Part shown: positions 1 to 64,000 of the stretch, in pieces
Numbering within the stretch: the first letter of the stretch is position 1
Layout of the letters: each line of letters opens with the position of its first letter
DNA from: Sandaracinaceae bacterium
GTDB lineage: Bacteria > Myxococcota_A > Polyangia > Polyangiales > Sandaracinaceae
Assembly (NCBI GenBank): GCA_019637095.1
Contig: JAHBWG010000006.1
Span: 1 to 64,000, forward strand
Direction: 5' to 3'
Length of the DNA: 64,000 nt
Notes under the pieces: generated by a model
What the model saw: only the letters and a program-made list of their open reading frames with translations
Told to the model about the DNA's origin: nothing
The model's database searches: none
Position numbers and translations under genes: made by a program

Positions 1-1
1 A

Positions 2-445
2 CCGGCCCGACCCGCCGGTGGCGGCGGCCGCGGCGGCAGCGACATCGACTCGCTCCTCGACAGCGCGCTCGGCGGTGGCGGTGGCGGCGGCGCCCGTCGT
101 GGCGGGAGCGCGACCCCCGCGCCGGCGGCCAGCGGCGGTGGCGGCGGTGGCGGCGGCGGCGGCGGTGCGGCCTCCGGTCCGCAGACTCCGTCGCGCGGCG
201 ACATCGTCTCCGCCATGAATGGCGTGTCCGGCGCGGTCGGCGCGTGCGGCAACGGGACGGCGGGCACGGCGACGGTCCGCGTGATCTTCAGCGGCAGCAC
301 GGGCCGCGTCCAGAGCGCGAACGTGTCGGGCGCCAACATCCCGGCGCCGGTCAGCAGCTGCATCGCGCGGGCGGTGCGCAGCGCGAGTGTCCCGCCCTTC
401 CGGCAGGACACGTTCAGCGTCAACTACCCTTTCCGGATCCAGTAG
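2..445 (+). CDS. C-terminal part of a TonB-like (AgmX/PglI-type) protein, 5' truncated
   Basis: The frame is open from the window edge, so the start lies outside. The visible part has glycine-rich runs around a short Asp/Leu segment (DIDSLLDSALG). About 85 residues of folded C-terminus follow, with a strand pattern (GTATVRVIFSGSTGRV), a cysteine pair (ACGNG, SSCIARAV) and the ending VNYPFRIQ. That is the pattern of the TonB-like C-terminal domain often found at the end of myxobacterial zinc-ribbon, FHA or gliding-motility proteins. It probably acts in or near the envelope, but the missing N-terminus prevents a specific role. It converges on, and overlaps by 26 bases, the minus-strand gene ending at 420. 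Confidence 0.75.
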   Translation, partial: PARPAGGGGRGGSDIDSLLDSALGGGGGGGARRGGSATPAPAASGGGGGGGGGGGAASGPQTPSRGDIVSAMNGVSGAVGACGNGTAGTATVRVIFSGSTGRVQSANVSGANIPAPVSSCIARAVRSASVPPFRQDTFSVNYPFRIQ

Positions 446-1202
446 CGCGTCCGCGCCGGCGGCGCCGCACGACCACGACGAGCGCGGTGAGCGCGACGAA
501 GGCCGCCGCGCCGATCCAGAGGTGAGCGAGCCGAGGCGCCTCCTCCGGAGGCGCCTCAGGCGTTCGAAGGCGGGCGACGAGCGGCACGGGCGCTCCGTCG
601 CGGAAGCTGCCGCCGTAGGCGAGGTCGGGCCGCGGCTCGTCCGCGTCGCCCTCGACGCCGCTCGCGAGCAGCGCCGCCCCGTCGCGCACCTCGAAGGCCA
701 CGTCGGTGCGCTCGAACACCTCGCGCCGCACCATCCGATCGGTGAGGCGCACCGTCTGCTCGCCGCCGCCGAGGGTGAAGCGCGCGACCATCTCGACGGT
801 GAGCGCCGTGCGGCGCACGGGACCGGTGGGCTCGAAGAAGCCCTCGCCCCAGCTCGGCGCGACTGGCTCCCCATCGACCTCGAGCGGCAGCTCGTCGACG
901 AGCGCCGCGCCCCACTCGGCGAGGTACGCGTCGGCCTCGGCGCGCGTCACGCGGCCATCCGCGTCGGTGTCGGCGGCGGTCAACACGCGCAGGCCCTCGC
1001 CCTCGCCGAGCGTCAGCGACACGACGACGCGCACGTCTCGCCCCGCGACGTCGAGCTTGAGGTAGCGCTCCGCGCGCACGATCACGTGGCCGACGTGCGC
1101 GCGACAGGTCGCGGGCGCCGCGAGCGCGAGCAACGCGAGGCCGAGGACGGCGGCTCGCTCAGCCGCCGAGCGACTCGAGGAAGCGAACGCCGGTGAGCAC
1201 AC
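420..1202 (-). CDS. EF-hand-containing membrane-anchored protein
   Basis: 260 residues. There is a signal peptide at about 1-35 (hydrophobic VLGLALLALAAPA), one EF-hand-like loop at about 78-89 (DTDADGRVTRAE, with Asp at the expected calcium-binding spacing) and a hydrophobic segment near 227-243. A basic cytoplasmic-looking tail (RRRRRGR) ends the protein. The fold between is mostly beta-like and I do not recognise it. The ATG at 1202 lies 44 bases inside the 3' end of the aminopeptidase gene. No other usable start precedes the hydrophobic segment, so the overlap is probably real and the two genes co-transcribed. Function unknown; calcium binding is inferred from one motif. Confidence 0.7.
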   Translation of the reverse strand: MCSPAFASSSRSAAERAAVLGLALLALAAPATCRAHVGHVIVRAERYLKLDVAGRDVRVVVSLTLGEGEGLRVLTAADTDADGRVTRAEADAYLAEWGAALVDELPLEVDGEPVAPSWGEGFFEPTGPVRRTALTVEMVARFTLGGGEQTVRLTDRMVRREVFERTDVAFEVRDGAALLASGVEGDADEPRPDLAYGGSFRDGAPVPLVARLRTPEAPPEEAPRLAHLWIGAAAFVALTALVVVVRRRRRGRATGSGKGS

Positions 1203-2622
1203 CGAACCCCGTGCCCCCCTTCGGATGGACCCCGTGGACGCCGTCCTGGAACGAGGGGCCCGCGATGTCGAGGTGCATGTAGCTGCCCTCGCCCGCGAAC
1301 TCGCGCAGGAACAGCGCCGCGGTGATCGCGCCGCCGGTGCGATCCGCCGCGTGCTTGAGGTCCGCGACGTCGCTCTTGAGCGCCTCGAACTGATCGCGAT
1401 CGAGCGGCAAGCGCCAAAACGCCTCGCCCTCGGCCTCGGCGACCGAGAGGTAGCGGTCCGCGAGCTTCGCGTCGTCCGTGAACAGGCCCGCGCGATGCGG
1501 CCCGAGCGCGACCATGCACGCGCCGGTGAGCGTCGCGTGGTCGATGAGGTGATCGGCGCCGAGGTCGCGCGCGTACGCGAGCGCGTCCGCGAGCACGAGC
1601 CGCCCCTCCGCGTCCGTGTTGATGATCTCGACGCTCTTGCCGTCGCGGGACGGGAAGACGTCGCCGGGCCGGTAGGCGTCGGCGCCGAGCATGTTCTCGG
1701 TGGCGCCGATGATGCCGTGCACCTCCACCGGCAGCTCGAGCCGCGCCGCGGCCATCACGATGCCGATCGTCGTCGCGGCGCCGGCCATGTCGCACTTCAT
1801 GTCGAGCATCGACTTGGGCGGCTTGATGCAGAGGCCGCCCGCGTCGAAGGTGAGGCCCTTGCCCACGAACACGACCTTGGCCTTCGGCGCGACGCCCTTG
1901 GGCGTGTAGGTCATGTGCACGAAGCGCGGCTCCTGGCTGCTCCCGCGCGAGACGGCGAGCAGGAGCGGCATGCCGAGCTTCTCGATGCCCTTCTTGTCCC
2001 AGACCTTGCACGGGACGCCGAGCGCCTTGCACTGGGCCGCCGCGAAGTCCGCGAGCGCCGTCGGCGTCAGGTCGTTCGGCGGGGCGTTCACGAGATCGCG
2101 CGCGTGGTTGACGGACTCGCCGAGCACCACGCCGGCGGCGGCCGCGTCGCGCAGCGCCGGCGTGCGCTTGCCGACGATGAGCTTGATCGTCCCGAGCGTG
2201 CGCACGGGGACGCGATCGCCCGTGAGGTAGCGCGTGTAGCGGTAGCCGCCGAGCAGCGCGCCCGAGGCGAGCGCGCGCACGACCGCGGCGTCATCCGAGG
2301 GCGCCGCGATCGCGACGGTGCCGTACGAGCGCGCCGCGCGCGCGGCGATCGCACCGAGCTTGCGCGCGGACGCCACGGACGGCTCGCCCTCGCCGAGCCC
2401 GACGAGCAGGACCTGGCTCGCGCCGAGGCCCGCGGCGGTCATCCGCAGGGTCTGTCCGTCCTTGCCCTCGAAGCGCTCGAGCTTCGCGAGCTTGCCGAGC
2501 GCCTTCTTCGTGGCTCCGTCGATGGCCTTGACCAGGGGGCTCGCGAGCGAGCCGTGGACGCCGATCGCGAGGAGGTCGGCGCGAGCCGAGGTGACCGAAT
2601 CCGTGGAGAGCTTGACCAACAT
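1159..2622 (-). CDS. pepA: Leucyl aminopeptidase (cytosol aminopeptidase, M17)
   Basis: 487 residues, typical of family M17 two-metal aminopeptidases, which remove N-terminal residues from peptides in the cytoplasm. The catalytic half has the metal- and substrate-binding block around KGLTFDAGGLCIKP and DMKCDMAGAA, and the family signature NTDAEGRLVLADAL. The frame is open further upstream, but the start MLVKLSTDS fits the family N-terminus and has GGAG a few bases before it. It is the first gene of a pair with the EF-hand protein. The 290 bases between it and the divergent ComEA-like gene should hold both promoters. Confidence 0.95.
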   Translation of the reverse strand: MLVKLSTDSVTSARADLLAIGVHGSLASPLVKAIDGATKKALGKLAKLERFEGKDGQTLRMTAAGLGASQVLLVGLGEGEPSVASARKLGAIAARAARSYGTVAIAAPSDDAAVVRALASGALLGGYRYTRYLTGDRVPVRTLGTIKLIVGKRTPALRDAAAAGVVLGESVNHARDLVNAPPNDLTPTALADFAAAQCKALGVPCKVWDKKGIEKLGMPLLLAVSRGSSQEPRFVHMTYTPKGVAPKAKVVFVGKGLTFDAGGLCIKPPKSMLDMKCDMAGAATTIGIVMAAARLELPVEVHGIIGATENMLGADAYRPGDVFPSRDGKSVEIINTDAEGRLVLADALAYARDLGADHLIDHATLTGACMVALGPHRAGLFTDDAKLADRYLSVAEAEGEAFWRLPLDRDQFEALKSDVADLKHAADRTGGAITAALFLREFAGEGSYMHLDIAGPSFQDGVHGVHPKGGTGFGVLTGVRFLESLGG

Positions 2623-2913
2623 GTGACTCCGACCGTGCGGCGAACGTTGCGGTGCCGTCGCCGGGCTCGGCCCCCCACGACCGCGGGCGCATCCTGGCAC
2701 GCGCGAACAATTCTCACAAGCGCGCGCGTCCCGCGCGCCCGCGCGAGCGCCGTCGGAAACGGCGAAATCGCGGCGATCGCCGCGCCGATCTCGCCGCGTT
2801 CGCCGATCGGCGGCGCCAAGTACGCGAGATCATTGATCGGGATCTCCGGCACGCCCGCTGCTGAGGGGTTCGGTGTGCGCCGATGGAGGCGCCACTCACA
2901 AGGAGAACCGATC

Positions 2914-3333
2914 ATGAACACCCTCTTCAGCTCCCCCCGCTCCCTCGTCCGTCACGCGCTCTGTGCCCTCGGCGTCGCCGTCGCGCTCGCCGCGGTCGCG
3001 CCCAACGCCGAGGCGCAGCGCACTCGGCCCGCGCCCGCCGCGAGCGCGGAGGCGGCCCGCTCGTCGGACGGCGTCGTGAACATCCAGACCGCGACCGTCG
3101 AGCAGCTCGTGATGCTCCCCGGGATCGGCCCGTCCAAGGCGCAGGCGATCGTCGCGCACCGCTCGCGCCACGCGTTCCGCCGCGTCGAGGACATCATGCG
3201 CGTGCGCGGCGTCGGCCGGGCGACGTTCCGCCGGCTGCGCCCGATGCTCACCGTCGACGGCCCGACCACGCTGAGCGCGCCGACGCGGGCGCCGCGTCAG
3301 GCGGCGAGCGCCGCGGCCGAGGACGAGGACTGA
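2914..3333 (+). CDS. ComEA-like secreted helix-hairpin-helix protein
   Basis: 139 residues. A signal peptide (about 1-34, ending near NAEAQ) is followed by a short Ala/Pro linker and a helix-hairpin-helix DNA-binding module at about 53-115 (VNIQTATVEQLVMLPGIG, then MRVRGVGRATFRRLRP). The tail is Ala-rich and acidic. The layout matches ComEA-type proteins, which bind incoming DNA outside the inner membrane. A canonical AGGAG at 2901-2905 sits eight bases before the ATG and fixes the start. No other competence gene lies nearby, so uptake of DNA is inferred from the family. It is monocistronic and converges with hisG. Confidence 0.85.
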   Translation: MNTLFSSPRSLVRHALCALGVAVALAAVAPNAEAQRTRPAPAASAEAARSSDGVVNIQTATVEQLVMLPGIGPSKAQAIVAHRSRHAFRRVEDIMRVRGVGRATFRRLRPMLTVDGPTTLSAPTRAPRQAASAAAEDED

Positions 3334-3348
3334 GCTCGGTCTCGATGG

Positions 3349-3368
3349 GCGCTCGGCGGGGCGAGCGC
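3349..3368 (+). terminator. Hairpin downstream of the ComEA-like gene
   Basis: Seven-base perfect arms GCGCTCG and CGAGCGC enclose a six-base loop, starting 15 bases after the stop codon. No T-tract follows, so if it terminates transcription it is the G+C-only type. Confidence 0.35.
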
Positions 3369-3428
3369 TCGACGAATGACGAAATGACGAGGATCGTCCC
3401 CGCTGCTGAATCGACAATCCTCGAGCGA

Positions 3429-3485
3429 CGAGCGCACCGGGCGGGAGGCGACGCGAGACGCGCCGCTCCCCGCTCGGTGCGCTCG
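3429..3485. terminator. Long inverted repeat between convergent genes
   Basis: Eleven-base perfect arms (CGAGCGCACCG and CGGTGCGCTCG) are separated by 35 bases that can partly pair as well. It lies in the gap between the convergent ComEA-like gene and hisG, 16 bases beyond the hisG stop, where a bidirectional terminator is expected. There is no T-tract. Confidence 0.4.
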
Positions 3486-3501
3486 CGCGCATGTCGCGGC
3501 C

Positions 3502-4130
3502 TCACGCGCGGGCGACCACCGCGGCCTCGAGCGCGTCGAGCAGCGGCCGGATGCGCTCGCGCCGCAACTTGAGGCCCGCGCGGTTCGCGACGAGCACGCT
3601 GGAGACGTCGCAGACGTGCTCGAGCGTGACGAGCCCGTTCTGTCGCAGCGTCTCGCCGCTCTCGACGAGGTCGACGACGCGGTCGGCGAGGCCGGTGATC
3701 GGCGCGAGCTCGACCGAGCCCTGCACGAAGACGATCTCGACGCTGCGCCCGGAGCGCCGGTAGTGGCGCGCCGCGACGTTCGGGTACTTCGTCGCGACGC
3801 GCATCGTGCGAGGAGGCTCCGGCACGTCGGGCAGGCCCGCCACCATCATGCGGCAGCGCCCGATGCCGAGATCCAGCGGCGCGTAGAGGTCGTACTCGCG
3901 CTCGAGCAGCACGTCGCGACCCACCACCCCGAGGTCCGCCGCGCCGTACTCGACGTAGGTCGGGACGTCGTCCGGCTTGAGCAAGAGGTATTGCACCTCC
4001 GCGACCGGATCCTCGCGCACGAGGCGCCGGTCGTCGGCCCGCACGACCGACGCGTCGAGCCCCGCTCGCTCGAGCAGATCGCCGAGCGGCCCGAGGATGC
4101 GACCCTTCGGGATCGCGATGGTCAGCCGCC

Positions 4131-4134
<4 letters not shown>
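3502..4134 (-). CDS. hisG: ATP phosphoribosyltransferase, short form
   Basis: 210 residues, starting [13 protein letters not shown]. It catalyses the first step of histidine synthesis, joining ATP and PRPP. Family landmarks include [20 protein letters not shown] and the PRPP-binding stretch around [20 protein letters not shown]. The length is that of the short HisG form, which lacks the C-terminal regulatory domain and normally needs HisZ; no hisZ is in the window. The ATG overlaps the murA stop (ATGA), so it is translationally coupled to a peptidoglycan gene. From memory, murA-hisG adjacency also occurs in other Deltaproteobacteria-like genomes. Confidence 0.95.
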
Positions 4135-5396
<1,262 letters not shown>

Positions 5397-5434
5397 GCGC
5401 CGGGACTAACGCACGCGGGGGCCGGGTTCAATCC

Positions 5435-6070
5435 TCACGCGAGCGCGAGGCCCAGGACGAAGGTCCCGAACCCCGCCACGACGACGGTGCCCCAGAGGCG
5501 GGCGGGCCTGCCGAGGAGGCGATCCTCCTCGTCGATCGCGGTCTGGGCGAACACGAACGCGCCCGCGGTCCAGGCGATCCAGCCGGCGAGCGCGAGCAGC
5601 GCGTAGGCGACGCGAGGGCGCTCGGGCGCGTCGAGCCGTTCGCGGGTGCGCCGCCGCGCGCTCTCGGCGCGGCCGGCGGGGGCGCCCTCGGCGACGAGGC
5701 GCGCGATCTCGTCCCGCGCCGCGGTGAGCCGATCGCGGTGGGGGACGTAGAAGCTGCGGCTCGACTGGATCGCGCCGTGGACCGAGCGCCACGCGGCCAG
5801 AGCGCGGGCGCGATCGCCTCCCGCCTCCGCCGCCTCGGCGATCGCGGCGAGCCGATCGAGCGCCTCGGGCACGTAGGGGTTGCCGGGGGCGTACCAACGC
5901 GCGGCGCGCCGGTACGCGAGGATCGCGGCGTCGAGGTCGCCGGCCTCGCGCAGCGCGTCGCCGCGGCCGAGCTCCGCGCGGGCGGAGCCGACCGCGCGCA
6001 CGGCGAGGATCGTGACGAGCACGCCGAGGACCGCGAGCGCGCGCGCGCCGAGCCGGAGCACGCGCGCCAT
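5435..6070 (-). CDS. Membrane-anchored TPR-like protein
   Basis: 211 residues. An N-terminal anchor (about 5-27) is followed by TPR-like helices (ELGRGDALREAGDLDAAILAY; AWRSVHGAIQSSRSFY). Two hydrophobic segments near 157-175 and 192-210 end the protein. Its ATG shares one base with the stop of the ABC-2 permease (TGATG), so the pair is translationally coupled and the products probably work together. I recognise no enzymatic motif. A scaffold or accessory role for the permease is inference. Confidence 0.7.
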   Translation of the reverse strand: MARVLRLGARALAVLGVLVTILAVRAVGSARAELGRGDALREAGDLDAAILAYRRAARWYAPGNPYVPEALDRLAAIAEAAEAGGDRARALAAWRSVHGAIQSSRSFYVPHRDRLTAARDEIARLVAEGAPAGRAESARRRTRERLDAPERPRVAYALLALAGWIAWTAGAFVFAQTAIDEEDRLLGRPARLWGTVVVAGFGTFVLGLALA

Positions 6071-6999
6071 CAGAGGAAGTCCCGCCGCCGGAAGATCAGC
6101 GAGGCGATCACGAAGAGCAGCAGCGCGTAGCCGAGCCCGTACGCCATCGTGGTCCCGACGTAGTCGTAGAGACCCGACGGCGTCGCGGCGTGCTGATCGA
6201 GCGCGTGCCGGCCCGGGACGAAGAGGTGGAGGTTGGGCACGACGCGCGCGAGGCCGCGCAGGAACCCGGCGAGCGCGGGTCCGAGCGCCCGGTCGCGCAT
6301 CGCGGCGAGCAGATCCGCGTTGCGGCCGACGACCCACACGCCTAGCGTGAACGCGCCGGTGAGGAACGGGGTCGAGAAGCTCGAGAAGAGGAGCGCGACC
6401 GCGCTCACCACGATCACCTCGCCGAAGATCAGCGACAAGGCGCCGAGCAGCGGGGCGACCGCGACGTCCGTCCCCGAGAGCACCGCGGCGGCGCCGGCGA
6501 GGAACGCGAGCGACCACGGCAAGAGCACCGCCGTCCGGTCCTTCGCGCGCCACAGCGCGAACGCGAGCAGGGCGAGCGCGGCGACGGGGAGCCCGACGAG
6601 CTGGACCGCCGGCGCGTCGGCCTGCACGGCGGTCACCCAGAGCTGGATCGCGCCCATGATGGCGATGAACACGAGGGCGGTCACGACGATCCCGACATAC
6701 TTGCCGGCGAGGAACTCCCAGCGCCGGATCGGCTTGGGCAGGATCACGTAGAGGGTCTTGCGCTCGATCTCTTTGTAGAGGAGCGAGCTGCCGAGGAAGA
6801 TCGCGATGACGACGCTGAAGAACGAGATCGACGCGATCCCGATGTCGAGCACGACGCGTCGCTGTTGGTTGAGCGAGAGCTCGGCGAGGGCGAGGCTGAA
6901 GAACAGCACGAGCACCGCGAACGACAGGACACCGTAGAGGACCTTGTCGCGCACCGCCTCGCGGAACGTGTTGATCGCGATGGCCCAGACGCGTCCCAT
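6070..6999 (-). CDS. ABC-2 type transporter permease
   Basis: 309 residues. The opening MGRVWAIAINTFREAVRDK is typical of ABC-2 (NosY-like) permeases. Transmembrane helices lie near 22-42, 75-95, 105-125, 150-170, 185-215 and 225-240, with one more just before the C-terminal end (LLLFVIASLIF). A coupling-type stretch IERKTLYVILPKPIRRWEFL follows the second helix. It should be the membrane half of an ABC exporter or of an integrity system. No ATP-binding subunit is adjacent, so its ATPase must be encoded elsewhere. It lies between the SdhC-like gene (17 bases upstream) and the coupled TPR protein. Confidence 0.85.
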   Translation of the reverse strand: MGRVWAIAINTFREAVRDKVLYGVLSFAVLVLFFSLALAELSLNQQRRVVLDIGIASISFFSVVIAIFLGSSLLYKEIERKTLYVILPKPIRRWEFLAGKYVGIVVTALVFIAIMGAIQLWVTAVQADAPAVQLVGLPVAALALLAFALWRAKDRTAVLLPWSLAFLAGAAAVLSGTDVAVAPLLGALSLIFGEVIVVSAVALLFSSFSTPFLTGAFTLGVWVVGRNADLLAAMRDRALGPALAGFLRGLARVVPNLHLFVPGRHALDQHAATPSGLYDYVGTTMAYGLGYALLLFVIASLIFRRRDFL

Positions 7000-7016
7000 C
7001 GGCGGGCGAGCCTACC

Positions 7017-7679
7017 TCACAAGGGCCAGATGGTCCCGGTTCCGGCGGCGTGCCAGCCCGCGAGCTGCGCGTAGAGCACGACGAGGCCGATCGCGACGAT
7101 GAGCCCACAGAGGCGCGCGGCGCGGCGCGCCTCGGGGGTCGGCAGCGCGCCGAACGCGAGCGCGAGCCGGACGGGGACCGCCCAGGCGTGGATCGCGAGC
7201 GCGCCGAGGCCCATCGCGTGCGCCCCCGCGAGCGGCCACGTCCCGAGCTCGCCGCGCAGGCGCTCCCACGTGCGGAGCGGCTCGCTCCCCTCCGTGAGCT
7301 TGGGCGCCCAGAGCCACACGAGGTGCACCGCCAAGAAGAGCATCAGGGCCCAGCCGGCGACGCGCGCGATGCGGCCGAGCCGCCGCGCGAGCTCGGGGTG
7401 CTCGGCCATCGCGCCCGCCAGCGCGGGCGGCTCCGGTCCGATCATCGCGAGCCGCACCTCGAGCGCCAGCCAGACGACGACCGGGGCGACGCCGAAGAGC
7501 ACCTCGACGAGGAGCGCCGCGCTGCCCGCCGAGGTCGCGCTCATGCGCTCGACGAAGCGACCGCGGCCTCCGAAGGCGGCCCACTGCTCCCAGAGGTGGA
7601 ACGCGGCCCAGCCGAGCACGACCACGCCGCTCGTCACCTCGCGGGCTCGCCAGAGCGTCTCGGGGGTCGCGCGGGGCAC
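7017..7679 (-). CDS. Succinate dehydrogenase cytochrome b558-like membrane anchor
   Basis: 220 residues with five predicted membrane helices. Histidines fall in the helices as expected for haem ligands of the b558 (SdhC) family: TSGVVVLGWAAFHLWEQW, FLAVHLVWLW and GAHAMGLGALAIHAW. This subunit would anchor the dehydrogenase and pass electrons to quinone. The GTG at 7679 gives the family-like N-terminus; there is no good ATG before the first helix. No flavoprotein or iron-sulfur subunit gene (sdhA, sdhB) is next to it, which is unusual for this family. The call rests on helix and histidine pattern, so it could be another quinol-linked cytochrome. Confidence 0.6.
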   Translation of the reverse strand: MPRATPETLWRAREVTSGVVVLGWAAFHLWEQWAAFGGRGRFVERMSATSAGSAALLVEVLFGVAPVVVWLALEVRLAMIGPEPPALAGAMAEHPELARRLGRIARVAGWALMLFLAVHLVWLWAPKLTEGSEPLRTWERLRGELGTWPLAGAHAMGLGALAIHAWAVPVRLALAFGALPTPEARRAARLCGLIVAIGLVVLYAQLAGWHAAGTGTIWPL

Positions 7680-7799
7680 GGCGGACCGAGGGTAGCCGAA
7701 ACGCCGACGCACGCGCCGCCGATCGCGCGGCGCGCCGCGGATCGATCGGACCCCCGATCGCCGCGGGCAGGCCGACCGGCGTGGTATGGTCGCCGGCCG

Positions 7800-8735
7800 A
7801 TGGACGAGCCCTTCGTGCTGGTCGTGAACCCGCGCGCCGGGGCGGGCGCCGCGGCGCGGCGTACGCCGGCGCTCGAGGCGGCGCTCACGAAGCGCGGCGC
7901 GCGCTTCGTGACGCGCACGACCGCCTCGCCGCGGGACGCGACGCGCATCGTGCGCGAGGTCCTCGCGAGCGGGGCGCACGCGGGCGTCGCGGTCGTCGGC
8001 GGCGACGGGACGCTCAGCGAAGCGGTCAACGGCTTCTTCGACGAGGAGGGCGCGCCGATCGCGCCCGAGGCGTGGCTCGCGCCGCTGCCGTGCGGGACGG
8101 GCGGCGACTTCCGCCGCACCCTCGGCTTCCCCAAGGACGTCGACGGGATGGTCGAGCGCATGCTCGCCGCGCGCCCGCGCGCGATCGACACGGGCTGGGT
8201 CCGGTTCGAAGGCGACGAGGGCGCGCCCGACGCGCGCGCGTTCTTGAACATCGCGAGCTTCGGGCTCGCGGGCCGCGTCGTGCGCACGGTGAACGCGGGG
8301 CCGAAGTGGATCGGCGGGCCACCGGCGTTCCTGCTCGGCACCTTCCGCGCGATGCTCGGCTACGCGAACCAGCGCGTACGCGTCACCGTCGACGACGCCG
8401 CGCCGCGCGAGCTCTCCATCCTCAACCTCGCCGTCGCGAACGGACGCTACTTCGGCGGCGGGATGGAGGTCGCGCCGCGCGCCCTGATCGACGACGGCCT
8501 CTTCGACGTGGTCGCGCTCGAGATGACGCCCGTCCAGAGCCTGCGCCTCACCGCCGCCATCTACCGCGGCGCACACCTCGGCGACGCGCGCGTCTGGCAC
8601 GCGCGCGGGTCGCGGATCACCGCAGCGCCGGCGCGCGAGACGGAGCGCGTGCTGCTCGAGATCGACGGCGAGGCACCGGGGCGGCTCCCCGCGACGTTCG
8701 AGCTGCGGCCCGGCTCGCTGCGCTTGCGGGCGTGA
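7800..8735 (+). CDS. Diacylglycerol/sphingosine-type lipid kinase family protein
   Basis: 311 residues. It has the DAGK catalytic-domain landmarks: VLVVNPRAGAGAAARR at the start, VVGGDGTLSEAVNGF as the nucleotide-binding GGDGT block, and LPCGTGGDFRRTLGFP. The second domain has NLAVANGRYFGGGMEVAPRA and ends with the usual beta-sandwich (LLEIDGEAPGRLPATFEL). Such YegS/DgkB-like enzymes phosphorylate lipids at the inner membrane; the exact substrate cannot be told from sequence. Its stop overlaps the GTG start of lnt, linking it to envelope lipid metabolism. Confidence 0.9.
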   Translation: MDEPFVLVVNPRAGAGAAARRTPALEAALTKRGARFVTRTTASPRDATRIVREVLASGAHAGVAVVGGDGTLSEAVNGFFDEEGAPIAPEAWLAPLPCGTGGDFRRTLGFPKDVDGMVERMLAARPRAIDTGWVRFEGDEGAPDARAFLNIASFGLAGRVVRTVNAGPKWIGGPPAFLLGTFRAMLGYANQRVRVTVDDAAPRELSILNLAVANGRYFGGGMEVAPRALIDDGLFDVVALEMTPVQSLRLTAAIYRGAHLGDARVWHARGSRITAAPARETERVLLEIDGEAPGRLPATFELRPGSLRLRA

Positions 8736-10288
8736 GGCGCGCGCTCGCCGCCGCGCTCGCGGGCGCGCTGGTCGCCGCGGGCGGAGCGCCGCTCGCGTTC
8801 GGCGCGCTCACCTGGCTCGCGCCCGCCGCGCTGCTCTTCGCGCTCGACACGCCGCGACCGGCCTCGGCGAGGGGCTCGCTCCTCCTCGGCCTCGCGACGG
8901 GCGTCGTCGCCAACGCGCTGAGCATGTACTGGGTGGTCGGCGTGCTCGGCCGCTTCGGCGGCTTCCCGCTGCCGCTCGCGCTCCTGCTGGCGGCGCTGCT
9001 CTGGCTCGCGCAGTCGCTCCCGTTCGTCGTCGCCGCGTGGCTCGCCGCGGCGCTGATGCGCGCCGGCGCGCGCGGCTGGCTGGTGCTCCCGGCGGCGCTC
9101 ACCGTCGCGGGCTCGCTCGCGCCGATGATCTTCCCGTGGCGCTACGGCGTCTCGCAGCTCGCGTTCCTCGAGGTCGCGCAGGTGGCCGAGCTCGGCGGGC
9201 TGCCGCTGCTCGACGGGCTCGTCGCGACCGCCGGCTGCGGCGCGCTCACCGCCCTGCGCGAGCGTAGGCTGGTCCCGGCCCTCGTCGCCGCCCTCGCGCT
9301 CGGGTTGCCCGCGCTCTACGGCGCGGCGCGCCTGCCCGCGGTGCGCGCTGCGCGAGAGGCCGCGCCGCTCCTGCGCGTCGGCGTCGCGCAGCCGAACGTG
9401 TCGATCGAGGACAAGCACGAGCCGCGGCGCTTCCTCGCGCAGCTCGCGCTCCTGCACGCGCAGACGCGCGCGCTCGAGGCGGCGGGCGCCGAGCTCGTGG
9501 TCTGGCCCGAGACCGCCTATCGCTTCCCGATCCCACGCGGCGCCGCGCGCGATCGCGAAGGCGCGCTCGCGATCCGCGGGCCCGGCGTGCGCGGCCCGCT
9601 GCTCGTGGGCGCGCTCACCACGGACGGGCCGCCCGCTCGCTACCGCGCGCTCGACGCGCTCGGGCGCACGGTCGCCGTGTTCGAGATGGGCGAGGAGGCG
9701 CGCTACAACTCCGCGGTCGCGGTAGACGCGGACGGCCGGATCGGCGGCGTCGCCGACAAGGTCCACCCGCTCGCGTTCGGCGAGCACACGCCGCTCTGGG
9801 AGGTGATCCCGTGGCTGCGCGCGCTGCCCCGGGGCATCGCGCCGGGCGAGGGGCCGCAGGTGCTCGAGCTCGCCGGCGCGCGGATCGGCGTCCTCAACTG
9901 CTACGAGGACCTGCTCGCGGAGCACGTCGTCTGGCAAGCGCGCTCCGCGCCCGAGCTCCTCGTGAACGTCACCAACGACGCCTGGTTCGGGGACACGAGC
10001 GCGCCGCACCTGCACCACATGAACGCGCGCATGCGCGCGATCGAGACCCGGCGCGACCTCGTGCGCGCCGTCAACACGGGCGTGAGCGGGCACACCGCGG
10101 CGAGCGGCGAGGACCTCGCGCGCACCCGTCCGTTCGAGGAGGCGGCCTTCGTCGCGGACGCCCGGCGCTTGCGCGGCCGCACGCCCTACGTGATCGTCGG
10201 CGACTGGCCGGCCGCAGGTGCCGCGGGCGCGCTGCTCGCGCTCGCCCTCGCGCGCCGCCGCCGCGGCCGGAGCGCCCGCCCGAGGTGA
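8732..10288 (+). CDS. lnt: Apolipoprotein N-acyltransferase
   Basis: 518 residues. The N-terminal half has about six membrane helices. The periplasmic nitrilase-like domain has the catalytic triad in order: Glu260 in VVWPET, Lys343 in VADKVHPLAFGEHTPL and Cys390 in IGVLNCYEDL. NVTNDAWFGDT, the usual block after the cysteine, follows. A last helix and basic tail end the protein. Lnt adds the third acyl chain to lipoproteins after Lgt and signal peptidase II. The window encodes about ten lipoproteins, so it has plenty of clients. The GTG at 8732 overlaps the stop of the lipid-kinase gene. Confidence 0.95.
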   Translation: MRRALAAALAGALVAAGGAPLAFGALTWLAPAALLFALDTPRPASARGSLLLGLATGVVANALSMYWVVGVLGRFGGFPLPLALLLAALLWLAQSLPFVVAAWLAAALMRAGARGWLVLPAALTVAGSLAPMIFPWRYGVSQLAFLEVAQVAELGGLPLLDGLVATAGCGALTALRERRLVPALVAALALGLPALYGAARLPAVRAAREAAPLLRVGVAQPNVSIEDKHEPRRFLAQLALLHAQTRALEAAGAELVVWPETAYRFPIPRGAARDREGALAIRGPGVRGPLLVGALTTDGPPARYRALDALGRTVAVFEMGEEARYNSAVAVDADGRIGGVADKVHPLAFGEHTPLWEVIPWLRALPRGIAPGEGPQVLELAGARIGVLNCYEDLLAEHVVWQARSAPELLVNVTNDAWFGDTSAPHLHHMNARMRAIETRRDLVRAVNTGVSGHTAASGEDLARTRPFEEAAFVADARRLRGRTPYVIVGDWPAAGAAGALLALALARRRRGRSARPR

Positions 10289-10363
10289 GAAGAGCGGAGG
10301 CGCGCGGGGAGACCGCGCACGCGGCGGTTCCGCGCGGGACGCGGCGGTGCTATGGAAGCGCCC

Positions 10364-11011
10364 ATGAAGATCTTCATCGACACCGCGGACGTCGCCGAGA
10401 TCCGCGACGCCGCCGCGATGGGCGTCCTCGACGGCGTCACCACCAACCCCTCGCTGGTCGCCAAGGTCGGGCGCAGCTACCGCGAGGTCATCGAAGAGAT
10501 CTGCGAGATCGTGGACGGCCCGATCAGCGCCGAGGTCCTCGCGACCGACCTCGCCGGGATGCTGAAGGAGGCGCGCGACATCGCCAAGTGGCACCGGAAC
10601 GTGGTGGTGAAGATCCCGCTCATCGCCGACGGCCTCAAGGCGGTGCGGGTCCTCGCGAGCGAAGGCATCAAGACGAACGTCACGCTGTGCTTCAGCGCGC
10701 CGCAGGGGATGCTCGCCGCGAAGGCGGGCGCGACGTACATCAGCCCGTTCCTGGGCCGCATCGACGACATCAGCTGGGACGGCATGGAGCTCATCGCGCA
10801 GCTGCGCACCATCTACGACAACTACGGCCTGACGACGGAGATCCTGGCCGCGTCGATCCGGCACCCGAAGCACGTCGTCGACGCCGCGATGATCGGGGCC
10901 GACGTCGGGACGATGCCGCACTCGGTGATCCTGCAGCTCCTCAAGCACCCGCTCACGGACATCGGCCTCGCGAAGTTCCTCGCCGACGCCGCCAAGATCC
11001 CGAAGTCGTGA
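10364..11011 (+). CDS. tal: Transaldolase, small (TalC/Fsa-like) form
   Basis: 215 residues, the length of the compact transaldolases. [15 protein letters not shown] and [11 protein letters not shown] open the barrel; the Schiff-base lysine is Lys83 in [36 protein letters not shown] follows in pieces typical of the family. It moves a dihydroxyacetone unit between sugar phosphates in the pentose phosphate pathway. An in-frame ATG lies four codons upstream, but MKIFIDTAD matches the family start. It heads a run of four genes, each overlapping the next, that ends with NAD kinase. Confidence 0.93.
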
Positions 11012-11505
11012 GGCTCGGCTCGCTCGCGTTCGTGGTCGCGCTCTCGGTCGCCGCGCCGGCCGCGGCCGACGTGCCGCTCGCCGGCGGGGTGCAAGGACAC
11101 TTCCTTGCTTCACCCGACGAGGACCTCGGCGGAGGGCTCAGCGCCGACCTCCACTTCGCGCTCGATTGGTTCCGGATCGGGGGCTTCCTCGGCGTCGCCG
11201 CCGTCCCCTCGGACGCCGACGAGCGCAACCGCATCTTCATGCCGTTCGGCGTCTCGCTGGGCCTCGAGGTGCTCGGCGACGTCGTCGGCGTCTCGGTCCG
11301 CGCGCGCGGCGGCCTGTGGGGCGGCGCGACCCAGGAGACCAAGCTCACCGCCGGCGGCTTCGTGAGCGGCGCGGCGTACCTGCTCTTCGTCTTGGGCGGC
11401 GGCGTCTCGGTCGGCGTCGGGCTCGAGGTCTGGGGCGTCTTCGGCGTCGGAGAGACCGCGCTCTTCTCGCCATCGCTGGGGCTCACGTGGAGGCCAGAGC
11501 CATGA
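11008..11505 (+). CDS. Secreted beta-barrel-like outer-membrane protein
   Basis: 165 residues. A GTG start (overlapping the transaldolase stop as GTGA) begins a clear signal peptide ending near AAPAAAD. The rest is alternating hydrophobic strands rich in glycine ([46 protein letters not shown]) and ends [10 protein letters not shown]. This fits a small eight-strand outer-membrane barrel. I do not recognise the family. Its location between two cytosolic metabolic genes suggests transcriptional convenience rather than shared function. Confidence 0.65.
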
Positions 11506-12161
11506 GCGAGCTCGAGGGGCTGCCCGAGGTCGCGATCGAGGTCGTCGAGGATCGCTCGCGCGAGGCGCGCTGCGACGTCGGGTTCTTGCGGGTGCGGCGC
11601 CTCTCGCTGCGCAACCGCTACGCGGACGGGACACGGAGCGCGACGTACGCGTACGACCTCGTCGAGCGCAGCGCCCTCGACGCGGTCGCGATCGTGCTCG
11701 TCGCGCGCGGCGCGGACGGCGCGGCGCGCGTGTGCCTGCGCAGCGCGATCCGACCGCCGCTCGCGCTCACCGCGAACGGCGGGAGCGCGGTCCAGTGGGA
11801 GATCCCGGCGGGGCTCATCGAGCCCGGCGAGGACGGCGAAGACGGTGTGCGCTCCTGCGCCGCGCGCGAGGCGCTCGAGGAAGTGGGCGCCGCGCTCGCG
11901 CCGGCGGACTTCACGCTCCTGGGCCACGCGGTCACGCTGAGCCCCGGCGTGCTCGCCGAGCGGCTGAGCTTCGCGGTCGCGGACGTGGACCCGGACGCGC
12001 TCGAGGCGCCGAGTGAGGACGGCACGCCGGTCGAGGAGCGCGCCGAGATCCGCTTCGTGCCGCTCGCCGAGGCGCTCGCGGCCTGCGCGGCCGGCGTCGT
12101 CAGCGACATCAAGACGGAGCTCGCGCTGCGCCGCCTCGCCGACCGGGAGCGCGCCCCGTGA
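11502..12161 (+). CDS. Nudix hydrolase, ADP-ribose pyrophosphatase-like
   Basis: 219 residues. The Nudix box is present as GLIEPGE, then a gap, then REALEEVGA. The gap between the conserved glutamate and the RE motif is about four residues longer than in the standard box, as seen in some ADP-sugar hydrolases. Upstream strands (YAYDLVERSALDAVAIVLV, WEIPAGLIEPG) match the ADP-ribose pyrophosphatase layout. The expected reaction is hydrolysis of an ADP-ribose-like nucleotide. Starts and stops overlap the barrel-protein gene (ATGA) and nadK (GTGA), so a role in NAD turnover is a reasonable inference. Confidence 0.85.
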   Translation: MSELEGLPEVAIEVVEDRSREARCDVGFLRVRRLSLRNRYADGTRSATYAYDLVERSALDAVAIVLVARGADGAARVCLRSAIRPPLALTANGGSAVQWEIPAGLIEPGEDGEDGVRSCAAREALEEVGAALAPADFTLLGHAVTLSPGVLAERLSFAVADVDPDALEAPSEDGTPVEERAEIRFVPLAEALAACAAGVVSDIKTELALRRLADRERAP

Positions 12162-13051
12162 AGAACGGCGGGCCTCGCGTCCTGTTCGTCTACAAGAAGT
12201 CCGCGTACCAGCTCCACGTCCGGGAGCGGAAGAACGGGCGCGTCGAGGAGCTCATCCGTCGCGGGGATCGCACGGTTCAAAACGTCTTGTCGGCCGACGC
12301 CGAGCACGTCGAGACGCTCGAGGAGGCGCGCGCCGCGGTGCGCGACCTCGGCGTGCGCGGCGTGTTCCGCTACCGGAGCGACGAGGGGCTCGTCGAGGGC
12401 TTCGATCTGATCGTCGCGATCGGCGGCGACGGGACGCTGCTCTGGGTCTCGCACCGCGTCCCGCCGGGGGTTCCGGTGCTCGCGGTCAACAGCGCGCCCG
12501 GGCACAGCGTCGGGCACTTCTGCGGCGGACAGAAGGGGCGCGTGCGCGACGCGCTCGAGGCCGCGATCGGCGGCAAACTCAAGGCGAGCCGGCTCACGCG
12601 GATGCAGGTCGAGCTCGACGGCGAGGTGCTGAGCCGGCGCGTGCTCAACGACGCGCTCTTCTGCCACGCCTCGCCCGCCGCGACGACGCGCTACATCGTG
12701 TCGCTCCACGGCATCGACGAGGCGCAGAAGTCGAGCGGGCTCTGGATCGGCCCCGCGGCCGGCTCGACCGCCGCGCAACGCTCGGCGGGCGGGCGCGTCC
12801 TGCCGCCGGCCTCGCGCAAGCTGCAGTACGTCGTGCGCGAGCCGTACCACGCGCCCGAGGGGCAGTACCGCCTGCGCCGCGGGCTCGTCGACGAGCGCGA
12901 GGAGCTCGTCGTCGCGAGCCAGATCCGCGCCGGGCGCCTCTTCCTCGACGGGCCGCACCTCGTGCACGAGGTCGACCTCGGACAGGTCGTGCGCTTCCGC
13001 CGCAGCGACGAGCCGCTCACCCTGCTCGCGTTCCCGCGCGCGAGCGGCTGA
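12158..13051 (+). CDS. nadK: NAD kinase
   Basis: 297 residues. The family motif GGDGTLLWVSH (about 88-98) and the downstream NDALFCHASPAATTRY and GLWIGPAAGSTAA blocks identify an ATP-NAD kinase, which makes NADP in the cytoplasm. The N-terminus is longer than in E. coli NadK (VYKKSAYQLHVRER), a form also seen in plant-like and deltaproteobacterial homologues. The GTG start overlaps the Nudix stop. With transaldolase two genes upstream, the operon gathers functions that supply or remove NAD(P). Confidence 0.9.
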   Translation: MKNGGPRVLFVYKKSAYQLHVRERKNGRVEELIRRGDRTVQNVLSADAEHVETLEEARAAVRDLGVRGVFRYRSDEGLVEGFDLIVAIGGDGTLLWVSHRVPPGVPVLAVNSAPGHSVGHFCGGQKGRVRDALEAAIGGKLKASRLTRMQVELDGEVLSRRVLNDALFCHASPAATTRYIVSLHGIDEAQKSSGLWIGPAAGSTAAQRSAGGRVLPPASRKLQYVVREPYHAPEGQYRLRRGLVDEREELVVASQIRAGRLFLDGPHLVHEVDLGQVVRFRRSDEPLTLLAFPRASG

Positions 13052-13085
13052 CCGGCACGACACGCGCGGGTGTACGCTCGGGCGC

Positions 13086-13856
13086 ATGTGCTGCTTCTCG
13101 CGCCCGGTGCGGCGCGTCAGCGAGACCCGCATCTTCTGCCGCAACGAGGGCGCCGAGCAGCTCGTCGTCTACGAGATGAGCCTCGAGGCCGACGAGGAGC
13201 TCGCCATGGTGCTGCCGATCCCGGTCGCGCGCGACGCCGGCGAGGACGCCGTGCGGTTCGTCGATCTGTCGGCCGTCCCGACGTTCTTCGCGCAGCTCGA
13301 GGTGATGTTCGCGCCCCCGGGGCCCGCGTCCGGCGCGCCCTCGCGCCAGGGCGGGCCGCAGACGCTGAAGGTGCAGCAGGTCGGCGCGTTCGAGGCGTCG
13401 TTCGTGCCGCGCGCGGACGACTTCGATCGGCTCGACCCGCGCTTCGCGATCCCAAGCCACGTCTGGGCGAGCGTGCCCGAAGTGGCCGACCACGGGTTCG
13501 TCGTGTTCAAGCTCGCGGCGCCCGGGCCCAAGCCAGGCCTCTTCGCGGGGCTGCTCGGCGGCGCGCGCGAGCCCAAGCGCTATCACCCGATGGGCTTCAC
13601 CTACCCGCGCCGCGACCCCGACCAGCTCGTGTTCCCGACGCTTCACCTGCACGACGGGACGGTGCACGCCGAGGCGGACTTCGATCACGTGCTCTACGCG
13701 CAGTGCGCGGCCGCGCCCGCGGGCTGGGACGTCGGCCCGCCGTCGCTGCGCGCGCGCGCGTACGGCGCCATCCTCGCGTACCTCGACGACGCCCCCGGCT
13801 ACCGCGTGACGATGCGCGGCCGCGCGCCCAACCGCGACGTCGCCATCGCGGCGTGA
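13086..13856 (+). CDS. Conserved hypothetical protein
   Basis: 256 residues with no signal peptide or membrane segment. The N-terminus MCCFSRPVRRVSETRIFCR, the block ELAMVLPIPVARDAGEDAVRFVDLS and the C-terminal HDGTVHAEADFDHVLYAQ look well conserved and are familiar from unannotated proteins of planctomycetes and myxobacteria, but I know no function. Cys2 and Cys3 next to the start are notable. It has its own 34-base leader after nadK and precedes the Uma2-like gene. Confidence 0.75.
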   Translation: MCCFSRPVRRVSETRIFCRNEGAEQLVVYEMSLEADEELAMVLPIPVARDAGEDAVRFVDLSAVPTFFAQLEVMFAPPGPASGAPSRQGGPQTLKVQQVGAFEASFVPRADDFDRLDPRFAIPSHVWASVPEVADHGFVVFKLAAPGPKPGLFAGLLGGAREPKRYHPMGFTYPRRDPDQLVFPTLHLHDGTVHAEADFDHVLYAQCAAAPAGWDVGPPSLRARAYGAILAYLDDAPGYRVTMRGRAPNRDVAIAA

Positions 13857-13917
13857 GGCGAGCGCGCGCCGGCGCCATGACGCCGAGCGCGATCCGGACT
13901 ACGCTGAGCGCAGCGCG

Positions 13918-14607
13918 ATGGGGCAGGCCGCCGAAGACATCGTCGACACCACGCTCTACCCTGTCACCGAGAAGGTGGGGGAGGAGCTCGTACAGCGCCT
14001 CATCATGGAGGTCCTGCGACCGCTCGTGGAGCGCTGGCTCCGCGAGCAGGGCCGTGAGGCGCTCGTCGGCGCCGACCAGTTCGTCTACTGGGAGCAGTTC
14101 AACGCGCGCAGCGCGGTGGCGCCCGACGTCTACGTGCTCGAGGGGGTGCCCGCGGACACCGCGGTGACCGCGTGGAAGGTCTGGGAGACCGGCGTCGTTC
14201 CCTCCTTCTGCTTCGAGGTCGTCGCGCGCGATCGCCTGAAGGACTACGAGGACTCGCCGCGCCGCTACGCCGAGCTCGGCGTCGCCGAGCTGGTCCTGTT
14301 CGACCCGCACGCGGCCGAGTCCCCCCGGCGGCGCCGGTGGCACGTGTACCGGCGACGGGGCCGCGAGCTGCTCCTCGAAGACGTGAGCAGTGGCGATCGG
14401 ATCCGCTCCGAGGTCCTCGGCGCGTGGCTCCGCCAGGTCGGCGAGGGCACGGCCACGCGCGTGCGCGTCGCCCACGGCGAGGACGGCGCGACGCTCGTCC
14501 CGACCGACGCAGAGCAGGCGCGCCAAGAGATCGAGCGCCGAGAGCGCGCCGAGCGCGAGCTCGAGCAGCTCCGCGCGGAGCTCGAGCGGCTCCGGCGCGG
14601 CGAGTGA
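13918..14607 (+). CDS. Uma2-family (DUF820) restriction-endonuclease-like protein with coiled-coil tail
   Basis: 229 residues. The core has the PD-(D/E)xK-like layout of Uma2 proteins: PDVYVLEG (Asp), FCFEVVARD (Glu), then a lysine in RLKDYEDSPRRYAELGVAELVLFDP. A heptad-like tail from about 200 (RQEIERRERAERELEQLRAE) is predicted to be coiled coil. Uma2 proteins are abundant in cyanobacteria and myxobacteria. Nuclease activity is presumed from fold and rarely shown. It stands alone and converges on a lipoprotein gene. Confidence 0.8.
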   Translation: MGQAAEDIVDTTLYPVTEKVGEELVQRLIMEVLRPLVERWLREQGREALVGADQFVYWEQFNARSAVAPDVYVLEGVPADTAVTAWKVWETGVVPSFCFEVVARDRLKDYEDSPRRYAELGVAELVLFDPHAAESPRRRRWHVYRRRGRELLLEDVSSGDRIRSEVLGAWLRQVGEGTATRVRVAHGEDGATLVPTDAEQARQEIERRERAERELEQLRAELERLRRGE

Positions 14608-14614
14608 CGCGCGC

Positions 14615-15736
14615 TCAGGGCGCGCAGTCGACGAGCGAGAACGGCGCGAGCCCGGAACGCGTCACCCGGTAGCGCACCGTCGCGTCCCCCGGCGACGTCA
14701 ACGCGACGTGCGGTGCTGCGCAGTCGCTCGCGCGCAGCTCGAGGCTCGTCTGCGCGCGCACCGTCTGCCGCGCGAGCACGCCCTCCGGGCTCGCGACGCC
14801 GCCGGCGAGGTAGCGCGACGCGAGGGCCGCGGCCTCCGCGGCGCAGAGCACCACCGCCTCGACCGGCCCGCCCGACTCGACCTCGAGCTCGAACCGCCCG
14901 TCCCCTTCGCCGGTCGAGAACGGGCCGCTCAGATCGAGCCCGCCCGCGTGGAGGCGCACGCGCTGGTTGTCGAGGAAGAGCGCGCCCTCGGCGGCCGGAA
15001 ACGGCGGTGGCGGGAGCGCGGCGCCGTCGCCGAGCGGACCGAACGCGACGTCGGGCTGCCCGGTGCACAGATCGATGGCGAGCGTCATCCCGCGCGCGAG
15101 CTGTCGCCGCACGATCAGGGCCGCCTCCTCCTCGAGCAGCGGCCGCGCCTGCGCCTCGGGCGAGAACCCGACCAGGCTGCCGAGCCCCCCGACCAGGCTC
15201 GACCAGCCGCCCTCTGGCTCGACCGGGATCGTCCCGATCGGCCGGACGGTCGCGCTCGGCGGCGTGACGGGCGTCAGCGCGACGAGCACCCGCCGCGCGT
15301 CCTCGTCGTAGCGCACGTCGAGCGCGCTCGTGAGCTCGACGCGCGCCTCGAGCCGCACCGTCCCGCGCACGGTGAAGCGCGTCCCGAGCGGCCCCGCCGC
15401 GGTGCGCTCCACCCACTGCCAGCCGCGCCCGCCGAGCGAGAGCGCGAGCCCGTCGCCTTCGCGGCGCGCCTCGCATCGATCGACCCACAGCCGGCCCTCG
15501 ACCACGCGGCGCGCCGCCTCCGGCCGATCCTCGGGGAGCGGCACGAAGCGCTCGCGCAGCACCGCGCATGCCTGGTGACGCGCGAGGTCGGCGGCGAGCG
15601 CGCGGATCGCGCGGTCCTGCGCCGCGGTGCGCGTCGGCGCCGCGATCGGCGCCACGTCGGCCGAGCGCCCGTCGCCGCACGCGGCGAGCACGCAAGCGAA
15701 CAGGATCGAACGCGCGCAGCGTACCCCTCGCCTCAC
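14615..15736 (-). CDS. Lipoprotein of unknown function
   Basis: 373 residues. The N-terminus MRRGVRCARSILFACVLAACGDG has a lipobox (LAAC), so it should be lipidated and sorted to the envelope. The mature part is beta-rich with scattered cysteines (VDRCEARREG, IDLCTGQPD, VVLCAAEAA, ASDCAAPH, SLVDCAP) that may form disulfides. No known domain is visible. It ends seven bases from the convergent Uma2-like gene. Confidence 0.75.
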   Translation of the reverse strand: MRRGVRCARSILFACVLAACGDGRSADVAPIAAPTRTAAQDRAIRALAADLARHQACAVLRERFVPLPEDRPEAARRVVEGRLWVDRCEARREGDGLALSLGGRGWQWVERTAAGPLGTRFTVRGTVRLEARVELTSALDVRYDEDARRVLVALTPVTPPSATVRPIGTIPVEPEGGWSSLVGGLGSLVGFSPEAQARPLLEEEAALIVRRQLARGMTLAIDLCTGQPDVAFGPLGDGAALPPPPFPAAEGALFLDNQRVRLHAGGLDLSGPFSTGEGDGRFELEVESGGPVEAVVLCAAEAAALASRYLAGGVASPEGVLARQTVRAQTSLELRASDCAAPHVALTSPGDATVRYRVTRSGLAPFSLVDCAP

Positions 15737-15758
15737 CCTGGCCTCCCGCGCGGCGCGG

Positions 15759-15851
15759 TCACGGGATGCGCTTCACGCCCTCGTCGCGCGCGATCCGTTG
15801 GATTTCTTGGAGCTCCTCCTCCTCCATGAGCACCTGGAGGCGCTTACTCAT
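15759..15851 (-). CDS. 30-codon ribbon-helix-helix antitoxin-like micro-gene, probably truncated
   Basis: Reads MSKRLQVLMEEEELQEIQRI and ten more residues, ending GVKRIP. This matches the first strand and helix of small ribbon-helix-helix antitoxins that open MSKRLQVL and normally continue into a second helix of about 30 residues. Here a stop comes at codon 31, so half the fold is missing. No toxin gene is adjacent: the flanking genes are a lipoprotein and a secreted protein. No Shine-Dalgarno sequence is visible. It is either a remnant or a minimal peptide. The repeats just upstream look like an operator it might once have used. Confidence 0.5.
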   Translation of the reverse strand: MSKRLQVLMEEEELQEIQRIARDEGVKRIP

Positions 15852-15865
15852 GGGAGGAGTGTGTG

Positions 15866-15901
15866 TGACTCTCCACGTGAGTCAACGACGAGCGGTTGAC
15901 T
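15866..15901. promoter_or_regulatory. Three alternating TGACT/AGTCA elements, operator-like
   Basis: TGACTC (15866-15871) faces GAGTCA (15879-15884). AGTCAA (15880-15885) faces TTGACT (15896-15901). The two overlapping inverted repeats sit between the divergent antitoxin-like micro-gene and the secreted SRPBCC-like gene. Such spaced repeats are typical of ribbon-helix-helix operators. The TTGACT copies could also serve as -35 boxes. Confidence 0.5.
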
Positions 15902-15931
15902 ATTTCGCGCCGCGCGCGCGTCCTGAGGGGC

Positions 15932-17344
15932 GTGACTCGCTCGTTCCCCCTCGCGGGCCTGCTCGCCCTCGCGTTCGCCGCCACCGCGGGCGCCCAGCCG
16001 CCGGCGCCGCCGGCGCCGCCGACCGACGCGCTCGAGGCGCCGCTCCGGCCGCTCTCCGCGCGCGACCTCGACCGGCTCGCGCCGCTGATGGCCGTCGGCG
16101 TCGCCGCGGTCGTCGAGCACGACATGCCGCCGCTCTTGCCCGCGATCCATTACGCGCTCGAGGTCGACGCGCCCGCACGCACCGTCGCGGAGCTCTTGTC
16201 GCACCCGGAGCGCTTCCCCGCGCTCTTGCCCGCGATCGCCGAGGTCACGATCGAGGAGCGCCGCGGCGACAGCGTCGCCTACCACTGGCGCATCGTCTCG
16301 AGCGTCCTGACGCTCGGCGGCCGCGCGATGCTCACCGTGTACGCGCCGCCCGATGCGGCGCCCGCTCGCGGGTGGCGGATCGACGTCGAGCGCACCGAGG
16401 GTGACCTCGGCCGCGGCCGCGAGGTGTGGCGCGTGCGCCCGCTCGGGCCCGACCGCTCCCAGCTGACGCTCTCGACGCGCGTCGATCTCGCGGACGCCAA
16501 CTACGTCACCCGCCAGATGCCGCAGGCGAGCCGCGCGCTCAGCCGCACCATCACGATGACCACCACGCTCGCGATGGCGCTGCGTGTCCAGGCGGAGGCG
16601 GAGCGCCGCGCCGGCCGCGCGCCGCGCGCGCTCGACGGCGAGCTGCGCCGGCCCGCCGTCGACGTGCGCACCCTCGAGCCCTTGCTGCTGCACGCGGACA
16701 TCCTCGCGATCGAGGCGGCGGGGGACCGCTTCCGCCAGAGCACGGTCATCACCCGCTACCCGCGCCGCGAGGCGCAGGTGCGCAGCCTCATCGCCGACCC
16801 CGTCGCGTTCAGCGAGGCGCTCGTCCAGGGCTCGAGCGCGACGGTGACCGGCCAGCCGGCGCCGGACACGATCGACTTCGAGTGGCGCTACGACTCGCCC
16901 ATCGCCGGCGCGAGCGGCCGCATGACGCTGCGCGAGCGGACCGACCGCGTGTTCGAGCTCGACGCGACGGACGGCGCGATGAGCGGCGGCCGCTGGCGCT
17001 TCGAGACCTCGCGCCTCCCGAGCGGCGCGACCGCGGTGGTCGGCTGGGCGCGCTTCGACGTCTCGGAGGGGAACTTCCTCTTGCGGATGATCTGCGACCT
17101 CGACCCGACCTTCCGCATCGGCCTCGGGGCGTCGACGGAGATCATGATGTCGCGCGCGCTGCGCATCCGGATCGACCGCATCCCCGAGGCGGACGACCAC
17201 GTCCCGAGCTGGCGCGCGGCGGCGCCCCCCGCGACGGCCGCGCTCGCGGCGCCTCGCGTCGTGCCCGTCATCCGCGTCCGGGACGGCCTGCCGCGCGCCC
17301 CGCTCCCGCCGCGCGCCGCCGACCCCGAAGCGGCGAGCCGCTGA
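15932..17344 (+). CDS. Secreted two-domain SRPBCC/START-like protein
   Basis: About 470 residues from the GTG at 15932, which directly precedes a signal peptide (TRSFPLAGLLALAFAATAGA). A TTG at 15896 would add 12 residues but lies inside the operator-like repeats. The first half (about 65-230) reads like a coenzyme-Q-binding or START-like domain (HYALEVDAPARTVAELLSHP, FPALLPAIAEVTIEERRGD). The second half (about 250-430) seems to repeat that pattern. This could be a periplasmic lipid-binding protein, which is inference. It ends with an Ala/Pro-rich tail. Confidence 0.65.
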   Translation: MTRSFPLAGLLALAFAATAGAQPPAPPAPPTDALEAPLRPLSARDLDRLAPLMAVGVAAVVEHDMPPLLPAIHYALEVDAPARTVAELLSHPERFPALLPAIAEVTIEERRGDSVAYHWRIVSSVLTLGGRAMLTVYAPPDAAPARGWRIDVERTEGDLGRGREVWRVRPLGPDRSQLTLSTRVDLADANYVTRQMPQASRALSRTITMTTTLAMALRVQAEAERRAGRAPRALDGELRRPAVDVRTLEPLLLHADILAIEAAGDRFRQSTVITRYPRREAQVRSLIADPVAFSEALVQGSSATVTGQPAPDTIDFEWRYDSPIAGASGRMTLRERTDRVFELDATDGAMSGGRWRFETSRLPSGATAVVGWARFDVSEGNFLLRMICDLDPTFRIGLGASTEIMMSRALRIRIDRIPEADDHVPSWRAAAPPATAALAAPRVVPVIRVRDGLPRAPLPPRAADPEAASR

Positions 17345-17396
17345 ACCTGCACGCGCGGCGTTGATCCGCCGGCGCGGCGGGCCGTACGCTCGCTGG

Positions 17397-18389
17397 ATGC
17401 GCGCCTCGCTCGCCTCGGTGCTCCTGGCCCTCCTCCTCGCGACGCCCGCCGCGGCGCAGCGCCGGCTCGTGCAAGACACCTTGTCGACCTCCACGCCCGG
17501 CGCGGTCACCTGCGGGTTCTGCGCCGCCGAGCGGTTCGGCGTCGTGTTCACCTCGCTCCCCGCGCCGCGGCGCGGCCTCGACCCCGAGGACTTCCCGATC
17601 GAGATCGAGAGCGTCGAGATCGCGCTCGCCGCGGCCGACCTCACCACGGGCGGCTGCGGCGCGACCGATCGCGGCGGCAGCGTGCTCGTCCCGATCGAGG
17701 TGTACGCCGGCACCGCCGAGGTCCCGCGGGCGATCGTCTCGCTCCCGCTCGAGGAGTGGCCGGGCGAGACGCTCGTGTGGGAGGGCGAGGCTCCGCTCGA
17801 GCTCGACGTGACCGACGACGAGGGCCGCTACTCGCTGACGTTCAACGTCCTGTCGCTGCGCGACGAGCTCGGCGAGCGCGTGCGCGTCGAGGCGGGCACC
17901 TACCTCCGCGTCGTGCTCACGGTGCCGGACGGCGCGCTCGGCGCGAGCCCGTCGTGCGAGCGCGCCGGCTACGGCTCGCCTGGCGGGTTCCCCTTCCGTG
18001 ACAACGCGGGCGAGGACCCCGAGCGGCCGTTCGCGGGCAGCGAGCGGCGCAGCTTCATCCACGCGCTCGGCGTCGGCTGGGTGTGGAACAGCGAGGGCGA
18101 GGGGCTGATCCCGCGCATCCCCGGCAACTGGGGCATCCGGATGAGCGCGTTCACCTTCGGCCCCGGCCCCATGGCGACCGACGCGGGTGCTGGAGAGCTC
18201 GACGGCGGCGCGCCCGACGGAGGGCTCGACGCTGGGCTCGACGCGAGCCTCGCGCCGGACGCCGGCGGCGGCACCTCCGGCGGCGGCTGCTCCTGCCGCA
18301 CCGCACCCGGCCGCGCCCCGTCGGGCGTGGTGCTCGGACTCACCCTCGCGCTGCTCGCGACCCGCCGGCGCCCGACCCGCGCGAGCTGA
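17397..18389 (+). CDS. Secreted protein with MYXO-CTERM-like sorting tail
   Basis: 330 residues. A signal peptide (about 1-21, RASLASVLLALLLATPAAAQ) is followed by a beta-rich domain of about 240 residues with a cysteine group (TCGFCAAERFG; GGCGATDRGG; SPSCERAGYG). A linker of Asp-Gly/Asp-Ala repeats (about 262-290) leads to GGGCSCRT, a hydrophobic helix (VVLGLTLALLA) and a basic end. That tripartite end resembles the MYXO-CTERM surface-sorting signal of myxobacteria. The ATG at 17397 is chosen because it starts the signal peptide; an earlier start would add 12 residues. The body domain is unrecognised. Confidence 0.75.
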   Translation: MRASLASVLLALLLATPAAAQRRLVQDTLSTSTPGAVTCGFCAAERFGVVFTSLPAPRRGLDPEDFPIEIESVEIALAAADLTTGGCGATDRGGSVLVPIEVYAGTAEVPRAIVSLPLEEWPGETLVWEGEAPLELDVTDDEGRYSLTFNVLSLRDELGERVRVEAGTYLRVVLTVPDGALGASPSCERAGYGSPGGFPFRDNAGEDPERPFAGSERRSFIHALGVGWVWNSEGEGLIPRIPGNWGIRMSAFTFGPGPMATDAGAGELDGGAPDGGLDAGLDASLAPDAGGGTSGGGCSCRTAPGRAPSGVVLGLTLALLATRRRPTRAS

Positions 18390-18491
18390 CCCTTCACCCT
18401 CACCCGACGCGCCGAATACCCAACACGCCCGCTCAGATCCCACTCCCGTCGAACTGAGCCTTCGCAACTCGGCGCCATGCGATGAGCTGAC

Positions 18492-20795
18492 TCATCGTGT
18501 ACGACGGAGGATCGCGCGTCCGCCGCCAACCGCCCACACGCCACCGTCCGAGTCGATCGCAGCCGCCTCGAATCTGACCCCATCGGCATGCTCCCTTCGC
18601 CAACGCGACCCATCCCATCGGATCAGGTTCTCGTCTCCCATCGCCCAGACCTCATTACTCGCCCTTCCGATCACCGCGGTGAGGCGAGCCGTCCCCTGCG
18701 CCACATCGCCAGGGACGGCGTGCTCCGTCCACCGACTCCCGTCCCAGTGATGCGCCCGTCCGGGGAACGCTACCCAAATGTCATCCTGCGCAAGACCCCA
18801 GACCACGTCTCCGCCCGGGGCATCGCTAAGCGGTGCTATCGACGCTCCGTCCCAGTGCAAGAGAACATCACTACTGGCGATCCATACATCATCGGGCCCA
18901 AGCCCCCAAACGCCGCGACATGCTGAGCTTACACCCGTCGGCACGAGAGCCCAACGCACACCATTCCACCGCCAGACCGTCCCACCGTCCCCTACCGCCC
19001 AAACGTCATCCGCCCCACTGCCCCAAAGCTTCCACAGCAAGGGCCCTCCGCGGCGCGACACAGTCCATTCCGTCCCATTCCAACGAATGATGACGCCACC
19101 TTCGCCTACTGCCCAGAGATCACGGGGGCCCGCGCCCCACACATCATACAGCCACCCGACGTCAGGCGGGACTGGCGTTTCCTGCCATCTGTCCCCGTCC
19201 CAATGGCTCACGAGAGCCTCCGAGTCCCCCCCGCCGACCGCCCAGACGTCATCCGGCCCGAACGCCCAGACGCCACGGTATGTACCATACCCGCGCCGTG
19301 CAGCACTCCACGCCGAGTTCCAGGCAAACCCGTCCCAGTGCGCCAACTCGTTGCCGACCGCCCAGACGTCCATCCCGGTCGTTCCTCCAACGGCCCAAGT
19401 GCCGCCAGCCCTAGACACCTCCCACCGTTCCCCCGTCCAGACGACGATGTCGCCAGCCGACGTTGCCCCCCAGAGTTGCCGGTCCGCAGAAAGCCAAACG
19501 CGCGACAGAAAAGTACGTGTTCCGGATACGGTGGAAGACCACCCCACTCCGTCCCAGTGGATCACATCTCCGTAGTTCTCAACTACCCAGAGATCGTGCG
19601 CGTCTCCGCCGGCGATCGTCCAGGCCTCCGTTTCCCCGGTTCTCATGCTCACCCACGCGCCTCCGTCCCACCGGTCAATCGCGCGCGGCCCAGCGACCCA
19701 AACGTCGGCAGCGGTCGTGCTCCCCCACACCGATGAGACGGGCGTACTCAAGTTCCCCTGGCTCTCCCACAGGGACCCATTCCAACGGAAGACACCACTC
19801 CCCCGGACGGCCCACGCATCGCCAGTTCCTCGCGACCAGATGTCCCCAACGGAACCCCTTCCGGCCACATCACCGAACCTCGTGTCGCTCCAGAGGCTGC
19901 CGTCCCATCGCAGCGCGATGCCGACGATGTCGTCTCCGTCCCATCCCACAGCCCACAGATCCGACGGCGCGGAGCCGCGCAATCTCAACAGGCGGTCTTG
20001 TGGGCGACCTACCGTTGTTCGATGCCAGGCGCTCCCATCCCACCTAATCAGCAGGCCTCCCCGACCAAGCACCCAAACATCGTCTTCGCGAAAGGCCTGA
20101 ACGGACACGAGAGTATTACCGAAGGGTAGCGGGTGCTCCCAACACCACCCCTCCGCCGTGCAAGCCGTACAATGAGCAGCCGCCCCGACCCACTCTCCGC
20201 TCTCGCCGCACACCCGTTGGTCCGCACCAACAAGAGTAAACCCCTCGAAGCACTCGTACCGGGCGAACTGTCCTGCTCCCGCGCGCTCACGGTCTACCGT
20301 GCCGTAGTGCGGAGCCGCGAGTCGCGGACACTCACGAAGACATGTCGGCGGCGGCGCGTCGAACTCGCCATCCGCGGAGCATCGCGCGCTCTCGGCCCCG
20401 TCAAGAAGGAATCCAGCATCGCAGAAGTAAAAGACGCTATCTCGGTACGGTGCGCTCTCGGCTGAGACGCCACCGTTCGTCGGAGCGATAGCCCCTCGAC
20501 AGACAATCGGACTCTCACAGCGAGGACCATCGAAGCCTGTGCCAGCGCACTCACAGCGGACGTCAGCGCCATCGCGAACGCAAATGCCTCCGTTCTCGCA
20601 TGCACGCGGAGGGCAATCGCCTCCATCAACACGGCCTCCCCCGTCGGAGTCGCTCGGACCCCCGTCGGAGTCACTCCGGAAAGTCGGCTCGGGACCCAGG
20701 AGCAGCGAGCACCCCGACAGGACGGAGATACCCAACACGGCAGCGGACACACTCGCACGGCGTTCCTTCTCGCCATGGTTGGTCATACGGGTCAT
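18492..20795 (-). CDS. EGF/sushi/beta-propeller surface lipoprotein, copy 1
   Basis: 767 residues. Lipobox SVLSGC, then SLLLGPEPTFR shared with the next gene. An Asp/Gly linker leads to an EGF-like domain (CPPRACENGGICVRDG to CECAGTGFDGPRCE) and two sushi-like modules with paired cysteines (ending APPPTC and VGAAAHC). Then come 14 repeats built on 'DVWAVG ... HWDG..W', enough for two seven-bladed propellers. This is an adhesin-like, eukaryote-style surface architecture. ATG 20795 is preferred: a GAGGAG box sits six bases before it. It follows copy 2 by about 15 bases, so they form one operon. G+C is clearly lower than in neighbours (58-60% in two hand-counted 60-base lines). Confidence 0.85.
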   Translation of the reverse strand: MTRMTNHGEKERRASVSAAVLGISVLSGCSLLLGPEPTFRSDSDGGPSDSDGGGRVDGGDCPPRACENGGICVRDGADVRCECAGTGFDGPRCESPIVCRGAIAPTNGGVSAESAPYRDSVFYFCDAGFLLDGAESARCSADGEFDAPPPTCLRECPRLAAPHYGTVDRERAGAGQFARYECFEGFTLVGADQRVCGESGEWVGAAAHCTACTAEGWCWEHPLPFGNTLVSVQAFREDDVWVLGRGGLLIRWDGSAWHRTTVGRPQDRLLRLRGSAPSDLWAVGWDGDDIVGIALRWDGSLWSDTRFGDVAGRGSVGDIWSRGTGDAWAVRGSGVFRWNGSLWESQGNLSTPVSSVWGSTTAADVWVAGPRAIDRWDGGAWVSMRTGETEAWTIAGGDAHDLWVVENYGDVIHWDGVGWSSTVSGTRTFLSRVWLSADRQLWGATSAGDIVVWTGERWEVSRAGGTWAVGGTTGMDVWAVGNELAHWDGFAWNSAWSAARRGYGTYRGVWAFGPDDVWAVGGGDSEALVSHWDGDRWQETPVPPDVGWLYDVWGAGPRDLWAVGEGGVIIRWNGTEWTVSRRGGPLLWKLWGSGADDVWAVGDGGTVWRWNGVRWALVPTGVSSACRGVWGLGPDDVWIASSDVLLHWDGASIAPLSDAPGGDVVWGLAQDDIWVAFPGRAHHWDGSRWTEHAVPGDVAQGTARLTAVIGRASNEVWAMGDENLIRWDGSRWRREHADGVRFEAAAIDSDGGVWAVGGGRAILRRTR

Positions 20796-20810
20796 CTCCA
20801 TCTCCTCGAG

Positions 20811-23126
20811 TCAGGGTCGATACCGCAGGATCGTTCCTCGCTCCCCCACGGCCCAGACATCGGTAGCCGATACTCCCCACACAGCGTAGATCCAGGTTGC
20901 GAACGGCATCGTCACTGGTGTCCATGCAGACCCGTCCCAGTGATAGCTGGACTCACCGACGAGCCAGACGTCGTTGGCTGCAGTTCCCCACAGTCCGTAG
21001 AAGCGCGTCGAACCGATCGTCGTAGAGGTCCAGTTGGCCCCGTTCCAGTGGAGCACTGCACCACCGCTTCCCGCCGCCCAGACGTCCGTCGAACTGCTCC
21101 CCCATACAGCAAACAGCGACTCCACCGTGCCGCTCTCAGCCGCGCTCCAGGACGTCCCGTTCCATCTTATGATGCTGCCCGCTTCGCCAACCGCCCATGC
21201 TTCGGAGGAGTTCTGGGTCCACACTGCGTGTAACCATCGGGGGGTCCCTGTCTCACGATCGCGCCAGGAACTGCCGTTCCAGTGATAGGACTGGCCGTCG
21301 CGACCTACCGCCCAGACGTTCGTAGCGCTGCTACCTGACACATCAAGCAGCCAGGCCGACAAGCGGGAGCGCCATCCCACCCCGTCCCAGCTTATGATAC
21401 CGCTCCGTCCGACACTCCACAGGTTGCTCGGCGCGGAGCCCCAGACGCCCTCGAAGAAGCTGTCAGAAACGCCGGTTGACACAGTGACCCACTCTGCGCC
21501 CGTCCGCCGTCGCAATCCGCCATCACCTACCGCCCAAACACTCGGACCCGCGCCCGCCCAAACTGAGCGGAGGTCCGAGGTCTCGCCTGTTCCCTGCCAA
21601 CCCATAGAAGTATGGTGCGCGATCACACTACCGAACGCCCACACGTCATCTCGATCTCCCCAAAAGGCCGTTGGCCCAAAGCGACCGGCGCTTTCGCGAG
21701 ACCAGACGGATCCGTTCCAGTGGAGCGTGCTCGGTAGACCTCCAGGGGGAAACTCGCCGATCCAGATGTCGTCGCTCGCGCGGCCCCAGAGGCCGTAGAG
21801 TCCACCGACATCTCCAAGCCCGAGCGCCACCGACCGCCACCTGGTGCCGTCCCAGTGTAAGACGACCCCCCGCTGCTCCGAGTCCGCTCCGACGGCCCAG
21901 ACATCGGCGGCACCGAATCCCCAGATAGCTGTCAAGTTCGACGCAGTTCCGCTGTCCGCAGGCGACCAAGCCGCGCCGTCCCAGCGGAGGATGGTGCCGC
22001 CGGAGCCCACGGCCCATGCAGACGTGGGGGACGCCGCCCACACTCCCGTAAGAGCCGCAGCCGACCCCGTGGGAGAATTGCTCCAACTGGACCCGTCGTA
22101 GTGGATCGCCGTGCCTCTCGCGCCGACAGCCCACACGTCGGCCCCAGAGGTCCCTGACACAGCGTGGAGCGGCAGCGTCGTGCCGCTGCGAGCAGGCGTC
22201 CAGATCGTCCCGTCCCACCGGAGGATCGCTCCGGAGTGGCCGACCGCCCAAACGTTCGTCGATGACGTGCCCCAAACCCCGCGCATCCTTTCCGGTGCCT
22301 CGTGCTCGCGGAGTCGGCGACCGTCCCAGTGGAGCATCCGAGCCTCGACGTCCGCAATCCAAACGTCATTGGGTGCCCACCCCCAAACGGCCGACGTGTC
22401 CCAGATCACCGGCGCTTCGAGGCACCACCGACTGCTCGTGCAGACAAGGCACTCGGGAGCAGTTCCACTCCACAGCCCGCTGGGAAGACACGTGCGAGTA
22501 CGGTCGCCGACCAGCGTTCGCCCGATGCACCCGTACGTGGCGACCTGTCCTTCTCCTCCGATCTCACGGTCCAAGGTGCCGAAGGCGGGCCGGGTGAGAG
22601 GAGCACACGCCGCCAGGCAGCGCGGCGGTGGCGCGGCGAACGTGCCGGCCTCAGTGCATCGGATCTCCTCGTCACCGTCCAGGACGAACCCGGGATCACA
22701 CGAGTAGGTGACGGCGCCGGGATAGGCGATCGAGGGTGCGGACACGCGGCCGTTGGCGGGTGCCGTAGCTCCGTCGCAGACGACCGGTTCCTCGCACGTG
22801 GAGCCGCCGTATCCCGTCCCATCGCAGTCGCACCGATACGTCGTCGCGCCGGTACGCGTGCACCCCCCGCCGTTGAGGCACGGGTTGGGATTACAAGGCT
22901 GACCGTCGCCGCCGCCGTCTGCCGAGGCGTCGACGAAGGGCGGGGCGGCGTCCGGCTCGCCGCCGTCCTGCTGGCTCGCCCCATCGGTCGTCTCCCGGAA
23001 CGTGGGCTCCGGGCCGAGAAGCAGGGAGCAGCCGGAGGCCAGCCCGGCGAGCGCGAACAGGGGCGCACGCAAATGGCACAGGCGCCCGTGCAGGTGAGGC
23101 TTTGGGAGGGCTCGGGTGGAGGTCAT
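20811..23126 (-). CDS. EGF/sushi/beta-propeller surface lipoprotein, copy 2
   Basis: 771 residues from the ATG at 23126 (MTSTRALPKP). It has the same plan as copy 1: lipobox LASGC followed by SLLLGPEPTFRE, an Asp-rich linker, an EGF-like domain (CNPNPCLNGGGCTRTG to CDCDGTGYGGSTCE) and two sushi-like modules. Fourteen repeats follow, again of the DVWAVG/WDG type (for example TNVWAVGHSGAILRWDG). The domain order and repeat number match, but the residues between repeat motifs differ a good deal, so the duplication is not recent. It is first in the pair. A 367-base gene-free stretch upstream should contain the promoter. Cell-surface recognition or adhesion is inferred. Confidence 0.85.
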   Translation of the reverse strand: MTSTRALPKPHLHGRLCHLRAPLFALAGLASGCSLLLGPEPTFRETTDGASQQDGGEPDAAPPFVDASADGGGDGQPCNPNPCLNGGGCTRTGATTYRCDCDGTGYGGSTCEEPVVCDGATAPANGRVSAPSIAYPGAVTYSCDPGFVLDGDEEIRCTEAGTFAAPPPRCLAACAPLTRPAFGTLDREIGGEGQVATYGCIGRTLVGDRTRTCLPSGLWSGTAPECLVCTSSRWCLEAPVIWDTSAVWGWAPNDVWIADVEARMLHWDGRRLREHEAPERMRGVWGTSSTNVWAVGHSGAILRWDGTIWTPARSGTTLPLHAVSGTSGADVWAVGARGTAIHYDGSSWSNSPTGSAAALTGVWAASPTSAWAVGSGGTILRWDGAAWSPADSGTASNLTAIWGFGAADVWAVGADSEQRGVVLHWDGTRWRSVALGLGDVGGLYGLWGRASDDIWIGEFPPGGLPSTLHWNGSVWSRESAGRFGPTAFWGDRDDVWAFGSVIAHHTSMGWQGTGETSDLRSVWAGAGPSVWAVGDGGLRRRTGAEWVTVSTGVSDSFFEGVWGSAPSNLWSVGRSGIISWDGVGWRSRLSAWLLDVSGSSATNVWAVGRDGQSYHWNGSSWRDRETGTPRWLHAVWTQNSSEAWAVGEAGSIIRWNGTSWSAAESGTVESLFAVWGSSSTDVWAAGSGGAVLHWNGANWTSTTIGSTRFYGLWGTAANDVWLVGESSYHWDGSAWTPVTMPFATWIYAVWGVSATDVWAVGERGTILRYRP

Positions 23127-23493
23127 CGTCGGCCAGTCATCGGGCGAGGTGGACCCGAGTTTCTCCGCGCCCGGATCTCCTGTGAAGTCTCGCCGCCTTC
23201 CTCGCCGCGCGCAACCCGGGCCCGCCCACACCACCGCCGCGTGGTGAGGCGCGGCCGTCAGTGCTGCGCGGGACCGCAGGCAACCAGAATCCAGGCGGCC
23301 GCGGCGGCGAGTTCCACGACCCTCCACGGCGGCGTTGCCGCTTCCGTGTGAGGACCGCTGCTTGCGGCGGCAGTCGAACTGGGAGTGACCTCAGTAGATA
23401 CCGCAGCCAGTCATACCTGCGCTCTCTCCACGGACACCAGGGACCTCGGGGTCGTAGCCGCCGCGCTCGCCCCGGCGCGTTGCTGGCGACGCC
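23127..23493. other. Gene-free stretch upstream of the propeller-lipoprotein operon
   Basis: 367 bases between the end of the Cys-rich lipoprotein gene and the start of propeller copy 2. I see no convincing open frame, RNA gene or perfect repeat. It is less G+C-rich than surrounding coding DNA in parts (for example near 23375-23430) and should hold the promoter for the 23126 gene. No clear -35/-10 pair could be assigned. Confidence 0.6.
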
Positions 23494-25362
23494 CTATGGC
23501 GTCGTACACGACCCGCTGCTGCACATGCCGCTTCGGCAATCGTCAGAACTGGTGCAGCCTACGCCGCCTCCACAGTTGCGAGCTACGCCGCCGCCCATGC
23601 CGGTGATCGTCCAACCGCCCGTAGTCGTCAGGCCGCCGGTACTCGTGATGGGCTCATTGCCCGTCGCACCATTACCGCTGCCGCCGAGCGTGGCGTTCGT
23701 GAGGATGATGTTCGCGCCGCTCCCGCTAGCCGTGATCCCGAGACCGGACGCGCTGTTGATCGCCTCGCGCGTGGCTATGGCGACCTGAGCAGCGGACAGC
23801 ATGAGGTCACTACGGATGTGAATGCATACCTTCCCGGCGGCAGGAGCGCAGTTGGCCGGTTGGTCGGTGTCGAGCTCAAATACGACGCTGATTCCGGGAG
23901 GTCTGACCGTGCCATTTGCTAGCGTGAACGTAGCCCCGTCCGGCGTCTGCTCGCTGCCGGTCACCGTCAACGAGCCGGTGGCCGTCACGTACGTGCGCGC
24001 CACGGTACAGTTCGCGTTGCAGAGGCCGCACGCGTTCGTGTTGCGGTCGTCACAGGCTTCGGCGCCGACGACCAGGCCGTCACCGCAGATCTCGGAGCAG
24101 CTCGACGGCGCGCCCATGCAGGTCCAGCCCATCTCGGTCTGGCACGTGGCGCTGCAGCCGTCGTTGGGGTTCATGTTCATGTCGTCGCACGTCTCGGTAC
24201 CGCGGATCAGTCCGTCACCGCAGATCGGATTGCACGTCGACATGGCGCCGACCGCGCCAGGGCACAGCCAGCCGGTCTCCACCGTGCATGCGGCGTCGCA
24301 GCCGTCGTTCGGCATCATGTTGCCGTCGTCGCAGAACTCGCTGGGGTGACGGTTGCCGTCACCGCACACGTTGCCCGTCAGCATGAGCTCGGCGCCGCAG
24401 TCGGCTCGACAGAGGGTGCACATCGCCGTCCCGTAGGGACACGCGGTCTCGGTCACCGTGTTGCCGTCGTCGCAGACTTCGGTCCCACGGACCATCCCGT
24501 CGCCACAGACGGTCATGCACGTCGAGCGGCCGGCCGCGTTCTCCGTGCACATCCACCCGGGCTGCACGGCGCACACGTCGCTGCAGCCGTCCTCCTCCGC
24601 CGAGGTGTTGCCGTCGTCGCAGCCTTCCATGCCGGCGCGGATCCCGTCACCACACGTCGTCTCACACACGCTCGGCTCACCGGCGCACGACCAGCCCGGC
24701 TCCTCTTGGCAGTCCGCAGAGCAGCCGTCGTCGTCCTCGTTGCCGTCGTCGTCGCACGTCTCGCCCGCGTCGAGCACGCCGTTGCCGCACGTCTCCGCGC
24801 ACATGCTCGGCTCGCCCATACAGACCCAGCCGGTCTCGATCATCGTGCAGTCGCCCGAGCACCCGTCCGCGCTCATGGTGTTCATGTCGTCGCACCGCTC
24901 GGTGTCCGTGCAGATCACCCCGTCACCGCACGTCGAGCCGGTGCCCGCCGCCGTGCAGTCCGCGTTGCACGCGCCGCACGGCGTCGTGAACCCGTCGTCG
25001 CACACCTCGTCCCCGACGACCATCCCGTCGCCGCAGATCGCGCTGCAGCTGTCCGGCCCGAACCCCTCGCACTCGAAACCCGGCTCCACCGTGCACGTCG
25101 CGCTGCACCCGTCGCCCGACGACGTGTTGCCGTCGTCGCACGCCTCACCCGCGTTCATGACGCCGTTGCCGCACTCGGGCCCCGCGTCGGTCATCGCCGC
25201 GTCGTCGGGGCCCGCGTCACGCGGGCCGCCGTCGAGCATGCCCGAGTCGGACGTGGTGCCGCCGTCGTTGATGCGGTCGCGATCGAACCCGACCACGAGG
25301 GAGCAGCCGGCGCCGAGGACGGCGACGAGCGAACAGAGGAGGAGCTGGGTGTGTCGAGCCAT
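23494..25362 (-). CDS. Cys-rich DUF4215 (myxobacterial disulfide repeat) lipoprotein
   Basis: 622 residues. Lipobox LGAGC; a short Asp-Gly/Asp-Ala linker; then nine repeats of about 38 residues with the form CGDG..... E.CDDGN....DGC...C (first: CGNGVMNAGEACDDGNTSSG). These make disulfide-locked rods in secreted myxobacterial proteins. From about 430 the protein changes to a repeat-free domain of Ser/Thr/Gly-rich strands (GSLTVTGSEQTPDGATFTL) and ends with a small four-cysteine knot (CTSSDDCRSGMCSSGSC). It starts 11 bases after the PEGA/TPR gene and surely shares its transcript. Likely outer-membrane or surface located. Confidence 0.85.
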   Translation of the reverse strand: MARHTQLLLCSLVAVLGAGCSLVVGFDRDRINDGGTTSDSGMLDGGPRDAGPDDAAMTDAGPECGNGVMNAGEACDDGNTSSGDGCSATCTVEPGFECEGFGPDSCSAICGDGMVVGDEVCDDGFTTPCGACNADCTAAGTGSTCGDGVICTDTERCDDMNTMSADGCSGDCTMIETGWVCMGEPSMCAETCGNGVLDAGETCDDDGNEDDDGCSADCQEEPGWSCAGEPSVCETTCGDGIRAGMEGCDDGNTSAEEDGCSDVCAVQPGWMCTENAAGRSTCMTVCGDGMVRGTEVCDDGNTVTETACPYGTAMCTLCRADCGAELMLTGNVCGDGNRHPSEFCDDGNMMPNDGCDAACTVETGWLCPGAVGAMSTCNPICGDGLIRGTETCDDMNMNPNDGCSATCQTEMGWTCMGAPSSCSEICGDGLVVGAEACDDRNTNACGLCNANCTVARTYVTATGSLTVTGSEQTPDGATFTLANGTVRPPGISVVFELDTDQPANCAPAAGKVCIHIRSDLMLSAAQVAIATREAINSASGLGITASGSGANIILTNATLGGSGNGATGNEPITSTGGLTTTGGWTITGMGGGVARNCGGGVGCTSSDDCRSGMCSSGSCTTP

Positions 25363-25373
25363 GACCGTTGACC

Positions 25374-26315
25374 TCAGAAGCGAAGCTGCGCGGCGATCCC
25401 GCCGCCGTCACGGGTTGCGAAGGGAGCGACGATCGCGGCCTGCTGCGAGGAGTCCGCGCTCGCGCGCTCCACGACGTAGAGCACGACCGCGGCGATCACG
25501 GAGAGCGCCGCGACGCCGAAGCTGATGTCCGCGACGAGCGCGAACGTCTCGCCGCGATCCGCGATGTCGTTCGCCGGCGCGGTGTCGAAGTTGCTCTGCT
25601 CGCTGAGCGCGAGGAAGCCGAAGACCGTGCCGGCGATGAGGGTGGCCGCGCCGATGCCGGCGAGCACCCAGACGCCGACGGAGGGGTCCGACGAGCCGCC
25701 GCCGCCGCCGCCGCCGCCGTCGTCGGCGTGCTGCTGGTCACCGCCGCTCGTGCCGAGCGGGTCCGCCGCGGCGTCGAGGCCGATCTCGAGCCGCGCGCGC
25801 GTCCCCGCCTGCGCCTCGAACTGCTGCTGCGTGGCGGTGTAGCCCTCGAGGTGCAGCTCGATCGTGTGGGCGCCGCCGCTCATCGTCACCTCGTGCGGGG
25901 TGACGTGGCCGGTGTCGCGGCCGTCGAGGACGATGCGCGCGCCGGGTGGCGTGCTGGTGATCGCGATCTGCGCGGGGCGCTGCCGGAAGGCCTGGAGGCG
26001 CCCCTCCACCTCCGCGCGGTCGTTCGCACCGGGCGCGTCGCGCAGGTACTGCTCGAGCGTCTGGATCGCGCCCGCGATGTTGCCCTGCTGCTCCTGCGCC
26101 GAGGCGATCGCGCGCAGCACGACGGGGTTCGGCACCGCGTCGTACGCCGCGCGGAACGAGGCCTCCGCCTGCGCATAGTTGCCCGCCTGGAACAGCGCCT
26201 GCGCCTCCGTGTAGAGCTGCCGCGCGCGTGCGCGCGGATCCTGCGCCTGACCCGTCGTCGTCCACACCACGCTCGAGAGCGCGGCGATCACGAAGAGCGA
26301 ACGAACTGCCCGCAT
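25374..26315 (-). CDS. TPR/PEGA membrane protein
   Basis: 313 residues from the ATG at 26315, which has GGAGGG close before it. A signal peptide (about 1-25, cut near TTGQAQ) leads to TPR helices (LYTEAQALFQAGNYAQAEAS; IASAQEQQGNIAGAIQTLEQYL). A PEGA domain follows (ITSTPPGARIVLDGRDTG, EVTMSGGAHTIELHLEGY). After a glycine-run linker come two hydrophobic helices and a tail ending QLRF. PEGA domains bind surface carbohydrate or protein layers. The same architecture recurs at 39549-40391, each time directly upstream of a Cys-rich lipoprotein, so the two products probably act as a pair. Confidence 0.8.
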   Translation of the reverse strand: MRAVRSLFVIAALSSVVWTTTGQAQDPRARARQLYTEAQALFQAGNYAQAEASFRAAYDAVPNPVVLRAIASAQEQQGNIAGAIQTLEQYLRDAPGANDRAEVEGRLQAFRQRPAQIAITSTPPGARIVLDGRDTGHVTPHEVTMSGGAHTIELHLEGYTATQQQFEAQAGTRARLEIGLDAAADPLGTSGGDQQHADDGGGGGGGGSSDPSVGVWVLAGIGAATLIAGTVFGFLALSEQSNFDTAPANDIADRGETFALVADISFGVAALSVIAAVVLYVVERASADSSQQAAIVAPFATRDGGGIAAQLRF

Positions 26316-26411
26316 CTTCCCTCCCGTCAACATTGCCTCTTCCTGGCGGGGAACCGTATCGAGGCGAACCGGCTCGCGTCAACTGAGCGGCCAAGAAAGC
26401 GCCGCGCGCGG

Positions 26412-27188
26412 TCAGGCGTTTCCCGACGGAGGCGCCGGGCGCGCGAGCGCGGCGGCGGCGAGGGCGCCCAGGACGAGGGCGATGAGGGTGGAGGTCGAGA
26501 GGCCGGCGGCGAGCACGCCGCGCACCGCGTCACCGCGGGTGAGCTCGACGGCGATGCGCAGCGCAGAGTACGCGGCGACGTAGGCGGCGAGGCGGCGGCC
26601 CGAGCCGGGGCGGCGCGCGGGGACGCAAGCGAACGCGAGCGCGAGCGCCAGCAAGCCGAGCGCCTCGTAGAGCGGGCTCGGGTGCCGCGCGATCGGGCCG
26701 GCGAGCGCCGCGGGCGCGAGCGGGTCGCGGTAGACGACGGACCACGGGCCGTCGAAGGGCGCGCCGAAGCAGCAGCCGCCGAGGAAGCAGCCGGCGCGGC
26801 CGAGGGCGTGACCGGCGGCGAGCCCGGGCAGCGCGAGCTCGAGCGCGCGCAGCGCGTCGAGGCGCAGGGCGCGGCGCGCGACGAGCGCGGCGAGCGCGAG
26901 ACCGGGCACGGCGCCGAAGGCGACGAGGCCACCGCCGCCGCGCAGCGCGTCGAGGGTGCCGGTGCGGACGAGCTCGACGAGGGCGAAGGTCAGCCACGCG
27001 GTGGTGAAGCCCAGACCGATCGCGATCGCGATCGCGGCGATCGTGCGGCCCTCGTCGAGGCCGCCGCGGTGCGCGGCGCGCACGGCGAGCGCGCCGGCGA
27101 CGAGGATCCCGGCGGCCGCGCAGACGCCGTAGGTGCCGATCGGGCGCGCGTGACCGCCGAGCTCGAGGACGAAGGCGACCGGATGCAC
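26412..27188 (-). CDS. Prolipoprotein diacylglyceryl transferase-like membrane enzyme
   Basis: 258 residues with about seven helices. The core signature GRAGCFLGGCCFGAPFDGPW followed by HPSPLYEALGLLALAL is the Lgt-family catalytic region, in the cysteine-containing variant found outside Proteobacteria. Lgt moves diacylglycerol from phosphatidylglycerol to the lipobox cysteine of prelipoproteins. The GTG at 27188 gives MHPVAFVLELGGHARPIGTYGV, the usual Lgt start, and lies six bases after the upstream gene's stop. It could be the housekeeping Lgt or a second copy used for the many lipoproteins here. Confidence 0.75.
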   Translation of the reverse strand: MHPVAFVLELGGHARPIGTYGVCAAAGILVAGALAVRAAHRGGLDEGRTIAAIAIAIGLGFTTAWLTFALVELVRTGTLDALRGGGGLVAFGAVPGLALAALVARRALRLDALRALELALPGLAAGHALGRAGCFLGGCCFGAPFDGPWSVVYRDPLAPAALAGPIARHPSPLYEALGLLALALAFACVPARRPGSGRRLAAYVAAYSALRIAVELTRGDAVRGVLAAGLSTSTLIALVLGALAAAALARPAPPSGNA

Positions 27189-27193
27189 GCGCG

Positions 27194-27682
27194 TCAGGAG
27201 CCGACGGGCTCGGGCGGAGGGAACGCGGGCGGCGGGGCGCTCGGGTCGGCCGAGGGATCGGGCTCGTCGGTCGGCGGCGGGAGCGGGAAGCTCGGATCGG
27301 GCGAGACGGGCGGCGGAGAGATCCCGGGGCTCGCGACGCCGCCGTCGACGAGCCAGAACGCAGGCGAGGTGGTCGAGTCCGGGCGCGGCGCGAGGGTCCC
27401 GGCGGAGCACATCGAGTTGCAGACGCCGCAGGTGAGCGCGACGAGGAGCGCGGGGAAGAAGGCGATGATCGAGACGATGAGCCCGGCGAGCGGGACGCCG
27501 CTCTCGCCGCCCTCCTCCTTCGCGCGGCTGAGCGCGACGCCGCCGAGCACCGCGCCGACGAGCGCGAGCACGGGGCTGAGGAAGCTGAGCAACGCGCCGA
27601 GGAACGGCACCCAGGTCAACATCGCCCCGGCGAACGCGAGGATCGCCGCGAGCACGCCGAGCACGATCGACGCAACGCCCAT
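27194..27682 (-). CDS. Small membrane protein with proline-rich tail (DUF4190-like)
   Basis: 162 residues. Three hydrophobic stretches (about 3-24, 27-48 and 59-80) hold glycine/alanine patterns of DUF4190-type proteins (LVGAVLGGVALSRAKEEGG). Two cysteines (CGVCNSMC) and a Pro/Ser-rich extension to the end follow (SPPPVSPDPSFPLPPPT). The start MGVASIVLGVL at 27682 is the first that leaves no odd polar lead. It is upstream of and probably coupled with the Lgt-like gene. Function unknown. Confidence 0.65.
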   Translation of the reverse strand: MGVASIVLGVLAAILAFAGAMLTWVPFLGALLSFLSPVLALVGAVLGGVALSRAKEEGGESGVPLAGLIVSIIAFFPALLVALTCGVCNSMCSAGTLAPRPDSTTSPAFWLVDGGVASPGISPPPVSPDPSFPLPPPTDEPDPSADPSAPPPAFPPPEPVGS

Positions 27683-27933
27683 GGCCGGGAGGTTCCGCGC
27701 TCGCGAGGGCGAGCGCAAGCCCCGCGCGCTCGAAGGGGCGCGGCAGACATCCAGCTTCTCGTGGTCCAGCGATGTCATGCTCCGCGTACGGTCGTTCGAC
27801 GAGCCCGTTGCGCCGCAGGGCAAGGGCGAGGGCAACCCGCCCGCCGTTACAGCGGCGCGATCGCCGCGCGTCTCGGACGAGCGGCGGCGGCGGGAGCCGC
27901 CGCGCGAGCGGCGCGCTACCCTCGCAGCGATCG

Positions 27934-28845
27934 ATGACCCGCCACGCGCTCGCGATGGCCCTCGCCTGCCTCGGGCTCGCGCTGCCGCTCCTGCCGCAGC
28001 TCGACGAGCCGCGCCTCGCGCTGAGCGCGCCGGACATCGTGTGGCTCGAGGGCGCGACGTTCGTGATGGGGGCGAGCGAGCGCGACGTCGCGTACGCGGT
28101 GCAGATCTGCCGCGAGGCGCGGCCCTTGAACCTCGACTCGCCGAGCCCCGTCTTCGACGGAGCGTGCTCGGAGATGCGCTTCGCGCGCGAGCTGCCGCGG
28201 CGGCGCGTGTGGACGGCGGCCTACGGGATGGATCGCCACGAGGTCACCCACGGGCGCTGGCGCGCGTGCGTCGCGGCGGGGCGCTGCGCGCCCGCGCGGG
28301 TGCGCGACGAGGACCCGCGGATCGCCGGCGCGCGCATGCCCGTCGCGGGCGTGACCTGGGCCGAGGCGGAGCGCTTCTGCGCGTACGCGGGCGGTCGCCT
28401 CCCGACCGACGCCGAGTGGGAGCGCGCGGCGCGCGGCGCGCACCCGGATCACCGCTTCCCGTGGGGCCGCCTCTACAACGATCGGCTCGCGAACCACGGG
28501 CGCTCCCCGCGCGGGCCCGACCCGGTCGACGGCCACACGTTCGCGGCGCCCGTCGGCTCGTACCCGGACGGCGCGAGCGCGTACGGGCTCCTCGACGTCG
28601 CGGGCAACGTCTGGGAGTGGACGGCGAGCCCGCCGCGCGACGACGAGGTCGGGATGGGCGCCGACCCTTCCGTCTACCGGCTGATCCGCGGGGGCTCGTG
28701 GGCGCAGCCGCCCGAGGCGCTGCGCGTGACCCACCGCGCGTGGCAGCCGATGGCGGCCGCGCCGGGCGACGTGGGCCTGCGCTGCGCGTACGACCGCCCA
28801 GCGCTTGCGAGAGGGGGGCGGTCCGCTATCCTGCCGCCCCCATGA
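27934..28845 (+). CDS. SUMF1/FGE-fold secreted protein
   Basis: 303 residues. A short N-terminal hydrophobic segment (about 5-20) suggests export. The formylglycine-generating-enzyme fold shows in order: VWLEGATFVMGASERD, YGMDRHEVTHGRWRAC, GVTWAEAERFCAYAGG, RLPTDAEWERAARG, GNVWEWTASPP, RGGSWAQPPE and GLRCAY. The closely spaced cysteine pair that true sulfatase-activating enzymes need just before GLRC is absent (here EALRVTHRAWQPM), so it is probably a non-FGE member of the fold. The stop overlaps the next lipoprotein start (ATGA), coupling the two. Confidence 0.8.
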   Translation: MTRHALAMALACLGLALPLLPQLDEPRLALSAPDIVWLEGATFVMGASERDVAYAVQICREARPLNLDSPSPVFDGACSEMRFARELPRRRVWTAAYGMDRHEVTHGRWRACVAAGRCAPARVRDEDPRIAGARMPVAGVTWAEAERFCAYAGGRLPTDAEWERAARGAHPDHRFPWGRLYNDRLANHGRSPRGPDPVDGHTFAAPVGSYPDGASAYGLLDVAGNVWEWTASPPRDDEVGMGADPSVYRLIRGGSWAQPPEALRVTHRAWQPMAAAPGDVGLRCAYDRPALARGGRSAILPPP

Positions 28846-29264
28846 CGAACCGCGCCGCCCCGCTCTTGCTCGCCGCGAGCCTCGCGCTCACCGCCGGGTG
28901 CGCCCAGCAGCTCGGCGAGGTCTGCCAGCGCTACGGGACCGCCGGCGGCTCGGACTGCGCAGCCGGCCTCGAGTGCTGCGGCGAGACGCGGACGTGCGAT
29001 GGCCTGCGCGCGCGCGGCATCTGCGTGACGCCCGGGACGTGCACGGAGCCGCCGCCGCTCGTCTGCGGGGACGCGGGCTCGGCCGACGCGGCAGCGAGCG
29101 AGGACGCCGGTCCGGCGCCCGCCGACGCGGGGACCGACGCCGGGGACGACGCGGGCAGCGACGCGGGCTTCGACGCGGGCCCCGACGAGACGCCCGACGC
29201 GGGCTTCGACGCCGGGCCGGACGAAGCGGACGCGGGCTCCGACGCCGGCCTCGACGCGGGCTGA
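28842..29264 (+). CDS. Small lipoprotein with Asp-Ala-Gly tail
   Basis: 140 residues. Lipobox LTAGC; a compact cysteine domain (about 20-77) with seven cysteines after the lipid site (EVCQRYG, DCAAGLECCGETRTCDG, CVTPGTC, LVCGD). The second half is a low-complexity run of DAG/DAGSDAG units to the end. The tail resembles the linkers of the other lipoproteins in the window, but here no domain follows it, so the gene may be a spacer-type surface protein or have lost its C-terminal part. It overlaps the SUMF1-like gene. Confidence 0.7.
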   Translation: MTNRAAPLLLAASLALTAGCAQQLGEVCQRYGTAGGSDCAAGLECCGETRTCDGLRARGICVTPGTCTEPPPLVCGDAGSADAAASEDAGPAPADAGTDAGDDAGSDAGFDAGPDETPDAGFDAGPDEADAGSDAGLDAG

Positions 29265-29372
29265 AAGCCGCGCTGGAGCGCGCACGCGGAGCTGCGTCCG
29301 CCGCGTGGGACGGGGGCGCGCGACCGAGAGCGCTCGCGCCGCGGGGCCCGCGCGGGGTACGATCCGCTCGCG

Positions 29373-31343
29373 ATGAAGGTCTGCCCGCGCTGCTCCGAGC
29401 TCTACCCGGACGACGCGGCCCATTGTCCCAAGGACGCGACGCCGCTGCGCACCGTCCTCGACCCGCTGATCGGCAAGACGGTCGGCGGGCGCTTCCGCCT
29501 CATCCAGCGGCTCGGCACCGGCGGCATGTCGAGCGTCTACCTCGCGCGCCACGTGCTCATCGATCGTCTCATGGCGATCAAGACGCTGCGGCGCGACCTC
29601 GCGCGCGATCCCGTGCAGCGCGACCGGTTCCTGCGCGAGGCGCGCGCCGTCAACCGCATCAACCACGACAACATCGTGGAGATCTCGGACTTCGGCGAGA
29701 CCGACGACGGGCTCGTGTATCTCGTCATGGAGTACGTGCCGGGAGAGCCGCTGCTCAAGCTGCTCTCGGACGGGCCGATGGCGATCCTGCGCGCGCTCGA
29801 CATCGCGGAGCAGTGCGCCAACGCGCTCGCGCGCGCGCACCAGATGGGCGTGATCCATCGCGACCTCAAGCCCGAGAACATCCTGATCGTGCAGCGCAAG
29901 GAGCGGCGCGACTTCGTGAAGCTCCTCGACTTCGGGATCGCGAAGATCCTCGACGCGCCCTCGCTCACCGGCTCGCAGCAGATCTTCGGCACGCCCGGCT
30001 ACATCGCGCCCGAGTACATCCAGTCGACGGACATCGACGGACGCGCGGACCTCTACTCCCTCGGCTGCATCCTCTACGAGCTCGTCACCGGCGCGCTGCC
30101 GTTCGACTACGAGTACCCCGGCGACCTGCTGGTCAAGCACGTGACCGAGCCGCCGGTGCGGCCCTCGCTGCGGCACCCCGACGTGGATCCGTCGGTCGAG
30201 GAGTTCCTGCTGCGCTGCCTCGAGAAGAACCCGGAGAACCGCTTCCGGGACGCCTTCCACTTCAACGCCGAGCTGCGCGCGCTGCGGGAGCGGCTCGGGC
30301 CAGGCGACTCGTGGGGCGGGCTCGACGAGACGCGGGTCCCGAGCGATCCGGTCCCGCGCTCGGGCGAGCGCGCGGTGCCCGAGAGCATCCTCAGCTCGCT
30401 CGCGCGCGCGATCGAGCGCGCGGAGGACGCGGAGGCCGCGCGCGCCGATCAGAGCGGGCCGCGCCCGATGACCGCGCCGTACGGCGTCGGCGCGCCGCGC
30501 GACACGCTGCCGGACGGTGTCCCCCGGCCCGACCTGGCGCCGGTGGTGCCGATCGACGACCCCGACGCCCTCCACATCCCGACGCCCCCTGCGCTCGACG
30601 GCGATCTCAGGCCCGGCGCGATCGAGGCGGGCGCACCCGACGAAGACCAGGCGCCCACGCCGCTGCAGGTCAACCGCGACGGGCTCGTCGGCGCGCGGCG
30701 CTGGCGCCAGCGCTACGACGCGATCCGTCAGGCCCTCGACGAGCTCGAGGGCGAGGAGCCCTCACCGCCCGAGGTCGAGCACTCGATGGCCTTCGCGGCC
30801 CGCACGCTCGAGGAGCTCGAGGAGGCGGTGGCGCAGAGCCAGGCGCACCAGGAGGCGGTCGAGGCGCTCACCGAGCGGGCGCGCGACTTCCGCTCGACGC
30901 TCGGGCGCGCGATGGACCAGGTCGCCGCGCGCCTGTCCGAGCAGCGCGGGCAGTTCGACTCGCTCGTCGCGCGGCGCAACAGCCTGCGCGCGCGGCGCGA
31001 GGTGGCGCGCGTGAAGCTCAAGCGCGGCGTCGGGAGCGAGGGCGAGGCGGACGCGCTGCTCTGGGAGCTCGCCGCGATCGAGGAGGAGCTGCGCGCGGCC
31101 GGCGTCGAGTGCGACGCCCTCGAGGCCCGCCGCGTCGAGCTCGCCGCGGAGCTCGACGCGCACAACGAGACGTTCGAGGCGGAGCGCGCGCACCTCGTCA
31201 GGGTGCTCGGCGCGCAGATGCGCCAGCTCGAGGGCACGGCGAACGCGCTGCGGCGCCCGCTCGAAGACGTGGAGGCGCACATCCGCGGCGCGTGGCCCTC
31301 GCGCCCGCCCGCGCCGATGCCCGGCACGTCCTCGTCGGCGTGA
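29373..31343 (+). CDS. Ser/Thr protein kinase with N-terminal zinc-ribbon-like motif and coiled-coil tail
   Basis: 656 residues, cytoplasmic. The N-terminus (CPRCSELYPDDAAHCPKDA, three cysteines and a histidine) looks like a small zinc ribbon. The Hanks-type kinase domain (about 42-300) is complete: glycine loop GTGGMSSVY, Lys70, HRD with Asp164, DFG with Asp186, GTPGYIAPEY. After an acidic, proline-rich linker, about 430-640 is mostly helical coiled coil (EHSMAFAARTLEELEEAVAQ). No membrane segment is seen. It precedes the second kinase by 66 bases, which suggests a shared transcript. Substrate unknown. Confidence 0.9.
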   Translation: MKVCPRCSELYPDDAAHCPKDATPLRTVLDPLIGKTVGGRFRLIQRLGTGGMSSVYLARHVLIDRLMAIKTLRRDLARDPVQRDRFLREARAVNRINHDNIVEISDFGETDDGLVYLVMEYVPGEPLLKLLSDGPMAILRALDIAEQCANALARAHQMGVIHRDLKPENILIVQRKERRDFVKLLDFGIAKILDAPSLTGSQQIFGTPGYIAPEYIQSTDIDGRADLYSLGCILYELVTGALPFDYEYPGDLLVKHVTEPPVRPSLRHPDVDPSVEEFLLRCLEKNPENRFRDAFHFNAELRALRERLGPGDSWGGLDETRVPSDPVPRSGERAVPESILSSLARAIERAEDAEAARADQSGPRPMTAPYGVGAPRDTLPDGVPRPDLAPVVPIDDPDALHIPTPPALDGDLRPGAIEAGAPDEDQAPTPLQVNRDGLVGARRWRQRYDAIRQALDELEGEEPSPPEVEHSMAFAARTLEELEEAVAQSQAHQEAVEALTERARDFRSTLGRAMDQVAARLSEQRGQFDSLVARRNSLRARREVARVKLKRGVGSEGEADALLWELAAIEEELRAAGVECDALEARRVELAAELDAHNETFEAERAHLVRVLGAQMRQLEGTANALRRPLEDVEAHIRGAWPSRPPAPMPGTSSSA

Positions 31344-31409
31344 GCGCCGGCGGCGGGGCGCGCGAAGAGCGTCCCCCGGGCTCGCGCGGAGCGCGTACCA
31401 TGCTGCGCG

Positions 31410-35066
<3,657 letters not shown>

Positions 35067-35170
35067 AGCAGCGCGCCTCGCCCGACTCCGACCGCCTCGG
35101 CCCGGCCGCGGCGCGGCGGCGAGGTCGCTGGACGCGGGGGCGCGGGTGGCGCATAGAGAGCCGCCGGAGC

Positions 35171-36073
35171 ATGGCGGAAGCACGGGCCGGACGGGTCGCG
35201 ATCGTGGGGCGACCCAACGTCGGGAAGAGCACGCTGTTGAACGCGGTGCTCGGGCAGAAGCTCGCGATCACGACGCCGCGGCCCGGGACGACGCGCTCGT
35301 GCCTGCTCGGCGTGTACTACCGCGAGGAGCCGCCGACGCAGATCGCGTTCATCGACACGCCGGGGCTCGAGCGGCCGCGCAGCGTGCTCGGCCGGGTGCT
35401 CGCCGAGGAGGCGCAGGGCTCGCTCGAGGACGCGGACGTGGTGCTCTTCCTCGTCGACGCGACGCGCGGCGATCCCATCGCGCGCGAGGACGAGGAGGTG
35501 CTCTCGCGCATCCGCCTCGTCGACAAGCCGGTCGTGCTCGCGCTCAACAAGGTCGACCGCGTGAAGGACAAGACCGAGCTGCTGCCCAAGCTCGCCGCGT
35601 GGCACGAGCGGCACGCGCTCGACGCGCTCGTCCCGCTCTCCGCGCTGCGCGGCGACAACGTCGAGGCGCTCTTCGGCGAGCTGCGCGCGCGGCTGCCCGA
35701 GGGCGAGCTGTACCCGCCGGACTTCCTCACGGACCGACCCGAGCGCTTCTTCGCGGCCGAGCGCGTGCGCGAGGCGATCATCGGCCACACGCGCGAGGAG
35801 GTCCCGCACGCGGTCGCGGTGACGATCGAGGAGTTCGCCGACGAGCCGGGGCTGACGCGCATCGCGGCGACCATCCACGTCGACCGCACGTCGCACAAGG
35901 GCATCCTCATCGGCGCCGGCGGCGAGCGCCTCAAGGCGATCGGCACGGCCGCGCGCCTCGAGATCGAGGAGCTGCTCGAGCGCAAGGTGTTCCTCAAGCT
36001 CTGGGTGAAGGTGGACGAGGACTGGACGCGCGACGCGGAGCGCGTGCGGCGCCTCACCCGCGGGGGCGACTGA
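35171..36073 (+). CDS. era: GTPase Era
   Basis: 300 residues. G domain: GRPNVGKSTLLN (G1), DTPGLERPRS (G3), NKVDR (G4) and a C-terminal KH domain with the SHKGILIGAGGERLKAIGT block, the RNA-binding signature of Era. Era helps 30S ribosome maturation at 16S rRNA. The ATG at 35171 matches family length. It ends three bases before der, so both ribosome-assembly GTPases are in one transcription unit, an arrangement seen in several bacterial groups. Confidence 0.95.
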   Translation: MAEARAGRVAIVGRPNVGKSTLLNAVLGQKLAITTPRPGTTRSCLLGVYYREEPPTQIAFIDTPGLERPRSVLGRVLAEEAQGSLEDADVVLFLVDATRGDPIAREDEEVLSRIRLVDKPVVLALNKVDRVKDKTELLPKLAAWHERHALDALVPLSALRGDNVEALFGELRARLPEGELYPPDFLTDRPERFFAAERVREAIIGHTREEVPHAVAVTIEEFADEPGLTRIAATIHVDRTSHKGILIGAGGERLKAIGTAARLEIEELLERKVFLKLWVKVDEDWTRDAERVRRLTRGGD

Positions 36074-36076
36074 GCG

Positions 36077-37465
36077 ATGCCCCGCTCCGCGCGCACGCCC
36101 GGGCGCGACAACCCGCTGCCCGCCAACGCGGTGGGGCACCGGCCCGTGGTCGCGATCGTCGGGCGGCCCAACGTCGGCAAGAGCACGCTCTTCAACCGGC
36201 TCGTCGGGCAGCACCTCGCGATCGTCGAGGACGTGCCCGGCGTCACGCGCGACCGCCACTACGCGGACGCGCTCGTGCTCGGCCGCGAGTGCGTGATCGT
36301 CGACACCGGCGGGTTCGATCCGCACAGCGACGACCCGATGGCCGAGGGCATCGCGGAGCACGTGCGCCTCGCCCTCGACGAGGCGGACGTGATCGTATGC
36401 GTGCTCGACGCGACGAGCGGCGTGATGCCCGCGGACCGCGAGGCGGTCGCGCTGCTGCGGCCGACCGCCAAGCCGGTGATCTACGTCGGCAACAAGGCGG
36501 ACTCGCCCAAGCGCGAGCAAGCGGCGATGTCGCTCTACGAGCTGGGCATCGACGCGCTGCTTCCGGTCAGCGCGCAGCACGGCATCGGCTTCGGAGATCT
36601 CGAGGACCGGATCGCCGAGGCCCTGCCGCCACCCGCCGACGACGCGACGTCACCCGAGCACGAGGGCCTGCCGCGCCTGGCGATCGTCGGGCGGCCGAAC
36701 GCCGGCAAGTCCTCGCTCGTCAACCAGCTGCTGGGCGAGGCGCGCCAGCTCGTCGACGACCGCCCGGGCACGACCGTCGACAGCATCGACACGCTGATCG
36801 AGGCCGACGGCGAGCGCTACGTGCTGATCGACACCGCGGGCATCCGGCGCAAGCGCGCGGTCAAGAAGGAGCTCGGCGTCGAGGGGCTGAGCGTGATGAA
36901 GGCGATCCGCGCCATCGAGCGCTCCGACGCGGTGGTGCTGATGATCGACGCCGACGACGGCGTCGCCGAGCAGGACGCGCGCCTCGCCGGCCTCGCGGTG
37001 GATCGCGGCCGCGCGCTCGTCGTCGCGCTGAACAAGAGCGACCTGCTCGACGCGGAGCGCCGCAAGCGCGCGATCGCGCGCACCCGCGAGGTCCTCGCCT
37101 TCGCGCCGTGGGCGCCGATCGTCGTGATCAGCGCCCGCACGGGGCGCGCGACGAAGAAGCTCCTCTCGACCGTGGCGGCCGCGCTCGTCGAGCACCAGCG
37201 GCGCGTGCCCACGGCGGAGCTCAACCGCTTCTTCGACGAGGTGCTCGAGCACCACCCGCCGCCCACCCAGAAGGGCCGCGCGATCCGCCTGTTCTACGTG
37301 ACGCAGGCGGCGACGCGGCCGCCGACGTTCGTGGCGATGACCAACGAGCCCAAGCTCGTGCACTTCAGCTACCAGCGCTACGTCATCAACGCGATCCGCA
37401 AGCGCTTCGGCTTCGAGGGCGTCCCCGTCCGCGTGTTCTACCGGCAGCGACGCCGCCGCGAGTGA
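36077..37465 (+). CDS. der: GTPase Der (EngA)
   Basis: 462 residues. It has the two tandem G domains unique to Der: the first with GRPNVGKSTLFN and DTGGFDPH, the second with GRPNAGKSSLVN and DTAGIRRKR, followed by the C-terminal KH-like domain (RFFDEVLEHHPPPTQKGRAI). Der is needed for 50S ribosomal subunit assembly. A short N-terminal extension (PRSARTPGRDNPLPANAVGH) precedes the first G domain and is not typical. It lies three bases after era and should be co-translated with it. Confidence 0.96.
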   Translation: MPRSARTPGRDNPLPANAVGHRPVVAIVGRPNVGKSTLFNRLVGQHLAIVEDVPGVTRDRHYADALVLGRECVIVDTGGFDPHSDDPMAEGIAEHVRLALDEADVIVCVLDATSGVMPADREAVALLRPTAKPVIYVGNKADSPKREQAAMSLYELGIDALLPVSAQHGIGFGDLEDRIAEALPPPADDATSPEHEGLPRLAIVGRPNAGKSSLVNQLLGEARQLVDDRPGTTVDSIDTLIEADGERYVLIDTAGIRRKRAVKKELGVEGLSVMKAIRAIERSDAVVLMIDADDGVAEQDARLAGLAVDRGRALVVALNKSDLLDAERRKRAIARTREVLAFAPWAPIVVISARTGRATKKLLSTVAAALVEHQRRVPTAELNRFFDEVLEHHPPPTQKGRAIRLFYVTQAATRPPTFVAMTNEPKLVHFSYQRYVINAIRKRFGFEGVPVRVFYRQRRRRE

Positions 37466-37548
37466 CCGCCGAGATTCCCTCTAGCATCAGCGTGATGCTG
37501 ACCGCCGCCACACCGACCCTCATCGCGCGACGGCTCGCCGACGCGCTC

Positions 37549-39549
37549 TCAGAAGTCTGGCAGGTCCATGCCGACGCCGCCGTCGACCATCACCAGAGGG
37601 CCGGCGTCGTGGCCGCCCGCGTCGAAGCCCGCGTCGAGGCCGACGCCGGCGTCCAAGCCCGCGTCGAAGCCGACGCCGGCGTCGAAGCCGCCCGCGCCTC
37701 CGTCCGGCGGGATGCACGCGCCGGCCATGCACGCGTCGCCGACCGGGCAGCAGGTGATCCCGTCGCAGCACGTGAAGCCGGCGCCGCAGCAGCTCGCGCC
37801 GCAACACGCCCCGGACGGGCAGCACGTCCCGCCGCAGCAGGTCGCGCCGGCGCCGCAGCACGCGCCCATGCAGCAGGTCGCGCCCGCGCCGCAGCAGTAG
37901 CCGCCCGAGTCCTCGCAGCACTGCGGCGTGGCGCCCGAGCACCCGGTCGTCATGCAGGCGTTGCAGCCGGGGATCGGGGTGTGCTCGCACCGGCCCAGGA
38001 CGCAGCGATCCTCGGTGCACGGATCGCTGTCGACGCAGTCGGGACCGCCGAAACACGACGTGCACCCGGCGATGGCCGTGCTCGTGCACTGGTTGGCGTC
38101 ACACGCGTCCGTCGTGCACGCGTTTGCGTCGTCGCACTCGCCCACGCTCGTGCAGCACGGGTGGGGGAGCGGCGTGTGGAAGCACGTCCCGCCGAAGCAC
38201 TGGTCGTCGGAGCACGGCCCCATATCGGGGCAGTCGGTCGAGAGCACGCACTCGGGCGTCCCGCCGTCGTCCATGCCGCACGCGTCGCCGGTCACCGTGC
38301 AGATCCCGCCCATGCAGGCGTTCGTCGTGCAGGCGATCCCGTCGTCGCAGGTGCGCAGGTCGTCGGGCGTGTAGGTGCAGATCCCGGCCTCGCACGAGCG
38401 CGCGTTGCAGGCGCGCGGCGCGCACGCGCGATCACATGCCCCGCAGTGCGCGAGATCGCCGCGGAGGTTGCGCTCGCAGCCGTTGGACGCGACGCCGTCG
38501 CAGTCCTCGAACCCGGGCAGGCAGGTGAAGCCGCAGATGCCGCCGCTGCACGTCGCGGTCGCGTTGGGGACGCTGGGGCACGCGGCGCCGCAGCCGTCGC
38601 AGTGCAGCGGGTCGCGCCCGACCTCGACGCAGCTCCCCATGCACGCGGTGAGCGGCGCGTCACACGAGGCGACGCAGCGGTAGCCCGCCGCCTGCGGAGC
38701 GCAGAACAGCCCGCCCGTGCACGCGCGGCCGCACTCGCCGCAGTTCGTCGCGGTCGAGAGCGGCGTCTCGCAGCCGGGCGTCGCCTCGACGCAGTCGCCG
38801 AACCCGGCGTTGCAGACGCCGACCCCGCAGACGCCGTCGACGCACGCGGGCGTCGCGTTCGGTACCGTGCAAGGGGTGTTGCACATGCCGCAGTGCTCGA
38901 GGCTGCCGTCGAGGTCGAAGTCCTCGTCGACCTCGCCGTCGCAGTCGTCGTCGCGACGGTTGCACGCCTCCTCGGCGGCGACGCAGCCGTCCGGCACGAA
39001 CGCGTCGCGGCCGGCGTCGAGCGGCACGCCCGCGTCGCGCGTGGCCGCGTCCATCACCCCACCGTCGCGCGGGTAGCCCTGCTCCGGGTCGAACGGGGTC
39101 GGCTCCGGGATCGGGACGCACCGCGCGCCGATGCACGTGCTGTCGAGGTCCTCGCAGGGGACGCCGATGCACGAGTCCTGGATGAGCAGGTAGAGGTGGA
39201 CCGTCTGCCCGTCGACGTAGCTCGACTGCAGGCGCGCGAGCGCGACCGGCGCGCCCGTGGCGTTCGCCGTCGGGTACGCGGCCGCCTCGAGCCGGAAGAA
39301 GCGCGACCCGTCGTTGGCGAGCGGGTGCAACGACACGCGCCACACGTAGAGCGGACCCGCGACCGGCTCGATGACGTCCGGCTCGGTCGCGAACGTCCCG
39401 TCGCGCGCGCGCCCCCAGATGCGGATCTGGATGCTGCGCGTCATCTCGCGCACGCCGGGCTCGGCGTCGACGTGCACCATCACCTGCGTCGGCGCGGGCG
39501 CGCACGCGGCGAGCGCGACGGCGAGCCACGGCGCGAGCCGCGCGCGCAT
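37549..39549 (-). CDS. Cys-rich surface lipoprotein with tandem CC repeats
   Basis: 666 residues. Lipobox VALAAC. The first 160 residues are a beta-type domain without cysteines (VMVHVDAEPGVREMTRSI). An Asp-Gly linker follows, then about 400 residues packed with cysteines: MopE-like segments (CNRRDDDCDGEVDED), several C..C..C blocks, and near 560-630 a run of double cysteines spaced five to seven residues apart (GATCCMGACCGAGATCCGG). The end is a run of FDAG/LDAG units and an odd hydrophobic close. MopE-type motifs occur in proteins found on bacterial surfaces. Its ATG overlaps the PEGA gene stop by one base. Confidence 0.8.
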   Translation of the reverse strand: MRARLAPWLAVALAACAPAPTQVMVHVDAEPGVREMTRSIQIRIWGRARDGTFATEPDVIEPVAGPLYVWRVSLHPLANDGSRFFRLEAAAYPTANATGAPVALARLQSSYVDGQTVHLYLLIQDSCIGVPCEDLDSTCIGARCVPIPEPTPFDPEQGYPRDGGVMDAATRDAGVPLDAGRDAFVPDGCVAAEEACNRRDDDCDGEVDEDFDLDGSLEHCGMCNTPCTVPNATPACVDGVCGVGVCNAGFGDCVEATPGCETPLSTATNCGECGRACTGGLFCAPQAAGYRCVASCDAPLTACMGSCVEVGRDPLHCDGCGAACPSVPNATATCSGGICGFTCLPGFEDCDGVASNGCERNLRGDLAHCGACDRACAPRACNARSCEAGICTYTPDDLRTCDDGIACTTNACMGGICTVTGDACGMDDGGTPECVLSTDCPDMGPCSDDQCFGGTCFHTPLPHPCCTSVGECDDANACTTDACDANQCTSTAIAGCTSCFGGPDCVDSDPCTEDRCVLGRCEHTPIPGCNACMTTGCSGATPQCCEDSGGYCCGAGATCCMGACCGAGATCCGGTCCPSGACCGASCCGAGFTCCDGITCCPVGDACMAGACIPPDGGAGGFDAGVGFDAGLDAGVGLDAGFDAGGHDAGPLVMVDGGVGMDLPDF

Positions 39550-40391
39550 CAGAAGCGCACCTCGAAGAGCGGCGCGTGGGGCGGCGCCGCGTCGCGCAGC
39601 GTCGCGTGCGCCGTGCCGCTGTCGCCGAGCGTGTACTGCGGGGGCGGCGGATCGCTGAGGAGCACCGCCGCGACGATCCCCGCCGCGGCGCCCGCCGCGA
39701 GGGCCGCGACGAGCACCCAGAACCACGCCTCGCCCTCGACGCCGCCGCCGCCTTCGCGCCGGTCCTCTGCGTCCGCCTCGCTCACGAGCGCGGCGCGCTC
39801 CGCGGCGGTCATCGCGCGCGCGACGAGCGTCACGCCCACCGTGCGCCCGGCGCCGACCTCGACGCGCTGCTCGGTCAGGACCTGCCCGTGCCGCAGCAGC
39901 GTGACGGTGTGCGTCCCCGGATCGACCGGCTGCTCCACGCCGATCAGCGCCTCGGCCATCGGCGCGCCGTCGAGGTGCACGACGGTCGCCTCCGTCTCGC
40001 CGGTCACCGCGACGCGGAGCCCGCCGAGGCGCGGGCGCAGCTCGTCGAAGAAGCGCTGCGCGAGGATGCGCACCCGCGAGTCCGGGCGCGAATTGCGGAT
40101 CGCCACGCGCAGGTGCTCGGAGGCGGAGACGAGCTGGCCGATCTCGATGAGCGCGAGCGCGAGGTTCGTGCGTGTGACCGGCGAGTCGCGCAGCGCGATC
40201 GAGCGCGCGAACAGATCCGCGGCGCGGGCGTGCTCGCCCGCGTCGACCGCGGCCATGCCTTGATCGAACACCGCGCGCGCCGCGGCCGTCGTCTCGGCGT
40301 CGACCTCCTGCGCGCGCGCCGGCCCGGCGAGCCCCAGGAACAGGGCCGCGTAGAGGACCGCTCGTCCGGCGACGGGGTGCGCCATCCGCAT
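39549..40391 (-). CDS. TPR/PEGA-like membrane protein, second copy
   Basis: 280 residues. ATG 40391 has GGAG eight bases before it. A signal peptide (about 1-28, AGPARAQ), TPR helices (FDQGMAAVDAGEHARAADLF; NLALALIEIGQLVSASEHL) and a PEGA-like beta domain (GGLRVAVTGETEATVVHLDG, PVDPGTHTVTLLRHG) are followed by one helix (WFWVLVAALAAGAAAGIVAAV) and the ending FEVRF. It has the same plan as the gene at 25374-26315, though sequence identity looks low. It is coupled to a Cys-rich lipoprotein and divergent from a kinase gene, which suggests that the kinase regulates or senses this pair. Confidence 0.75.
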   Translation of the reverse strand: MRMAHPVAGRAVLYAALFLGLAGPARAQEVDAETTAAARAVFDQGMAAVDAGEHARAADLFARSIALRDSPVTRTNLALALIEIGQLVSASEHLRVAIRNSRPDSRVRILAQRFFDELRPRLGGLRVAVTGETEATVVHLDGAPMAEALIGVEQPVDPGTHTVTLLRHGQVLTEQRVEVGAGRTVGVTLVARAMTAAERAALVSEADAEDRREGGGGVEGEAWFWVLVAALAAGAAAGIVAAVLLSDPPPPQYTLGDSGTAHATLRDAAPPHAPLFEVRF

Positions 40392-40432
40392 CAGTACGAC
40401 TCCGACATGAGACCGGTTCGCGCTGCGCGCGT

Positions 40433-40448
40433 TATGCTTGGCAGCATA
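40433..40448. promoter_or_regulatory. Inverted repeat at the start of the divergent kinase gene
   Basis: TATGCT (40433-40438) and AGCATA (40443-40448) flank TGGC and end one base before the kinase ATG. In the 58-base divergent spacer this could be an operator for one or both genes. TATGCT could also act as a -10 box. No -35 partner is clear. Confidence 0.4.
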
Positions 40449-40449
40449 C

Positions 40450-41947
40450 ATGCCGAAGTTGGAGCCGGGAACCGTCATCGCGGACAGGTACCGCCTCGAG
40501 GCGCCGATCGGGCGCGGCGGGATGGCGAGCGTCTGGCGCGCGACGCACCTGAGCCTCGACGCCGAGGTCGCGGTGAAGCTCCTCGACCTCTCGGAGGGCA
40601 AGGCCGAGCGGCTGCGCGAGCGCTTCGCGCGCGAGGCCAAGCTCGCGGCGAGCATCAAGCACCGCAACGTAGTCGACATCCTCGACTTCGGCCTGCACGG
40701 CGAGCGGCCGTACATGGTGATGGAGCTGCTCGAGGGCGAGAGCCTCGCGGATCGGCTCGAGGGCGAGGAGCCGATCACCGACGCCGAGCTCTTCGACATC
40801 GCGGCGCAGATCCTCGGCGGGCTCGCGGCCGCGCACGACGCGGGGATCGTCCACCGCGACGTGAAGCCCGACAACGTCTTCCTCGTCCGGGACGCCGACG
40901 GCGTCTACCCCAAGGTGCTCGACTTCGGCATCAGCCGCGACGTGTCGGGCAACAAGGACGACACGCGCGTGACGAGCACGGGCGTGCTCGTCGGCACGCC
41001 GCTCTACATGTCGCCGGAGCAGGCCCGCGGGCTCAAGGACGTCGACGCGCGCACGGACGTGTGGAGCGTCGGCGCGCTGCTCTACGAGGCGCTGAGCGGG
41101 AGCCTGCCGTTCGACTCGGAGAACATGGGCGACATCCTCATCCGCATCGCGATGGAGGACATGCCGCACCTCTCGACCGTGCGCCCCGACCTGCCGGACG
41201 CGGCCGCCGAGGCGGTGATGCGCGCGCTGGTGCGCGATCGCAAGCGACGTTGGCAGTCGGCGCGAGAGATGCGCGCGGCGCTGCTCGCGGCGCGCGACGC
41301 GCTCGGCGCGCAGTCGGTGCGCCGCCACGATCGCAGCGGAGACGGCATCCGGAAGCCGCGGCACGCGGAGAGCTCGCACGACGACGACACGGGCTCGGGC
41401 CCGCTCGTGCGGGCCGCGGGGGGCGCGCGCCCCGCGCCGCGTTGGCCCCTCGCCGTCGCGGGCGGCGCCGCCCTCGTCGCCGTCGCCGCCGCCGCGATCG
41501 TCGTCGCCGGCGGCGGGCTGGGGGGCGAGGCGACGCCGGAGGTGGCGCCGGCGGCGCACCGCGCGACGGGAGCGGCCGTCGATGCCCCCGCGCCGGTCGA
41601 GCCCGACGAACGCCCCGAGCCCCTCGCGAACGTCGTCGCCGCGCGCGCGGCCGAGGCGGCCGAGGCGGCCGAGGCGGCCGAGGCCGCGGCGACCCCGGAG
41701 GAGCCGGGCGAGCCGGCGCCGGGGGCCGGCGAACCGGAGATCGCGCGCGAGACCAGGCCCGGCGAAGCGCTCGCGCACGCCAGACGCGAGAACCGGTCGG
41801 GCCGAGCTGACCCGCGCGCCGCGGCCGCGCGACAGGGCCGCGCTCAGGCCGGCCGCTCCGCCGCCCGCCGCGGCCGCCGGCGCCGCGCCGCCGCCGCGCC
41901 CCGAGGCGCCCGCGCGCGAGGGCTTCCTGCGGGACCTCGACTATTGA
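40450..41947 (+). CDS. Membrane-anchored Ser/Thr protein kinase with probable +1 frameshift in its tail
   Basis: The kinase domain (about 14-280) is complete: GRGGMASVW, Lys43, HRD Asp137, DFG Asp158, GTPLYMSPEQ. A membrane helix follows at 332-354. After this the frame is open through a low-complexity acidic linker (EAAEAAEAAEAA), turns Arg-rich near 41785 and runs on into the next lipoprotein gene. In the +1 frame, from about 41790, the codons look normal again and end in REGFLRDLDY with a stop at 41947. I therefore take 41947 as the true end and place a one-base frame problem at about 41780-41830. If the sequence is correct, the protein would be an unlikely fusion with the lipoprotein. Confidence 0.75.
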
Positions 41948-42042
41948 GCGCGCGCAGGGGCGCTTCGCACCGGCGGCAGTCCGAACGCGGCAGGAGCCGC
42001 GCGGGCTGGCGAGCGAGCGTACGCGGACGCATAGTCCTGCGC

Positions 42043-42708
42043 ATGCGCTGGGCCCTCCTCGGCGCGCTCGGGGCGAGCGCGCTCCTCCTCGCGTGCTCGA
42101 GCGGGGAGCCGCGCGTGCCCGATGAGGGGGAGACCGTCGTGCCCCCCTTCGAGGTGCGCGGCGAGGCCGAGGGCCTGTTGCTCGTGTGGTTCGACGAGGA
42201 GGGCACGCACGTCGCCGCGCGCCGCTCGGACATCCCCGAGGCGCACCGCGCCGCGGTCCGCGTCGACGACCTGCGGGCGAGCGCGAGCGCGGACCCGGCG
42301 CTCGTCTACGTCGCCGACCTACGCGAGCCCGTCGAGGGTGGCGGCTACGCGGTGCGCCGGATGCCGCGCGAGGCCTTCGACGCGCTCGCCGACGGCGCCG
42401 CGGAGCCCGCAGCCGCGCCGGTGGCCGCGGCGCCCGCGGCGACGGCCGGGGACGTGACGGTGTACGGCGCCTCCTGGTGCGGCGCGTGCCGCTCGACCGC
42501 GGCGTTCCTGCGCCAGCGCAACGTCCCGTTCGTCGAGCGCGACATCGAGCGCGAGCCCGGCGCGCGCGAGGCGATGCAGCGCGCGGCGGCCGCGGCCGGC
42601 GTACGCCCCACCGGCATCCCCGTGATCGACTTCCGCGGAGAGATCATCACCGGGTTCGACCGGGGCGCGCTCGAGCGCGCGATCGGGCGCGCGCGCGCGC
42701 CGATATGA
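42043..42708 (+). CDS. Lipoprotein with C-terminal glutaredoxin-like domain
   Basis: 221 residues. Lipobox LLLACSSGE places it on a membrane. Residues about 25-110 form a small beta-type domain of unknown family. Residues about 140-220 are glutaredoxin/NrdH-like: VTVYGASWCGAC with the CxxC pair, the RNVPFVERDIE strand, and the cis-proline motif TGIPVIDF. Glutaredoxins are usually cytosolic, so a lipid-anchored form outside the inner membrane is unusual. The ATG at 42043 begins a clean signal peptide even though the frame is open upstream into the kinase gene. It ends 32 bases before the HSP90-like gene. Confidence 0.8.
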   Translation: MRWALLGALGASALLLACSSGEPRVPDEGETVVPPFEVRGEAEGLLLVWFDEEGTHVAARRSDIPEAHRAAVRVDDLRASASADPALVYVADLREPVEGGGYAVRRMPREAFDALADGAAEPAAAPVAAAPAATAGDVTVYGASWCGACRSTAAFLRQRNVPFVERDIEREPGAREAMQRAAAAAGVRPTGIPVIDFRGEIITGFDRGALERAIGRARAPI

Positions 42709-42740
42709 GCCGCGCCGCGAGCGTGCGATAGTCGGCGCCG

Positions 42741-44399
42741 ATGAGCGCCTACCGCGCGGGACACGGCAACGCGCCCACCGAGGAGGGGCGCGAAGACGGC
42801 CTCGTCGACGAGCTCATCCAGCAGTTCGCCGACCCGCTCGCGTTCTACCGCGAGCTCGTCCAGAACAGCATCGACGCGGGCGCGCGCTCGATCGCGGTGA
42901 GCCTCTCGTTCACGCCCGATCCCGGCGCCGACGGACCGGACGCGCTCGGCACGATCGACGTCGCGGTGCGTGACGACGGCTGCGGCATGGGCCGTGAGGT
43001 GCTCGAGGACCAGCTCACCGTGCTCTTCCGATCGGGCAAGGAGGGCCAGCAAGGCAAGATCGGCAAGTTCGGCGTCGGCTTCGTGTCCGTCCTCGCGATC
43101 CGGCCCGAGGTCGTGATGGTGCGCACGAGCGAGGGCCGCGGCGAGCAGTGGACCCTCGCGCTCTCGGCGGATCAGTCCTACGACCTCTTCCGCGCGGAGG
43201 GCGGCGGCGGCGCGGGCACGACGGTGACGCTGCGCTTGCGACGCCCCGCGCGTGAGCTCGACGCGCTCGTCGAGGGGTCCGTCGCGGCGCTCGTGCGGTG
43301 GTGCCGGCACGCGGAGATCCCGATCCGCTTCGCCGCGAGCGCGGCGGGCGGGCAGGTGCTGCGCGAGGCGCGGATCGATCGGCCGCTCGGGCTCGACGCG
43401 CTCGTCACGGTGCGCGTCGACGACGGCTCGACCTCCGTCGTCGCGGGGCTGCCCCTCGACGGGCGCCCTTACCTCGCCTTCTTCAACCGCGGCCTGCTCC
43501 TCTACGAGACACGCAAGGACGTGCTCGGCCAGGTGGTGGTCTCGATCCAGGATCCGAACCTCGAGCACACGCTGAGCCGCGACAACGTCCGTCGCGATCG
43601 ACACTACGAGCGCGCGATGCGGCTCGCGAACCGCGTCGTCGACCGGCACCTCACGCAGCACGTCGAGATCGTCGCGGCCGCGCTCGCGCGCCGGCAGCGC
43701 GAGGAGCCCGCGCTCGAGGTGCTCCTCGACGCGGCCGTGGCCGCCGGGCTCGACCTCGACTACGGCGCGATCGCGCTCCCGCTCTGCGAGCCGGTGGGCG
43801 GCGAGGCGACGATCCCGCTCTCGAAGATCGGCGCGCGCGGCGTGTACGTCGCGACGACGAGGAGCCCGCTGACCGCCGCGGTCGCCCGGCGCGGCGGGCG
43901 CGTGATCGACGCGACGGTCGGCCGGCGGCCCGCCGCCCTCGCGCAGGTGCTGTCGGGCCTGGCCGGTCGCCGGCTCCACGACGCGCACGCGGACTTCACG
44001 CTCGCGAGCCCGGTCGAGCCGCGCCCGCTCGACGGACCGCTCCTCGGGCGCGTGCGCGGGCTCCTCGGCGCGCTGGCGCGCACGCCCGAGGGGCCTCGGC
44101 TCGCGCGCTTCACGGGCGCACGCGCCGGGGCGCTGAGCGTCGCGGGGGGGGACGGCGAGCTCCCGCTCGCCATCGACGCGGCCGGCGGCGCGCTCGACCC
44201 GTTCCGGCTGCTCGCGCGCCCGACGCTGTTGCTCGACGCCGAGCACGAGGTCCTGCGCGAGGCGCGCGAGCTCGCGGAGCACGACGCGGCGAGCGCGGCC
44301 GCGCTCTTGGCGCGCGCCGTCCTGCTCGAGCGCGGGCGGCTCGACGAGGAAGCCGCAGACGAGGCGTGGCTCGAGGCCGCGGCGCGGGAGGTGCCGTGA
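42741..44399 (+). CDS. HSP90-like (GHKL) ATPase
   Basis: 552 residues. The N-terminal GHKL fold is intact: Glu38 and Asn42 in YRELVQNSIDAGA, Asp79 in RDDGCGMG, and the lid/G2 block GKIGKFGVGFVSV. The middle domain resembles HSP90 (LLLYETRKDVLG, DPNLEHTLSRDNVRRD). The C-terminal 200 residues do not look like the HSP90 dimerisation domain and are repeat-poor. Shorter than HtpG (about 620) and without the MEEVD-type end. It is coupled by GTGA to a giant partner that has a degenerate copy of the same N-terminus. A chaperone or conflict-type regulator role is inference. Confidence 0.85.
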   Translation: MSAYRAGHGNAPTEEGREDGLVDELIQQFADPLAFYRELVQNSIDAGARSIAVSLSFTPDPGADGPDALGTIDVAVRDDGCGMGREVLEDQLTVLFRSGKEGQQGKIGKFGVGFVSVLAIRPEVVMVRTSEGRGEQWTLALSADQSYDLFRAEGGGGAGTTVTLRLRRPARELDALVEGSVAALVRWCRHAEIPIRFAASAAGGQVLREARIDRPLGLDALVTVRVDDGSTSVVAGLPLDGRPYLAFFNRGLLLYETRKDVLGQVVVSIQDPNLEHTLSRDNVRRDRHYERAMRLANRVVDRHLTQHVEIVAAALARRQREEPALEVLLDAAVAAGLDLDYGAIALPLCEPVGGEATIPLSKIGARGVYVATTRSPLTAAVARRGGRVIDATVGRRPAALAQVLSGLAGRRLHDAHADFTLASPVEPRPLDGPLLGRVRGLLGALARTPEGPRLARFTGARAGALSVAGGDGELPLAIDAAGGALDPFRLLARPTLLLDAEHEVLREARELAEHDAASAAALLARAVLLERGRLDEEAADEAWLEAAAREVP

Positions 44400-47300
44400 G
44401 CGAGGGCCGCCGCGTCGCGAGCGGGCGCCTGCGGGTCGACGCGGCGCGCGCCGTCGGCAAGCTCCGCGACTACCAGCTCCCCGACCCGACCGCGTGGGTG
44501 CTCGAGGTGATCCGCGCCGCCGTCGCGTTCGGCGCGAGCGCCATCCGCGTGAGCGGCGACGCCGACGACGTTCGCGTCGCGTGGGACGGGCCGGCGCCGG
44601 ATCCGGAGGCGCTCGCGCAGCTCTTCGACGAGCTCGTCGACCCCGCGCCGCGGCGCGAGCGCAGGCCCCTGCGCTTGCTCGCGACGGGCGTCAACACGGC
44701 GCTCGGCCTCGAGCCGCGCTGGGTCGACGTGCTGGTGACCGACGGCGAGGGCGGGGCGATGGCGGCGCGCTACTCGCCGCGCTTGCTCGAGATCGCGGGC
44801 GGCGCGGCCTCGCGCCTGCGCGAGCTGCGGGCCGAGCCGCGGCGGCCCCCGCCCGAGGCGCCGGCGCGCGGCGGGCTCGTGCACCTGCGGCGCCTGCCCC
44901 TGCTCGACGCCGTGCCGCTCATGCTCGGCTACGGCGAGCCACGCGAGCTCTCGATCGTGCGCGGTTCGTGCGACGACGCGACGGTGCCGATCCTCGTCGG
45001 ACGCACCGAGCTCGGGCACGCGCGCTCGCACGTGGACCTGCTCCGCGTCGCGCTCGGCGAGGGGATCGGCGGGTGGCTCGCGCTCGTCGACCCCACGTTC
45101 GCAGGGCCCGGAGCGCGCCTCGAGGCGGCGGAGCTCGGCGTGGTGCTCGCGCGCTACGAGCTCCCCCACGAGCTCTTCCCCTCGCCGCGTGCGCAAGTCC
45201 CGTTGCGATTGTACGTCGACGCGCCGCGCATGCCGACGAACGCCTCGCGCTCGGCGGTCCGGCTCGACGAGTCGCCGGTGCGGGAGGCGCTCGCGCTCGC
45301 GGGCCCGCGCGCGGCGACCCTGATCGAGCGGCTCGCGGCCGAGCTCGGCGACGCGCCGAGCCACGCGTGGACGCCGACGCAGCGCGAGCGGCTGCGCGCG
45401 GGGGCGATCCAGATCCTCGCGGCGCACGCGGCGGGCGAGGACTGGCGCGAGCGCCTCGTGCTCCACGCGCCGCCCGCGCTCGCGCCGCTGCTCGCGCTGC
45501 CGCTCCTCTTCGACGCCCTCGGGCGGCCGCGCGCGGCGTCGAGCTTCTCGCCGCGCGCGCGCGGCGTGGAGCGCGTCCACCGCGGGCGCGAGCCGCTCCC
45601 GCACGAGCTCGAGCGGTGGCTCGGCGACGCGCTCTGGATCCCGCCGGGCGATCCGTCGGCCGCGCTCCTGGGCGCGTGGACACCCGAGCCCGCCGAGCCG
45701 CTCGCCGCGCTCGCGCTCGACAGCCGGTCCGAGCGGCGGCGCTTCGAGGCGCAGAAGAGGCGCGAGCCCCGCCTCGCGGGCGAGGACCCGCGGCACCTGC
45801 TCATCGTGCCGATCTGCGCGCCGGGGCGCTCGCTGAAGACCTGCGTGCCCGAGCGCGCGTTCGCGGTCGAGGGGCTCGCGGGCGAGCTCGCGCTGCTCGG
45901 CTCGCGCGCGGGCACCGGCGCCATCAGCCTGCTCGTCGAGGGGCGCCCGATCGCGACGTGGGCGCCCGAGCACCTCGCGATCGAGGGCGTCGTGAGCGCG
46001 GCGGAGCTCATGCCGTCGGTCGACTTCCGCGGGATCGTCGAGGACGAGGCCTTCGAGCGCGTGCGGGGCGCCGTCCTCGCAGGAGCGGTCGTCGCCTGCG
46101 AGGCGCTCGCGATGCGGTCCCAGGGTCGGGCGGCGCGCGGCGACCGCGCCCGGGCGGTCGCGCCCTGGCTCGCGGCGCCCAGCCCCGAGGCGACCCTCGT
46201 CGTGCAAAAGAAGTTGCGGGAGGGGACGCTGCTCGCCCTCGCCGTGCTCGCGAACGCGGAGCCGGCAGAGGCGCGCCCGAGCGACCACGACGGCGCCGCG
46301 AGCGCGGTCGCGGCGTTCCTCGAGAGCAAGAGCCCGCTCGCGGACGTCCCGGTCTGGCCGACGCTCGGCGGCGGCCTCGCGAGCGCCCGCGAGCTGCTCG
46401 GCGCGGGCGCGCGCGAGCCCTGCGCGATCGGCTTCGTGGTCGGCTCCGTCGACGCGTCGCCGATCCTCGGGGGGCGTGACGTCTTCCTCCTGCGCCCGCG
46501 CGAGCACGCCGCCCTTCACGAGTGGCTCCCGAGCGCGCGCTGGATCGACTACGGCTCCGCGCTGCGCGCCTCACGCGGCGGCGAGTCCCCGCTCACGCGC
46601 GGGCTGCTGCCCGCGCGGGGCGCGCTGCTCGAGATCGTCCTGGACGGCGCGCGCGCCGCGATCGCCTGGGGCGCGGCCGAGCGCTCGCGGCTCGAGGTGC
46701 TCCACTTCGGAGCCCCCGTCGCGGAGGTCGCCCTCGACGTCGAGCCGCCCGTGCTCGTCCGCGTCGACGACGCGCGCCTGCTCCCCACCGAGGCGTTCAC
46801 CCTCGAGGCGGTGCCCGAGTACCCGATCGCGAGCTGGGTCGACGCGCTCGCGCGCGCGTACCACGCGGCGCTCGATGGACGGTCCATCGTCGCGGCGGTC
46901 CGCCTGGGTGCGCCGTCCGCGCTCGAAGCGACGGCGGCGCTCGAGGCCTACTTCGGCTGGCTCGAGAAGGGGCGCATCACCAAGCGCCAGCTCGCGCGGC
47001 TCGCGCGGGTCCCGTTCGTACGGCGCCTCGGCCTCGAGCAGCCGAGCACGCTCGCCGCCGTGGCAGCCGAGACCGAGGGCGGCGCGCCGATCGAGCACGT
47101 CGGGCCGCACGAGTCGGCCGCGATCGACCTCGGCGGTTGGCACCCGGTGCTCGCCACGCCGACGGAGCGCCGCGCGTTCGAGCGCATCCTCGATCGCGCG
47201 TTCGTCGACGCGACCGAGCGGCTCGAGGCGCTCCGGCGCGCGGCCGCCCGCGCGCAGAAGCTCGAGCGGCACCGCGCGCGTCCCCGCGTCGATCCGACGC

Positions 47301-50011
47301 GCGGGTGGCGCGGCCCGTCGGTCGAGGTCGACGGGCACGGCATCGAGCGCGCGGTCGTGACGACCGCAACCGGCGAGAGGCCGCGAGTGGAGGTCGCGAT
47401 CGAGGGCCGCGCGTTCGTCGACGACGAGCGCCCGGACGCGCTGCCCCTCGACGCGTGGATCGATCTGCCGGCCACCGCGGCCGACGAGGCGTTCGAACAG
47501 CTCTCGCCGGAGGGTCGCCGGCGCGTGGCCTACGTGCTCGGCGCGGGTGCGCGCGCGCTGCTGCTCGACGTCGCGCAGCGCGACCCGACCTCCCTCACGG
47601 CCGCGCCGGCGATGCGACGGCTCCTCGAGGCGTGGTGTGGGCGGTTCGCCACGCACCACGCGAAGGGGGCCGATCACAAGGCCGCCACCGCGCTCGCCGC
47701 GCTGCCCGCGTTCCCGACGGTCCAGGGCGGACACGCCCCCCTCGCCGCCGCCGTCGCGCACGACGGCGAGGCGCTCCGCGTCGCGCGCTGGAGCGAGCCG
47801 TGGCTCGAGCCCGCGCCGGGCGAGCGCGCGAGCAGCCTCGATCGGCCCGTCCTGGGGCTCGTCGAGCCCGACCCCGATCGCTACCAGAGGATGCTCGGCG
47901 CGCTGTGGCAGGGCCCGGTCCGCGACGTCGGCGCGAAGGTCGCGCGGCTGCAGGCCACGCGGCGCGTGGCGCGCGGGCTCTCGAACGCGCCTCGCCTCGA
48001 GGGATCCTACGACGCGCGCTTCCGCTTCGACCTCGCCGAGATCCTCGACGAGGCGCAGCACGCGGAGGCGCTCGAGACGCTCGGGATCGGCGAGGTCGCG
48101 CTCGCGGACGCGCCGCGCTCGGAGGTCGTGTTCGTGCGAGGCGCGAACCGCGTGGCGATCGCGAGCCCGCTCGTGCCGAGCGTGCACGTCGCGGCGCACC
48201 GCTCCGACCTCGACGCGCGCGCGCTGGCCTCGCCCGAGCTCCGCTCGAAGGTGGAAGCCGCCTTGTCGTCGCTGATCGGGCTCGTCGTGCGGCGCGCGGT
48301 GGACTCGACGCCGGGCGAACAGCTCCCCGAGTGGCTGCGCCGGGCGCTCCTGACCGCGAGCCTCGCCGGCGGCGCGCTCCACTTCGAGCGCCTCGACACC
48401 GTCCCGATCCTCCCCACCGCCGCGGGCGGCTGGATCACCCCGCGCGAGGTCCGCGCGCAGGCGGCCCGCTTCGGCATGGTCTGGACGACGACGCTCTCCG
48501 GCGAGCCGAACCCGCTCGATCCGGAGCGGGTGGTGCTGCGGCTCGACACGGGCGCGACGCGCCAGCTCGGTGTCTACGCGCCGGCGATGGTCGCCGACGA
48601 GGAGCTCGCGCTCGACCGCCTCGCGCGCGCGAACCTCGCGCGACCCGCGGTCGACTCGCTCGATCCCACGCCCGAGGAGGAGCAGGGCGCGCTCGCGGTG
48701 ATCCCGCTCACCGCGTCCGACGGATCGAGCGCGCACGGGACGATCACGCTCCTGTCGCCGCGGTACGCCATGCGGCGAGGCTTCTACCCGAGCCGCTCCT
48801 ACCACCCGCTCGGGCGCCACGACGATCTCTCGCGCTGGCCGAGCGTCGTGCGCGTCGACGACCCGGCGTTCGCGCCGGACCGGACGTGGTCGGCGCCGGT
48901 CGAGGACGAGGTGATGCGCCGGCTGCGCTCGCGCGTGCGCGGCCTCGTGAGCCTGCGGCTCTCCGAGCTCGTCCCGTTCCGACACGGCCAGCTCACCGCG
49001 CTGCGCGTGAGCTCGGCGCTCGCCAGCGAGCTCCCGCTGCCGAAGGGCACCGAGCTCGAGGGGGTGACGTGGCTCGAGCCCGAGCCGCTGCCGGGCACGC
49101 TGATCGTGCGCGACGCGGGCGGCGATCGCACGCTCGCGAGCGTCGGGATCTCGGGCGCGCCGCTGCCCGTCCACGCGGAGCTGTTGGTGGCCGCGACGCT
49201 CTCGCCGCAGGCGCTCCGCCCGCTGGCCGAGGCCCTCTACACGAGGCTGGTCGCGCGCGTCGCCGACGCGCTCTCGCGCGCGCCCGGCCCCGACTACCCG
49301 GCGCTCCTCGCGCACCTCTTCGAGGCGGTGCGGCTCGGCGCGCGGTTCCCCGACGGGGCGCTCGGTCGCATCCCGGTGCCCGGCTGGGTCCCCGAGGGCG
49401 CGTTCCACGCCCTGCTCGCCCAGCTCGGTCGCGGCGTGCTGGTGCCGGTGTGCGCGCCCGCGGAGGTCGCGATGGCCCAGGCCGCGCTCGAGAGCCCGGT
49501 CCTGTGCGACGACGGCTCGGCCGCGGTGCGCGCGCTGCTCGGCTTCCTCGGCCCACGCGCCATCGGCTGGCGCGAGCGCATGCGCGCGCACGTGCTCGGA
49601 GGGGTCGACGCCGAGGCCGAGCGCGAGCTGGCGCGGGAAGCGCCGCGTTTCGAGCCGCCGCCCGAGGAGCGCGCGGCGCCGGCCGACTCGCCGCGCGGCG
49701 CGCTCGAGCAAGCGGTCTTGTCGCGCTGGAACGCGCTCGCGGTCGGGCGCGCGGAGGGCGCGCACGTCGACGGCCGCCGCAAGAGCCCGGCCGTCGCCTT
49801 CGCCGGCGCGCACCTGCGCCTCGCGGGGCGCCACCCGGTCGTACGCCGCGCGCTCGAGGCGTTCGAGACGGGCGCCACGGAGCGCGCGGACGCGCTCGTC
49901 ACCCTGCTGCTCGCCGCCGCCACGGGCGCGCGCCGCCGCGCCGGCCAGAGCGTGGGCCTCGCCGGCGAGCACGCGCTGCTCGCCGAGCTGATGCGCCAGC
50001 GCGCCCGCTGA
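44396..50011 (+). CDS. 1871-residue giant protein with degenerate GHKL N-terminus, partner of the HSP90-like ATPase
   Basis: The GTG overlaps the ATPase stop (GTGA). Residues about 30-120 align with the partner: DPTAWVLEVIRAAVAFGASAI against DPLAFYRELVQNSIDAGA. The ATP-site glutamate is kept (Glu37), but the Mg-binding Asn is Ala41 and the DDGCGMG loop is reduced to WDG, so ATP hydrolysis is unlikely. The remaining 1700 residues have no transmembrane segments or recognised enzyme motifs. They contain three related 'P..PT..GG' units near 650, 1102 and 1336. It is rich in Ala, Arg and Leu, with no signal peptide, so cytoplasmic. Sacsin-like HSP90-repeat proteins are the nearest thing I know in style. 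Function unknown. Confidence 0.8.
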   Translation: MSEGRRVASGRLRVDAARAVGKLRDYQLPDPTAWVLEVIRAAVAFGASAIRVSGDADDVRVAWDGPAPDPEALAQLFDELVDPAPRRERRPLRLLATGVNTALGLEPRWVDVLVTDGEGGAMAARYSPRLLEIAGGAASRLRELRAEPRRPPPEAPARGGLVHLRRLPLLDAVPLMLGYGEPRELSIVRGSCDDATVPILVGRTELGHARSHVDLLRVALGEGIGGWLALVDPTFAGPGARLEAAELGVVLARYELPHELFPSPRAQVPLRLYVDAPRMPTNASRSAVRLDESPVREALALAGPRAATLIERLAAELGDAPSHAWTPTQRERLRAGAIQILAAHAAGEDWRERLVLHAPPALAPLLALPLLFDALGRPRAASSFSPRARGVERVHRGREPLPHELERWLGDALWIPPGDPSAALLGAWTPEPAEPLAALALDSRSERRRFEAQKRREPRLAGEDPRHLLIVPICAPGRSLKTCVPERAFAVEGLAGELALLGSRAGTGAISLLVEGRPIATWAPEHLAIEGVVSAAELMPSVDFRGIVEDEAFERVRGAVLAGAVVACEALAMRSQGRAARGDRARAVAPWLAAPSPEATLVVQKKLREGTLLALAVLANAEPAEARPSDHDGAASAVAAFLESKSPLADVPVWPTLGGGLASARELLGAGAREPCAIGFVVGSVDASPILGGRDVFLLRPREHAALHEWLPSARWIDYGSALRASRGGESPLTRGLLPARGALLEIVLDGARAAIAWGAAERSRLEVLHFGAPVAEVALDVEPPVLVRVDDARLLPTEAFTLEAVPEYPIASWVDALARAYHAALDGRSIVAAVRLGAPSALEATAALEAYFGWLEKGRITKRQLARLARVPFVRRLGLEQPSTLAAVAAETEGGAPIEHVGPHESAAIDLGGWHPVLATPTERRAFERILDRAFVDATERLEALRRAAARAQKLERHRARPRVDPTRGWRGPSVEVDGHGIERAVVTTATGERPRVEVAIEGRAFVDDERPDALPLDAWIDLPATAADEAFEQLSPEGRRRVAYVLGAGARALLLDVAQRDPTSLTAAPAMRRLLEAWCGRFATHHAKGADHKAATALAALPAFPTVQGGHAPLAAAVAHDGEALRVARWSEPWLEPAPGERASSLDRPVLGLVEPDPDRYQRMLGALWQGPVRDVGAKVARLQATRRVARGLSNAPRLEGSYDARFRFDLAEILDEAQHAEALETLGIGEVALADAPRSEVVFVRGANRVAIASPLVPSVHVAAHRSDLDARALASPELRSKVEAALSSLIGLVVRRAVDSTPGEQLPEWLRRALLTASLAGGALHFERLDTVPILPTAAGGWITPREVRAQAARFGMVWTTTLSGEPNPLDPERVVLRLDTGATRQLGVYAPAMVADEELALDRLARANLARPAVDSLDPTPEEEQGALAVIPLTASDGSSAHGTITLLSPRYAMRRGFYPSRSYHPLGRHDDLSRWPSVVRVDDPAFAPDRTWSAPVEDEVMRRLRSRVRGLVSLRLSELVPFRHGQLTALRVSSALASELPLPKGTELEGVTWLEPEPLPGTLIVRDAGGDRTLASVGISGAPLPVHAELLVAATLSPQALRPLAEALYTRLVARVADALSRAPGPDYPALLAHLFEAVRLGARFPDGALGRIPVPGWVPEGAFHALLAQLGRGVLVPVCAPAEVAMAQAALESPVLCDDGSAAVRALLGFLGPRAIGWRERMRAHVLGGVDAEAERELAREAPRFEPPPEERAAPADSPRGALEQAVLSRWNALAVGRAEGAHVDGRRKSPAVAFAGAHLRLAGRHPVVRRALEAFETGATERADALVTLLLAAATGARRRAGQSVGLAGEHALLAELMRQRAR

Positions 50012-50042
50012 TTCCTCGGAGGGGCACGTCCCAACGTTCCAA

Positions 50043-50114
50043 CCTCCTCGTCTCCGCCACCCTCCTCGTCTCCCGTGAAGAACACGGGAGGCGACGAGAC
50101 CCGGAGACGAGGAG
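50043..50114. repeat. Nested direct and inverted repeats downstream of the giant gene
   Basis: CCTCCTCGTCTCC occurs twice in direct orientation (50043-50055 and 50061-50073). CTCCTCGTCTCCG (50044-50056) also faces its exact complement CGGAGACGAGGAG (50102-50114). Inside them lies the hairpin CTCCCGTG-AAGAA-CACGGGAG (50070-50090). The rest of the stretch to 50269 has no clear gene. Confidence 0.7.
50070..50090 (+). terminator. Hairpin after the HSP90-like/giant operon
   Basis: An eight-base perfect stem with a five-base loop, 59 bases after the giant gene's stop. No T-tract follows. It probably marks the 3' end of the transcript, as a terminator or a stability hairpin. Confidence 0.45.
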
Positions 50115-50269
50115 AGTGCGCCCTCGGCGCCGGGGGACGGACGGGAGGAGCTCGGCGGGACGCCTCGAACAGCGCTCGGCCGCTCCCGCCACGATCTGGT
50201 CACGAATCCTCCGCCGAGCGTCCTCCTCTCGGCGGCCGCGACGCCGCGCCGGTCGTCCACGCTCCCCTG

Positions 50270-50959
50270 ATGGCGCACTCCCACGGGGGCCTCGCGGTGT
50301 GGCTCGGCAGCGGGCTCGTCGCCGCGCTCTACGGCGCGCGCGTGGTGCGCACCGACTCGACGATCTTCGGGTTCCTGCTCTTCAACCTCACGCTCGCGCT
50401 CGTCCCGTGGGGCCTGGCCCACGCCGCGAGGCTCGCCGAGCAGCGCGGTCGGGTGTGGGCGGCGTGGACGCTCGGCGTGGGCTGGCTGCTGTTCCTTCCG
50501 AACGCTCCCTATCTCCTCACCGACCTCGTGCACCTGCGCCCGCGGCCCGGGGTTCCCCTCTGGTACGACGCCATCCTGCTCGCGACCGCCGGCGTCACGG
50601 GGCTGCTCGCCGGCGGGCTGTCGCTCCGCGACATGCACCGATGGGTGGAGGCGCGACACGGTGCGCGCGCCGCCCTCGCGCTCGTCGTCGCGGCCGCGCC
50701 CGCGGCGGGCGTCGGCATCTACCTCGGCCGCTTCGCGCGCTGGAACAGCTGGGATCTCGTGCTGCATCCGGTGGCCGTCCTGGGCGACGTCGCCGCGCTC
50801 CTGCGCGATCCGGCCGGGAACCTGCGCGCGCTCGTCGTGATCGCGAGCTTCGCGGGGCTGCTCGCCGTCTCGTACCTGGCCGTCGGCCCGAGAGCGAGCC
50901 GAGCTCAGGGTGAACGCGCGCCTTCGCCGTCGCCGCCGCGCGTGCGGCGCGAGCGGTAG
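50270..50959 (+). CDS. DUF1361 membrane protein
   Basis: 229 residues with about six helices. The family marker is LLFLPNAPYLLTDLVHLRP, preceded by FLLFNLTLALVPWGL and followed by WYDAILLATAGVTGLLAGG. DUF1361 proteins are uncharacterised integral membrane proteins. The ATG at 50270 starts MAHSHGGLAVWLG and is preferred over an upstream in-frame ATG at 50075, whose extra 65 residues are low-complexity and run through the repeats. The hydrophilic Arg/Pro tail overlaps a convergent lipoprotein gene by 55 bases. Confidence 0.8.
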   Translation: MAHSHGGLAVWLGSGLVAALYGARVVRTDSTIFGFLLFNLTLALVPWGLAHAARLAEQRGRVWAAWTLGVGWLLFLPNAPYLLTDLVHLRPRPGVPLWYDAILLATAGVTGLLAGGLSLRDMHRWVEARHGARAALALVVAAAPAAGVGIYLGRFARWNSWDLVLHPVAVLGDVAALLRDPAGNLRALVVIASFAGLLAVSYLAVGPRASRAQGERAPSPSPPRVRRER

Positions 50960-51384
50960 CGCACCTCGAGGTCGCGCGTGAGCCGGTGGCAGGTGTCGAA
51001 GAGCCCGCGCGAGCGCTCGATCAGCTCGTTGCTGCGGCGGATGTCCGCCTCGATGCGCTGGCGCGTCACCAGCGGGATCGCCGCCTCGTCCTCGTGGCGC
51101 TCGAGCTCCGCGCGCGCGCCCTGCGTCAGCTCCTCGGCGCTCAGGATCGCGCGGTGCGCCTCGACGCACGTGTCGCGCGCGCGCGTCACCTCCGGGGCGG
51201 TGAGGGGGAGCGACTCGAGCGACGCGACGAGGCGCCGGCGCTCGGCGAGCGGGTCGTCGAGGTCGATGCGCTGCACGCGGTCGAGGAAGATCGTCGCGTC
51301 GTTGCGCGCGTCCGGCTCGCAGCCCGCGAGCACGAGCGCGAGGAGCGCGAGGAGCGCGAGCGCGAGGAGGCGACGGCCGAGCAC
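50905..51384 (-). CDS. Small helical lipoprotein
   Basis: 159 residues. Leucine-rich signal and lipobox (LALVLAGC). The mature part is mainly helical and charged (RVQRIDLDDPLAERRRLVAS; ELTQGARAELERHEDEAA), possibly coiled coil, with two cysteines (DTCVEAHR, DTCHRLTR) that could pair. The end is basic and glycine-rich. No known domain. The 3' end overlaps the convergent DUF1361 gene. It follows the UspA gene on the same strand by 24 bases. Confidence 0.7.
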   Translation of the reverse strand: MLGRRLLALALLALLALVLAGCEPDARNDATIFLDRVQRIDLDDPLAERRRLVASLESLPLTAPEVTRARDTCVEAHRAILSAEELTQGARAELERHEDEAAIPLVTRQRIEADIRRSNELIERSRGLFDTCHRLTRDLEVRYRSRRTRGGDGEGARSP

Positions 51385-51408
51385 GCGGCAACCTAGCGCG
51401 CGCGCGCG

Positions 51409-51870
51409 TCACGCGCTCGCAGGACGACCGCGGACCGCGAGCACGTCGGCGCGCGCGAACTGCACCACGCGCTCCGCGACGCTGCCCATGATGAAGCGCT
51501 GCCAGCCGCGGCGGCCGTGCGTCGCGAGCACGATCAGCTCGGGCTCGAGCTCCGCGTCGGCGAGCAAGATCTCGTCGGTCGGGTCGCCGATGCGCACCTC
51601 GTAATGGATCGGCAGGCCGGACGCGCGGATCTCCTCGGGGATGCGCGCCTCGAGCGCGTCCCTCGCCGCGGCGAGCGCGCGCTCGCGCTGCTCCTTGCCG
51701 ACGTGGACGTCGTAGTGCGAGATGAGCGGGCTCGGGATCTCCGGCTGCGGCAGGACGGTCAGCGCGGTGAGCGAGCTGCCGGCGGCGGCCGCGAGCTCCG
51801 CCGCGCGGCGCAGGGCGAGATCGCCGAGCTCGGAGAAGTCGGTGGCGCCGAGGATGTGCTGGTAATGCAT
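51409..51870 (-). CDS. Universal stress protein (UspA family)
   Basis: 153 residues, full family length. HILGATDFSELGDLALRRA opens the fold. The ATP-binding signature G-x2-G-x9-G-S appears as HGRRGWQRFIMGSVAERVV, followed by ADVLAVRG. The presence of that signature suggests the ATP-binding subgroup. Cytoplasmic; the target is unknown. The ATG at 51870 follows the end of the HEAT-repeat gene by 22 bases, so they may share a transcript. Confidence 0.9.
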   Translation of the reverse strand: MHYQHILGATDFSELGDLALRRAAELAAAAGSSLTALTVLPQPEIPSPLISHYDVHVGKEQRERALAAARDALEARIPEEIRASGLPIHYEVRIGDPTDEILLADAELEPELIVLATHGRRGWQRFIMGSVAERVVQFARADVLAVRGRPASA

Positions 51871-51892
51871 GCGAGGCTCCTTGGCCGCGCCC

Positions 51893-53173
51893 TCAGCCGG
51901 CCGCGGCGGCGGCGAGGATGCCACCGGCGGCGTAGATACGCACGAAGGGATCGGCGTCACGCAGCGCCTCGCGCACGGCGTCGGGGCGGCGCGCGTCACG
52001 CGCGAGCGCGCGGGCGGCCGTCCGGCGCACGAGCGAGGGCGCCGACGCGTCCTCGACGAGCGCGGCGAGCGCGGCGCGCGCCGCCGCGTGATCCCCCTCG
52101 GCGAGGAGCGCGGCCGCTTGCGCGCGCGGCATCGGCGCCTCCTCGAGGAGGGCCTCGAGCGCGGCGCGCCCGGACGGATCGCCGCGGTGATGGAGCGCGC
52201 GCGCGAGCGCGAGGCGCACGTCGGCGTCCCGCTCGCGAGCGAGCGCGGTGCGCACCGCGGCGAGCGGCGCCTCGGCCTCGCGGGAGAGGCCGGCGAGCGC
52301 GACCCCCGCCTGAGCGCGGAGCGATCCGTCTGCGTGCTCGAGCGCGCGCTCGAGGAGCGCGCGCGCGCGCGCCGCGACGAGCAGGTCCGCGTGCGCGGCG
52401 AGCAGGCGCGCCGCCTCGATCCCGACCGTGCTCACCGCGACCTCGAGCAGCGCGACGAGCGCCGGGTCCGCGGCCTCGGCGTCGAGCGCGGCGAGCGCGC
52501 CGACCGCGGCGAAGCGCACGCTCGGCGCGGGGTCGGCGAGCCGCTCACGGAGCGCGTCGGTGACCGCCGCGCCCGCCGCGCGGAGCGCGCGGACGGCGGC
52601 CGCGCGCACGGCCGAGTCCTCGTCGAGCTCGCGCACGTCGCGTTCGGCCGAGGCCGGCGCGAGCCGGGCGACCGCGGCCCGCCGGAGCGCGGCGTCGGGC
52701 GCGCCGATGTGTCGCAAGAGCAGCGCCCCGTCGAGCGCCGGATCCATCCCCTCGACCGAGAGCGCCACGACGGTGGGATCGTCGTCATCGGCCAGCGCGC
52801 GGAGCGCGAGCTGCGCGTCGACGTCGCCGCGACGGGCGAGCACCGCGAGCGCGCCGAGCCGCGCCGGCCCGTCGCCCGGCGCGTCCGCGAGGCGGCGCAG
52901 GACGGGCGCCCCCGCCGTGCCCGCGAGCGAGAGCTGCACGAGCGCGGCGTCGCGCGCGCTCGCGTCGTCGCTCTCCGCGGCGCCGGCGAGCACGAGCGCG
53001 GCGAGCTGCGCGAGCACCTGCGCGTCGCTGCCCTCCGTGCGGCGCAGCTCCTCGTAGGCGGCGAGCGCCGCGTCGAGGTCGCCCTCGCCGACCGCGGCCG
53101 CGACGCGCGCGCGCGGCCCCGCGCCGCAGGCCGCGAGCAGCAACGCGCAAAGAGCGCACGCAGTCCACCGCAT
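51893..53173 (-). CDS. HEAT-repeat lipoprotein
   Basis: 426 residues. Lipobox LLLAAC. After a short N-terminal helix pair the protein is a continuous array of about ten HEAT-like repeats (LRRAAVARLAPASAERD, VRAAAVRALRAAGAAV, VRFAAVGALAALDAEA, VRRTAARALARDARR), forming an alpha-solenoid likely to bind other proteins at a membrane. Ala-rich. It diverges from the DUF4062-GAF gene across an 85-base spacer, so the two may share regulation. Confidence 0.8.
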   Translation of the reverse strand: MRWTACALCALLLAACGAGPRARVAAAVGEGDLDAALAAYEELRRTEGSDAQVLAQLAALVLAGAAESDDASARDAALVQLSLAGTAGAPVLRRLADAPGDGPARLGALAVLARRGDVDAQLALRALADDDDPTVVALSVEGMDPALDGALLLRHIGAPDAALRRAAVARLAPASAERDVRELDEDSAVRAAAVRALRAAGAAVTDALRERLADPAPSVRFAAVGALAALDAEAADPALVALLEVAVSTVGIEAARLLAAHADLLVAARARALLERALEHADGSLRAQAGVALAGLSREAEAPLAAVRTALARERDADVRLALARALHHRGDPSGRAALEALLEEAPMPRAQAAALLAEGDHAAARAALAALVEDASAPSLVRRTAARALARDARRPDAVREALRDADPFVRIYAAGGILAAAAAG

Positions 53174-53258
53174 CGCCCGCGAGGATAGCGCGCGCCGCGT
53201 CGCGCGCGGCGAGCGGAAGAGGTCCCCGCCGCGCGCCGGGGATGCGAGGATGCGTCGC

Positions 53259-54452
53259 ATGAGCCAGCGGCTCGTCGTGTTCCTGAGCTCGACCGTCGAG
53301 GATCTCGACGCCGCGCGCCGCGCGATCCGCGACGCGCTCGAGGCGCGGGGCGCCGACGTGCGCACGAGCGAGGCGCCGGACTTCCCGGTCGAGCCCGGCG
53401 TCACCTCCCACGACGCGTGCCTGCGCGCGGTCCGCGGCGCGCACGTGTTCGTGCTCCTCGTCGGCTCGCGCTTCGGCGGCGAGTACCAGCGGCAGAACAA
53501 GTCGATCACCTGGCGCGAGTGGGAGGAGGCGATGGACGCCAAGCTCCTGCCCATCGTGCTCGTGCGCGCGGACACGAACGCGCTCGCCCGCGCGCTCGGC
53601 GCGGAGCGCGCCGCGCTGGTGCGCCGCTTCCCGGACGAGCGGGTCGTCGACATCGACGCGCGGCTGCGCGCCGACCCGCGCTTCGCCGACGCCAAGCCGG
53701 ACCGCCACAACCTGCCCGGCGTGCAGCGCTTCATCGACACGCTCCGCAAGGGCCACGTCGACAACTGGGTCCACCTCGACTGGGACGGCACGCCGGGCGA
53801 GGCGGTGCGCCGCATCGACGCGCGGTTGACCGCGGCGCTCGCGGTGGCGCGCGCCAAGGAGCGACCCGCGCTCGAGACCGCGGAGCGCGAGCGGCTGCGC
53901 CTCGTCGCGACGCAGGAGGTCTCCGCGCTCGCGGCGCGGCTCGCGGTCCACGTCGCGACGGGCGAGCGCACGCTCGCGGACGCGGCGGGGCTCTTGCTGG
54001 CGGGCTTCGCGCTCCACGCAGGCGACCTGCTCGGCTACGGCGCCGACGATCGCCACAACTTCGTCGTCTACCGGCGCGACGGCGACGTGTTGAAGGTGAG
54101 CGCGCGCGCCGCCCACCCGGCGATCCCCGTGCACGGCCGGAGCTGGCGCGTCGGGCAGGGGCACGTCGGGCTCTCCGTCTCGCGCGACCGCCTGCTCGTC
54201 GGCGGCGACATCCGCCACGGCGACGCGTGGATCCCCGCCGAGGCGCGGCCCGCCGACGGCGACCACTACGTCAGCGCGGTCAGCGTCCCGTTCACGTTCC
54301 GCGCCGGCGCCGCGGGCCCCGACGGCGCGCTCATCGTGACGAGCAGCCGGCTCGATCACTTCCGCACCCCGTCGCAGATCGAGGTGTTGACAGTCGGTAC
54401 GCTCGCCAACATGGTGACCATGCTCCACGCGAGCGCGGGTGAGCGCGCATGA
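53259..54452 (+). CDS. DUF4062 (TIR-like) protein with GAF-like sensor domain
   Basis: 397 residues. Residues 4-170 are DUF4062: VVFLSSTVEDLDAARRAI, FPVEPGVTSHDACLRAV, HVFVLLVGSRFGG and SITWREWEEA. This Rossmann-like domain is considered related to TIR domains, some of which act in NAD-dependent immunity. Residues about 240-390 are GAF-like (LLLAGFALHAGDLLGYG, GHVGLSVSRDRLLVGGDI), a small-molecule sensor fold. The ATG at 53259 is favoured by GAGG nine bases before it; an ATG nine bases earlier overlaps that box. It overlaps a 74-residue gene by ATGA. A signalling or defence role is inferred from domain type. Confidence 0.8.
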   Translation: MSQRLVVFLSSTVEDLDAARRAIRDALEARGADVRTSEAPDFPVEPGVTSHDACLRAVRGAHVFVLLVGSRFGGEYQRQNKSITWREWEEAMDAKLLPIVLVRADTNALARALGAERAALVRRFPDERVVDIDARLRADPRFADAKPDRHNLPGVQRFIDTLRKGHVDNWVHLDWDGTPGEAVRRIDARLTAALAVARAKERPALETAERERLRLVATQEVSALAARLAVHVATGERTLADAAGLLLAGFALHAGDLLGYGADDRHNFVVYRRDGDVLKVSARAAHPAIPVHGRSWRVGQGHVGLSVSRDRLLVGGDIRHGDAWIPAEARPADGDHYVSAVSVPFTFRAGAAGPDGALIVTSSRLDHFRTPSQIEVLTVGTLANMVTMLHASAGERA

Positions 54453-54673
54453 CCGACCCCGAAGACGATCGAGACGACGTTCTGGACGACGAGCCGCGCG
54501 ACGAGCTGCGGGTCATCGCGGGGATGATCGCCTCGGAGACGACGGAGCACCGCGCGGAGCGGCTGATCGCGCTGCTCGAGCGGGGCGCGCTCGACGAAGC
54601 GCGGGCGATCGCGACCGCCCGCGCCGCCGCGACCGCCGCCGCGTTCGCCAAGGAGCTCGCGAGCCTCGATTGA
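54449..54673 (+). CDS. Small acidic helical protein coupled to the DUF4062-GAF gene
   Basis: 74 residues. The first 17 are acidic (MTDPEDDRDDVLDDEPRDEL). The rest is two predicted helices (LRVIAGMIASETTEHRAERL; EARAIATARAAATAAAFAKE). No membrane segment or known motif. The ATGA overlap with the DUF4062-GAF gene means coupled translation and probably an interaction, for instance as an inhibitor or adaptor, which is speculation. Confidence 0.6.
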   Translation: MTDPEDDRDDVLDDEPRDELRVIAGMIASETTEHRAERLIALLERGALDEARAIATARAAATAAAFAKELASLD

Positions 54674-54710
54674 AGCGGTGCGCCGAAGGGCGCATACCGG
54701 TTGCCTTTGC

Positions 54711-54730
54711 GTAACCCATGGGTTACCCAT
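54711..54730. promoter_or_regulatory. Perfect 16-base palindrome with overlapping third half-site
   Basis: GTAACCCATGGGTTAC at 54711-54726 is its own complement. It overlaps ATGGGTTACCCAT (54718-54730), an odd palindrome, so ACCCAT/ATGGGT occurs three times. It lies between the small acidic-protein gene and the GTG of the monooxygenase-like gene, and looks like an operator for a dimeric regulator. Confidence 0.6.
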
Positions 54731-54772
54731 GACGACTCGGCCGGCCGTCCCGGCCTGCGATCGGAGGCCCCC

Positions 54773-55069
54773 GTGAAGCAAGTCGTCGTGCGGTATCGAG
54801 TGAGGCCCGAGCACCTCGCGGAGCACGAGGCGAAGCTGCGGGCGGTGTTCGACGCGCTCGCGCGCGAGGCGCCCGAGGGCCTCGCGTACTCGGCGACCCG
54901 GCTCGACGACGCGACCAGCTTCCTGCACGTCGCGACCGTCACGACCGCCGACGGGAGCAACCCGCTCACCGCGTTGCCCGCGTTCCGCGCGTTCGTCGCC
55001 GGCATCGCCGATCGCTGCGAGATCCCGCCGAGCACGAGCGACGGCGTCTCGTTCGGCGCCTTCCCGTGA
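54773..55069 (+). CDS. Antibiotic-biosynthesis-monooxygenase-like (dimeric alpha/beta barrel) protein
   Basis: 98 residues. VVVRYRVRPEHLAEHEAKLRA and GLAYSATRLDDATSFLHVAT have the strand-helix pattern of ABM/DABB small proteins; the two strands and helices are about right for one ferredoxin-like unit. Members bind or oxidise small aromatic molecules, or simply sense them. The GTG start lies just after GGAGG(C); an earlier ATG would run through the palindrome. It ends near the convergent NosL-like gene. Confidence 0.7.
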   Translation: MKQVVVRYRVRPEHLAEHEAKLRAVFDALAREAPEGLAYSATRLDDATSFLHVATVTTADGSNPLTALPAFRAFVAGIADRCEIPPSTSDGVSFGAFP

Positions 55070-55089
55070 AGTGAGCCGAGGCCGCCGGG

Positions 55090-55491
55090 TCAGCGGAAGA
55101 GCGGATCGACGATCGCCGCGCTCACCTCGTCGAACGACAAGATCCGTTGCCCGCGATGGTCGGCGAGCATGCGCTCGGCCGCCTCGCGGCCCTCGACGGG
55201 GACGAGGTCCGAGCCCATCGGGCTCTCGAGATCGGTGCCGAGCACGTAGAGCATCGCGCGCGCGTCGCGGCGCGCCTGCGCGTAGTACTCGATCACCCAC
55301 GGCTCGCTCGGCACGCCGTGCCGGTGGACGTAGCGGAAGAGGCACTTGGGCGCGTCGAACGCGAGCCCCTCGGCCCCCGCGCGCCAGCCGTCGTCGGGCG
55401 CGACGAGCATCCCGCACGTCGCGCAGCGCGCCTCGCGGGGCGAGCCGCAGCCGAGCGCGCCGAGCGCGAGCGCGAGCGCGAGCCACCTCAC
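55090..55491 (-). CDS. NosL-like lipoprotein
   Basis: 133 residues. The lipobox ALGALGC is followed by the NosL marker CATCGMLVAPDDGW, a methionine and two cysteines that bind copper in NosL. The rest (CLFRYVHRHGVPSE, VLGTDLESPMGSDLVPV, RILSFDEVSAAI) follows the NosL family pattern. NosL serves copper delivery to nitrous oxide reductase, but no nos gene is in the window, so another copper client is possible. The GTG start overlaps the stop of the eight-helix membrane protein gene. Confidence 0.8.
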   Translation of the reverse strand: MRWLALALALGALGCGSPREARCATCGMLVAPDDGWRAGAEGLAFDAPKCLFRYVHRHGVPSEPWVIEYYAQARRDARAMLYVLGTDLESPMGSDLVPVEGREAAERMLADHRGQRILSFDEVSAAIVDPLFR

Positions 55492-56513
55492 GGGAAGAGC
55501 GGCGCTCCCCCGCTCACCACGGCCCAGCGCACGACCGGGGCGGCGGCGAGCACGATCGCGAGCGTCCAGAGGCCGCTCGCCCACGCGCCGAGGCGGCGCT
55601 CGAACGCGGCGAGGCGCTCCGGCTCCCCGCTCGCGCGGCGCTGCGCCTCGACGAGACCGAGCGCGGCGCCGAGCACCGTCGCCGCGAAGAGCGCGCCGAA
55701 GAGCGGCCAGCCGAGGCCGAGCACGTCCGCGTGCAGGAGACAGAACGGGCAGAGGTGCTGCGGCGTCTCGTACGCGTGGGGCGCGACGTAACCGAGGATC
55801 GCGGGCAGCGCGAGCGCCGCGGCGATCGGGCTCGCGACGGCGGCGGCGATCGCGCGGGACGGGCCCGGCACGCGCGCGGCGGCGAGCGCGGCGAGCGCCG
55901 CGACGATCGCGGCGGCGAGGGCGAGCCCGGCGGCCAGCGTCCGCGGCCCGCCGCCCGCCCCCGCGTGCGTGCCGAGCGCGTCGTCGAGCCCCGTCGAGCA
56001 GCACGACGCGACGACCTGCATGTCGAGGTCGAGGAGCCAGCGCGTCGTCGCGAACAGGTCGAACAGGACGATCGGCGCCAGCCCGAAGAGGGCGACGAAC
56101 TTGCGGCGCGTGAGGGCGGGGCGCCGGTGCGACATGTCCAGGCGATGCAGGACGACCCAGAGCGCGCACGCCGCCGCCGCCGCCGCGCTCGCGCCGAGCG
56201 CGACGAAGCCCCACGGGCTCGCGTCGAAGACGCCCCACGCGCACATCGCGCCGCGGATCGAGTGGGTGACCCGGTCCGCGCTCAGCACCGTCAACGCCAC
56301 GTTCGCGATCGCGACGACGAGCGCGACCTCGACGAGGGCGGCGACGAGCTCGGCGCGGCGCTCGAGCGCGAGCTGCCCCTCGGAGCTCGCCCCGATGCGC
56401 CAGTACCGCAGCACGCGCACGGCGACCAGCGCGCCGACGACGCACAGGACGACGACCGCGAGGCCGGCGCCGAGGCGGGCTACGAGGAACGGCCGCAGGA
56501 GGTTCGTCAGCAC
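55488..56513 (-). CDS. Eight-helix membrane protein with a CPFC motif, partner of the NosL-like protein
   Basis: 341 residues with about eight hydrophobic helices from the GTG at 56513. Notable residues are CAWGVFDASPWGF after helix 2, SCCSTG between helices 4 and 5, and HLCPFCLLHAD between helices 6 and 7. Paired cysteines facing one side of the membrane suggest thiol or metal chemistry, perhaps copper transfer to or from NosL. I know no matching family. Both genes overlap by GTGA. A flavin-reductase-like gene lies 28 bases upstream on the same strand. Confidence 0.7.
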   Translation of the reverse strand: MLTNLLRPFLVARLGAGLAVVVLCVVGALVAVRVLRYWRIGASSEGQLALERRAELVAALVEVALVVAIANVALTVLSADRVTHSIRGAMCAWGVFDASPWGFVALGASAAAAAACALWVVLHRLDMSHRRPALTRRKFVALFGLAPIVLFDLFATTRWLLDLDMQVVASCCSTGLDDALGTHAGAGGGPRTLAAGLALAAAIVAALAALAAARVPGPSRAIAAAVASPIAAALALPAILGYVAPHAYETPQHLCPFCLLHADVLGLGWPLFGALFAATVLGAALGLVEAQRRASGEPERLAAFERRLGAWASGLWTLAIVLAAAPVVRWAVVSGGAPLFP

Positions 56514-56541
56514 GCGCCCCGAGTGTAGCCGCCTCGCGGCG

Positions 56542-57228
56542 TCACGCCCCTCGCGCGAGCGCCGCGCCGACGTCCTCGGGGAACGGGGGATCGAGCGCGA
56601 GCGAAGCGACGCCGCGCGGCAGCGAGAACACCTCGCGCGTGCGGCAGTAGCGCTCGCCGCCGATCCGGCCGATGGTCGCGAGCTTCGCCTGGTCGACGCG
56701 CAGGCGCTCGTCCACGAGGTCATCGCGGATCCACACGTGGACGACGCGTCCGATCACGAGGCGGCCGCTCCCCGGGCCCTCACCGAGCGCGACCACGTGC
56801 GTCGTCTCGCACTCGAAGCTCACCGGGCTCTGTCGCACGCGCGGCGCCGCGACGCGCCGCGAGGGCGCGGCCGTGAAGCCGGCGAGCGCGAGCTCGCTCT
56901 CGCCGTAGGGCAGCTCCTCGGCGCACGCCGCCATCTGGCGCGCGTACGCCTCGACCGCGACGTTGACGACGAAGCAGCCGAGCCCGCCCTCGGCGGGCGG
57001 CCGCGCGTTGACGAGCGTGTCCTTGTCGCGGCCGTCCGCCGGCGTCCCCACCGAGAACACGAGCGACATGGGCGTCGAACACACCGCGTTGAAGAACGAG
57101 AACGGCGCGAGGTTGTCGCGCCCGTCGGGCGAGCGCGTCGAGACGAAGGCGATCGGTCGCGGGGTGACGACGCCGGTGAGCAGCTTGTAGCGCTCCGCCG
57201 CGCCGAGCTCGTCGGGGTTCAGCTCCAT
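56542..57228 (-). CDS. Flavin reductase family protein (FMN-binding split barrel)
   Basis: 228 residues. The N-terminal block RPIAFVSTRSPDGRDNLAPF and SFFNAVCSTPMSLVFSVG is the FMN-binding core of this family. CETTHVVALGEGPGSGRLVIG and a C-terminal extension follow. Members reduce flavins or use FMN in oxidoreduction; some are auxiliary flavoproteins. It sits 75 bases after an NADPH-dependent FMN reductase gene and 28 bases before the NosL-type pair, so a flavin-based electron supply to that pair is possible. Confidence 0.85.
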   Translation of the reverse strand: MELNPDELGAAERYKLLTGVVTPRPIAFVSTRSPDGRDNLAPFSFFNAVCSTPMSLVFSVGTPADGRDKDTLVNARPPAEGGLGCFVVNVAVEAYARQMAACAEELPYGESELALAGFTAAPSRRVAAPRVRQSPVSFECETTHVVALGEGPGSGRLVIGRVVHVWIRDDLVDERLRVDQAKLATIGRIGGERYCRTREVFSLPRGVASLALDPPFPEDVGAALARGA

Positions 57229-57303
57229 CGGGATGATCGAGCGCTATCACCGCGGCGCGCCCGACACCAGCGGCGCGCGCTTCTTTCGCGCCGGCGAGCC
57301 GTC

Positions 57304-57858
57304 TCAACGCGCGCGCGCGGCTTGGGCGAAGCCCGCGACGAACACCGCGAGCCGCGCGCGCGTCGGCTCGTCCGTGAAGCGCCCCGACGCGTCCACCATC
57401 GGCCCCGCCCCCGCGACGCCGAGCTGACCGCCGAACCACGCGCGCGTCCCGAGCGCGCGCAGCACCGGGAGCCACGCCGCCTGCGCGAGGCTCGTCGCGC
57501 CGCGCCCCGGCGTCGCGCCGATCAGCGCCACCGGCTTGCCGCCGAACACCCGCGCGATGTCCGTCGCGGGCCGCGACATCCAGTCGATCGCGTTCTTGAG
57601 CACGCCGGGGATCCCTTGGTTGTACTCGGGCGACGCGATCAAGAGCCCGTCCGCCGCCGCGACGCGATCCTTGAGCGCGCGGACCGAGGGTGGGATGCCC
57701 TGCGCCGCCTCGAGGTCGCCGTCGTACAGCGGGACGTCGCGGATCGACGCGATCTCGATCACCACGCCGTCCGGTGCGAGCTCCACCGCCGCGCGCAGGA
57801 GCGCCGAGTTGAGGGAGCCCGCGCGGAGGCTCCCGGAGAGGCCGATCAGCGTCGTCAT
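57304..57858 (-). CDS. NADPH-dependent FMN reductase-like flavodoxin-fold protein
   Basis: 184 residues. The FMN-phosphate loop GLSGSLRAGSLNSALLRAA and the isoalloxazine loop SPEYNQGIPGVLKNAIDW are typical of the SsuE/YieF/ChrR family, which transfers electrons from NAD(P)H to flavin, quinones or chromate. The ATG at 57858 gives the standard start MTTLIGLSG; the frame is open upstream but without a better start. It is the first gene of the flavoprotein-NosL cluster. Confidence 0.9.
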   Translation of the reverse strand: MTTLIGLSGSLRAGSLNSALLRAAVELAPDGVVIEIASIRDVPLYDGDLEAAQGIPPSVRALKDRVAAADGLLIASPEYNQGIPGVLKNAIDWMSRPATDIARVFGGKPVALIGATPGRGATSLAQAAWLPVLRALGTRAWFGGQLGVAGAGPMVDASGRFTDEPTRARLAVFVAGFAQAARAR

Positions 57859-58080
57859 CGCGCGGTGATACCGCGCGCAGGGCCGAAGACCAAGCGGAGG
57901 CTCGTCACGCGCACCGCGGGCTTCGCGGCCGTCCGCCACGCGCCCCGGGGCCGCTGTCGGAAGACGCGCGAGCTCCGCTACCATGCGGGCGTGGCCGGCG
58001 ATGGACGCGAGGCAGAGACGCGCGACGAGCCGCGAGCGGCCGCGCGCTCACCGCGGCGGCGCGAGGAGGGCTGAGGGCAG

Positions 58081-60127
<2,047 letters not shown>

Positions 60128-60166
60128 CGCGGCCGGCGTCGCCACCGTCGCCGGCGCACCGGACGC

Positions 60167-60841
60167 CTACGGGACGAGCGCGCCGTCGCGCATGGTGAGC
60201 GCGCGGTCGACGCGGGCGTCGCGGGCGAGGCGCGCGTCGTGCGTCGCGGCCACGATCGTCGTGCCCTCGTCGCGCAGCGCGCACAGCGCGTCGACGAGCC
60301 CGCCCGCGTTGGCGCCGTCGAGGTGCGCGGTCGGCTCGTCGAGCAGGAGGATCTCGGGCGCCGTCACGAGCGCGCGCGCGATCGCCGCGCGCTGGCGCTG
60401 CCCGCCGCTCAGGCGGCTCGCGCGCGCGTCTCGCTCGCCGCCGAGACCGAAGCGCTCGAGCAGCGCGATCGCCCGCGCGCGCTCGTCGGGGCGGGCTCCG
60501 CCGCGCGGCACGAGCGGCAACAGCACGTTCTCGAGCACGCGCATCGCGCCGATCAGCGACAGGTCCTGGAACACGAAGCCGACGTGCGCGCGGCGCAGCG
60601 CCGCGCGGTGATGGTCGCGCAGGTGCGTCACGTCCTCGCCGAGGATCGCCACCGAGCCGGCCGTCGGCGCGATCATCGCGCCGAGCAGGCCCAAGAGCGT
60701 GGTCTTGCCCGACCCGCTCGGGCCCTCGAGCACCACGAGCGTGCCGGCCGCGATCTCGAGGTCGACGCCCGCGACCGCCTCGACGCGCCGCGCGCCGTCT
60801 GCGTAGCGCTTCACGAGCCCCGCCGCGACGATCGCGCTCAC
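60167..60841 (-). CDS. LolD/MacB-type ABC transporter ATP-binding protein
   Basis: 224 residues. Walker A EGPSGSGKTTLLGLL, Q-loop VFQDLSLI, signature RLSGGQRQRAAIARAL, Walker B EILLLDEPTAHLD, and switch histidine ATHD are all intact. Short length and the LVKRYADGARRVEAVAGV start are typical of LolD/MacB ATPases that drive FtsX-fold permeases. The GTG start overlaps the stop of such a permease, so they make one transporter. It is the last gene of a five-gene coupled operon that also encodes an MlaE permease. Confidence 0.9.
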   Translation of the reverse strand: MSAIVAAGLVKRYADGARRVEAVAGVDLEIAAGTLVVLEGPSGSGKTTLLGLLGAMIAPTAGSVAILGEDVTHLRDHHRAALRRAHVGFVFQDLSLIGAMRVLENVLLPLVPRGGARPDERARAIALLERFGLGGERDARASRLSGGQRQRAAIARALVTAPEILLLDEPTAHLDGANAGGLVDALCALRDEGTTIVAATHDARLARDARVDRALTMRDGALVP

Positions 60842-62004
60842 TCGGCCCCTCGCATCGCGCGGTCGGGATCGAGCGTCGCGGCGCGCCACGCCGGCACGAC
60901 GCCGACGGCCACGAACGGGACGACGACGGCGCCGAGCAGCGACAGCGCCTGCAGCGGATCGAGCGCGGGCGCGAGATCGAGCGCGGGGCGCAGGTTGCTC
61001 CAGCCGAGCAGCGCACCCCAGAGCCCCGGCGCGCCGAGCCAGAACACGTACGCGTACGCGAGCGCGATCCCGACGGCGGCGCCGGTGAGCGAGAGCACGA
61101 GCGACTCGTACACACGCGCCGCGAGCACGTCCGCCGTCGCCCAGCCGATCGCCTTGAGGATCCCGATCTCGCGGCGCTCCGCGTCCCCGAGCCCGCTCAG
61201 GCGCTCCCAGGCGAGCAAGAGGAACGCTGCGAGCGCCGGCACGAGCAAGAACGCGAGCAGCCCGCCGCGCGCGTCGAAGGTCAGCTCGTAGGTCCGCCGC
61301 AGGAGCCGCCGCTCGAGCACGCGCGCGCCGGGCAATCGCTCCGTGATGCGGCGCGTGATCACCCTAGCCTCGTCCTCGGTCGTGAGGTCGACCGCGAGGT
61401 CGGTCGCCCAGCCTTCCTCCACGTCGAGCAGGCGCCGCGCGTGCGCCGGCCGCGCGACGACGAGGTCCGCGCTGCGGATCGCCGACCCGCCGCCGAACGT
61501 CCCGACGACCGGGCTGAAGACGATGTCGCCGTCGAGCGGGATGCCCATCGCGTCGCCGACGCGCAGGCCGAGGTGGTCGGCGAGGTCCTCGCCGATCGCC
61601 ACCTCCGCGCCCTCGCGCGGGAGGCGCCCATGCGCGAGCGCCGCGTCGAGCGCGGGGTCGGCGCGCTCGGTCCCTACGATCGTCACGTTCGCCTCGAGCG
61701 CGGCGAAGAAGTAGTAGCCCCACACCCGAGGCTCGACCGCGCGCACCGCGGGCAGGCCGCGCAGCTCGTCCGCGAAGGACTCGGCGATCAGCGCCGGGCG
61801 ACCCGCGACGAGGCGCTGCACGGTGAGGTCGGGCATCTCCTCGACGAGCCGCTCGTGCTCGGCCCGGATCGCGTCGGTCAGGAGCAGCGCCGCGCCGAAG
61901 AGCGCGACGACGAAGGCGAGCCCGGCGCCGAGCGCGGCGCTCTTGCCCGCGCGGCGCCCGAGCGCGCCGACGGCGTAGTCGAGCAAGGCGAGCTGACGCC
62001 TCAC
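60838..62004 (-). CDS. FtsX/LolC-type ABC permease
   Basis: 388 residues. One N-terminal helix (SAALGAGLAFVVALFGAALLL) precedes a large periplasmic domain (about 45-240), followed by three helices with the GWATADVLAARVYESLVLSL and LRPALDLAPALDPLQALSLL stretches. This topology is that of MacB/LolC/LolE. LolC-like complexes pull lipoproteins out of the inner membrane; MacB-like ones work on the periplasm. The GTG at 62004 overlaps the stop of a 101-residue protein. Only one permease gene is present, so it may form a homodimer. Confidence 0.85.
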   Translation of the reverse strand: MRRQLALLDYAVGALGRRAGKSAALGAGLAFVVALFGAALLLTDAIRAEHERLVEEMPDLTVQRLVAGRPALIAESFADELRGLPAVRAVEPRVWGYYFFAALEANVTIVGTERADPALDAALAHGRLPREGAEVAIGEDLADHLGLRVGDAMGIPLDGDIVFSPVVGTFGGGSAIRSADLVVARPAHARRLLDVEEGWATDLAVDLTTEDEARVITRRITERLPGARVLERRLLRRTYELTFDARGGLLAFLLVPALAAFLLLAWERLSGLGDAERREIGILKAIGWATADVLAARVYESLVLSLTGAAVGIALAYAYVFWLGAPGLWGALLGWSNLRPALDLAPALDPLQALSLLGAVVVPFVAVGVVPAWRAATLDPDRAMRGAE

Positions 62005-62306
62005 CGCGACCTCCCCGCCTCGAGGACCGCGCGCGGCGGCCCGATGAGCGCGCCCGCCGGATCGACGTCGAGGCCGGCCGGGAGATCGGCGAGCGCCGCG
62101 CCCGGCTCCGCCTGCGAGGGGTGGCGCAGCCACCGCGAGGACGAGCTGAGCGCGAGATCCGGCAGGCGGATCACGCGCACGAGCAGGCGGTGGCTCGCCT
62201 CGGCGTCGCGCGCGGCGCGGCGTCGCGCGGCGTCGGCGAGGACCGTGGCGATGAGGAGCGCGGCGAGCCCGAGCACGATCGCCAGCGCGCGCAGTCGGCC
62301 CGTCAT
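62001..62306 (-). CDS. Small membrane-anchored protein in the MlaE/LolD-type operon
   Basis: 101 residues. An N-terminal helix (about 4-25, LRALAIVLGLAALLIATVLA) would anchor it in the inner membrane with the rest outside. The remainder is polar with no motif (EASHRLLVRVIRLPDLALSS). Starts and stops overlap both neighbours (TGATG with mlaE, GTGA with the permease). Perhaps an adaptor between the two transport units. Confidence 0.65.
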   Translation of the reverse strand: MTGRLRALAIVLGLAALLIATVLADAARRRAARDAEASHRLLVRVIRLPDLALSSSSRWLRHPSQAEPGAALADLPAGLDVDPAGALIGPPRAVLEAGRSR

Positions 62307-63103
62307 CAGACCTCGAAGAGGTTGAGGAAGATCTGTGTGAGGATCGCGTCGGCGACGAGCACGCCGATCGCCACCGTGACGACCGACGTGGTGGTCGAGC
62401 GGCCGACGCCCTCGGTGCCGCCGCGCGTGGTGAGCCCGAAGTGGCAGCCGAGCAGGCACACGAGGAAGCCGAAGAACGGCGTCTTGCAGATCCCGCTGAG
62501 GAAGTCCGCGAGGTCGATGCTGTCGATCGCGGTCGACAGGAAGAAGGGCATCGACATACCGAAGGTCACCTTCGAGACGACCATCGCGCTGCCGATGCCG
62601 AGCACCAGCGCGAGCGTGCAGAGCAGCGGCATGAGCACGGTCCCCGCGAGCACGCGCGGCACGACCAGCTTGCGGATCGGATCGGCGCCGAGCGCGCGGA
62701 TCGCGTCGATCTGCTCGGTGACCTTCATCGAGCCGAGCTCCGCGGTGATGCCGGCGCCGATGCGGCAGCCGACGACGAGCGCGGTGAGCGACGGCGCGAG
62801 CTCGCGGGCCTCGCTGAGGCCGACCACGCGCCCGACGCTGTCCTGCGCGCCGAAGCGCTCGAGCGAGAACGCGAACTGGATCGTCATCACGATGCCGACG
62901 AAGATCGCGGTCGCCGCGGCGATGCCGAAGGAGCGGACGCCCAGGTGATCGAGCTGGTAGAGGAACTGCCGCAGCTCGAAGCGCGTCGTGAAGAGCGCGA
63001 CGGTCGCGCGGCCGGCGAGCATCGCCGCGCCGCCGGCGTGCGCGATGAACGTGAGCACGCCGGCGCCCTGGCGGCGCAACGCGCCCTCGAGCGGGATCCT
63101 CAC
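62306..63103 (-). CDS. mlaE: MlaE-family phospholipid transport permease
   Basis: 265 residues with five to six helices. Family blocks: FGIAAATAIFVGIVMTIQFA, ELAPSLTALVVGCRIGAGIT with AELGSMKVTEQIDAIRALG (the coupling helix for MlaF), and LVVPRVLAGTVLMPLLCTLA. MlaE moves phospholipids between the membranes of Gram-negative cells and works with MlaF (ATPase) and MCE protein MlaD. Neither is in the window on this strand, although upstream genes lie beyond the right edge. The GTG start overlaps a lipoprotein stop. Confidence 0.9.
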   Translation of the reverse strand: MRIPLEGALRRQGAGVLTFIAHAGGAAMLAGRATVALFTTRFELRQFLYQLDHLGVRSFGIAAATAIFVGIVMTIQFAFSLERFGAQDSVGRVVGLSEARELAPSLTALVVGCRIGAGITAELGSMKVTEQIDAIRALGADPIRKLVVPRVLAGTVLMPLLCTLALVLGIGSAMVVSKVTFGMSMPFFLSTAIDSIDLADFLSGICKTPFFGFLVCLLGCHFGLTTRGGTEGVGRSTTTSVVTVAIGVLVADAILTQIFLNLFEV

Positions 63104-63597
63104 CCCGCCTCCGTCGTGAAGCCGGCGACGAAGCGCTCGAAGGCGGGCCGCGCGCGCTCGAAGCTCGCGCCGGGCGGCGCGACGAGCGCGAAGTCGTAGG
63201 TGCACTCGTCCTTCTTGAGGACGTAGAGCAACAGCTCGCGCGGGACGCCGTCGAGGCGCGCGAGGTAGTGCGAGCGCAGCGCCTCGCGCCCGTCGAGCGG
63301 GACGAGCTCCTGCGCGCGCAGGTCGCGCTCGGTGAAGCCGATGAGCAGGTGGTTGGTCAGCGAGCTCAGCGGCACGTCCTGGAACGGGTCGCACGTCGCG
63401 TTGAGCTGGACGACGGCGCCGTCGTCCCCGCGCCAGGCGAGATCGTTCTGCGCCAGGTCCAGGCGCGACCAGCCCGCCCCGAGCTCGCCGATCCGGTAGC
63501 GCGCCTCTGGGCCCTCGTAGATCGCGCCGCGCAACGTCCCGCCGCCGCCGCAGCCGATCGCGAGGGAGAGCGCCATGCACATCGCGTGGCCGCGCAT
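63100..63597 (-). CDS. Lipoprotein at the head of the MlaE operon
   Basis: 165 residues from the ATG at 63597: MRGHAMCMALSLAIGC has a lipobox (LAIGC) and a short signal. A GTG at 63639 would add 14 residues without improving it. The mature part is a compact domain (GELGAGWSRLDLAQNDLAW; HLLIGFTERDLRAQE; SHYLARLDGVPRELLLYVL) of a kind often seen near Mla/Mce genes in myxobacteria, though I cannot name it. It overlaps mlaE by GTGA. Confidence 0.7.
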   Translation of the reverse strand: MRGHAMCMALSLAIGCGGGGTLRGAIYEGPEARYRIGELGAGWSRLDLAQNDLAWRGDDGAVVQLNATCDPFQDVPLSSLTNHLLIGFTERDLRAQELVPLDGREALRSHYLARLDGVPRELLLYVLKKDECTYDFALVAPPGASFERARPAFERFVAGFTTEAG

Positions 63598-63663
63598 CGA
63601 GGCGAAGAGATACCCCGCCAGCGCCCGCACGCAAAGCACCGCGGACGAAGGTCCGGCCAGCGC

Positions 63664-63990
63664 TCATATCCCTTCGTCGATGCGGCGCATGCCCTCGAGC
63701 AGCAGGCCCTCCGCCGACGCGTGGATCACGCGCTCGCCCGTCTTGAAGCTCGGATCGAGCTGGAAGGTGCCGTCCGTGAGCTTGAGCATCTCGTAGACCG
63801 CCTCCTCGCCCGCCGCGGTGCCGAAGCGCGCGTCGTGGATGAGGCCGTCCTTGAAGTGGATCTCGCCGCGCTTGCCGCCGCCCGCGAGCTGCAAGCGGCC
63901 GCTGCGCCGCCCGTTCGAGAGGATCTGGATGACGTCGGGCAACGACATCTCCTTGATGGAGCCGCTCACCCCGCCGGGCGCCGCGCCCAT
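63664..63990 (-). CDS. DUF4388 (PATAN-like) protein, possibly incomplete at the right edge
   Basis: 108 residues from the ATG at 63990. SIKEMSLPDVIQILSNGRRSG opens the DUF4388/PATAN fold; GEIHFKDGLIHDARFG and YEMLKLTDGTFQLDP follow. These domains occur in signalling proteins, often after a response-regulator domain. The frame stays open from the ATG to the window edge, so the true start may lie beyond 64000 and the visible part may be only the C-terminal domain. Likely cytoplasmic signalling role. Confidence 0.75.
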   Translation of the reverse strand: MGAAPGGVSGSIKEMSLPDVIQILSNGRRSGRLQLAGGGKRGEIHFKDGLIHDARFGTAAGEEAVYEMLKLTDGTFQLDPSFKTGERVIHASAEGLLLEGMRRIDEGI

Positions 63991-64000
63991 CGCGCGATCG

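What the first reader, a model, noticed from the sequence alone, without database searches (positions are those of the whole stretch)
42741..50011. HSP90-like ATPase coupled to a giant protein carrying a degenerate copy of its ATP-binding fold
Seen: the genes overlap by GTGA. The first has intact GHKL motifs (Glu38, Asn42, Asp79, lid glycines). The giant's N-terminus aligns with it over the DP-x-A-aromatic-x-x-E stretch but has Ala41 for Asn and lacks the DDGCGMG loop. Known: GHKL/HSP90-like ATPases with large helical partners occur in sacsin-type proteins and in several bacterial conflict systems. Inference: a catalytic/regulatory dimer in which the giant is a platform or effector. I know of no named two-gene system of this form.
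Basis: partly seen in the sequence, partly recalled or inferred. Interest (0 to 1): 0.8.

Follow-up and report, generated by a model that had tools for sequence, protein, structure and literature searches.

The report
Active–dead HSP90 pair with multi-middle-domain giant
Two overlapping genes encode a short HSP90-type chaperone with an intact ATP-binding site and a giant partner that is itself an HSP90, with a dead ATP site, a chain of six to seven HSP90 middle domains and an HSP90-like tail; the pair has stayed together across several bacterial phyla, which points to an undescribed lopsided form of the HSP90 machine.

Summary
Gene 1 (42741-44399, 552 aa) is a compact full-length HSP90 relative (N, middle and C-terminal domains) with intact GHKL motifs. 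Gene 2 (44396-50011, 1871 aa) overlaps it by GTGA. Its first ~435 residues are an HSP90 N+M module with a dead ATP site: Ala replaces the Mg/ATP Asn, there is no DxGxG, and the lid is altered. The rest is not a helical platform. It is a row of HSP90 middle domains (five full, one half, one more by fold only), ending in an HSP90-type C-terminal dimerisation domain. Of 73 non-redundant loci with sequence downstream of gene 1, 70 carry the giant next, 50 with the same 4-bp overlap, in Myxococcota and in loci labelled Elusimicrobia, Eremiobacterota and Armatimonadetes. The ATP site is dead in all 67 giants aligned. The two proteins' trees mirror each other (r=0.84), both genes are under purifying selection, and the genome has a separate true HtpG. 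Most likely this is an obligate asymmetric HSP90 heterodimer: one ATPase arm, and one dead, very long arm carrying client-binding modules. Complex formation and function are inferred, not shown. I found no evidence for phage defence. Best filed as a new variant of HSP90.

The parts
42741..44399 (+). Gene 1: compact HSP90-family ATPase, 552 aa (N, middle and C-terminal domains)
   Evidence: HATPase_c_3 E 8.7e-10; its family profile aligns to HtpG residues 28-609 over query 32-534, E 1.8e-14; catalytic residues invariant in 31 homologues
42798..43310 (+). Gene 1 N-terminal GHKL domain (about residues 20-190): E38, N42, D78-x-G80-x-G82, lid G108/G111/G113
   Evidence: invariant columns of alignment A1
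43311..44060 (+). Gene 1 middle domain (about residues 191-440) with HTLSRDNVRRD, R280 in the place of the HSP90 catalytic Arg
   Evidence: aligned to HtpG middle-domain SRE motif; H276, T277, S279, R280 invariant
44061..44396 (+). Gene 1 C-terminal domain (about residues 441-552), LxLN..HPxV motif
   Evidence: aligned to HtpG residues 512-609; shared motif with the giant's C-terminus, hhalign E 1.2e-5
44396..44399 (+). 4-bp overlap GTGA of the two genes
   Evidence: sequence; 4-bp overlap in 50 of the 67 loci where the gap could be read
44396..50011 (+). Gene 2: giant catalytically dead HSP90 relative, 1871 aa
44396..44935 (+). Giant pseudo-N-terminal domain (residues 1-180): A41 for Asn, no DxGxG, lid replaced by LLAxGVNTALG; most conserved part of the giant
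   Evidence: fold match to HSP90 N+M, Z 15.6; 17% of columns at least 80% conserved versus 1-7% elsewhere
44936..45760 (+). Giant middle domain 1 (residues 181-455), TNASRSAVR motif
   Evidence: hhalign to gene 1 middle domain E 2.1e-8; fold
45761..46600 (+). Giant middle-domain repeat 2 (residues 456-735)
   Evidence: hhalign to MD1 E 1.6e-7 and to MD5 E 2.1e-16
46601..47281 (+). Giant middle-domain repeat 3 (residues 736-962)
   Evidence: hhalign to MD2 E 2.1e-10
47282..47995 (+). Giant middle-domain repeat 4 (residues 963-1200)
   Evidence: hhalign to MD5 E 7.4e-12; fold match to isolated HSP90 middle domains Z 8.5-8.7, rmsd 3.8-4.0
47996..48649 (+). Giant middle-domain repeat 5 (residues 1201-1418)
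   Evidence: hhalign to MD2 E 2.1e-16
48650..49000 (+). Giant middle-domain half repeat 6 (residues 1419-1535)
   Evidence: hhalign to MD2 E 3.9e-13; fold match to first middle-domain part of TRAP1/MORC, Z about 9
49001..49630 (+). Giant putative middle-domain repeat 7 (residues 1536-1745), by model only
   Evidence: aligned with the middle domain of HSP90 M+C structures at large overall rmsd; no sequence signal
49631..50008 (+). Giant C-terminal HSP90-type dimerisation domain (residues 1746-1871)
   Evidence: giant 1754-1871 to HSP90 CTD 8oxu Z 10.4, rmsd 3.9; HtpG CTD 1sf8 Z 8.5; LxLxxxHPxV motif shared with gene 1
41980..42708 (+). Upstream gene with a lipoprotein-like start and glutaredoxin domain, 32 bp before gene 1; possible co-transcribed neighbour in Sandaracinaceae only
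   Evidence: PF00462 E 4.4e-10; conserved at the same place in L032 and L067

Best explanation
The locus encodes an obligate, asymmetric HSP90-type machine. Gene 1 is the ATPase protomer: N, middle and C domains, all catalytic residues kept. The giant is the second protomer: an HSP90 whose ATP site died anciently and whose middle region was multiplied into six to seven domains, keeping the HSP90 C-terminal domain. Proposed working (inferred): the two chains dimerise through their C-terminal domains. ATP binding by gene 1 closes its lid and docks its N-domain on the conserved pseudo-N-domain of the giant, closing the clamp. Hydrolysis by gene 1 alone, with R280 of its own middle domain, reopens it. 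The giant's row of middle domains is an enlarged, faster-evolving surface that holds large or extended clients or assemblies during the cycle. Shown here: the domain architectures, catalytic-residue status, gene coupling, mirrored trees and purifying selection. Inferred: the physical heterodimer, the clamp cycle, and client binding by the repeats. The clients are unknown.
For: Gene 1 profile aligns over HtpG from N to C domain. Giant N-terminus matches gene 1, hhalign E 9.7e-14, and short partners E 3.4e-18. Giant models have pLDDT 82.5 and 87.5; residues 7-434 match HSP90 N+M at Z 15.6, 964-1180 an HSP90 middle domain, and 1754-1871 an HSP90 C-terminal domain at Z 10.4. MD1-MD6 are mutually homologous while unrelated profiles score 0.0-0.2%. 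The Asn is lost in all 67 giants, while gene 1 keeps every catalytic residue. Adjacency in 70/73 loci, 4-bp overlap in 50. Mirror tree r 0.84, permutation maximum 0.22. dN/dS below 1 in both genes, lowest or near-lowest in the pseudo-N-domain in most pairs. The parts that dimerise in HSP90 (N and C ends) and MD1 are the most conserved parts of the giant, and the repeats the least. A true HtpG exists elsewhere in the genome, so this is not the housekeeping copy.
Against: No complex was predicted or tested; only single chains could be modelled. Sequence similarity between the two C-terminal domains is short (38-56 columns). Arms of very different length cannot close like a normal HSP90 clamp unless the row of middle domains bends back, and the models' pTM (0.52-0.60) does not fix the overall shape. 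The pseudo-N-domain keeps the catalytic Glu in 54 of 67 giants although the ATP site is gone, which the model does not explain. One genome has the two genes unlinked (L115/L176), and gene 1 paralogues without an adjacent giant occur in L125 and L132.
Confidence: 0.6

Rival explanations
1. Gene 1 works as an ordinary HSP90 homodimer, and the giant is its dedicated adaptor or privileged client: the pseudo-N-domain docks the homodimer, and the repeats form a scaffold for other proteins.
For: Gene 1 has its own C-terminal dimerisation domain. In some genomes gene 1 paralogues occur without an adjacent giant, and one genome has the two genes unlinked.
Against: Near-strict co-linkage with translational overlap suggests stoichiometric assembly, and the giant keeps both HSP90 dimerisation modules.
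Confidence: 0.25
2. It is an anti-phage or conflict system of the GHKL kind, with gene 1 as sensor/switch and the giant as effector platform.
For: Weak PADLOC TmtA hits to the GHKL domain (E 2.7e-4). GHKL ATPases do occur in defence, e.g. the Shedu variant VcSduA (PMC12137116). In Sorangium pairs MD4 and MD5 evolve at dN/dS about 0.9-1.4.
Against: No effector domain in the giant, only HSP90 domains. No phage hit; plasmid hits partial and HtpG where annotated. Trees of the pair mirror each other and group by bacterial lineage. Neighbours here are a kinase, a glutaredoxin gene, DUF1361 and a universal stress protein, not a defence island.
Confidence: 0.1
3. It is a sacsin-type giant chaperone split over two genes.
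For: The gene 1 GHKL domain resembles NCBIfam P_loop_sacsin (40.4 bits) and Pfam SACS (26.4 bits), both below cut-off. Sacsin also repeats HSP90 N+M-like units (PMC9880540).
Against: Sacsin has three ATP-site domains in one chain and no HSP90-like C-terminal domain (PMC9880540). Here there is one live and one dead ATP site, many middle domains and an HSP90-like C-terminal domain.
Confidence: 0.05

Closest known systems
HtpG / HSP90 / TRAP1 (molecular chaperone HSP90 family)
   Same: Gene 1 shares the N-M-C domain order, GHKL motifs, middle-domain Arg and C-terminal LN..HPxV motif; the giant shares the three folds.
   Different: Classical HSP90s are homodimers of two active chains with one middle domain each. 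Here one chain is dead and has six to seven middle domains. Gene 1 scores far below the HtpG model cut-off (38.5 vs 371 bits), and a true HtpG exists separately.
Sacsin (SACS) and bacterial sacsin-N-terminal-like proteins
   Same: Giant proteins with repeated HSP90-derived units; the gene 1 ATP domain is about as close to sacsin models as to HtpG.
   Different: Sacsin repeats the whole N+M unit with intact ATP sites and lacks an HSP90-like C-terminal domain (PMC9880540); no bacterial two-gene form was found in the papers searched.
Single-chain bacterial GHKL defence proteins (Tiamat/TmtA; Shedu-type VcSduA, paraMORC3)
   Same: GHKL ATPase domain.
   Different: Only the ATPase domain is similar and weakly so (E 2.7e-4 to TmtA). 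No nuclease or other effector was found; it is a two-gene pair with middle-domain repeats.

Membership tests
HSP90 family (gene 1) | Bergerat/GHKL site: Glu, Asn, DxGxG, lid glycines | tested here: met
   E38, N42, D78, G80, G82, M83, G108, G111, G113 invariant in 31 homologues
HSP90 family (gene 1) | Middle domain with catalytic Arg loop | tested here: met
   HTLSRDNVRRD aligned to the HtpG SRE motif; S279 and R280 invariant
HSP90 family (gene 1) | C-terminal dimerisation domain | tested here: met
   profile aligned to HtpG 512-609; moderate alignment confidence and no model made of gene 1
HtpG as curated (NF003555 / Pfam PF00183) | score above the curated cut-off | tested here: not met
   38.5 bits against 371; no PF00183 hit
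HSP90 family (giant) | HSP90 N+M folds | tested here: met
   Z 15.6 over residues 7-434 to Hsc82; Foldseek E 1.1e-10 to TRAP1
HSP90 family (giant) | functional ATP site | tested here: not met
   Asn replaced in 67 of 67; no DxGxG
HSP90 family (giant) | C-terminal domain fold | tested here: met
   Z 10.4 to 8oxu, Z 8.5 to HtpG CTD 1sf8
HSP90 family (pair) | dimerisation through C-terminal domains; ATP-driven clamp closing | not testable with these tools
Sacsin | several ATP-site repeats in one chain, no HSP90-like C-terminal domain; SACS model score | tested here: not met
   one live and one dead site in two chains, CTD present; SACS 26.4 bits against 32.8
Tiamat (TmtA) defence | single GHKL giant matching the TmtA profile over its length | tested here: not met
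   about 95 residues of gene 1, E 2.7e-4; the giant has no hit

The most novel reading that the evidence does not exclude
A widespread, undescribed branch of HSP90 machines built as obligate heterodimers of one live protomer and one dead, multi-middle-domain protomer, in some phyla run together with a dedicated AAA+ ATPase and two unnamed proteins in one operon, and in an Eremiobacterota-type lineage radiated into about fifty dead-HSP90 paralogues with different tails.
Probability: 0.5. Interest if true: 0.88.

Novelty: new variant of a known kind. Interest (0 to 1): 0.78.

Why it matters
HSP90 is thought of as a symmetric homodimer with one middle domain per arm. A natural pair with one ATPase arm and one dead, greatly lengthened arm would test directly whether two ATP sites are needed, what the middle domain contributes to client grip, and how pseudo-enzymes steer a chaperone. 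It also gives function leads for a gene pair, unnamed in the libraries searched, that is kept in many large myxobacterial genomes and found in other phyla.

Tried and rejected
Direct profile search of the giant against Pfam, NCBIfam, PADLOC and PDB sequences found nothing; only profile-profile and fold comparison revealed its nature. Decaying gene: rejected, giant dN/dS 0.08-0.8 for most domains in close pairs. Large helical partner: rejected by the models. Mobile defence cargo: no phage hit, plasmid hits partial and HtpG where annotated. c0 and AAA+ profiles did not ring in 12 Polyangiales-side genomes; the coiled-coil profile rings in control genomes but not in G000 or Sorangium. Absence of c0 and AAA+ therefore lacks a direct positive control. 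Sequence comparison of middle-domain repeat 7 with the other repeats gave no signal. A short match of the giant's N-terminus to phosphoserine aminotransferase (E 1.2) is chance. Papers: no description of such a pair in open full texts; most subscription journals are not held.

Full report
What is in the window. Gene 1 (42741-44399) is a 552-aa protein and gene 2 (44396-50011) an 1871-aa protein; the GTG start of gene 2 lies inside the stop of gene 1 (GTGA). The genome (9.25 Mb) belongs by kinship of its hits with Sandaracinaceae/Polyangiales, Myxococcota. It has a separate true HtpG (626 aa, NF003555 E 3.7e-209), so the pair is not the housekeeping HSP90.

Gene 1. Library searches give GHKL/HSP90-like ATPase (HATPase_c_3 E 8.7e-10) and sub-threshold HtpG and sacsin matches. 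A profile of 31 homologues aligns with E. coli HtpG from residue 28 to 609, covering N, middle and C-terminal domains (E 1.8e-14). All catalytic positions are invariant: E38, N42, D78-x-G80-x-G82, lid glycines, and S279-R280 in the middle-domain loop.

Gene 2, N-terminal part. Profile-profile comparison with gene 1 gives 98.1%, E 9.7e-14 over 353 columns; an alignment of short homologues (under about 1330 aa) gives E 3.4e-18. An AlphaFold model of residues 1-980 (pLDDT 82.5) matches HSP90s best in Foldseek (E 1.1e-10), and residues 7-434 align with Hsc82 residues 3-521 at Z 15.6, rmsd 7.1 over 369 residues. The ATP site is dead: the Asn is Ala here and never Asn in 67 giants, and DxGxG is gone, while the Glu persists in 54 of 67.

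Gene 2, the rest. A model of residues 880-1871 (pLDDT 87.5) again finds HSP90s. Giant residues 964-1180 match isolated HSP90 middle domains (Z 8.5-8.7, rmsd 3.8-4.0), 1419-1525 match the first half of a middle domain (Z about 9), and 1754-1871 match HSP90 C-terminal domains (8oxu Z 10.4, rmsd 3.9; HtpG 1sf8 Z 8.5). Independently, all-against-all profile comparison shows that segments MD1 to MD6 are homologous to each other (for example MD2-MD5 98.7%, E 2.1e-16; MD1-MD5 E 7e-9), and MD1 to the gene 1 middle domain (E 2.1e-8). Unrelated profiles give 0.0-0.2%. Middle domain 7 rests on the model only. The two C-terminal domains share the LxLN..HPxV motif (E 1.2e-5). So the giant reads: dead N domain, five full and one half middle domains, one more by fold, and a C-terminal domain.

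Conservation as a unit. Gene 1 homologues (search over whole genomes, then a scan of 84,980 species genomes) were followed by the giant in 70 of 73 non-redundant loci with sequence downstream, 50 with the exact 4-bp overlap; complete partners run from 722 to 2030 aa. They occur in Sandaracinaceae, Polyangiaceae, Sorangium, Kofleriaceae, Nannocystaceae, Archangium, Elusimicrobia, Eremiobacterota and Armatimonadetes, as the record titles name them. Distances of the two proteins correlate at r 0.84 (permutations at most 0.22), and the tree groups by lineage. Both genes are under purifying selection; in most pairs the pseudo-N-domain has among the lowest dN/dS. Share of well-conserved columns is 17% in the pseudo-N-domain, 7% in MD1, 6% in the C-terminal domain and 1-3.5% in the other repeats. 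In three Sorangium-clade strains MD4 and MD5 approach or exceed dN/dS 1.

Surroundings. Near the pair lie a Ser/Thr kinase, a gene with a glutaredoxin domain and lipoprotein-like start (32 bp upstream, conserved at that place in two other Sandaracinaceae), a DUF1361 protein and a universal stress protein: no defence island. Phage records give no hit and plasmids only partial hits, annotated as HtpG where annotated. In deeper branches gene 1 sits in an operon c2 (coiled coil) - c0 (unnamed) - c3 (AAA+ ATPase) - gene 1 - giant; Myxococcaceae-type loci keep c0 next to the pair; in 12 Polyangiales-side genomes c0 and c3 were not found.

The three exceptions. L125 and L132 carry a second gene 1 copy in the c2-c0-c3 operon, and their genomes hold linked gene 1-giant pairs elsewhere (L170, L167); L115's genome has the giant unlinked. 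The genomes of L125 and L132 also hold over fifty matches each to the dead N-domain profile, many of them short proteins (roughly 350-665 aa), some with TPR or zinc-ribbon tails.

Mechanism. The giant keeps both modules by which HSP90 protomers pair (N-terminal and C-terminal domains) and these, with MD1, are its most conserved parts, while the middle repeats drift. With translational coupling and mirrored trees, the simplest reading is an obligate heterodimer with one hydrolysing arm and one dead, elongated, client-holding arm. Steps shown: architecture, residue status, coupling, selection. Steps inferred: the complex, the clamp cycle, client binding. The chief rival is a gene 1 homodimer served by the giant as an adaptor. 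A defence role has no positive support beyond weak GHKL similarity.

Novelty. No library names the giant, and no open paper found describes the pair. It is HSP90 by descent, so I rate it a new variant of a known kind, an unusual one.

Noticed in passing
L132:4107-7954 (same order in L117, L125, L128, L131, L142, L150): Conserved operon upstream of gene 1 in deeper branches: c2 coiled-coil (~365 aa), c0 unnamed (~340 aa), c3 AAA+ ATPase (~590 aa, abutting or overlapping gene 1); c0 also lies next to the pair in L092, L109, L120.
   Followed up: partly
genomes of L132 (G452) and L125 (G453); L157-L173: Over fifty matches per genome to the dead HSP90 N-domain profile, many short proteins, some with TPR or TFIIB-like zinc-ribbon tails; a striking expansion of dead HSP90s in an Eremiobacterota-type lineage.
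   Followed up: partly
L107 (also L149): Two gene 1-giant pairs in tandem in one locus (L107); in L149 a second HSP90-like giant follows the pair.
   Followed up: no
L064, L065, L066: Another family of two adjacent HSP90-like GHKL genes in Polyangia genomes, only distantly related to gene 1.
   Followed up: no
L096, L104, L049 (Sorangium clade giants, MD4-MD5): dN/dS about 0.9-1.4 in middle domains 4 and 5 while the N-domain stays at 0.24-0.31; diversifying or relaxed selection.
   Followed up: partly
window 40438-42708: One open frame runs through a Ser/Thr kinase and then a lipoprotein-like glutaredoxin gene; probably two genes, with the kinase end shifted to another frame or a sequencing frameshift.
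   Followed up: no
L176:3237-8177 (G454) and L115: A genome where the giant and gene 1 lie unlinked.
   Followed up: partly
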